This document shows, piece by piece, positions 1-35,592 of a stretch of DNA of 35,592 bases. The stretch lies in assembly GCA_026415675.1 (NCBI GenBank), contig JAOAGQ010000032.1:1-35592 (forward strand), in the 5' to 3' direction. Positions within the stretch are counted from its first letter, which is position 1. Every line of letters begins with the position of its first letter. The notes below the pieces were generated by a model, which was given only the letters and a program-made list of their open reading frames with translations, made no database searches and was not told where the DNA came from. The stretch comes from Syntrophorhabdaceae bacterium (GTDB taxonomy: Bacteria; Desulfobacterota; Syntrophorhabdia; Syntrophorhabdales; Syntrophorhabdaceae). Both the position numbers and the translations under genes were made by a program.

Positions 1-14
1 AGAAGTATCTTCAT
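1..14 (-). CDS. 5' end of a divergent gene, cut by the left edge
   Basis: Only the first four codons (Met-Lys-Ile-Leu) and part of a fifth are inside the window, read leftwards from an ATG at 14-12. Support comes from a purine-rich ribosome-binding site (AGGGGG, complement of about 20-25) at normal spacing and a good promoter just upstream (46-74). Nothing can be said about the product. It would be divergent from the hybrid kinase gene. The start is inferred from signals alone. Confidence 0.4.
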
Positions 15-45
15 AATACCCCCTGCTGTTTTTTATCTAACAAGT

Positions 46-74
46 TAAATAGCAGTGGTTTAGGTTTTTGTCAA
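46..74 (-). promoter_or_regulatory. Sigma70-type promoter reading left
   Basis: On the minus strand a perfect -35 TTGACA (complement of 69-74) is followed after 17 bases by TATTTA (complement of 46-51). The predicted start near 40 leaves a leader of about 25 bases before the ATG at 14. This is a match to consensus only. Confidence 0.5.
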
Positions 75-110
75 GGAAGATTCTCTAAAAAGGCCTGTTA
101 TGGATTTGTA

Positions 111-139
111 TTGACAATGTCAGTTTAACATAAGATAAT
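111..139 (+). promoter_or_regulatory. Sigma70-type promoter of the hybrid histidine kinase
   Basis: TTGACA at 111-116, a 17-base spacer and GATAAT at 134-139 (five of six matches to TATAAT). The expected start is near 146, giving a leader of about 110 bases. The two divergent promoters lie within 130 bases of each other, so a shared regulator could act here; no clear operator was seen. Confidence 0.55.
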
Positions 140-255
140 CAGGATAGAATGGCTGGCAAAAAGATAAGAAAAATCAATCTAATCCAAAAAGGGTTTTACA
201 TCTCGTCCAAAAACAAGTACGGTTAAAAAAATAAGAACAAGGAGTAGAATAGCCA

Positions 256-2919
256 TTGTTCGGGACAAAAGGAGCGGACCTAAAAAAGGTCGACATAAAA
301 AAATTCGGAGAGTTGTTGCCCTCCGGGATAGCGTTAATTGACAATAATGGTACCTTTCTCTATATAAACAGGAGATTCGAAGAGATATTCGGTTATGAGC
401 TAGCCGAGATCCCCGATGGGGAGACGTGGTTTAAAAAGTCCCATCCCGATGGCGATTATGGAGAAAACACTTATTCAGAGAGAGGAAAAGGGCTAATCAC
501 AGGGGTCTATACTATAACCTGCAAAGATGGGACACGGAAAAACATACAATTTTATCATTCCTCCATCCCTGAAGAAAATATAGAGATGTTGTGCTGTATG
601 GATATAACGGATGCCGTAAAAAGGGAGGAAGAGCTCCGTAAAAGTGAGGAAAAGTATAAGAATATATATGAGCAGGCAGTGGAGGGTATCTTTTTAAGCA
701 CCCCCGATGGGAGATTCATAAGCCTTAACCCTGCCGATGCCCGTATGCACGGTTATGATTCCCCGGAAGAAATGATGGCGGCAATAAACGATATCGGAAG
801 ACAGCTCTATGTAAACCCTGAAGACAGGGAGATATGGAAGAGGCTCCTTGTAGAAAAAGATGTTGTTGAGAACTTTGAATCCCAGCAATATAAAAAGGAC
901 GGCTCCATCATCTGGGTCTCTTTGAATGCCCGGGCCATAAAGGATCAAGATGGCAATATCCTCTACTATGCGGGATATGGGGAGGATATCACAAAACGAA
1001 AACTCGCGGAGGATGCCCTAAAGATAAGTGAGACCCGCTACAGAACCCTCTTCGAGCATGCAAACGATGCTATTTTATTGATGAAAGACAATATATTCAT
1101 AGACTGTAATCCCAAAACCCTTACCATGTTCCAGTGCACGAGGGAGGAGATTATCGGAAGGACCCCGTACCTTTTCTCCCCCCCTACCCAACCCGATGGC
1201 AGGGATTCTAAAGAAAAGGCCCTTGAGAAGATCCGGGCAGCCCTTGAAGGAGAACCCCAATTCTTCGAATGGGTCCATTGCCACTTAAACGGCACGATCT
1301 TCTATGCTGAGGTAAGTCTAAATAGATTAGAGATAGGGGATGAAGTATACATCCAGGCCATGGTCAGGGACATAACGGAGAGAAAAAAGGCAGAGGAGCT
1401 AATAAGGGAGGAAAGGGAAAAATTCTCTACCCTTCTTGAGAACGTCTTTTTTGGTGTAGCGATGGTTGACAGAAAGGGGGTTTTTCGGTATATCAACGCA
1501 AAATGGGTAGAACTTTTCGGATATCACATTTCAGAAATCCCCAACGGAAAGACATGGTTTGCAAAAGTATTTCCAGACCCCGATTATAGAAGAGAGGTTA
1601 TCTCCAAGTGGTTTGAAGACATAGAAGACCTAACCGCTGGAATAAAAAAAAGGAGAACCCTTACCTTAACCTCCAAGGATGGGACGAAAAAAATTATAAA
1701 CTTTGACCTGATGGCCATCCAGAAAGACCTCTTTATCGTTACCTGTGAAGATATTACAGAACTGAAACGTATAGAAGAACAGCTCGTGCAATCCCAAAAG
1801 ATGGAGGCAATAGGCAGGCTTGCCGGGGGTATTGCCCATGATTTCAATAATATGCTCACAATAATCCTCGGCCATACCCAGCTTGCCCTCCTTACACTCG
1901 ATACGTCAGACCCTCTGTACCATAAGTTTCTGGAGATACAAAAGGCAGGGGAACGCTCTGCGGAACTCACCAAAAATCTCCTCGCCTTTGCCCGAAAACA
2001 GACAATAACACCAAAGGTTTTTAACATAAACGAAAAAATCGAGGATATGTTAAAGATGCTTCGCCGTATCATCGGGGAGCATATAGAACTTCTGTGGTTG
2101 CCGGATGTCCATCTATGGAATGTGAAGATAGACCCTGCACAATTAAATCAAATCGTCTTAAATATCGTTATAAACGCCAAGGATGCCATTCTGGACTATG
2201 GAACCATAACGATCGAAACCCAAAATGTAATTTTAGATGAAAATTACTGCAAGGTCCACTACGGCTTAAGCCCCGGGGAATACGTGATGCTGGCGATAAG
2301 CGATAACGGTATAGGTATGGAGAAGGAGGTTAAGGAGCGTGTGTTTGAACCTTTCTTTACCACCAAAAGCACGGAAAAAGGCTCCGGGCTCGGGCTTTCC
2401 ACTGTTTACGGCATAGTGAAGCAGAATAACGGTTATATAAATGTTTACAGCGAACCCCAAAAGGGTGCAACCTTTAAGATATTCTTACCAAGACATAAAG
2501 GTACCAAAGAGGACGTGGTAGAACAGGAAACATCCCATGTTTTAAAGGCCAAAGGCGAGACTGTCCTTCTGGTAGAAGATGAAAAAAAGGTCCTGGAATT
2601 ATGTTCCTTTATGCTCGAACAACTGGGCTATAAGGTACTACCGGCCCAATCACCGATAGAAGGCATTGAAAGGGCAAAAACATATGAGGGAGAGATAGAC
2701 CTTCTTATAACGGATATTGTAATGCCCGATATGAACGGCAGTGAACTCGCAGAGATTTTGCAGGTTATGAGGCCGTCCCTAAAAGCTCTTTTTATGTCCG
2801 GATATACAACGAACGTTGTTATTAAAAATGGTATCCTTAAAAAAAATGTCCATTACATACAGAAACCTTTTTCTCTCCATCAATTCTCCATAAAGATTCG
2901 GGAGGCCCTTGAGAGCTAA
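256..2919 (+). CDS. Hybrid sensor histidine kinase with four PAS domains and a C-terminal receiver
   Basis: An 887-residue predicted cytosolic two-component kinase. Four PAS domains lie at about 10-120, 130-250, 258-380 and 388-505, most ending in the DIT motif and charged linker typical of PAS/PAC units. They are followed by a dimerisation/phosphoacceptor domain with His528 in the motif GGIAHDFNN, an ATPase domain at about 620-745 with N, G1 and G2 boxes, and a receiver at about 763-885 with the phosphorylatable Asp820. No membrane segment is evident, so the signal is probably sensed inside the cell (a ligand, redox or cofactor). The start is a TTG at 256 preceded by AAGGAG at about 239-244. 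No partner response regulator is adjacent; output may go through its own receiver or a distant regulator. The family is certain, the signal unknown. Confidence 0.93.
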
Positions 2920-2961
2920 AAAATGGCGTTGAAAATTTAAACCCAAAAGTATAATATTTTC

Positions 2962-2991
2962 TTGACATCTTCACTGTATGTAATTTAATAA
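2962..2991 (+). promoter_or_regulatory. Promoter of the outer-membrane barrel gene
   Basis: TTGACA at 2962-2967 with an AT-rich -10 candidate (TTAATA or TAATAA, 2985-2991) at 17-18 bases. It lies in the 134-base gap after the kinase gene, and no obvious terminator separates the two. The -35 is perfect and the -10 only fair. Confidence 0.45.
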
Positions 2992-3053
2992 TTTAATTGA
3001 TATTTCTATAGATTGCTTTTTTGTAGTCAAAATTTTCTCGGGAGGGATAGATA

Positions 3054-3797
3054 ATGAAGAAAGTCTTATTTTTTGCTTCAATATTAATGGTCTTCACATA
3101 TAGCATATCCTTTGCCTTTCAATACGGTTCCCCTGAACCGACTGCAAAGGCAGGGTCCTTCGCAGTTCAAGGTGGCTACTATTACAATACGAACAAACTT
3201 GAAGGTTTTGGTGATTCCTTCGATATGAAAAGCCATAATGCATATTTTCAGGGCAATTTCGGTATCTTAAAGGATTGGGAGATATACGGTAGGGTTGGAG
3301 CGGCAAACATGAAGGTAAAGGAACTCTTCACCGCCAACGAGGATTTTAACGATAAGGCAAAGTTTTTTGCCTCTGCAGGTTTTAAGGGTGTTTTTTACAG
3401 AATGAACGGGTTTTCCCTTGGTCTCTTCGGTCAGGCGAGTTATTATACGAATTACAAAGATGACAGAACTGTAAAGGCAGCAGGAGGGGTTGGTACCTGG
3501 GATATGAAGTTGAAAAACCTCTGGGATCTCACCGGCGGTATCGGTTTTCAGGCCAAGTTCTCCCCGTACCTTTACCTTTACGGTGGACCCTTTGTATATT
3601 TAACACAGGTCGATGCCTGCTATACAAGCACCGTCCCGGGTCAGTTAGCGGACACCACAAGGACATTAAAAGGAAAGAACAACTTCGGCGGTTTTCTTGG
3701 TCTTGCGATCCCCTTGACAAAAAAGATAAGCCTCAACCTCGAGGGGCAGGTGAAGACAAATATCTCAGGAGGCGCCGCGATCAGTTACGCCTTTTAA
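3054..3797 (+). CDS. Exported outer-membrane beta-barrel protein (OmpA/OmpW-like barrel), function unknown
   Basis: A 247-residue protein with a clear signal peptide (MKK, then a hydrophobic core to about residue 22, ending SFAF). The mature part alternates polar and aromatic residues as beta strands do and ends in ISYAF; a C-terminal Phe is the usual signal for the BAM assembly machinery. It most resembles small 8-10 strand outer-membrane barrels, but I do not recognise a specific family. A strong ribosome-binding site (GGGAGGG) precedes the ATG at 3054. It has its own promoter. Its last eleven codons overlap the end of the convergent metallophosphoesterase gene. Possible roles are a small porin or a surface-stability protein; neither is shown by the sequence. 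Confidence 0.82.
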   Translation: MKKVLFFASILMVFTYSISFAFQYGSPEPTAKAGSFAVQGGYYYNTNKLEGFGDSFDMKSHNAYFQGNFGILKDWEIYGRVGAANMKVKELFTANEDFNDKAKFFASAGFKGVFYRMNGFSLGLFGQASYYTNYKDDRTVKAAGGVGTWDMKLKNLWDLTGGIGFQAKFSPYLYLYGGPFVYLTQVDACYTSTVPGQLADTTRTLKGKNNFGGFLGLAIPLTKKISLNLEGQVKTNISGGAAISYAF

Positions 3798-4940
3798 ATG
3801 GGCCTTATTTTCATAGATTAGCTCAATAACGGTAATCTCTGGGGGGGCCATAAACCTGACAGGGGGCCCCCAAGTACCTGTACCATTACTCACATAAAGA
3901 TGTGAACCTCCCGATAATTCATAGAGACCGTTATACATGGGAAAGACGAGTCTTGTAAAATACCTGAAGGGAAATATCTGCCCCTTATGGGTATGGCCTG
4001 ACAACTGGAGGTCGAATAGACCTATTGCCTCTTTATCGATAACGGGTCTGTGTTTCAGAAGTACGGTAAAGGTATCCTTTCTTAAAGAGCCGAGTAAAAT
4101 TTTCTCAGATACCTCTCTATAGTTAAAAGGCAGACCTGCCTCATCGTCCACCCCTGCTATGCTTAAAAACCCATCTATCACAACCGCCTCTCCCCTTAAG
4201 AGTCTAAACCCTGCCTCCCTTATAAAATCTATAGAATGCTCTATGCCTGCATAAAATTCGTGATTTCCAAGAATTGCAAACTTACCGTATTCCGGATTTA
4301 TCTCCATTAAAAGGCCAATAAGTCCGTTTATATGGTTCTGTTGACCGTCCACAAGGTCCCCTGTTGATACTAAGATGTGGGGGTCTACCCTCTTTATTTC
4401 CCTTATAATCCTTTCAAGCCTCGATCTTCCCACGATGAGGCCGAGATGGACGTCCGAGATCTGGAGGATCTTTAAACTTCCTATTCGTTCCGGGATCTTC
4501 TCTGTCTTAATCCTTATCCATTCGGTTTTTATGTTCCTCGCCTCGAAATAGCCGTAAACAACTATGGAGAGGGAGAGGAGAAGGGGTATAAAAAAAAGGG
4601 GGCGGTAGGCATCTAATATTCGGGAAAAATCTCTATGTAAGATAGTCCCCGTAATATAGATAAAGATTCTCACCACATCTATCGAAAGGGATATGATGAC
4701 AAACAGAAAAAGGGCTGCCATCCATGTATACCCCACATATGCCATGACCCTTACAAAAATCTCGTGACCGGTCCTCTCTAACACCCTCACAAAGTAAGGG
4801 GCGAAAACCATTGTACCGAATATCACGGTAAGAGGGATAATATATTTCCAGCCAAAAAGTAGTGCCTGCCTTGCCTTTATCAACACATAGGCATGCATGG
4901 TAGCATACAGACTAAAAAAGAGAATGAAAAACGGTCTCAT
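3765..4940 (-). CDS. Integral membrane metallophosphoesterase (YkuE/YaeI-like)
   Basis: A 391-residue protein with about four or five predicted membrane segments in residues 1-135 and a calcineurin-type metallophosphoesterase domain at about 153-380. The metal-site motifs are intact: DVHLG (D163, H165), GDLVDG (D195), GNHEF (N226, H227), KHRP (H297) and SGHTHKG (H316, H318). Relatives act on phosphodiesters at the membrane, some on lipid intermediates; the substrate here is unknown. The ATG at 4940 has no good ribosome-binding site. The gene begins 58 bases after oadB with no terminator between, so read-through from oadGB is likely. Its stop codon lies inside the convergent barrel gene, an overlap of 33 bases. 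The family is secure, the function general. Confidence 0.85.
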   Translation of the reverse strand: MRPFFILFFSLYATMHAYVLIKARQALLFGWKYIIPLTVIFGTMVFAPYFVRVLERTGHEIFVRVMAYVGYTWMAALFLFVIISLSIDVVRIFIYITGTILHRDFSRILDAYRPLFFIPLLLSLSIVVYGYFEARNIKTEWIRIKTEKIPERIGSLKILQISDVHLGLIVGRSRLERIIREIKRVDPHILVSTGDLVDGQQNHINGLIGLLMEINPEYGKFAILGNHEFYAGIEHSIDFIREAGFRLLRGEAVVIDGFLSIAGVDDEAGLPFNYREVSEKILLGSLRKDTFTVLLKHRPVIDKEAIGLFDLQLSGHTHKGQIFPFRYFTRLVFPMYNGLYELSGGSHLYVSNGTGTWGPPVRFMAPPEITVIELIYENKAHLKGVTDRGAS

Positions 4941-4998
4941 ATTGATACAGAAGTAGTATCTTAAATAAATTTTACAAAAAAAGAAAGGGTATATCGCT

Positions 4999-6120
4999 CT
5001 ATTTTAGCATGGCAAGAAAAGTCCCTGCCGCAACGGCAGTACCGATAACACCTGCCACATTGGGACCCATCGCATGCATCAGGAGGAAGTTCTTCGGATC
5101 CGCCTCCTGGCCCACCTTCTGAGATACCCTTGCAGCCATCGGAACAGCGGATACCCCTGCGGAACCTATAAGGGGGTTTATCTTCTCCTTCAGGAAAAGG
5201 TTCATGATTTTCGCAAAGAGTACACCCCCCACGGTGGAGAAGGCAAAGGCAACAAGGCCAAGAAAAAATATAAATAACGGCTTTGGGTTCAAAAATACTT
5301 CCGCCTTCATCGTTGAACCAACGGCGAGACCGAGAACGATTGTGACTATATTTAAAAGGTCGTTCTGGGCGGTCTTCAACAGCCTATCGACAACCTTACA
5401 TTCCCTGAAAAGGTTTCCTATCATGAAAAGCCCCATCAATGGCGCTGCATCAGGGGTAAGCAAACAGATTACAATGGTAGCCACAATAGGAAAGATGATC
5501 TTCTCTGTCTTAGAGACAGACCTTAACTGTTTCATCCTTATTTTTCTCTCTGCCTCTGTTGTTAAGAGCTTCATTATAGGGGGCTGGATTAAGGGAACCA
5601 TCGCCATATATGAGTATGCCGCTACGGCAACCATACCCATCATATGGGGGGCCAGGGCCGTGGCAAGATAGATTGTGGTAGGGCCATCGGCACCACCTAT
5701 TATACCGATTGATGCGGCCTCTTTTATGTTAAAACCAAAAAAAATCGCCCCGAAGAACGACACATATACCCCGAGTTGGGCAGCGGCCCCGAGGAGGAGG
5801 GTTTTTGGATTTGCGATCATCGGTCCGAAATCTGTCAAAGCCCCGATACCGAGAAATATAAGGCACGGTATGATTTCCGTCTCAAGACCGTATTTAAAAA
5901 AGAGATGTATAAGCTGACCCGGCCCTGTAAGGGGTGCGATAGGCATATTCACAAGGAATATACTGAACCCTATGGGAACAAGGAGAAGGGGCTCAAAGTC
6001 TTTCTTGATCGCAAGGTACATAAAAAGAAAACCGATAAACCACATGATTACATATCTGTAGTCGAGATGGGGGATACCCGTTTTTAAAAAAATCTCATAA
6101 AACACATTAAAGATCTCCAT
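4999..6120 (-). CDS. oadB: Sodium-translocating decarboxylase, beta (membrane) subunit
   Basis: A 373-residue polytopic protein of the OadB/GcdB/MmdB family. In the full complex this subunit decarboxylates carboxybiotin and couples the reaction to Na+ export, building a sodium gradient. Family signatures are present: GGADGPT (Asp145 corresponds to the essential membrane Asp), GSAGVSAVP and the C-terminal [11 protein letters not shown] segment. The length is normal. It overlaps the preceding small gamma-like gene by 14 bases, so the two are probably translationally coupled. No alpha (carboxyltransferase) or biotin-carrier gene is in the window, so the acid substrate (oxaloacetate, methylmalonyl-CoA, glutaconyl-CoA or malonate) cannot be chosen from sequence; the symbol stands for the family. 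Confidence 0.93.
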
Positions 6121-6253
6121 GTTTCTTACCCCCCTTCTTGGCTGTACGCTTTAACACATAGCTCATACACTTAACGCTAAGGGACAATATGAACAGGGTG
6201 AGAAATACCACGAATAAACCTGTACCTGAAACACTTAATGCCTCTCTGATCAA
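6107..6253 (-). CDS. oadG: Small gamma-subunit-like membrane protein of the sodium-pump decarboxylase
   Basis: A 48-residue ORF read from a TTG at 6253-6251 to a TAA at 6109-6107. A strong AAGGAGGG (complement of about 6261-6268) sits about 7 bases upstream. It has one hydrophobic segment (about residues 10-32, [17 protein letters not shown]) after a short GTGL turn, then a Lys/Arg-rich tail. This matches the layout of OadG/MmdD-type gamma subunits: one membrane helix and a charged tail that binds or anchors the other subunits. It lacks the longer Pro/Ala linker and C-terminal His cluster of classic OadG. It overlaps the oadB start by 14 bases. The call rests on size, topology and position, not on strong residue identity. 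Confidence 0.72.
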
Positions 6254-6292
6254 AGTTAGGCCCTCCTTTTTGTTTGAAAATAAATTTTTTAT

Positions 6293-6310
6293 AGAAACAT
6301 GAGAAACATG
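6293..6310 (-). repeat. Tandem 9-base repeat in the oadG leader
   Basis: AGAAACATG is repeated exactly twice (6293-6301, 6302-6310), directly beside the palindrome at 6311-6320 and within the predicted oadG leader. It could be part of a regulator site or chance. Confidence 0.4.
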
Positions 6311-6320
6311 CTGTATACAA
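6311..6320. promoter_or_regulatory. TGTATACA palindrome in the oadGB leader (candidate operator)
   Basis: CTGTATACAA, nearly the perfect palindrome TTGTATACAA. It lies some 35-40 bases downstream of the predicted oadGB transcription start, where a bound repressor could act as a roadblock. Similar sites occur at the two dctP promoters. Confidence 0.4.
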
Positions 6321-6359
6321 TTTTAAGGGTTAAACCGTTTTATAAATTGTGCTAACTAC

Positions 6360-6388
6360 ATTTAATGTTTAGAAATATCGATTGTCAA
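6360..6388 (-). promoter_or_regulatory. Promoter of oadGB
   Basis: On the minus strand TTGACA (complement of 6383-6388), 17 bases, TTAAAT (complement of 6360-6365). The predicted start near 6353 gives a leader of about 100 bases before the TTG of oadG. This is the best promoter match in the spacer. Confidence 0.55.
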
Positions 6389-6451
6389 GAAAATAATGTC
6401 CCTTAAATATATAAAAAAATATTATTGGTCATCAGTATAGGTTTTAGACCC

Positions 6452-6461
6452 CTGTATACCA
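6452..6461. promoter_or_regulatory. Second TGTATAC palindrome upstream of oadGB
   Basis: CTGTATACCA, about 100 bases upstream of the predicted oadGB start and 141 bases from the site at 6311. Two such sites flanking a promoter could allow looping. This is inference from the motif only. Confidence 0.3.
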
Positions 6462-6555
6462 TACTTTTTTTAATACAATATTTTAGTTACCATTTCTTCC
6501 CCCTTATTACTTTTAAGATATAAAAGGCTAAACTTAAAAACACAGGGTTGTGTAT

Positions 6556-6593
6556 AAAGACGAAGGCGTTCTGATTTAAGAACGTCTTTTTTT
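6556..6593 (+). terminator. First terminator-like hairpin before the porin gene
   Basis: AAAGACG (6556-6562) pairs with CGTCTTT (6583-6589), with an inner TTCT/AGAA stem, and the hairpin runs into a T tract to 6593. An alternative inner stem CGTTCT/AGAACG is also possible. It has no gene upstream on the plus strand to terminate, so it may act within a leader or small RNA. Confidence 0.45.
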
Positions 6594-6598
6594 GTTTT

Positions 6599-6618
6599 AG
6601 ACGATGGGCGTCTTTTTT
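6599..6618 (+). terminator. Second terminator-like hairpin, alternative to the third
   Basis: AGACG (6599-6603), loop ATGGG, CGTCT (6609-6613), then T residues to 6618. Its 3' arm shares bases 6606-6613 with the third hairpin, so the two cannot form together. The arm also echoes the first hairpin, as if duplicated. Confidence 0.4.
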
Positions 6619-6653
6619 GACCACGATATGGTCTTAAAAGGCGCCCTTTTTTT
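6606..6653 (+). terminator. Long terminator hairpin in the porin leader
   Basis: The arms 6606-6622 and 6630-6646 pair over 17 positions with one G-U pair and two T-T mismatches, around a 7-base loop (6623-6629). Seven T residues follow (6647-6653), a good intrinsic terminator. It ends 54 bases before the porin ATG, so it would stop transcription reaching the porin unless an alternative fold forms. Confidence 0.55.
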
Positions 6654-6659
6654 CTCGAT

Positions 6660-6684
6660 TTAACCCAGAGTTACCTCTGGTTAA
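6660..6684 (+). promoter_or_regulatory. Hairpin just upstream of the porin ribosome-binding site
   Basis: TTAA-C-CCAGAG pairs with CTCTGG-TTAA around the loop TTAC: ten base pairs with one bulged C. It stands 11 bases before the AGGAGGT at 6696-6702 and could stabilise the mRNA 5' end or tune translation. Confidence 0.45.
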
Positions 6685-6707
6685 TGATCAAACTCAGGAG
6701 GTGTTTT

Positions 6708-7550
6708 ATGAAAGGTTTTAAAATTTGTATGTTGGTGTATCTGGTGCTATTTGCCCTATGTGGCCCTTCTATCTCCGATAGTGGAGAAAAGGGAAAGGAG
6801 ACGCAGGTATCGGGTTCCGCTTCCCTCGGCACTTATAATCGTTACATATTCAGGGGTTACGAGATCGGTAGAAGCGGGCTCGTGATACAACCTTCTGTCA
6901 ACCTCTCCCTGTCAGGTTTTTCCCTCTCCATATGGGGTAACCTTGACACAAACCAGAGGAATACAAAAACGGCTACATTCGCAAACGAATTCAAAAAGGG
7001 ATGGAACGAAACAGACCTTATAATGAGCTATACCTATGAGATAAAAAAGCTATCCCTGTCAGGGGGTTACATCTACTATGGGACAAGGTATGCGGACGAA
7101 ACGGAAGAGCTATACCTAAGCGCGAGCTACGGAACCCTCTTCAATCCCACCATAACCATATATAGGGACATAACAAACTATAAGGGGACGTATATGAATT
7201 TCAACCTATCCCATTCCTTCCCCATATATAAGGATATCACTATAGATGTGGGAGGTTCTGCCGGTTATTTCATCGGGGAGAGCGATTACTGGAGGACATA
7301 CGACAGTACAACGGCGACGTACACAGGAAAAAAGTACAGGGGCTTTCACGATGGTATGGTAAAGGCAGGGTTTACGATCCCAATTAATAAAAATATCTCT
7401 ATTCAACCTACAATCCAGTACTGGTTCCCCCTTTCATCCGATGCGGAAAGGGAATATCCAACCGTAGGGGATATAAAGGATTCGTATAATCCCAATGGAC
7501 CCGTGAAGTACAATCTCGTTTATGGGGTCGGGTTTGTGTATAAGTTCTGA
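6708..7550 (+). CDS. TorF-family putative porin (outer-membrane barrel)
   Basis: A 280-residue exported protein. I chose the ATG at 6708, not the in-frame ATG at 6684, because AGGAGGT at 6696-6702 is correctly spaced from it and a clean signal peptide (residues 1-22, MKGFKICMLVYLVLFALCG) follows. The mature N-terminus has the family pattern: a strand with YIFRGYEIGRSG, then a strand with LSIWGNLDTN. The rest alternates as beta strands and ends VGFVYKF with a terminal Phe. Members of the family are found in environmental proteobacteria and their substrates are largely undefined. The gene follows a multi-hairpin leader and is convergent with the uracil-DNA glycosylase gene across 28 bases with no terminator. 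Confidence 0.8.
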   Translation: MKGFKICMLVYLVLFALCGPSISDSGEKGKETQVSGSASLGTYNRYIFRGYEIGRSGLVIQPSVNLSLSGFSLSIWGNLDTNQRNTKTATFANEFKKGWNETDLIMSYTYEIKKLSLSGGYIYYGTRYADETEELYLSASYGTLFNPTITIYRDITNYKGTYMNFNLSHSFPIYKDITIDVGGSAGYFIGESDYWRTYDSTTATYTGKKYRGFHDGMVKAGFTIPINKNISIQPTIQYWFPLSSDAEREYPTVGDIKDSYNPNGPVKYNLVYGVGFVYKF

Positions 7551-7578
7551 AAATGCTATTGTTTTTCAAACTTATTAC

Positions 7579-8208
7579 TCAACGGTAGAGCTTTGTTAAC
7601 ATATGCTTTATCTTATCCATATCATCCCAGGCCTCACCCATCTTTGATGGGTTTCTCAACAGGAAGGATGGATGATATGTAGGTAGAAGGGGTATCCCCC
7701 TGTAGGATGACATATTACCCCTAACCCTTGTAATGCTTTCCTCTACGCCGAGGAGGGTGTTGTAGGCGTGTCTACCGAGGGTGCAGATCATCTTTGGCTT
7801 TATTAAATCGAGTAGAGAGAAGAGATAACCCTTACACGCCTCAACCTCCCTCGGTTCGGGGTCTCTATTATTGGGGGGCCTGCATTTAAGTACGTTGCAG
7901 ATGTACACATCTTCTCTTTTGAGGCCTGCCCTCTCTATCAATCTGTCGAGGAGTTTGCCTGCCCTGCCCACAAAGGGCCTACCCTGTAAATCTTCCTCCT
8001 CCCCCGGGGCCTCTCCAACGAAGACTATATCTGCCCTTATATTCCCTTCCCCAAACACCACATTCAGTCTTGTATCGGCAAGAGCACATTTTCTGCAGGA
8101 GAGGACACTTTTTTTTAACGACCTAAACGTCAAAAGCCCGGGTCTGTCATAAAAATACGTATCTATTCCCATGTCCTTTAGTGCACTGAGAAATCTTACG
8201 GGATCCAT
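7579..8208 (-). CDS. Uracil-DNA glycosylase, family 4 (iron-sulphur)
   Basis: A 209-residue DNA repair enzyme that removes uracil arising from cytosine deamination or misincorporation. Family 4 marks are visible: the motif GEAPGEEED (65-73), the second motif HPS (179-181) and four Cys residues spaced as [4Fe-4S] ligands (C38, C41, C109, C125). Family 4 enzymes are typical of thermophiles and many anaerobes. It is the last gene of the dgt-valS-gat run, 46 bases after gatA, and has only a weak ribosome-binding site, so coupling to upstream transcription is likely. The family is secure. Confidence 0.93.
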   Translation of the reverse strand: MDPVRFLSALKDMGIDTYFYDRPGLLTFRSLKKSVLSCRKCALADTRLNVVFGEGNIRADIVFVGEAPGEEEDLQGRPFVGRAGKLLDRLIERAGLKREDVYICNVLKCRPPNNRDPEPREVEACKGYLFSLLDLIKPKMICTLGRHAYNTLLGVEESITRVRGNMSSYRGIPLLPTYHPSFLLRNPSKMGEAWDDMDKIKHMLTKLYR

Positions 8209-8254
8209 GCTAGAGATAAATAAAAGGGGAAGGCCGTGGGATTGAGATATCCTA

Positions 8255-9715
8255 TCACAAAAACTCCTCCGGTATCTTTTTCAGTTTGAGTTCACTCTCG
8301 AGGACATAGGCGGTCTTTATCATCGTTTCTTCGTCGAGGGCCTTTCCTATGATCTGTAAACCAATAGGCAAACCGTTTCTGTCGAAACCGCAGGGTACGG
8401 ACATGGCGGGCAATCCTGCGAGATTGACAGGTATAGTGAAGATATCGGAGAGATACATGGTCAACGGGTCATCGATCTTTTCCCCTACTTTGAATGCCGT
8501 TGTGGGGGAGACAGGGGTTACGATGACATCACATATATTAAAGGCCTTTTCAAAATCGCCCCTTATCAATGTCCTTACCTGTCCTGCCTTCCTGTAATAG
8601 GCATCATAGTAGCCCGAGGATAGTACATATGTGCCGAGGATGATCCTCCTTTTAACCTCTTTACCGAAACCCATAGACCTCGTCTTCTTGTACATATCGA
8701 TGATGTCTTTTCCGTCGATCCTCAACCCGTACTTTACTCCATCATACCTCGCGAGATTTGAGGATGCCTCCGCGGTGCAGACGATATAATATGTGGCGAC
8801 GGCATATTCTGAATGGGGAAGGCTAATCTCGATAACGGATGCACCCTGTCTTTCAAGGAGGGTTACCCCCTTCATCACGCTCTCCCTTACGTCAGGCTCG
8901 ATACCCTCTATAAAGTACTCTTTAGGTATCCCTATCCTCATCCCTTTGATATCCCTCCCCAGTACTTCTGTATAATCCGGTGCCTTAACCGGAATGGAGG
9001 TGGAATCGAAGGGGTCATAACCGGAGATTACGTTCATCATTGCCGCGCAATCGTAGACGGTTCTTGTAATAGGGCCTATCTGGTCGAGGGAGGATGCAAA
9101 TGCAATAAGCCCGTACCTCGATACCCTGCCGTAGGTCGGTTTCATGCCAACGGTACCGCAGAAGCCTGCGGGCTGCCTTATTGAACCCCCTGTATCCGTC
9201 CCGAGGGAGGCCACACATAGGGCTGCCGCAGTTGCCGATGCGGAACCTCCACTTGAGCCCCCGGGTATCCTTTCTATGTCCCAGGGATTCTTTGTTACCA
9301 TGAAGGCGGAGTTCTCCGTGGAGGACCCCATAGCAAACTCATCCATATTCAGTTTGCCGAGAAGGACAAAACCCTCTTTTTTTAAAAGGTTCACCACCGT
9401 AGCGTCGTAAGGCGGTATAAAACCTTTGAGTATCTTCGATGCGCATGTGGTCTCTATCCCTACTGTACAGAGGATGTCCTTAAGCCCGATGGGGATCCCC
9501 AGGAGTTTACCCTCCTCCCCCTTTGAGAGTCTCTCATCGGCAGATTTTGCCATCTTCAGGGCTTCCTCTTCTGTTACCTTTATATAGGTGTGAAGGGTGT
9601 TATCGTATTTCTTTATCCTGTCAAGATAGAAATGGGTGAGTTCAAGGGATGATACCTCCCTTTTTCTCAGTAAGTCCCCCAGTTCTTCTATGTTCATCTG
9701 TAGTAGCCTATCCAT
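8255..9715 (-). CDS. gatA: Aspartyl/glutamyl-tRNA amidotransferase subunit A
   Basis: A 486-residue amidase-signature enzyme that releases ammonia from glutamine so that GatB can convert Glu-tRNA(Gln) and/or Asp-tRNA(Asn) to the correct amide. The catalytic Ser-cisSer-Lys triad is intact: Lys79 in GLKDIL, Ser154 in [10 protein letters not shown] and Ser178 in [10 protein letters not shown], at the same numbering as the well-studied Staphylococcus GatA. Length is normal. It follows gatC by 33 bases; gatB is not in the window, so the complex depends on a distant gene. Its presence suggests that the organism uses the indirect route to at least one amide tRNA. Confidence 0.98.
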
Positions 9716-9748
9716 AATGACCTCTCATTATATGTTTCATATCTTGTC

Positions 9749-10045
9749 TTATTCATCGACCTCTATGATGGGAGGTACCCTGAAAAATGCCCCAAACCTA
9801 TCGGGGGCGTTACTTAGAGATTCCTCTATCGTAAAAGAGGGGGAAACCCCATCATCCCTTATCGTTGCCTTAATAGGCATGGCGTGGCTTGTCGACACGA
9901 CCCCTTCGGTGTTCAATGTCTTTAGCTTTTCCATATATTCGAGGATACGGCCGACCTGAAGGGTATACATCTCCACCTCTTCGGGGGATAGCTCAAGTCT
10001 ACTTAAATGGCCTATATACTCGATCTCCTCTCTTGTTATCTTCAT
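9749..10045 (-). CDS. gatC: Aspartyl/glutamyl-tRNA amidotransferase subunit C
   Basis: A 98-residue small subunit that wraps between GatA and GatB and is needed for GatA folding. It begins with the family pattern ITREEIEYIGHLSRLELSPEE, has a helical hairpin to about residue 45 and ends with the extended segment FRVPPIIEVDE, where VP is the usual conserved end motif. It lies directly upstream of gatA and 26 bases after the CBS protein gene, in one transcription unit. Confidence 0.96.
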   Translation of the reverse strand: MKITREEIEYIGHLSRLELSPEEVEMYTLQVGRILEYMEKLKTLNTEGVVSTSHAMPIKATIRDDGVSPSFTIEESLSNAPDRFGAFFRVPPIIEVDE

Positions 10046-10071
10046 CTCTTCCTCACTCTATTTTATTAATA

Positions 10072-10449
10072 TCAGCCGCACTCTGCAACGGCCCTCACTA
10101 TATCGGTTCGAGTTACGATCCCCACCACCTTGTTATTTTCCACAACGGGCACCCTGTTTATCTGCTTTTCTATCATGATTTTCGCCACCTCCACTACCGA
10201 TTCGGTAGGCAAAGTGGTGATCACATTTCTTGACATCACATCCTTAACCATGAGTTCCTTGAGAGATACTTCCTCTTCCTTTATCTTCTTTAAGATGTCG
10301 CTCTGACATATGATCCCAACAAGCTGGCCCTTTTCCACAACCGGCATCCCTGTGATATTAAACAACTCGAATTTATTGATAATAACGGTGAGCGGTTCTG
10401 TTGGGTGGCACGAAATCACATTCTTGTTCATAAGCTCTATCACCTTCAT
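10072..10449 (-). CDS. Two-CBS-domain protein
   Basis: A 125-residue protein made almost entirely of a CBS pair (about 1-58 and 66-123), each with the typical DVM/LMNK opening, MPVV/VPVV strand and GI(I/V)xxxDI end. CBS pairs bind adenine nucleotides and act as energy or ligand sensors. A good ribosome-binding site (GGGGAGG) precedes the ATG. It sits 11 bases after the DUF294 nucleotidyltransferase gene. In many bacteria CBS domains and DUF294 are fused in one polypeptide, so this stand-alone pair is probably its regulatory partner. That partnership is inference. Confidence 0.88.
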   Translation of the reverse strand: MKVIELMNKNVISCHPTEPLTVIINKFELFNITGMPVVEKGQLVGIICQSDILKKIKEEEVSLKELMVKDVMSRNVITTLPTESVVEVAKIMIEKQINRVPVVENNKVVGIVTRTDIVRAVAECG

Positions 10450-10460
10450 ATTTACCTCCC

Positions 10461-11699
10461 CTACATTGGTTGTCCGAATAGCAACGTCTCTTCCATAAAT
10501 TTCTGTAATGCTTCAACAGATTTCATGGCCTTGCGCATCTTTTCCTGCTCTTCTTTCCCCCGCATATCGGGGCTTATATAGTTCGTATCCATAAGGTTCA
10601 TTGAATGTCCATCCCTTTTCAGTATCTGATTTGCTATCCTGAACCTCACAAAGGTCTGGTAGGCATCTATCAAATCCGCCTCCATCTCGGCCTTAATAAC
10701 CTGTTTTTCCCCGAGGGATTGTAACCTTTTTACCGTATTTGTAACGAAAATCTCGTTTGTGAGGGCAAGCATCCGTACCGATAGTATAAGGGGGGCCCAT
10801 CCGAGTAGTTTCAGATTGAACATACCTTTGTACTGGCCACTTTTTTCCGTCTTGAAGTTACCAAAAAATGTTATAGCCGTTGGCATAAGTACTGCGGACC
10901 TTATAAAATCCCTCATGATGAACTTATTCTCAACGAGTCTTGTGAAATAAAAATCCATAACCTCCTTTAAAAGCCCCTCATTGCCGGTGATAGGCATGGC
11001 ATCGGTAAGGATGATGAGGTCTAAGGCTTCGAAATCCCCCCTCTCGTATACCATCCTTTCATCTATTCGCATCTTCCAGGTCTCAATAGAACCCCTCCAC
11101 TTGGGGTTGGAAGGCATAACACCCCCTTTGCATTTCACAAAACCAACCCCATCGAGCCTTTCAACGGCTTTATTGGAAAAGGCCTCGAAATACTTCTCCT
11201 GGTCGGTTCCGTTTCCGTTTTTTTTAAGGGGGCCGTATATGATCATGTTATCCTGGTCTGTCATCACCGTCTGTTCGTCTCGGCCTTCACTCCCCAAACC
11301 TATCCAAACGTATTCCGAGGGGGGAGGGCCAAAACCATTCTCCTCCATTTCTTCCTCAACGAGTTTCAATACCTTTATCGTAATCGCATGCCTGATAAAT
11401 CTTAAGAGTTCGTGGACATCGAAGACATTGTTCTCTTCCTGGAAGAACTCCACTACCCTGTCCACCCCGAGGTTGTGGTATTTAAGAAGCTCTTCATAGG
11501 TTGACGCCTTTTTTATCTTCTCTATGAGTTCGTAAGAGACCTCTTTTTCAAAGTTTTCATAGTGCAAGATGTTTTTGTCGATCTCTTCTTTTAGTTTCAG
11601 GAGGAGCCTGTACTTATCGTGTCTTAAAGAACCCCTGTTTCTGCTAAGCTCCCTATACTTTGATAGGAGTTCCTCAAAAACCAAGACATCAAGGGTCAT
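10461..11699 (-). CDS. DUF294-family putative nucleotidyltransferase
   Basis: A 412-residue protein. Residues about 95-235 carry a GlnD-like nucleotidyltransferase core with the motif GLGSEGRDEQ (135-143 region) followed by TDQD (D148, D150), the metal-binding Asp pair of the superfamily. The C-terminal part (about 260-400) is the helical DUF294_C region, which resembles GlnD helical segments. The target of nucleotidylation, if any, is unknown. Common relatives carry N-terminal cyclic-nucleotide-binding and CBS domains; here those are absent and a CBS pair follows as a separate gene. Its ATG overlaps the valS stop by four bases (ATGA), indicating coupling. Confidence 0.85.
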   Translation of the reverse strand: MTLDVLVFEELLSKYRELSRNRGSLRHDKYRLLLKLKEEIDKNILHYENFEKEVSYELIEKIKKASTYEELLKYHNLGVDRVVEFFQEENNVFDVHELLRFIRHAITIKVLKLVEEEMEENGFGPPPSEYVWIGLGSEGRDEQTVMTDQDNMIIYGPLKKNGNGTDQEKYFEAFSNKAVERLDGVGFVKCKGGVMPSNPKWRGSIETWKMRIDERMVYERGDFEALDLIILTDAMPITGNEGLLKEVMDFYFTRLVENKFIMRDFIRSAVLMPTAITFFGNFKTEKSGQYKGMFNLKLLGWAPLILSVRMLALTNEIFVTNTVKRLQSLGEKQVIKAEMEADLIDAYQTFVRFRIANQILKRDGHSMNLMDTNYISPDMRGKEEQEKMRKAMKSVEALQKFMEETLLFGQPM

Positions 11700-14383
11700 C
11701 TTTCACCCTTTATCCCTTCTAACACCATTTTGCTCTTTAAGAGCTTCGCCTTTTTTTCTGAGAGCATCTGGTAGTTCCCCTTGTTCTTTTCTATGACCTC
11801 TGATGGGGCCTTTGCGGTAAAAGAAGGGCTGTCCAGTTTAGCCTTTATCTTTCCCATCTCTTCCTCTATCTTCCCCAGTTCTTTTTCTATCCTTCCAAGT
11901 TCCTTTGGCACATCTATGAGATCCCCAATAGGTATGAAAATCTCGATCTCTCTCGCCATACCGACGGCAGCCCTATCCGGTGTTTTATCCTCTAAAAAGG
12001 TAATGCCCTCTGCCTTTGCAAGCTCCTTAATATAAAATAGATACTCTTCGAGGAGACCTCTTTTATCCCCTGCCCTCATCAGGACATCGACCTTTACGTT
12101 AGGGGCTATCCCTGTCTCCCCCCTGATATTCCTTATAACCTCTATCACCTCCATTAAAACGTTCATCTTCTCTTCCGCCTCTTCATCGATAGAGGATACA
12201 TCAAAAACAGGAAAGGGGGAAATCATAATGCTCCTATGTGATGTTTCATCGTTTAAATCGACCCCATCCCACGCTTTTATGGAGCGGAGCTTCTGGTATA
12301 TCTCCTCTGTAACAAAGGGCATGATAGGATGGAGGAGTTTTAAAATGGAGAGTAAGGTTCCCATGAGCGTCTTTCTTGTGTGGTGGTTGTTATATCTATC
12401 TACCCTGCCATAGAGGTTGGGTTTTACAAGCTCAAGGTACCAGTCGCAGAACTCATGCCATATAAAGCTATAAAGGGTCACGGCAGCCTCATTAAACTTA
12501 TAAGTTTCAAGGCTATTTCTCACATCCCTTATAACCTTTTCTGTCCTTGACCTTATCCATAGATCCGGAAGAAAGTACGGTCTATTTTCATCAGAGGAAC
12601 TCTCAACTACCCCTTCTTCTTTTTTTTCCAGCAAAGAAAGGGTAAGGCGGGATGCATTCCATATCTTGTTCACAAAGTTTCTAACCCCTTCAATCCTTTC
12701 CTCGGAGAGTAAGATATCCCTGCCCTGTGCTGCAAGCATCGTCAGGGAAAACCTGAAAGCATCGGTCCCATACTCCTCGATCATTGTTAAGGGGTCTATC
12801 ACATTCCCCCTTGATTTACTCATCTTCTTCCCCTCTGCATCCCTCACAAGGGCGTGGATATAGACATCCCTGAAGGGCACATCCCCCATGAAGAAAAGCC
12901 CCATCATGATCATCCTCGCCACCCAGAAGAAGAGTATATCAAAACCGGTAATCAAAAGTGATGTGGGATAGAACTTCTTTAAGTCTTCTGTGTTCTCCGG
13001 CCAGCCGAGGGTCGTAAAGGGCCAGAGGGCGGAGGAGAACCAGGTGTCAAGAACATCCGATTCTTGACGGAGTGGCCCCCCGCACTTCTCGCAATGGGTG
13101 GGTCTATCCGTCGTTACAACCATCTCCCCGCAGGGATCGCAATACCAGACGGGGATCCTGTGCCCCCACCATATCTGCCGGGAGATACACCAGTCTCTTA
13201 TATTTTCCATCCAGTCAAAATAGACCTTCTCCCACATCTCCGGTATAATCCTTACCCTGTGCGTTTTGACCGCATCTATGGCCGGAGATGCAAGGGGCTT
13301 CATCCTTAAAAACCACTGTTTCGAAAGGGTCGGCTCGACAACGGTTTTGCATCTGTAGCATTTACCTACACCAAGCTGGTATGGCTCTATCTTTTCGAGA
13401 AGACCCTTTTCCTTCAGTTCAAGGACGGTCTTCTCTCTACATTCAAACCTGTCCATCCCTGAAAAATGGACACTGTTTTCATTCATCCTTCCATCGTCGT
13501 CCATTACCTTTACAATATCGAGGTTATGCCTTTTCCCTATCTCAAAGTCGTTTACATCGTGGGCAGGTGTTACCTTCAGTACCCCTGTGCCGAAGGAGAG
13601 GTCCACATACGTATCCCCGATGATGGGTATCTTCTTGTTAACAAGGGGAAGTATCACATACTTACCGATATACCCCCTATACCTTTCATCTTCGGGGTTT
13701 ACCGCAACCGCTGTGTCTCCAAACATTGTTTCCGGTCTTGTTGTGGCCACAACGAGGTAGCCTTCTCCATCCGCAAGGGGGTACCGTATGTGGTAGAGGT
13801 AACCCCTTTCCTCCTCATGCTCCGCCTCCAGGTCTGACAGAGCGGTCTTACATCGGGGACACCAGTTGATGATGTAATCCCCCCTGTAAATCAATCCCTC
13901 TCTATATAATCGGACGAAGACCTCCCTTACTGCTTTTGATAGACCATCGTCCATAGTGAATCTTTCCCTCGTCCAGTCGCAGGAGGAACCGAGTCTTTTT
14001 AGCTGGTTGATGATTGTCCCTCCCGACTGCTCCTTCCACTTCCAGACCCTTTCGACAAAACCCTCCCGTCCCAGCATCTCCCTGTTCAGGCCTTCCTTTG
14101 CGATTTCTCTCTCCACCACATTCTGGGTGGCAATCCCTGCATGGTCTGTGCCGGGAACCCAAAGGGCTTCAAAACCATCCATCCTCTTAAACCTTACCAT
14201 TATGTCCTGAAGAGTATTATTCAAGGCATGGCCCATATGGAGAGAACCTGTGACGTTCGGCGGGGGTATCACCATAGAGAACGGCGTTTTAGTCGAATCG
14301 TTTCTTGCCGTAAAAAACCCCTCTTTTAACCAGAAATCGTACCATATCTTTTCAATATTATGAGGGTTATACACCTTTTCCAT
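11696..14383 (-). CDS. valS: Valyl-tRNA synthetase
   Basis: An 895-residue class I aminoacyl-tRNA synthetase that charges tRNA(Val) and edits misacylated threonine. The ATP-site motifs are present: HMGH (49-52) after PPPNVTGSL, and KMSKS (520-524). The inserted editing domain and Cys-rich zinc-type knuckles (CPRC, CYRC, CDPC...CEKC) are seen, and the C-terminal 65 residues form the usual coiled-coil arm that contacts tRNA. The start MEKVYNPHNIEKIWYDFW is typical. It follows dgt by 50 bases. No T-box leader is seen in front of it, so expression probably depends on the dgt promoter or general control. Confidence 0.98.
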   Translation of the reverse strand: MEKVYNPHNIEKIWYDFWLKEGFFTARNDSTKTPFSMVIPPPNVTGSLHMGHALNNTLQDIMVRFKRMDGFEALWVPGTDHAGIATQNVVEREIAKEGLNREMLGREGFVERVWKWKEQSGGTIINQLKRLGSSCDWTRERFTMDDGLSKAVREVFVRLYREGLIYRGDYIINWCPRCKTALSDLEAEHEEERGYLYHIRYPLADGEGYLVVATTRPETMFGDTAVAVNPEDERYRGYIGKYVILPLVNKKIPIIGDTYVDLSFGTGVLKVTPAHDVNDFEIGKRHNLDIVKVMDDDGRMNENSVHFSGMDRFECREKTVLELKEKGLLEKIEPYQLGVGKCYRCKTVVEPTLSKQWFLRMKPLASPAIDAVKTHRVRIIPEMWEKVYFDWMENIRDWCISRQIWWGHRIPVWYCDPCGEMVVTTDRPTHCEKCGGPLRQESDVLDTWFSSALWPFTTLGWPENTEDLKKFYPTSLLITGFDILFFWVARMIMMGLFFMGDVPFRDVYIHALVRDAEGKKMSKSRGNVIDPLTMIEEYGTDAFRFSLTMLAAQGRDILLSEERIEGVRNFVNKIWNASRLTLSLLEKKEEGVVESSSDENRPYFLPDLWIRSRTEKVIRDVRNSLETYKFNEAAVTLYSFIWHEFCDWYLELVKPNLYGRVDRYNNHHTRKTLMGTLLSILKLLHPIMPFVTEEIYQKLRSIKAWDGVDLNDETSHRSIMISPFPVFDVSSIDEEAEEKMNVLMEVIEVIRNIRGETGIAPNVKVDVLMRAGDKRGLLEEYLFYIKELAKAEGITFLEDKTPDRAAVGMAREIEIFIPIGDLIDVPKELGRIEKELGKIEEEMGKIKAKLDSPSFTAKAPSEVIEKNKGNYQMLSEKKAKLLKSKMVLEGIKGER

Positions 14384-14433
14384 CTAAAAGACCCCTTTCA
14401 TCTTGTACTGACAGTAAACTTACATGCCTATGA

Positions 14434-15477
14434 CTATAACGGTATGTTCCAGGGCAGCGGTAAAAAGAGCTTTTCGAAGAGGTTAAAGGCATACCTGTCA
14501 CTCATACCGGCTATGTAATCACAGACGCAGACATCTATTCTATCGTAAAAATCTTTCCTTCCTGTCTCGGCGAGGAACTTATCGGGATGGTGCAAAAAGT
14601 ATTTATACAGGTCTTCCACGATCCTCGCACATTTTATGAAATCGTCGTGGACCACATGGCTGTCGTATACCCTATCATAGAGGAAATCCCTTAATTTAAC
14701 TATGTAATGCTCCAGTTCCTCCCCAAAGGTGATGGTCAGATCATCTCTCTTCTGCGTCTCGGATATAACCCCTCTCACCATGGTGTCTATCCTGTCGGAT
14801 GTGGTCTCCCCGAGATAAGACCTACATTCCTTTGGAAGGTCCTCCTCTTTTATCACGTTTCCCCTTAATGCGTCATCGATGTCATGGTTTATATATGCTA
14901 TGATATCTGAGACCCGCACAACCTCTGCCTCCCTTGTCAAAGGCCTGTCCTTCTCATCGTGTATTATAATATCCCCTTTCCCTTTTGAGTGTTTCAGTAT
15001 CCCGTCCCTCACCTCAAAGGTAAGATTAAGACCCCTTCCGTCGTTTTCGAGGATGTCAACGACCCTTAGACTCTGGAGGTTGTGTTTGAAACCTCCCTCG
15101 TGTATCTTGTTCAATACCTCCTCCCCGGCATGGCCAAAGGGGGTATGACCCAGGTCATGACCTAAAGCAATGGCCTCTACCAGGTCTTCGTTCAGGGAGA
15201 GGGCCTTTGCGATCGTCCGGGCAATCTGGGAGACCTCCAGGGTATGGGTGAGTCTCGTCCTGTAATGGTCCCCTGTGGGGGAAAGGAAGACCTGCGTTTT
15301 ATGTTTGAGTCTTCTAAAGGACTTGCTGTGGGTTATCCTGTCCCTGTCATGCTGAAAGGCAGGCCTTATATCGCACTCCTCCTCATACCTCAACCTGCCC
15401 CTCGATTCGCTACTCTTTTTCGCATGAGGGGATAGTATCAACCTCTCCCTTTCCTCGAGTTTCTCTCTGATGTTCAT
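14434..15477 (-). CDS. dgt: dNTP triphosphohydrolase (dGTPase-like HD protein)
   Basis: A 347-residue HD-domain enzyme that cleaves dNTPs to deoxynucleoside and triphosphate, controlling dNTP pools. Signature residues are H78 in RLTHTLEV and H107-D108 in [11 protein letters not shown]; the N-terminal [15 protein letters not shown] block is also conserved. The length corresponds to the shorter type of dGTPase-like proteins rather than the roughly 500-residue E. coli Dgt, so substrate preference may be broader. It is first in the minus-strand run and has a promoter at 15535-15563. The ribosome-binding site is weak. Confidence 0.94.
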
Positions 15478-15534
15478 GGTTTTTTAAACCTGTAAGCAAA
15501 AGATTGAAAGCGTGACACTTCTTAATAGACGTTT

Positions 15535-15563
15535 AATTTAACACAACAAACCGTCCATTGCAA
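15535..15563 (-). promoter_or_regulatory. Promoter of the dgt-valS-gat run
   Basis: TTGCAA (complement of 15558-15563), 17 bases, TAAATT (complement of 15535-15540), with an upstream TG one base before the -10. Predicted start near 15528, leader about 50 bases. Confidence 0.45.
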
Positions 15564-15583
15564 TAAATCTCCTTTAAAATTTC

Positions 15584-15611
15584 TTGACATATATGAACTA
15601 TGTGCTAAAAA
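15584..15611 (+). promoter_or_regulatory. Promoter of the dodecin gene
   Basis: TTGACA at 15584-15589, a 16-base spacer and TAAAAA at 15606-15611 with an extended -10 TG at 15603-15604. The leader is about 35 bases. It is divergent from the dgt promoter, the -35 boxes being 20 bases apart. Confidence 0.5.
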
Positions 15612-15652
15612 CAGTATATGGGGTTAAATAAAAAAACAAAAAGGAGGGTTTT

Positions 15653-15868
15653 ATGGCAAACAGCGTGTACAAGATCATCGAGATAGTGGGAACGAGCACA
15701 AAATCCTGGGAAGATGCTGCAAAAACGGCGGTTGAGACAGCTTCTAAGACACTGGAGGACCTAAGGGTTGCGGAAGTGGTCAAACAGGATGTAACTGTTG
15801 AGAATGGCAAGGTGTCTAATTATCGGGTGAGACTTACCGTCTCTTTCAAATACCATCCCGAGAAGTAG
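15653..15868 (+). CDS. Dodecin, flavin-storage protein
   Basis: A 71-residue dodecin: small proteins that form hollow dodecamers binding FMN or riboflavin (and in bacteria CoA), buffering free flavin. The family layout is clear: VYKIIEIVGTSTKSWEDAAK with Trp19 or so in the flavin-stacking region, a helix with AKTAVETASKTL, then two strands ending YRVRLTVSFKYHP. A strong AGGAGGG ribosome-binding site precedes the ATG. It is monocistronic, with its own promoter and a shared terminator. Confidence 0.95.
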   Translation: MANSVYKIIEIVGTSTKSWEDAAKTAVETASKTLEDLRVAEVVKQDVTVENGKVSNYRVRLTVSFKYHPEK

Positions 15869-15887
15869 TCGTTGTGGATATTTCAAA

Positions 15888-15919
15888 AAAAGAGGGGACG
15901 TTTTTGAGTCCCCTCTTTT
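15888..15919. terminator. Bidirectional terminator between dodecin and groEL
   Basis: AAAAGAGGGGAC (15888-15899) pairs perfectly with GTCCCCTCTTTT (15908-15919), loop of 8. On the minus strand a run of seven T follows, so it ends groESL transcription well; on the plus strand the T residues are within the stem. Confidence 0.85.
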
Positions 15920-15939
15920 CATTTCCTTATAACATCATC

Positions 15940-17882
<1,943 letters not shown>

Positions 17883-17912
17883 CTTACCACACTCCTTTCA
17901 TTGATTTTAATT

Positions 17913-17939
17913 CTGGCAATATTTGCGATTGATTGCTAA
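17913..17939 (-). promoter_or_regulatory. Degenerate CIRCE-like element before groES
   Basis: On the minus strand TTAGCAATC, nine bases, then TATTGCCAG. Compared with the HrcA operator TTAGCACTC-N9-GAGTGCTAA, the first arm matches 8 of 9 and the second 5 of 9, with exactly the right spacing and the usual place just downstream of the -10. No hrcA gene is in the window. It may be a weakened or lineage-specific HrcA site. Confidence 0.45.
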
Positions 17940-17943
17940 AAAT

Positions 17944-17972
17944 AATATAAGAATATAGAGTAATTTTGTCAA
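17944..17972 (-). promoter_or_regulatory. Promoter of groES-groEL
   Basis: TTGACA (complement of 17967-17972), 17 bases, TATATT (complement of 17944-17949): close to the sigma70 consensus rather than a sigma32 type. It begins only 10 bases after the end of the upstream 259-residue gene. Leader about 55 bases. Confidence 0.75.
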
Positions 17973-17982
17973 TACCGCTTGG

Positions 17983-18762
17983 TTAAATATTTAGGAAGCG
18001 CTCTATCCCTTCGCTATAATACTTAAAATAGTTGATGTTTTCTCTTTTGTTGTCGTCTTTATGCTTAAGGATAGCCGAGAGGGTCTCCTCCTTTTTAATT
18101 GTAAGACCGTACTCCCTTTCCGCCTGATTTAATAGTCTTTCTACCATCCCATCTAAAATCTCGTCTTTATCTTTCTTACTGCCCCATACAGAGAGCCATT
18201 TTTCAAAAGTATCCATTATTAGGGTCTCTTTCTTCCTGTAAAAATCTGAAAGGCAGGGCAGCCATTCTTTAATATATTCCCGTGAACCATCGAAGATATC
18301 CTCCACATACGGGTTGCCCTCTATTATATCCATCTCGATGCCTATCTTTTTTATAAAGCCCTCTATGATACTTGAGGGTCCGTGTTTTTTTGTATATACC
18401 TTTCCCTTCCACATTCTCCATATTTCAATAACAGGATATGGCTCCATCGCCTTTTCAGAATAGTTTACCGCCTCTAAGTTTTCAAGGGCCTTTTTGCTCT
18501 TCTTTGGTACCCCATACATGAGGAGACCCAAAAGGTCTGATATTACATGGAAGAATAAAGCCCTGTTCTTTGGTCTCAAAGAGGGGTACATATAACATAT
18601 AAACTCGTTCAATTCAAGGGCCTCAACGAGATGGTCTGTTTTTTTACCGTCTCCAATGTATTTTACCGCATCCACGGCAAGGGTAAGGGCTGCCATAGAA
18701 AATGCTTCGTAGTCCTCTTTTACAAACTGAAGTACATCGAGGACATGTCTTCTCGGCAGCAT
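17983..18762 (-). CDS. Unrecognised 259-residue protein between dnaJ and groES
   Basis: I do not recognise this protein. It is predicted soluble and largely helical, rich in Lys, Glu and aromatic residues, with no signal peptide, membrane helix or known motif. Noticeable segments are FICYMYPSLRPKNRALFFHVISDLLGLLMYG (given in part; about 54-84), a WRMWKGKVYTKKHGPSS stretch, and a charged C-terminal half. Its ATG shares one base with the dnaJ stop (TAATG), so it is almost certainly translated with DnaJ, and groESL follows 100 bases on. Position suggests a chaperone-related or stress role such as a J-protein partner, but nothing in the sequence proves it. It is not similar in size to CbpM, the usual CbpA partner. 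Confidence 0.8.
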   Translation of the reverse strand: MLPRRHVLDVLQFVKEDYEAFSMAALTLAVDAVKYIGDGKKTDHLVEALELNEFICYMYPSLRPKNRALFFHVISDLLGLLMYGVPKKSKKALENLEAVNYSEKAMEPYPVIEIWRMWKGKVYTKKHGPSSIIEGFIKKIGIEMDIIEGNPYVEDIFDGSREYIKEWLPCLSDFYRKKETLIMDTFEKWLSVWGSKKDKDEILDGMVERLLNQAEREYGLTIKKEETLSAILKHKDDNKRENINYFKYYSEGIERFLNI

Positions 18763-19691
18763 TATAAACCTTCTTTTCTCAACTCCTCAATCAAAGCCTT
18801 CTGTCTTTCCGTCAATTTTTTTGGAATGTCTATAATCACTTCTACAAACTGGTCCCCCGTTGTCCCTTTATTTAAGTCCGGTACGCCGAGACCCTTCAAT
18901 CTGACTTTTGAATGGCTCTTTACCCCTGGGGGTATCATCACACGCTTGGGGCCATCGATCGAGGGGACCTCCACCGTTGTGCCGAGGAGGGCATCGGAAA
19001 GTTTAATCTCTTTGGTCACATAGAGGTCATTCCCGGTCCTTTTAAAGACCGGATGTTCCCCTACTTTTACCGTGATATAGAGATCCCCCCTCTTCCCTGT
19101 GTAAGGGTCCGTTGCCCCCTTGCCCTGAACTCTCAATTTTTTACCTGTTGATATACCCTTAGGTATCTTTACGTTTATCTCCTCATGGCCTTGCTGTGTT
19201 GAAAAAGAGATCCGTTTTTCCCCTCCCCTTATCGCATCCATAAAGGGTATCTCAAGTTCATAGTTTAGATCCAGACTCTTGTCGTAATCCTTCTCCCTCG
19301 TGATATAATCCCCGTAATCCTGATAGAATGTCCTCTGCCTTGCCCCTCTGGGTCTACTTTTCCCAAAGATCGTTGTAAAGATATCTCCCCCACCGAAACC
19401 GAGGTCTTTAAAGAGGTCACCCAGATTGAAACCCCTGAAAATATCCTCCTCTGTGTGCCTCTGGTGGAAACCACCCATCCCGAGGGTATCATACTGACTC
19501 CTCTTGTTCGGGTCGCTCAAAACGGCATAAGCCTCGCTTATCTCCTTAAACTTCTCTTCCGCCTCTTTGTTCCCAGGGTTTCTATCGGGGTGGTATTTGA
19601 GGGCGAGCTTTCTGTATGCCTTTTTTATCTCATCATCGCTCGCATTTTTGCTTACCCCGAGTATTTCGTAATAATCTCTTTTCGCCGCCAT
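18762..19691 (-). CDS. Class B DnaJ (CbpA-like) co-chaperone
   Basis: A 309-residue Hsp40. The J domain (about 5-70) has the HPD motif (H34-D36) needed to stimulate DnaK. A Gly/Phe-containing linker follows (about 72-120), then two C-terminal substrate-binding beta domains (about 140-300). There is no Cys-rich zinc domain, which separates it from class A DnaJ and places it with CbpA/DjlA-type class B proteins. It starts 29 bases after the DUF89 gene and overlaps the next gene by one base. No dnaK or grpE is in the window. Confidence 0.95.
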
Positions 19692-19720
19692 ATTCTCACC
19701 ACCTAAAAAAGGTCTCTGTT

Positions 19721-20545
19721 TTAACGTAAAATTGCAACGTAAGTACCTACTTTATACCCCATGTCCATACCCACCGGTTCGCACTTTACCTTCAAGATGT
19801 GTATGACAGGTCTTTCTCCAAAGTATTCTGAAATCGTCTCGTAGTTTCCCATACCCTTTGCGATCACAAGAGAATCAGACTCCCATAATTCTTTTATCTT
19901 TCCCGTTATCCGCTCCCTTTTCATACCGACCTCATCACACCCGTTTGAGATAATGATCCTGTCATCGTTTGGCAATCCCAAAACTTCTATATCTTTTAAA
20001 GAGACATCGTTCTGGACCGGGTGTCCCTTAACGGCATAGTACACCTTTTTCCCCCTTTCCTTTAAAAAAATAATCAAAGGGGTATCGAATATGTAATCAC
20101 CGATATTATCCCCGAGGATAAGGACATCTTTACCATTAATATAAATCGCCTCTGCAATTTTATCCATATCCATTTGAAAATCGATTTGATCATAACCGAA
20201 ATCTTCCCCTGAAAGAATAAAGTGATCCATAGAATTTCCAATCGCCGATAACCTTATTGCACCCTCGAGAGAACCACGATAAAGGTTTTTTAGGTGAGAA
20301 AAGGAAGTCCTTGCATCCTCGAGTTCCTTCTTTTTCTTCTCGATAAAAGGGTCAGAGACCCCTGTTTTCGACCTTATATATCTTAAAATAGAGTTTGCAA
20401 TCTCCGGGGGGGTCTCTCTCTTTTCGTACATTTCATGGATGATAGACGAGGTCTCCCCATATAGGGATGGGTTACCCCCTGATGTCTCTATCGTGGTTTT
20501 CGCAAGTCTTTTAAGACAGTCTATACAGGATGGAGTTGCCTTCAT
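19721..20545 (-). CDS. DUF89 / ARMT1-like damage-control phosphatase
   Basis: A 274-residue metal-dependent phosphatase-like protein. Members hydrolyse damaged or excess phosphometabolites such as sugar phosphates. Family marks are an N-terminal CIDC (C7, C10), GNSMD (103-107), GDNIGD (145-150, with the Asp-Asn metal pair), VKGHPVQND (172-180) and AKGMGNYE near residue 235. The short N-terminal form with the CxxC pair is the prokaryotic subfamily. Substrate is unknown. It heads the dnaJ run. No normal ribosome-binding site is seen; a perfect 14-base palindrome lies where one would be expected. Confidence 0.9.
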
Positions 20546-20554
20546 CGATATAGA

Positions 20555-20568
20555 TAGGATAAATCCTA
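20555..20568. promoter_or_regulatory. Perfect 14-base palindrome upstream of the DUF89 start
   Basis: TAGGATAAATCCTA, a perfect two-fold sequence apart from its central AA, ending 10 bases before the DUF89 ATG. It could be a regulator site or a small hairpin affecting translation. A divergent weak promoter may lie beyond it. Confidence 0.35.
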
Positions 20569-20634
20569 CTCAAGGAAAATTCAATGGTAACGGTCATTTT
20601 TTGTCCAGAAAGGAATTTTTAAAAAAAAATATTC

Positions 20635-20663
20635 TTGATATGCCTTATATAAATTGATATTAT
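20635..20663 (+). promoter_or_regulatory. Promoter of the exported methyltransferase-like gene
   Basis: TTGATA at 20635-20640, a 17-base spacer and TATTAT at 20658-20663. Predicted start near 20670, leader of about 42 bases containing the small hairpin at 20672-20686. Confidence 0.6.
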
Positions 20664-20671
20664 CAGTTTAG

Positions 20672-20693
20672 CCCTTGCAATAAGGGACTTTTT
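20672..20693 (+). promoter_or_regulatory. Small leader hairpin followed by T residues
   Basis: CCCTT (20672-20676) pairs with AAGGG (20682-20686), loop GCAAT, then AC and five T. It would form at the very 5' end of the mRNA. It may stabilise the transcript or cause weak early termination. Confidence 0.35.
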
Positions 20694-20711
20694 ATCTATT
20701 ATGGTGGGTTT

Positions 20712-21545
20712 ATGAAAAAGATGAGACGCACATTCAAAAGGTTTGTTCCATTTCTATCGGTATTTATCTTACTCCTTCTTGCCTCAACGTTAATCTTTGC
20801 GGCAAAAGACTATGTCCCCAGTGAGGGACAGGCAGGGAAAGATGTGATATGGTTACCTACAGCCCAGGCCCTTGTTGAAAAGATGCTCGATATGGCCAAG
20901 GTCACACCCGATGACTATGTGATAGACTTGGGCTCCGGGGATGGAAGGACAGTAATAACAGCCGCCAAAAGGGGGGCAAGGGCTCTGGGGATAGAGTATA
21001 ACCCCGACCTTGTTGAGTATTCAAGGCGCCTCGCGGACAAAGAAGGGGTGAGCAAACTCGCAAAATTTGTGCAGGGCGATTTATTCGAGGCAAATTTCTC
21101 CCAGGCTACGGTGATCACCATGTTTCTTTTGCCGGACATAAACTTAAGGTTACGCCCCAAGATACTTAACCTGAAACCGGGTACCAGAGTCGTATCAAAT
21201 ACTTTTGATATGGGGGAATGGAAGCCCGACCAGACAGAAACGGTAGATGAGAGTAAGGGTTGTCAGACTTACTGTAGGGCCTATCTGTGGATCGTCCCTG
21301 CTACAGTTGAAGGAACCTGGGTCTTACCCCACGGGGAACTATCTTTCAAACAAACATTCCAGATGGTTACAGGGTCTTTAAAGGCGGAAGGGAAAGAGGT
21401 CCCGGTAGAAGGGAAAGTTACAGGTTATAACGTTGAATTTACCGCAGGGGGGACGAGATATGCGGGAAAAGTTATGGGTAATACCATTGAAGGGACATAC
21501 ACGAGAGGGGATAATAAAGGCACGTTTAGGGCATTGAAAAAATAA
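20712..21545 (+). CDS. Exported class I SAM-methyltransferase-like protein
   Basis: A 277-residue protein. Residues 1-31 form a signal peptide or membrane anchor (a Lys/Arg-rich start, then a hydrophobic stretch ending ASTLIFAA). Next comes a Rossmann methyltransferase domain (about 45-190) with the SAM-binding motif DLGSGDGR (72-79) and acidic Glu95 at the end of strand 2. The last 75 residues form a glycine-rich beta domain. An intact SAM site in a protein that appears exported is odd, since SAM is cytosolic; the protein may stay membrane-anchored facing the cytosol. Relatives with this architecture occur in other proteobacteria. It has its own promoter and is convergent with the UspA gene. 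Confidence 0.8.
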   Translation: MKKMRRTFKRFVPFLSVFILLLLASTLIFAAKDYVPSEGQAGKDVIWLPTAQALVEKMLDMAKVTPDDYVIDLGSGDGRTVITAAKRGARALGIEYNPDLVEYSRRLADKEGVSKLAKFVQGDLFEANFSQATVITMFLLPDINLRLRPKILNLKPGTRVVSNTFDMGEWKPDQTETVDESKGCQTYCRAYLWIVPATVEGTWVLPHGELSFKQTFQMVTGSLKAEGKEVPVEGKVTGYNVEFTAGGTRYAGKVMGNTIEGTYTRGDNKGTFRALKK

Positions 21546-21547
21546 AT

Positions 21548-21565
21548 GGGGGATATTATTCCCCC
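21548..21565. terminator. Hairpin between the convergent methyltransferase and UspA genes
   Basis: GGGGG (21548-21552) and CCCCC (21561-21565), extended by A-T pairs around a short AT loop. No T run follows directly, though six T occur at about 21592-21597. CCCCCTATAA is repeated in tandem at 21561-21580. A weak terminator. Confidence 0.4.
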
Positions 21566-21600
21566 TATAACCCCCTATAACCGGTAAAAACTTTTTTAGA

Positions 21601-22056
21601 TCACGGCATACGGAAGTTTTTCTCTTTTGGTCTTATAGTAAGAACAGGGCAGGCCGATTTTCTAACGACCTTTTCTGCCACACTGCCTATAAGGATATGT
21701 TCGATACCGCTTCTTCCGTGGGTACCCATTACAATCAGGTCTATACCCTCTGTTCTTGCATAATCGATGATCTCTACGAAGGCTATCCCTGTCCTGATTG
21801 AGGTTTTAACGGGGATATCTATCTTTTCAATAACCTTGTCAAAATCCTTTTTGATTTCTCTTTCGATGTTCTTCTCGAGTACCACAAGATTTTCGGGGGT
21901 AAGGAAAGATTCATAAGGGGAGAAATAGTTCAGATTCGGTATAACATGGAGGAGATGGAGCGTGGAATCGAATTTCTTGGCTATACTAACCCCATATTTC
22001 ACAATCTCATCGGTATAGTCAGAAAAATCCAAAGGACACAATATCTTTTCAAACAT
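21601..22056 (-). CDS. Universal stress protein, UspA family
   Basis: A 151-residue single-domain Usp. The ATP-binding signature GTHGRSG (111-117) followed by the glycine-serine pair at 124-125 is intact, so it is an ATP-binding type. The N-terminal KILCPLDFSDY and the end VRKSACPVLTIRP are typical. A strong TAGGAGG ribosome-binding site precedes the ATG. Members of the family are induced in stress and growth arrest; the exact job is not known. It is divergent from the two-component operon and monocistronic. Confidence 0.94.
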   Translation of the reverse strand: MFEKILCPLDFSDYTDEIVKYGVSIAKKFDSTLHLLHVIPNLNYFSPYESFLTPENLVVLEKNIEREIKKDFDKVIEKIDIPVKTSIRTGIAFVEIIDYARTEGIDLIVMGTHGRSGIEHILIGSVAEKVVRKSACPVLTIRPKEKNFRMP

Positions 22057-22088
22057 ATAGAGCCTCCTATGTTTTGATATCTAATCTA

Positions 22089-22117
22089 TTTCTATTCTCT
22101 ATTGTCGATTTTGTCAA
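22089..22117 (-). promoter_or_regulatory. Candidate promoter of the UspA gene
   Basis: TTGACA (complement of 22112-22117), 17 bases, TAGAAA (complement of 22089-22094). Strong -35 and weak -10. Confidence 0.4.
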
Positions 22118-22176
22118 TTTTTATTTATTTATCCCCCCTTTGGATTCAAAATATTTCAATAAAAAAGATTTTGCTA

Positions 22177-22182
22177 TATAAT
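22177..22182 (+). promoter_or_regulatory. -10 box of the response regulator, implying a leaderless mRNA
   Basis: A perfect TATAAT at 22177-22182, with a TG a few bases before it, and no clear -35. Transcription should start at about 22189-22190, which is the A of the ATG at 22190. There is no ribosome-binding site in front of the ATG. Confidence 0.5.
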
Positions 22183-22189
22183 TATTTCC

Positions 22190-22870
22190 ATGAGGGCACT
22201 TCTCGTTGAGGATGAGGAGAAGGTGGCAAGCTTTATAAAGGAAGGTCTTGAGGAAGAAGGCTACACGGTAGACTGTGCTTACGATGGCAGAGTTGGCCTT
22301 GAGCTGTCAAGTAAAAACAAATACGACATCATTCTCCTTGATCTCATGATCCCCTATATTGATGGGATAGAACTCTTGAAAAGGATAAGACAACAGGGCA
22401 TAGACACGCCTGTTTTAATACTGACGGCAAAGAGTTCGAAAGAGGATGTGATAAAAGGTCTCGATTCGGGGAGTGATGACTACCTGACAAAACCATTCTC
22501 ATTTGATGAACTTCTCGCAAGGATGAGGGCCTTGATAAGGAGAGGCCATAGGTCTGAGACCCGTACCCTCAAGTACAGAGATCTCTCCATAGACCCCTAC
22601 TCAAGGAGGCTCACCATTGGTTCAAAAGAATCGGAGCTCACAGATAAAGAGTTTATGATCATGGAGTTTTTGTTAAAAAACAGAGAAAAACCCATGACGA
22701 GGAAGGAAATAGCGGAATATGTATGGCAGAATATCAGCGACTCAACAAACATAGTGGATGTGTATATAAATTTCCTTAGAAAAAAGATAGAATCCATTTC
22801 TCCCAAACGTTACATCCATACAGTGAGGGGTATAGGGTACATCCTTAGGGAAGATAATGATAAAGATTAA
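22190..22870 (+). CDS. OmpR/PhoB-family response regulator
   Basis: A 226-residue transcription factor. The receiver domain (1-115) has the acidic pair at E7-D8, phosphorylation site Asp51 in ILLDLMIP and Lys101. The C-terminal winged helix (about 130-223) is of the OmpR type. Its start MRALLVEDEEK is the canonical receiver beginning, so this ATG is firm even though it lacks a ribosome-binding site. It overlaps the sensor kinase gene by 14 bases. The downstream protease makes envelope stress a likely regulon. Confidence 0.97.
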   Translation: MRALLVEDEEKVASFIKEGLEEEGYTVDCAYDGRVGLELSSKNKYDIILLDLMIPYIDGIELLKRIRQQGIDTPVLILTAKSSKEDVIKGLDSGSDDYLTKPFSFDELLARMRALIRRGHRSETRTLKYRDLSIDPYSRRLTIGSKESELTDKEFMIMEFLLKNREKPMTRKEIAEYVWQNISDSTNIVDVYINFLRKKIESISPKRYIHTVRGIGYILREDNDKD

Positions 22871-24275
22871 CCTGCCCATCAAGTGGAGACTGACCGTATG
22901 GTACGGTTTTATACTGACCATAATATTGATAGCCTTTTCTACAGGGGTCTATTTCTATTTTAGAAGCAGTCTCGAAAGGAACATTGATGCAAAAATAAAG
23001 TCTATCGGGGATGTGCTCTCCTCATCCTTTTCAGAATCTTACAATTCAAGCGTCTTTGGAAATTTTGAAAGGTATATAGAAAATGTCCTTGGAAGAAAAC
23101 CAAAGGGTAAGTTCATCCAGATCCTCGATTCATCAGGCAAAATAGGGGCAAGGATGAACGACATGGAGACAGACACCCTTCCTACGAGTTTTAAGACCCT
23201 GGAGAGGGCATTAAAAGGGGAGATCGTATATGAGACCATAGAGTCTGTCTATCCGAGGTTGAGGATAGTGACAATACCCATTATTGAAAGCAAGGATAAT
23301 GGTAGGGTAGTAAGCATTATTCAGGTCGGGACATCCCTCGAGGACTTTGATGAAACAATGAAGAGGCTTCTCATCATCATGTTGATCAGCATACCTACGG
23401 CCCTTTGCATAACCATAATAAGCGGCTTTTTCCTCGCAAAGAAGGCGTTGAGGCCTGTTGATCAGATAAGAAGGGCAGCGGTGAGGCTCTCCTTAAGCAA
23501 CCTCAATGAGAGGATAGATATAGGTGATAGAAGGGACGAGCTTGGGAAACTCGCGGAGACTTTCAACGAGATGATAGGGAGATTAAGGGATTCTTTTACA
23601 AGGATAAACCAGTTCAGCATAGATGTATCCCATGAGTTGAAGACACCCTTAACAATCCTAAAGGGCGAGACGGAGGTAGCCTTAAGAAAGGACAGGGACG
23701 TAGAGGGATATAAAAAGATACTGACGAGTAACCTCGAGGAGATCAACAGGATGGCGGATATTATCGATGACCTCCTTCTCCTTTCAAAGTCCGATGAGAG
23801 CGCGGTAAGCATTAACTTAAAGGATGTCTCCTTAAGGGACCTCATTGCCGATGTATGCGTAAATATGAAATACTTTGCCGATGGCAAAGGGGTTGAGCTA
23901 TCGATTCTGGAACTGGCAGATACAAATATAAGGGGGGATGAGCTAAAATTAAGGAGAATGCTAACGAATATCGTTGAAAACGGCATTAAATACACGCCTT
24001 CAGGGGGTAAGGTTGAACTTCAATCCTTTCTGAACAACGGTTATGTTCAGATCGATGTCAGAGATACCGGGATAGGCATACCTGAGGAGGAGATAAAATT
24101 CATCTTCGACAGGTTTTACAGGGGAGACAAGTCGAGAAAGAGGGAGAGCGGGAGCGGACTTGGCCTATCCATAAGCAAATGGATAGCAGAGATGCACAAA
24201 GGCACGATAGAGGTAAAGAGTGTACCTGCAGAGGGGACGCTCTTTTCTATAAAGTTACCGGTAAAAAACGAATAG
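22857..24275 (+). CDS. Membrane sensor histidine kinase, partner of the upstream regulator
   Basis: A 472-residue inner-membrane kinase: transmembrane helix 1 (about 13-35), a periplasmic sensor loop (about 36-168), helix 2 (about 170-193), a HAMP domain (about 194-246), the phosphoacceptor helix with His259 in SIDVSHELKTPL, and an ATPase domain (about 365-470) with N, G1 and G2 boxes (DTGIGIP, GSGLGLSI). It belongs to the group with CpxA- and CusS-like sensors. Translation is coupled to the regulator by overlap, and HtrA starts 11 bases after its stop. Confidence 0.96.
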   Translation: MIKINLPIKWRLTVWYGFILTIILIAFSTGVYFYFRSSLERNIDAKIKSIGDVLSSSFSESYNSSVFGNFERYIENVLGRKPKGKFIQILDSSGKIGARMNDMETDTLPTSFKTLERALKGEIVYETIESVYPRLRIVTIPIIESKDNGRVVSIIQVGTSLEDFDETMKRLLIIMLISIPTALCITIISGFFLAKKALRPVDQIRRAAVRLSLSNLNERIDIGDRRDELGKLAETFNEMIGRLRDSFTRINQFSIDVSHELKTPLTILKGETEVALRKDRDVEGYKKILTSNLEEINRMADIIDDLLLLSKSDESAVSINLKDVSLRDLIADVCVNMKYFADGKGVELSILELADTNIRGDELKLRRMLTNIVENGIKYTPSGGKVELQSFLNNGYVQIDVRDTGIGIPEEEIKFIFDRFYRGDKSRKRESGSGLGLSISKWIAEMHKGTIEVKSVPAEGTLFSIKLPVKNE

Positions 24276-24286
24276 ACGGAGGGTAT

Positions 24287-25750
24287 ATGGGCAAGTTTAG
24301 ATTGTTTATGGCTATCTTTCTTCTTATTGTTGCGACCTTAAGCTTTATGTTCTTGCAGGGGAAGGTGAGTTCTCGTGAGGCAAAACTCGATACTGCCGAT
24401 TTAAACATAAAGAAGGTGACCTTTGAGAAAGGTCTTCCGAGTTTCAGCGAACTGATCAAGATGATAAAGCCGTCCGTAGTAAATATCAGCACGACGACCA
24501 TAGTAAAAGGTCCTGACCTTCACGAGAGGTTTTTTGGCCCCAGTAACCCCTTCAGGGATTTCTTTGGTGACGATTTCTATGAAAAATTCTTCGGGGACAG
24601 ACCAAGGCGGGAGTTCAAGACGAGAAGCCTCGGTTCAGGATTTATTATAGACAGGGATGGATATATACTCACCAATAACCATGTGGTAGAAAAGGCAACA
24701 AGTATAAAGGTAAAGCTCTCCGATGATAAGGAGTACGATGCAAAGGTGATAGGTAGGGACCCTAAAACGGATATCGCCCTTATAAAAATAAATGCCAAAC
24801 AGAATCTCCCCGTGGCAACCCTCGGGGATTCGGACAAACTCGAAGTTGGCGATTGGGTGATCGCCATCGGCAACCCCTTTGGTCTTGAACATACGGTAAC
24901 CGCAGGTATCGTCAGTGCGAAGGGTAGGGTGATAGGGGCAGGCCCCTACGATGATTTTATCCAGACTGACGCCTCGATCAACCCCGGTAATAGTGGAGGC
25001 CCCCTTTTCAATCTAAAAGGAGAGGTGGTGGGGCTTAACACCGCGATCGTCTCCGGTGGCCAGGGTATCGGTTTCGCCATACCGATCAATGTCGCTAAAG
25101 AGATGCTCACCCAGCTCAAGACCAAGGGTAAGGTTGTCAGGGGCTGGCTCGGTGTTGTTATACAGAGGGTAACCCCTGAGATCGCAAAGGGTTTCGGCTT
25201 GAAAGAATCGGAGGGGGCCCTTGTATCCGATGTTATGGAGAAGAGTCCTGCAGAGAAGGCAGGCATAAAAAGGGGTGATGTGATCGTTTCCTTCAACGGA
25301 AAGAGGATAAAGGAGATGGATACCTTGCCGAGACTTGTAGGGTCAACAGAAGTGGGGAAAAAGGTTAAGGTAGGTATAATCAGGGAAGGGAAGGAGATCG
25401 AGGTAGAGGTTATAGTCGGGGAACTGGAAGAGGAGACCCAGGTTATTGCCAGAAAGGCGGAGACAGAGAAGGATTACGGCCTTTCTGTCCAGAATATCAC
25501 CCCTGAGATAGCGAGACACCTTAACCTAAAGGACACAAAAGGTGTTATAGTTACGGATGTATTACCGGATAGCCCTGCCCAATACGGGGATATCAGATCC
25601 GGGGATATCATAAAGGAAATCAACAGAAAACAGATAAGAAACATAAGCGATTTCAAAGAGGCGATGAAAAAGGCCAATATAAAGGAGGGTATCGTTATAC
25701 TCATAAAGAGAGAAAATACTACCTTCTATACTGTCTTAAGGGAAGAGTAG
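24287..25750 (+). CDS. degP: Periplasmic serine protease/chaperone HtrA (DegP/DegQ type)
   Basis: A 487-residue protein starting at the ATG at 24287, preceded by GGAGGG at about 24278-24283; an upstream in-frame ATG at 24179 lies inside the kinase gene and is unlikely. The N-terminus has a membrane anchor or signal (about 5-25). A trypsin-like domain follows with the triad His132 (NNHVV), Asp162 (KTDIALIK) and Ser236 (GNSGGP), then two PDZ domains (about 285-375 and 395-485). It degrades or refolds misfolded envelope proteins. Placement after a two-component pair mirrors Cpx/MucD-type envelope-stress arrangements. Confidence 0.97.
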   Translation: MGKFRLFMAIFLLIVATLSFMFLQGKVSSREAKLDTADLNIKKVTFEKGLPSFSELIKMIKPSVVNISTTTIVKGPDLHERFFGPSNPFRDFFGDDFYEKFFGDRPRREFKTRSLGSGFIIDRDGYILTNNHVVEKATSIKVKLSDDKEYDAKVIGRDPKTDIALIKINAKQNLPVATLGDSDKLEVGDWVIAIGNPFGLEHTVTAGIVSAKGRVIGAGPYDDFIQTDASINPGNSGGPLFNLKGEVVGLNTAIVSGGQGIGFAIPINVAKEMLTQLKTKGKVVRGWLGVVIQRVTPEIAKGFGLKESEGALVSDVMEKSPAEKAGIKRGDVIVSFNGKRIKEMDTLPRLVGSTEVGKKVKVGIIREGKEIEVEVIVGELEEETQVIARKAETEKDYGLSVQNITPEIARHLNLKDTKGVIVTDVLPDSPAQYGDIRSGDIIKEINRKQIRNISDFKEAMKKANIKEGIVILIKRENTTFYTVLREE

Positions 25751-25791
25751 TCGTGAATATATTTACATAAAATTCATAAGGTGAGGCCGTT

Positions 25792-27000
25792 ATGCCGGTA
25801 TACGAATGGCAGGGTAAAACGTTAAGGGGTGAAGTCAAATCAGGGGTCACAAAGGCCGATTCAGTGGCAACACTCAGGGCTCTTCTGAGAAGGGATGGGA
25901 TTATCCTTACAAACTCGAAGGAAAAAAAGGAGAAGGTAAAGAAGGAGAAGTATAACCCTAAAAAGAAGATAAGCCCCATGAATGTGGTGCTTTTTACGAG
26001 GCAGTTATCAACGATGATCACCTCAGGGCTCCCCCTTGTCCAGTCTCTCGATATCCTCTCCAACCAGATAGAGGATAGGGATTTACGGGGGATTGTCAGG
26101 GAGATAAAGGAGAAGATAGAAAGCGGTTCCCGGTTTGCTGATGCCTTAAAGGATTACCCCCAGTGTTTTGATAGCCTTTTTGTGAACCTTGTTGTCGCAG
26201 GAGAAGAAGGGGGTATGCTCGATACGGTTCTTTCAAGGCTTGCCGTTTACATGGAAAAATCTGTCAAGCTCGTAAAAAAAGTGAAATCCGCGATGATTTA
26301 TCCCATAAGTATCATTGTGGTAGCAATAGGGGTGGTGATGGTACTCCTCATATTCGTGATCCCCGTTTTTGAGGGGATGTTTAAGGAGATGGGGGCATCT
26401 TTGCCCGGGCCCACCCAGGTGGTTGTCAATCTCAGCCGGTTTGTAAAATCTTACATCCATTATATGGTAGGCACTGTGGTATTGATATTTATACTCTTCA
26501 AACGGTTTTATAGGACAGAAAAGGGGAAAAGGACCGTAGACAGTCTCGTATTAAAACTACCGATATTCGGTGTCCTTGCCATAAAAGCGTCCGTTGCAAG
26601 GGTTACAAGGACGCTGGCAACGCTCCTTGGAAGTGGTGTGGCCATACTGGAAAGCCTGGTAATCGTGGCAAAGGTTGCGGGAAACAAGATCGTTGAGGAG
26701 GCCCTTATACTTGCCCGGGCGAGGATCAGTGAGGGAAGGAGTATGTCAGAACCTCTTGAAGAGAGCGGTGTTTTTCCTCCTATGGTCGTACAGATGATAC
26801 AGGTTGGTGAATCAACAGGTGCCCTTGACAGTATGTTGAACAAGATAGCGGATTTTTATGAGGAGGATGTGGATAACCTCGTATCAAACCTAACGGCCAT
26901 GATGGAACCGATGATCATGATGTTTTTGGGTGTGGTCCTCGGGGGCCTGATTATAGCGATGTATCTGCCTATATTCAAACTTGGAGGCGCCGTTGGATAA
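25792..27000 (+). CDS. pilC: PilC/GspF-family inner-membrane assembly protein
   Basis: A 402-residue platform protein of type IV pilus or type II secretion systems. The N-terminal YEWQGKTLRGEVKSG block, two GspF repeats (about 68-190 and 270-393) and three membrane segments (about 168-193, 222-240 and 370-395) fit the family. The start MPVYEW is typical of both PilC and GspF. It lies 41 bases after htrA, with AAGGTGAG before its ATG, and ends at a strong terminator. No pilB, pilT, pilin or gsp gene is nearby, so it is an orphan; PilC is slightly favoured over GspF. Its pairing with htrA is unusual. Confidence 0.9.
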   Translation: MPVYEWQGKTLRGEVKSGVTKADSVATLRALLRRDGIILTNSKEKKEKVKKEKYNPKKKISPMNVVLFTRQLSTMITSGLPLVQSLDILSNQIEDRDLRGIVREIKEKIESGSRFADALKDYPQCFDSLFVNLVVAGEEGGMLDTVLSRLAVYMEKSVKLVKKVKSAMIYPISIIVVAIGVVMVLLIFVIPVFEGMFKEMGASLPGPTQVVVNLSRFVKSYIHYMVGTVVLIFILFKRFYRTEKGKRTVDSLVLKLPIFGVLAIKASVARVTRTLATLLGSGVAILESLVIVAKVAGNKIVEEALILARARISEGRSMSEPLEESGVFPPMVVQMIQVGESTGALDSMLNKIADFYEEDVDNLVSNLTAMMEPMIMMFLGVVLGGLIIAMYLPIFKLGGAVG

Positions 27001-27031
27001 TAAAATCCCCCTGTTTGCCAGGGGGATTTTA
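27001..27031. terminator. Bidirectional terminator after pilC
   Basis: TAAAATCCCCCTG (27001-27013) pairs perfectly with CAGGGGGATTTTA (27019-27031), loop of 5, with T-rich flanks on the 3' side and AA on the 5' side. It separates the convergent pilC and dctP genes. Confidence 0.9.
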
Positions 27032-27046
27032 TTTTCGATATTGGTG

Positions 27047-28084
27047 TTAGTGTGCTTTTAAAAAATCGAGGCAGAACTTAACCGCTTCATCCCCGGGGAG
27101 ACCCTTGCTTTTGAGTTCCGCAGCGTATGCATCGACTATAGGTTTAACCTTAGCCGCCCATCTCGCACCCTCCTCTTTGGAAAGGGCTATAGACTTATTA
27201 CCCCTCTTCAGGCTAAATTCCTTTCCTTCCTTGTCGATCTCATCCCAGAGTTTCCCCTGTTTCTCAGCCCATTCCGCATTTATCCCCTCGATGATCTTCT
27301 GGACATCAGGGGGTAAGGAATTCCATTTCTGTTTGTTCATTACAACAAACATCGTCGCCGTATACGCCACGGGATAACATTCTGTCGTGTAGCTTATGAC
27401 CTCACCCCATTTCCATCCCTGAAGGGCCTCGTATGGGGCCATGGAGCCTTCTACGACCCCTGTTCTTAAGGCGTCATACGTCTCGGGCATGGTTGCTCCC
27501 ACAGGGGCGCCCCCCAAAGCCTGGACTATGGGCACCACCGTTCCCTGAGCCCTGATCTTCAGGCCCTTTACATCTTCCAGTTTTGAAACGGGTTTCTTTG
27601 TATGGAGAAGCCCAGGGCCATGGGCATGGAGGTACATCACCTGTACTTCATCCAGTTCTTTCGGTTTAAATTTTTTGTAGAATTCATTGACGAGTTTTGT
27701 TGCGACTGTACCGCTCTTATACCCGAGGGGGCTATCCATGGTGGACATCATGGGGAACTTCCCTCTTGTATAACCAAAAACGCTGAAACCGATATCCGCA
27801 ATACCCTTTACAACGTTGTCATAGGTCTGGGCCGCAGGGGTTAGGGTACCACCTGGAAAATAGGTGATCTTTACCCTTCCGTTTGTCCTTTTTTCAACCT
27901 CTTTACACCATGCATCTGCAATAAGACTATTCTTATGTGGGGCAGGGAAAAAGTTTGAATAGTTAAGGGTAATTACCTTCTGCTGGGCATAACCATTAGA
28001 TTGCGCAATGATAAGGCAAAAAAAGAGGGAGAATAAGACCGACACCATAAAAAAATAACTTTTAGAACCATACCACGCTCTCAT
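27047..28084 (-). CDS. dctP: TRAP transporter substrate-binding protein (DctP), second copy
   Basis: A 345-residue periplasmic binding protein with a signal peptide (residues 1-33, cleaved near YAQ-Q). The TRAP DctP fold is shown by TNGRVKITYFPGGTL, the DVKGLKIRAQG block with Arg178 (the conserved substrate-carboxylate Arg) and PPDVQKIIEG near the C-terminus. AGGAGGAGG precedes the ATG. It lies 181 bases after the CNT transporter and has its own promoter, so it can be made separately. It is a paralogue of the dctP at 31403-32440 with the same length and could feed the same DctQM. The ligand is likely an organic acid but is not fixed by sequence. Confidence 0.93.
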   Translation of the reverse strand: MRAWYGSKSYFFMVSVLFSLFFCLIIAQSNGYAQQKVITLNYSNFFPAPHKNSLIADAWCKEVEKRTNGRVKITYFPGGTLTPAAQTYDNVVKGIADIGFSVFGYTRGKFPMMSTMDSPLGYKSGTVATKLVNEFYKKFKPKELDEVQVMYLHAHGPGLLHTKKPVSKLEDVKGLKIRAQGTVVPIVQALGGAPVGATMPETYDALRTGVVEGSMAPYEALQGWKWGEVISYTTECYPVAYTATMFVVMNKQKWNSLPPDVQKIIEGINAEWAEKQGKLWDEIDKEGKEFSLKRGNKSIALSKEEGARWAAKVKPIVDAYAAELKSKGLPGDEAVKFCLDFLKAH

Positions 28085-28169
28085 AATAAATACCTCCTCC
28101 TAATGATGTTTTTGATAAACATAGGCTTTTTTTAAGCCTTTTAAAACTGAAATATTGTCTATAATAAGA

Positions 28170-28198
28170 ATTGTATACCGATTTTATACATCTGGCAA
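28170..28198 (-). promoter_or_regulatory. Promoter of the second dctP
   Basis: TTGCCA (complement of 28193-28198), 17 bases, TACAAT (complement of 28170-28175). The palindrome at 28171-28180 overlaps the -10, and another lies upstream at 28228-28237. Leader about 80 bases. Confidence 0.55.
28171..28180. promoter_or_regulatory. TGTATAC palindrome overlapping the dctP -10 (candidate operator)
   Basis: TTGTATACCG. It covers the -10 box, where a bound repressor would block RNA polymerase. Confidence 0.4.
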
Positions 28199-28227
28199 CA
28201 TAAAAACAACATTTCCTCCATAAAAAA

Positions 28228-28237
28228 ATGTATACAA
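28228..28237. promoter_or_regulatory. TGTATACA palindrome upstream of the second dctP
   Basis: ATGTATACAA, about 57 bases from the site at the -10. A pair of sites around one promoter fits cooperative repression. Confidence 0.4.
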
Positions 28238-28265
28238 ATTTATTAACGCCCTTTATAGCTATTCT

Positions 28266-29543
28266 TCATGCCTTTGTAAAAAATATTCCTGCTATTGCCC
28301 CTGTTAGAAGACATGCGATATTCGAGGCAAAAAGGGCCCAGAGTCCAAGGATCGATATATCTTTTGTCCTTTCGGGGACGATGCTTGCAGTCCCGCCTAC
28401 GAAGATCGCAAGGGAGGGGATGTGGGCAAAACCGCACAGAACGTAGGTGGCTATAACGGCACTTCTCTCATGGTAGATCTTCCCTTCTCTGATCAGTTGG
28501 GCAAGCTCTTGATATGACTTCACTTCTGTGGCTACTATCCTTTCCCCTATGACCTTAGCAATAAGGGAGGCATCTTCAATGGGAACGCCGATCGCTACTG
28601 TAAAAGGGTAGAACAGATAACCAAGGATGGACTTTAGGGAGAGGTCGAGATCGAGCTTTAAAAAAAGGTATACCCCTTTCGACAGAAAGCCGAGGATGCT
28701 ATCGAGAATGGATATGAGTCCTATAAAAGATATGAGTAACGCACATATGGAGACCACCATTTTGACCCCTGCCATAGAACCGTTTATGATCGCCTCTATC
28801 GCATTCCCCTCCCTTTTGTATTCCGGTTTCACCACCTTTCCCATGGTGAGGGGCACCTTTGTTTCGGGTATCAAAATCTTGCTTGTGATTATTGCGGCCG
28901 GGGCGAGCAAAATAGAAGCGGAGATCAGATGGCCTGCGATACCGGGGAAGGTTCCTGATAGGATGATCACATAGAAGCCAAGGACACTTGAAGCGATGGT
29001 GGCCATCCCTGTTGTTAGAACAACCATCAGCTCCGATTCTGTCATCTCCTTAAGGTAAGGCCTCACCGTTAGATTTGATTCAATCCCGAGGAAAATCTGT
29101 GCCGATGCACATAAGGCCTCAGCCCCACTGATCCCCAGCACTTTTACGAATATCTTTGAAAATATATGTATTATCCTGTCCATAATGCCGACAAAATATA
29201 ATAACTCCATCAGGGCCGCAAAGAATATGATCGTCGGTAAGGCTTGAAAGGCAAGGATAAAACCAAGGGAATCCTGATTCCCCGGGGGGATCGCGAGTCT
29301 TCCAAATATAAACCTTATCCCTTCATAGGAGGATTCTATAGTTCCCATGGCCATATCGTTTAAGAGCATGAACAATTTTTTACCAGGAGTGAAGAAGAAT
29401 ACAAAGAAGGCGAATATCGCCTGGAGTAAAACCCCCCAGAGAACGACCTTAATACTTATCCGCCTTCTATTCTTTGAGAAGAGGAATAAAACACCTAAAA
29501 GGAAAAAAATACCAAAAAACGATATAAGATTGTATACCCCCAA
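28266..29543 (-). CDS. Concentrative nucleoside transporter (CNT/NupC-like)
   Basis: A 425-residue polytopic symporter of the CNT family, which moves nucleosides with Na+ or H+. Marks are GIESNLTVRPYL (corresponding to the G-x-x-E-A-P...RPYL loop) and FAHIPSLAIFVGG (the FANFSSIGI-like loop). The nucleoside-binding residues differ from those of well-known NupC proteins, so the substrate may not be a nucleoside. The start is a TTG at 29543 with AGGTGA in front, seven bases after the dctM stop, so it is in the TRAP operon. Confidence 0.85.
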   Translation of the reverse strand: MGVYNLISFFGIFFLLGVLFLFSKNRRRISIKVVLWGVLLQAIFAFFVFFFTPGKKLFMLLNDMAMGTIESSYEGIRFIFGRLAIPPGNQDSLGFILAFQALPTIIFFAALMELLYFVGIMDRIIHIFSKIFVKVLGISGAEALCASAQIFLGIESNLTVRPYLKEMTESELMVVLTTGMATIASSVLGFYVIILSGTFPGIAGHLISASILLAPAAIITSKILIPETKVPLTMGKVVKPEYKREGNAIEAIINGSMAGVKMVVSICALLISFIGLISILDSILGFLSKGVYLFLKLDLDLSLKSILGYLFYPFTVAIGVPIEDASLIAKVIGERIVATEVKSYQELAQLIREGKIYHERSAVIATYVLCGFAHIPSLAIFVGGTASIVPERTKDISILGLWALFASNIACLLTGAIAGIFFTKA

Positions 29544-29550
29544 GAAATCA

Positions 29551-30861
29551 TCACCTCACAAGATCTGAAAGGATCATAACCGTTGCGTATGGAAAGAGTA
29601 AAAGGATGATGATGGATATTATATAAGAGGGAAGATAATAGAGACCTCCCCTGAAGACCGTACTTAAAGGAATATCCTTTGCCATTCCCGCCACTACGTA
29701 ACAGCATATACCTATGGGGGGCATGATCGCCCCCATGGTGGTAACTATACATATAACCTGGCCAAACCATATGGGATCGTAACCCATGGCGGTTACGATG
29801 GGATAAAAAATGGGGAGAGAAACAAGAAGAAAGGCAAGGGCATCCATCACACAGCCCCCGATGATATAACAGGCTATAATCACCCAGAATAACACCCAGT
29901 TTGGCATTGTAAGAGAACTGATCCACGTGGCCGCCTCAAAGGGGAGTCTTGTGACCGATAGAAACCTTCCAAATATTACAGCCCCTGCAACGATCATGAA
30001 GACGAGACAGGAAATCCGGAGGGTATCGACTATGGAGGAGATAAAACCTTTCCATGTCAACTTTCTCCTTATAAGGCAGAGTATAAGGCCAATAGCACAG
30101 CTAACCGCGGCAGCCTCCGTTGCGGTAACAACCCCTGTAAAAAGGGCGTACATAATAATGGTAAAGAGGATAAAGATATCTATCAGATCCGGCAAGGCCT
30201 TTATCCTCTCCTTCCAGCTACTTTTAGGGCCCTTTGGCCCCCAATCGGGGTGTTTCCAGCATATGAAGAATACCGTTGAGGCGATAAGGACGGTAAGGAT
30301 GGCGCTCGGTATCACATTTCCAAAAAAGAGTTTACCTATCGATTGCCCGGTATACAGACCATACACAACAAGGACTATGCTGGGCGGTATCAATACCCCA
30401 AGGGTTGCCCCTGCTGCGACAGATCCTGCGTTCAACTGGGGGTGGTACTTGTATTTTTTCATCTCGGGAATCGCAATGGTGCTCATGGTGGCGGCGGTCG
30501 CGGTATTTGAGCCGCTGATGGCGGAGAAGATCGCACAGGCCATGATGGTGGTTATCGCAAGTCCCCCTTTGTAATGGCCGAACCATTTGTAAGTTGCGTT
30601 GTAAAGACTGTTGTTATACCCTCCGTAATGGGCAAATTCACCAACAAGGATGAACATGGGGATGACCGTCAGACCGTAGCTTGAAAATATATTCCACAGG
30701 TCGGTCCCTATCATCCCAAAGGCAGCCTTTAGAGATGTCGTATAGGCAACACCGAGAAATCCTACCATCGCCATGGTGAAGGCAGCGGGGATCTTGAAAA
30801 AAAAGAGTATGATGAACATTACCAAAATGCCAAAGATGCCTATCAAGGGGCCCTCTATCAA
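29551..30861 (-). CDS. dctM: TRAP transporter large permease (DctM)
   Basis: A 436-residue inner-membrane protein of the ion-transporter superfamily with about 12 membrane segments. It uses the Na+ gradient to move substrate delivered by DctP. The family motifs SGSNTATAATM, GATLGVLIPPSIVLVVYG and MGAIMPPIG are clear. The start is a TTG at 30861 that overlaps the dctQ stop by four bases. Next is the CNT gene. Confidence 0.97.
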   Translation of the reverse strand: MIEGPLIGIFGILVMFIILFFFKIPAAFTMAMVGFLGVAYTTSLKAAFGMIGTDLWNIFSSYGLTVIPMFILVGEFAHYGGYNNSLYNATYKWFGHYKGGLAITTIMACAIFSAISGSNTATAATMSTIAIPEMKKYKYHPQLNAGSVAAGATLGVLIPPSIVLVVYGLYTGQSIGKLFFGNVIPSAILTVLIASTVFFICWKHPDWGPKGPKSSWKERIKALPDLIDIFILFTIIMYALFTGVVTATEAAAVSCAIGLILCLIRRKLTWKGFISSIVDTLRISCLVFMIVAGAVIFGRFLSVTRLPFEAATWISSLTMPNWVLFWVIIACYIIGGCVMDALAFLLVSLPIFYPIVTAMGYDPIWFGQVICIVTTMGAIMPPIGICCYVVAGMAKDIPLSTVFRGGLYYLPSYIISIIILLLFPYATVMILSDLVR

Positions 30862-31352
30862 TCTTTGTTCCCCCCTTTGTCGAAAGTTTTAATAAAGTCT
30901 ATAATCAAGGTGAGGGATAAAACGGCAAAACCAAAGGCAACGGAAAGTATGAACGGGTGGTATATCACCTTTAGGGTCTCGGAGACCTCGTTCGATTCCC
31001 AGATCTTCATCCCCCAGAGGTATATCTGCCAGGAGACGATGGTAAAGAAGATAAAGGATACAAAATAGTTGACCCTGTCGAGGATCCTGTTTGTCCTTTT
31101 CGAAAAACGCTCCGTCAGGATGTCCACCACAATGTGATCCTTTCTCTTCTGGGTGTAACCGAGGGCAAAGGCTATGACAATAGCCCCGAGAAAGGAGACT
31201 ATCTCATAGGCCCCTCTGAAAGGGATATGGAGTATCCTCAAGACCACATTAATGGTCGCCAGTGTCATCAACGCAAGAACAGCGATCCCCCCTAATATAA
31301 GAAGGATCCTGTTTAGGAAACCGTTTATCGCCTCGAGGATTTTCGTTATCAT
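30858..31352 (-). CDS. dctQ: TRAP transporter small permease (DctQ)
   Basis: A 164-residue protein with four predicted membrane helices (about 15-37, 46-67, 90-110, 130-152) and the small-permease pattern around TINVVLRILHIPFRGAYEIVSF. It partners DctM. It lies 50 bases after dctP, with a weak ribosome-binding site, and overlaps dctM by four bases. Confidence 0.94.
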   Translation of the reverse strand: MITKILEAINGFLNRILLILGGIAVLALMTLATINVVLRILHIPFRGAYEIVSFLGAIVIAFALGYTQKRKDHIVVDILTERFSKRTNRILDRVNYFVSFIFFTIVSWQIYLWGMKIWESNEVSETLKVIYHPFILSVAFGFAVLSLTLIIDFIKTFDKGGNKD

Positions 31353-31402
31353 CCTATTTTCTATACGTATCGGAGCCCGATTCTCAATCTCTACGGGTTC
31401 TT

Positions 31403-32440
31403 CTATTTACTGTATTCCTTTTCGTATTTCGCCTTCAAGGCATAAACGTCCTTTAGGATCTGTTCCCCCGGGAGATTCTGGGATGTGACCCTTTTTACGT
31501 ATTCATCGATCATGGGTCTTAATAATTTTGGTATCTCCTCTTTGTCCTGCGGAGGAAGCTCAAACACCTGGTGTTTATACTTCTCCTTTGACCATGCAAG
31601 GGCTTCTTTTACATGGTTGTCCACATACGTCCCTGTCCATAGGGCCTGTTCTCTTTTTAAGTCGTCGAGAACCTTTTTAACATCAGGGGGCATCGCATTC
31701 CATTTCTCTTTGTTCATGACCACCCCAAAGGATACGACAAAAAGATTGGCCTCTGTTGCGTAGGGACAGTAGGCGGCAAAGTTGAAATCTTTGAGGATCT
31801 CCATAGAGGAGACAATACCCTTTACCACACCCCTCTGTATGGCCTCAGGGGTCTCCGATTGTGGCATTGCCACAGGTATTCCTCCCAGCCGTTTTATTAT
31901 ATCTGCCCCGGTTCCTGACACCCTGAGTTCAAGGCCCTTTAGGTCTTTTAAAGACCTAATGGGTTTACTGGACATAAAGTCCGCAGGAGGGCATGTGAAG
32001 AGGGTCAAAACCTTCACCTTTTCAAACTCTTTGGGGTTATACTTTTCTATCAGGTCAAAGAGGGCGAGGCTTGCTGCCTTCGCATTTGTGAATCCTATGG
32101 GGAGGTCTATCGCCTCTGAAACAGGGAAACGACCGGGTTGATAGCTCATGGCAAAGTTCCCAATATCCGCCATCCCCGATATCACACCGTCGAAGATGTT
32201 TTTGGCGGGAAGTAGTGTACCCCCAGGAAATGTCTGGACTTTGACCTTGCCGTTTGTCCTCTTTTCCACCTCTCTTGCCCATCTCTCCATCTGGACACAG
32301 GGGAATGTGGTTGCAGGAGGAAAATTTGCGTATTTTAGGGTTATGGTCGCCTGGGAGAAGCTATCTTCAGGTTTTATAAGGCAGAAGGAGAGGAAAACGG
32401 AAAAAACAAGAAGGCAAATGATATACCCTTTAGTCTTCAT
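31403..32440 (-). CDS. dctP: TRAP transporter substrate-binding protein (DctP), first copy
   Basis: A 345-residue exported binding protein that heads the TRAP operon. Signal peptide at about 1-30 (cleaved near SFSQ-A). Conserved blocks are TNGKVKVQTFPGGTLLP, DLKGLELRVSG with Arg173 and PPDVKKVLDD. It is clearly paralogous to the dctP at 27047-28084 but diverged along its length, so the two may bind different compounds. A GGGGGTAAGG ribosome-binding site precedes the ATG. Promoter and palindrome lie directly upstream. Confidence 0.94.
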   Translation of the reverse strand: MKTKGYIICLLVFSVFLSFCLIKPEDSFSQATITLKYANFPPATTFPCVQMERWAREVEKRTNGKVKVQTFPGGTLLPAKNIFDGVISGMADIGNFAMSYQPGRFPVSEAIDLPIGFTNAKAASLALFDLIEKYNPKEFEKVKVLTLFTCPPADFMSSKPIRSLKDLKGLELRVSGTGADIIKRLGGIPVAMPQSETPEAIQRGVVKGIVSSMEILKDFNFAAYCPYATEANLFVVSFGVVMNKEKWNAMPPDVKKVLDDLKREQALWTGTYVDNHVKEALAWSKEKYKHQVFELPPQDKEEIPKLLRPMIDEYVKRVTSQNLPGEQILKDVYALKAKYEKEYSK

Positions 32441-32464
32441 AACCTTACCCCCTTTTTTTGATTA

Positions 32465-32474
32465 ATGTATACAT
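32465..32474. promoter_or_regulatory. Perfect TGTATACA palindrome at the TRAP promoter
   Basis: ATGTATACAT, a perfect 10-base palindrome lying at the predicted start of transcription of the dctP-dctQ-dctM-CNT operon. This is a usual repressor position. FadR-type GntR repressors often use GTATAC-centred sites; the neighbouring IclR protein is the other candidate. Confidence 0.45.
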
Positions 32475-32482
32475 CTTTTTTT

Positions 32483-32511
32483 CTTCTACTTCATAGAAAA
32501 AGTTTTGTCAA
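32483..32511 (-). promoter_or_regulatory. Promoter of the TRAP operon
   Basis: TTGACA (complement of 32506-32511), 17 bases, TAGAAG (complement of 32483-32488). Strong -35 and weak -10, as expected for a regulated promoter. Leader about 35 bases. Confidence 0.45.
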
Positions 32512-32611
32512 CGATTATTATGGTTATTGTAAACCCTAAAATAGAAATGTTCCCACCAAATGTTTCTTTTTATATAATTTTTTTGTATTTTCTGCAAATA
32601 ACGTACTTTGA

Positions 32612-32725
32612 TTAAATGGGCCTTATGAGTCTTTCTGGCTGAAGGTCAATGGCCAATGCTGCCTCTTTGTTTGTTATTTTACCCATTCTTGTAGCATTTA
32701 TGATAATGAATAGTGTTAATTCCAT
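32612..32725 (-). CDS. Possible 37-residue protein or gene remnant
   Basis: An ATG at 32725 opens a 37-codon frame to a TAA at 32612. In front stands AAGGAGGTGAT, an almost perfect match to the anti-Shine-Dalgarno, but some 11-14 bases from the ATG. The first half is hydrophobic (LTLFIIINATR); the second (MGKITNKEAALAIDLQPERL) resembles the first helices of a transposase-type helix-turn-helix. It may be a real microprotein or a relic of an insertion element. No promoter is evident. Confidence 0.3.
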   Translation of the reverse strand: MELTLFIIINATRMGKITNKEAALAIDLQPERLIRPI

Positions 32726-32853
32726 TATTGTAAAAATCACCTCCTTCTCTCAAAGAAAACACTCCTTTTATTGGATGGTCTCTGCTATATACGAAAGGGG
32801 GTGAGATTTTCATGTTGGAGTTAGGGGAGAGATAATTTATTTTTAATTTTTAC

Positions 32854-32882
32854 TTGACAAGGAGCCATTGATATTTTATAAT
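32854..32882 (+). promoter_or_regulatory. Consensus sigma70 promoter of the iclR gene
   Basis: TTGACA at 32854-32859, exactly 17 bases, TATAAT at 32877-32882: a perfect match in both boxes. The expected start near 32889 leaves only about 14 leader bases and no ribosome-binding site. Confidence 0.8.
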
Positions 32883-32884
32883 AA

Positions 32885-32912
32885 GAAATATAGTTTCGTA
32901 ATATGAAATATA
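32885..32912. promoter_or_regulatory. Repeated GAAA/TTTC arms over the iclR start (possible autoregulatory site)
   Basis: GAAATATA occurs at 32885-32892 and 32905-32912, with GTTTC between at 32893-32897, giving two overlapping inverted repeats across the transcription and translation start. IclR-family proteins commonly repress their own genes from such positions. Confidence 0.35.
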
Positions 32913-33709
32913 AAGATCATTCAACTAAACCATCAAATCTTGTTCAGACAATAGAGAGGGTGACACAGATTCTCGACATCGTCAGCAAATCCCCTCACGG
33001 CATAAGTATCCGCATTCTATCCTCCTCTCTTAATCTGCCAAAGGGTACAGTACATCGTCTTTTAACTTCTCTTGCCTATTTCGGCTATATAAGACAGGAT
33101 GCAAAAACAAAAAACTACTTACTGGGTCTTAAACTCCTCGAGCTTGGTAATCTCATTACAAGTCCCTTAGATTTGAGAAAAATAGCGGAGCCATATCTTA
33201 AAGAACTTGCCGAAAAGACGAAGGAAACGGTGCACATGGTGGTCCTTGACCAGTATGAGGTGGTCTACATTGAAAAGATAGAGAGTGAGGTGGGCACAGG
33301 GGGATTGAAAATGGCATCCCGGGTGGGTGCAAGAAATCCTGCCCATAGCTGTGCTGTGGGTAAAGTACTTCTCTCCTATCTAACAGAAGAAGAACTCGAT
33401 ACATTTATTGAAAAAAAAGGATTGCCTCAAAGGACGCCAAATACAATCGTTTCACCCATTCAGCTAAAAGAACATCTATTATTGGTAAGAAACCAGGGTT
33501 ATGCCATCGATGATGAGGAAAATGAAAAGGGTATCCGCTGTGTGGCTGCCCCTATCTTTGACGATAAAGGAAGACCGGTATCTGCAATAAGTATTTCCGG
33601 TCCATCATTCAGGGTAACAAAAAAATTGATTCAAGAGGTTTTAAAAAAAGAGTTGATAAATACCGGCCTTGAAATCTCAAGGGCATTGGGGTTTAAAGGT
33701 GTTACATAA
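32903..33709 (+). CDS. IclR-family transcriptional regulator
   Basis: A 268-residue regulator with an N-terminal winged helix-turn-helix (about 14-72; SIRILSSSLNLPKGTVHRLLTSL) and the IclR effector-binding domain (about 85-260), including the conserved NPAHSCAVGKVLLSYL block. IclR proteins respond to small organic acids and aromatic compounds. It is divergent from the TRAP operon and 19 bases upstream of tctB, so it probably controls one or both transport systems. The ATG at 32903 has no ribosome-binding site. Confidence 0.96.
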   Translation: MKYKDHSTKPSNLVQTIERVTQILDIVSKSPHGISIRILSSSLNLPKGTVHRLLTSLAYFGYIRQDAKTKNYLLGLKLLELGNLITSPLDLRKIAEPYLKELAEKTKETVHMVVLDQYEVVYIEKIESEVGTGGLKMASRVGARNPAHSCAVGKVLLSYLTEEELDTFIEKKGLPQRTPNTIVSPIQLKEHLLLVRNQGYAIDDEENEKGIRCVAAPIFDDKGRPVSAISISGPSFRVTKKLIQEVLKKELINTGLEISRALGFKGVT

Positions 33710-33728
33710 AAAAATTGAAAAGTGAGCC

Positions 33729-34193
33729 ATGAAAAAAGATGAGTTAATTGCTGCAATTGTCTTATTTATCTTTGGTTTAATCACCGTCATATTGTCTTTA
33801 AAGATGCCCATAGGAAACTTCAGGGCCGCAGGGAGTGGGCTTTTCCCCCTCTGTCTGGGAATTCTTTTGATGCTTCTTGTTTTTATACATGAAGTTAAGG
33901 GTTTATTGGCTAAAAAGAGCCTGAAGGAAATTAAGGTAACCATTTATGAAGCACCTGCAGAAGTAAAAAATGTCGTCTTTTTCCTGATAGTTATCGTCCT
34001 TTCAGTTCTATTGTTTAGTGCAATCGGATATTTTTTATTCGCCTTCCTTCTCATGTTATTCCTTGTGAGGATCCTCGGCGATAAACGCTGGGTATTCAAT
34101 ATCATTCTTTCCCTCATAACCGCTGCTGCCTCTTATGTTCTTTTTATCCACTGGCTCAAAATCCCTCTCCCGAAAGGAATACTTGGTATGTAA
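33729..34193 (+). CDS. tctB: Tripartite tricarboxylate transporter small permease (TctB)
   Basis: A 154-residue membrane protein with four predicted helices (about 8-26, 37-56, 80-112 as two short helices, 120-142) and the TctB-type opening DELIAAIVLFIFGLITVILSL. It partners TctA in uptake of carboxylates driven by an ion gradient. It follows iclR by 19 bases with a weak ribosome-binding site, and tctA begins 10 bases after its stop. Confidence 0.92.
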   Translation: MKKDELIAAIVLFIFGLITVILSLKMPIGNFRAAGSGLFPLCLGILLMLLVFIHEVKGLLAKKSLKEIKVTIYEAPAEVKNVVFFLIVIVLSVLLFSAIGYFLFAFLLMLFLVRILGDKRWVFNIILSLITAAASYVLFIHWLKIPLPKGILGM

Positions 34194-34203
34194 GGAGTAA
34201 TAG

Positions 34204-35592
34204 ATGTTAGAATCACTCTCCCATCTTATTTCAGGCTTTGGCATTGCCACAACAATCCAGAATCTATTATACTGTTTAGTAGGTGCCATTGTTGGTACCC
34301 TCATCGGGGTGCTCCCGGGATTAGGACCCATTGCAGGTATTGCCCTTCTTATTCCAGCAACTTTGAGTCTTAACCCTACCTCGGCTATTATCATGCTTGC
34401 CGGTATCTATTATGGTGCCATGTATGGGGGTTCCACAACTTCAATCCTTTTAAATGTACCAGGGGAGACAGCTTCGGTTATTACATGTATAGATGGCTAT
34501 CAGATGGCCCAAAAAGGTCGAGCCGGCCCTGCTCTTGCCATATGCGCAATTGGTTCGTTTATTGCAGGTACAATAGGGATTTTCGGCCTTGTATTTCTTG
34601 CACCCCCTCTTGCAAGCGCTGCTTTAGCCTTTGGTCCCCCGGAATATTTTTCCCTTATGGTTTTCGGCTTTATTGTTTTGAGTAATGTGACAGGAAAATC
34701 CCTGATTAAATCTCTTATCATGGCTGTAGTAGGTTTAATCATAGGCACCATTGGACTTGACCCTGTCACAGGGGATGCCCGCTTTACCTTCGGTTCAGCA
34801 TATCTTTTAGGGGGCATAGAATTTGTTGCTGTAGCCATTGGACTATTTGGAATCGGTGAGGTTCTGTCCAGTATTGAACAACCAAAGGAGATGCTTGAGC
34901 AAAAGGTAATTGTACCAAGATTTCGCGACCTCTATCCATCACTACAGGATCTAAAACAGTCGATCGGCGCTATTCTGAGGGGTAGTGGTCTTGGTTTTGG
35001 TATAGGTTTGATTCCAGGGCCTGCACCGGTTATTGCCACTTATGCATCCTATATGGTGGAACGCAAGATATCAAAGCATCCCGAACAATTCGGTAAAGGG
35101 GCCATTGAGGGTGTGGCCGGCCCTGAATCTGCAAATAATTCTGCCTGTCAGGCAGCATTCATCCCGCTTTTTGTCCTTGGAATACCCTTTGCCCCTCCCA
35201 CGGCCATTTTACTCGGGGCACTGCTTATTCATGGGATTAATCCTGGTCCCACCATGATCTCCGAACATCCCACCCTGTTCTGGGGTGTTATTGCAAGTAT
35301 GTATATTGGAAATTTTATACTTCTTCTTTTGAATCTTCCCTTTGTGCCCTTTTTTGCAAACATTTTGAGGATTCCAAAAAAGATACTTCTCCCTCTTATT
35401 ATGCTCTTCTGTATCACAGGTATGTTTTCTGTGAATAACTCTATATATGACATTTGGTTAATGCTTATTTTCGGTGTCCTTGGTTATCTCATGAGAAAGC
35501 TTGCCTATGAAGGTGCACCCCTTCTTTTAGCCCTTGTTTTAGGCCCAAAACTTGAAGTTGCATTCAGGCAGTCCCTCATGATCTCCCATGGA
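34204..35592 (+). CDS. tctA: Tripartite tricarboxylate transporter large permease (TctA), cut by the right edge
   Basis: The frame is open from the ATG at 34204 to the end, 463 codons of an expected 490-500, so only the C-terminal end is missing. AAGGAG stands seven bases in front. TctA signatures are present: [23 protein letters not shown] near the N-terminus, [20 protein letters not shown], and the second-half repeat [20 protein letters not shown] with [13 protein letters not shown]. About 10-12 membrane segments are predicted. The binding protein TctC is not in the window and may follow. Confidence 0.96.

Follow-up and report, generated by a model that had tools for sequence, protein, structure and literature searches.

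The leader of the outer-membrane porin gene in the window (the whole stretch of 35,592 nucleotides analysed here) is very probably a two-gate transcription attenuator that would be opened by an ANTAR antiterminator protein. Each gate consists of a module in which small hairpins and an intrinsic terminator share bases (Table). The leader works like, and shares descent with, known ANTAR leaders; binding of the protein and antitermination are predicted from the sequence. New are the porin as a target, the serial arrangement of the gates with the first hairpin of the second gate competing with the terminator, and the promoter context with a gene for an ECF-like σ factor. Of the readings offered earlier from the sequence alone, the attenuator is now backed by conserved synteny, covariation and a shared regulon, whereas a new kind of riboregulator was not borne out since the parts fit the known kind of ANTAR antitermination. 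A small RNA ending at 6593 or 6653 would simply be the terminated leader.

Table. Features of the porin leader, with positions in the window.
Feature	Position	Strand	Description	Basis
Promoter-like element	6486..6512	+	GTTACC-N15-TTACTT, probably -35/-10	pattern counts
P1 hairpin	6540..6553	+	ACAC[AGGGTT]GTGT, 4 bp, hexaloop with A1 and G4	
P2 hairpin	6559..6570	+	GAC[GAAGGC]GTT, 3 bp, hexaloop with G4, base 1 = G	
Terminator T1	6562..6593	+	11 bp, 6562-6572/6579-6589; T tract 6587-6593 (T7)	
P3 hairpin	6599..6613	+	AGAC[GATGGGC]GTCT, 7-nt loop	
Terminator T2	6606..6653	+	11 bp, 6606-6616/6636-6646, plus P4; T tract 6647-6653	
P4 hairpin	6619..6633	+	GACC[ACGATAT]GGTC, 7-nt loop, inside T2; no G4 in window copy	
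Fourth hairpin	6660..6684	+	unsupported as a switch component	z -0.54
Shine-Dalgarno sequence	6696..6701	+	AGGAGG	sequence
Outer-membrane β-barrel (porin)	6708..7550	+	Gcw_chp/TorF-like	homolog families, AF2 model, Foldseek

The three terminator-like hairpins that the sequence-only reading had placed in a row are all present, T1 with 11, the second with 5 and T2 with 11 base pairs, but the diagnostic P1 had been overlooked in that series. The second of them corresponds to P3 drawn with 5 bp (6599-6603/6609-6613), the loop ATGGG and T residues at 6613-6618; a further alternative has a bulged G6603 and the hexaloop ATGGGC. As described earlier, this hairpin overlaps the third, both using 6609-6613. 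Mutual exclusivity of the hairpins holds within each module, where P2 and T1 compete for 6568-6570 and P3 and T2 for 6609-6613, but not between the terminators because T1 and T2 can coexist; P4, too, is compatible with T2. The suspected duplication AGACGA...GGCGT is real and represents the core common to P2 and P3. It was also correctly seen that there is no plus-strand gene upstream to terminate: the neighbour (4999-6120) encodes an oxaloacetate-decarboxylase β-like protein on the minus strand, so that no plus-strand gene here needs a terminator.

Folding of 6538-6660 yielded -47.0 kcal/mol compared with -25.1 +/- 3.3 kcal/mol for 200 shuffled sequences (z -6.65), none of which folded as well, and the single modules reached z values of -4.10 and -5.39. 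Computed energies were -14.5 kcal/mol for T1 versus +0.2 kcal/mol for P2 at the first gate, and -26.5 kcal/mol for T2 with P4 versus -10.3 kcal/mol for P3 with P4 at the second; the terminators are favoured over P2 and P3 when no helper is present. A simple count of terminators in the 2.7-kb region was mildly high (7 found, 2.8 +/- 2.0 expected). The fourth hairpin, which had been noted ahead of the ribosome-binding site, was rejected as part of the switch: the fold of 6655-6710 is at chance level (z -0.54), and the relatives' leaders inspected contain no equivalent. In the predicted fold of this region, for which comparative support is lacking, the Shine-Dalgarno sequence AGGAGGU is paired instead with ACCUCU (6673-6678), an alternative to the fourth hairpin.

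Base-pair conservation was assessed with covariance models of module 1 (P1-P2-T1) from 12 porin leaders (R1), of module 2 from 18 leaders (A3, 18 rows; the window and L020, which has a longer T2, were excluded), termed R2, and of module 1 from 11 relatives with the window left out (R3). In this leave-one-out search, window positions 6538-6594 scored 47.7 bits (E 2e-9), and the amtB leader of the same genome, which was part of no model, scored 49.9 bits; the next matches were module 2 of the amtB leader (17.3 bits) and the best unrelated sequence (12.7 bits) in 51.6 kb. At E<=0.05, R1 and R2 matched in 26 and 29 of the 39 family genomes, respectively, and at E<=0.001 R1 matched in 28 of 46 class genomes. 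Among 33 distinct R1 matches, in an alignment that was itself fitted to the structure, 97.2% of the T1/P1 cells were paired (shuffled, 91.0 +/- 0.9%) and 24 cells showed double changes (shuffled, 8.0 +/- 2.2); the covariation score was reached by none of 500 shuffles, and sliding the partner strand reduced pairing to 27-58%. A 12-row MAFFT alignment that was not fitted to the structure agrees on the covariation in module 1. For T2/P4 in 18 relatives, 97.4% of the cells were paired, with four double changes versus 0.8 expected, compared with 94.9% paired for the P3/P4 form of module 2; the lower stem of T2 displayed one-sided changes only. Covariation thus supports T1, the outer P1 pair and the P4 hairpin nested in T2, but gives no information on P2 and P3, whose pairs are nearly invariant. 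The relatives therefore show conserved pairs with compensatory changes, which answers the earlier concern that pairing might lack conservation.

ANTAR targets have been described as two stem-loops of at least 3 bp with six-base loops carrying A1 and G4, one of which overlaps an intrinsic terminator (PMC3369931). In the EutV structure, G at loop position 4 is the sole base-specific contact, and a single hexaloop is proposed as the minimum for ANTAR antitermination (PMC8934654). Module 1 of the window has two hexaloops, both with G4, and a terminator that excludes P2 through 6568-6570. The loops of P1 and P2 begin with A and G, respectively, while the amtB leader of the same genome has A1 in both; the G in P2 places module 1 one base outside the strict pattern of 2012. 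In 33 distinct relatives G4 was found in all P1 and all P2 loops, A1 in 30 P1 loops, and A (26) or G (7) at base 1 of P2, counts that are partly circular because the models were trained with G4 invariant; the same holds for the 41 of 41 P3 loops with G4 (base 1 being A in 19, G in 15 and T in 7). The latter sites stem from a set (A5) that contained both strands of near-palindromic sites and was cleaned from 74 to 41. Positions 2, 3 and 5 of the P1 loop vary (entropy 1.3-1.9 bits) and position 6 is mostly T, whereas positions 5 and 6 of the P2 loop are constrained as well because T1 uses them. A P4 hairpin was found at 40 of the 41 sites; its loop comprises six bases in 28 of them, 21 of which have G4. 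With 7-nt loops in both P3 and P4, module 2 of the window is not classed as a dual-hexaloop member but as a diverged counterpart of the relatives' module 2; P4 of this copy also lacks G4. Where the strict loop rules do not hold, at base 1 of the P2 loop and in module 2, our claim extends to working and ancestry only.

Porin homologs were found at 23 loci of named genomes, mostly of Syntrophorhabdaceae and other 'delta' metagenome-assembled genomes, and in 29 of 39 family genomes. Module 1 is present in 12 porin leaders including that of the window, 11 of which also have module 2 (L041 has module 1 alone). Nine further porin leaders carry module 2 alone, and in all nine a σ54-like box (TGGCAY-N5-TTGC) lies upstream of the module. 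Instead of this box, 10 of the 12 module-1 leaders exhibit GTTAMC-N15-(T/G)-ACTT, the exceptions being L042 with a spacer one base longer and L049, which is cut by a contig end. In many module-1 relatives (L011, L015, L017, L019, L020, L045, L049, L051), inspection by eye revealed that promoter and P1 are separated by an extra small hairpin, which varies in sequence (CCC...GGG, AAGTG...CACTT) and which the window does not have.

The genome from which the window originates encodes exactly one ANTAR protein, a 413-amino-acid protein of GAF-GAF-ANTAR architecture (PF03861, 75 bits). Eight of 11 residues named as RNA contacts of EutV (6wsh) in PMC8934654 are identical in this protein (R142, K143, K147, K149, E160, Y164, M172, R175), whereas R168, N173 and R177 are replaced by N, D and S, respectively; this comparison uses an inferred numbering offset of two, with which all 11 residues fit the chain. 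Presence of the modules tracks that of ANTAR genes in the 39 family genomes: R1 matched in 24 of 28 genomes with and 1 of 11 without an ANTAR protein, and R2 in 26 of 28 and 1 of 11 (the exception being G007), with Fisher p values of 1e-5 to 1e-6 that overstate the significance, the genomes being related. G030 and G037 possess an ANTAR protein and yielded neither an R1 nor an R2 match. Likewise, a module resides in the porin leader, 34-254 nt from the porin, in 21 of 23 ANTAR-positive but only 1 of 6 ANTAR-negative family genomes. The single ANTAR-negative genome with such a module, G007, is 66% complete; the five others, whose leaders are readable, have no module, and a σ54-like box begins 30-58 nt before the porin match. 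Two ANTAR-positive genomes lack a module at the porin, namely G027, in which the porin lies behind amtB-glnK whose leader carries modules, and G010, which has none.

In the genome of the window the only two strong R1 matches are the porin leader and the amtB-glnK leader, the latter with tandem modules like those of the porin leader. A narrow core pattern had matched the porin copy only, and a looser one added the amtB leader and one match in L058. A module-2-type element, GGAC[TTGGGC]GTCC, is located between the GAF-GAF-ANTAR gene and nadE (L150 2797-2844; R2 E 0.043 per genome). The ANTAR operon comprises, in this order, a crp/fnr-like gene, the GAF-GAF-ANTAR gene, nadE and a gene for a 174-amino-acid ECF-σ-like protein, and in relatives it is often found directly upstream of porin or amtB leaders. 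R1 modules also precede genes in G019 (L155 4612-4671) and G014 (L166 6603-6654); the L155 product was identified by scanning as a NifA-like σ54 activator with a GAF domain, and the L166 product looks alike by eye. These two modules suggest that a nitrogen activator belongs to the ANTAR regulon.

The strongest competitor of the two-gate reading, which we nonetheless regard as unlikely, holds that module 1 alone acts as an ANTAR switch and that module 2 has decayed, leaving T2 as a terminator that is leaky or constitutive and does no more than reduce expression. It draws on the deviating loops of P3 and P4 and on the weak score of the window copy with R2 (19.1 bits, E 0.0039 over the window; best noise 10.0 bits), which lies below the 22-72 bits of the aligned sites and below the top R2 match in the window, which is module 1 (24.2 bits). 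In the genome search with R2, the window's second module was not among the matches at E<=0.05. However, the exclusivity of P3 and T2 is retained exactly, the form of P3 with bulged G6603 restores a loop with A1 and G4, and a strong constitutive terminator directly before the porin gene would silence it.

Much less probable is another kind of attenuator, be it a metabolite riboswitch, a leader-peptide attenuator or a different protein-bound RNA. Mutually exclusive terminator and antiterminator hairpins are generic to all such kinds, but the loops obey the ANTAR rule and the modules track ANTAR genes. As to known riboswitch families, which had been suggested as a check, scanning the window against Rfam 15 gave no match at gathering scores; the matches were sub-threshold only, the best by bits being PyrR (27.3 of 54). 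A leader peptide was rejected in view of the lack of an ATG in 6513-6600 and of a conserved open reading frame; a 19-codon frame begins at an ATG inside P3 (6604), lacks a ribosome site and has no counterpart in relatives. Equally improbable is a small RNA that stands by itself, ends at 6593 or 6653 and titrates the ANTAR protein in the manner of EutX or Rli55, with the porin gene having its own promoter. Two successive terminators would indeed yield a stable short RNA, yet the close association of the modules with the porin gene in ANTAR-positive genomes argues against it, as does the position of the σ54-like box, which in all nine module-2-only leaders lies 5' of the module and not in the gap between module and gene.

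Taking into account these data we propose that transcription of the porin leader starts a few bases before P1 from the putative promoter at about 6486-6512. By default, T1, or T2 if T1 is passed, would release RNA polymerase, giving a short leader RNA. When activated, probably by nitrogen shortage, the GAF-GAF-ANTAR protein would bind P1 and P2 on the nascent RNA. The first gate would open as P2 keeps 6568-6570 from T1, and the second as P3, with P4 or alone, keeps 6609-6613 from T2, resulting in read-through into the porin gene. The second gate may need P3 alone, in line with the single-hexaloop minimum proposed in PMC8934654. The same protein is predicted to open the amtB-glnK leader and, within its own operon, the single gate preceding nadE. 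Because ANTAR-type leaders are shared, induction of the porin probably coincides with that of ammonium uptake, and the porin appears to be part of the nitrogen-uptake programme. An uncharacterised porin family (Gcw_chp/TorF) would thus be tied to ammonium uptake via a shared RNA switch, in anaerobes in which genetics is hard.

The element at 6486-6512 is the sole conserved promoter-like element of the leader, located upstream of P1. TTACTT is probably the -10 box as P1 starts as little as 13 nt past it. Four exact sites of GTTACCA-N14-TTACTT occur in the genome of the window; they precede the porin gene, amtB, the gene for a glutamine synthetase of type III (GSIII glnA) and a gene beginning with MSGIFGFSGRGN, which by eye is a glutamine-amidotransferase/glutamate synthase-like piece. 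In 46 genomes GTTACCR-N14-TTACTT has 41 sites compared with 17 for the reversed control (matching in 12 genomes); 23 of these 41 sites are followed by an R1 module at a distance of 11-36 nt. Only the exact spacing was informative; the looser GTTACC-N13-17-TACTT did no better than its control (8 versus 7). Between glnK and the GSIII gene of the same genome (L175, C50:46868 onwards) the element is followed by a lone hairpin, GAGACAC[AATGCC]GTGTCTC, whose hexaloop has A1 and G4, and then by TTTT.

Strong orthologs of the ECF-σ-like gene of the ANTAR operon (L150 4505-5029; C52:43004-43525 in the genome of the window), with E below 1e-40, are present in 27 of the 46 genomes of the class and in 25 of 28 ANTAR-positive family genomes. 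At E<=1, σ70 region 4 was detected in 11 of 11 and region 2 in 10 of 11 homologs, the protein of the window's own genome being below both curated cut-offs. The promoter element is present in 23 of 27 genomes with this gene versus 5 of 19 without it (p 1.4e-4; the exceptions are G010, G011, G036 and G037 on the one hand and G007, G026, G038, G042 and G045 on the other), while the control pattern occurs in 4 of 27 and 8 of 19, respectively. It is suggestive only, yet the element seems to track the ECF-like gene, which provides a testable link between ECF-like σ factor and ANTAR control. It is therefore tempting to speculate, although we would sooner doubt than accept it as a whole, that Syntrophorhabdia possess a two-layer nitrogen regulon. 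GTTACC-N15-TTACTT would be a dedicated promoter read by the ECF-like σ factor from the ANTAR operon, after which the ANTAR protein from that operon would open the serial gates. At the second gate the hexaloop hairpin made first would block T2, with the second one nested inside the terminator, which would make this gate a natural single-hexaloop antiterminator; relatives would have exchanged the promoter for a σ54-dependent one and retained the second gate. Whether a single hexaloop suffices for ANTAR antitermination is a question posed by the EutV structure of 2022, and natural tests of it are offered by the nine leaders with only the second gate behind a σ54-like box and by the sites with a non-hexaloop second hairpin.

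ANTAR-controlled nitrogenase operons of Geobacter were reportedly described by Ueki and Lovley in 2010, with GnfR as a response-regulator-type ANTAR protein. Control of nitrogen genes by ANTAR proteins was described in 2012, with dual-hexaloop RNAs already known ahead of genes for P-II and ammonium transporters, and with D. acetoxidans having 13 such RNAs spread over six transcription units, which means that several per unit were already known (PMC3369931). The leaders of E. faecalis eut (EutV), Klebsiella nasF (NasR) and P. aeruginosa amiE (AmiR) resemble that of the porin in the hexaloop pair, G4, one overlapping terminator, an ANTAR protein in the genome and the nitrogen theme (PMC3369931, PMC8934654). 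The porin leader differs from them in its target, an outer-membrane porin, in its two serial gates and in the GAF-GAF-ANTAR regulator. At its second gate the hairpin competing with the terminator is the first one, and the terminator encloses the second; in addition, the window copy deviates at base 1 of the P2 loop and in the loop length of P3 and P4. With the nitrogenase ANTAR regulons of Pelobacter carbinolicus and Geobacter it has nitrogen genes and former Deltaproteobacteria as hosts in common (PMC3369931), but the targets here are porin, amtB-glnK and nadE, and the sensor is of the GAF-GAF type. A literature search confined to papers outside subscription found none that describes an ANTAR leader preceding a Gcw_chp porin gene or any such leader from Syntrophorhabdia.

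Translation of the porin was taken to start at 6708 behind the Shine-Dalgarno sequence rather than at the mechanical open reading frame start, 6684. Taken alone, the window protein has no match to any family and hits neither the Gcw_chp (PF09694) nor the TIGR02001 library at E<=1, in which it differs from Gcw_chp/TorF putative porins; its likeness to them lies in the weak matches of its homologs and in the barrel model. Specifically, 15 of 16 homologs match Gcw_chp weakly at E<=1 (best 7e-6) and three of 16 match TIGR02001 ('TorF family putative porin'), whereas the AlphaFold2 model of the window protein is a β barrel (pLDDT 83) for which Foldseek retrieved porins (best E 2.7e-6). A second outer-membrane β-barrel gene (3054-3797; OMP_b-brl, E 1.6e-6) is located on the same strand 3 kb upstream.
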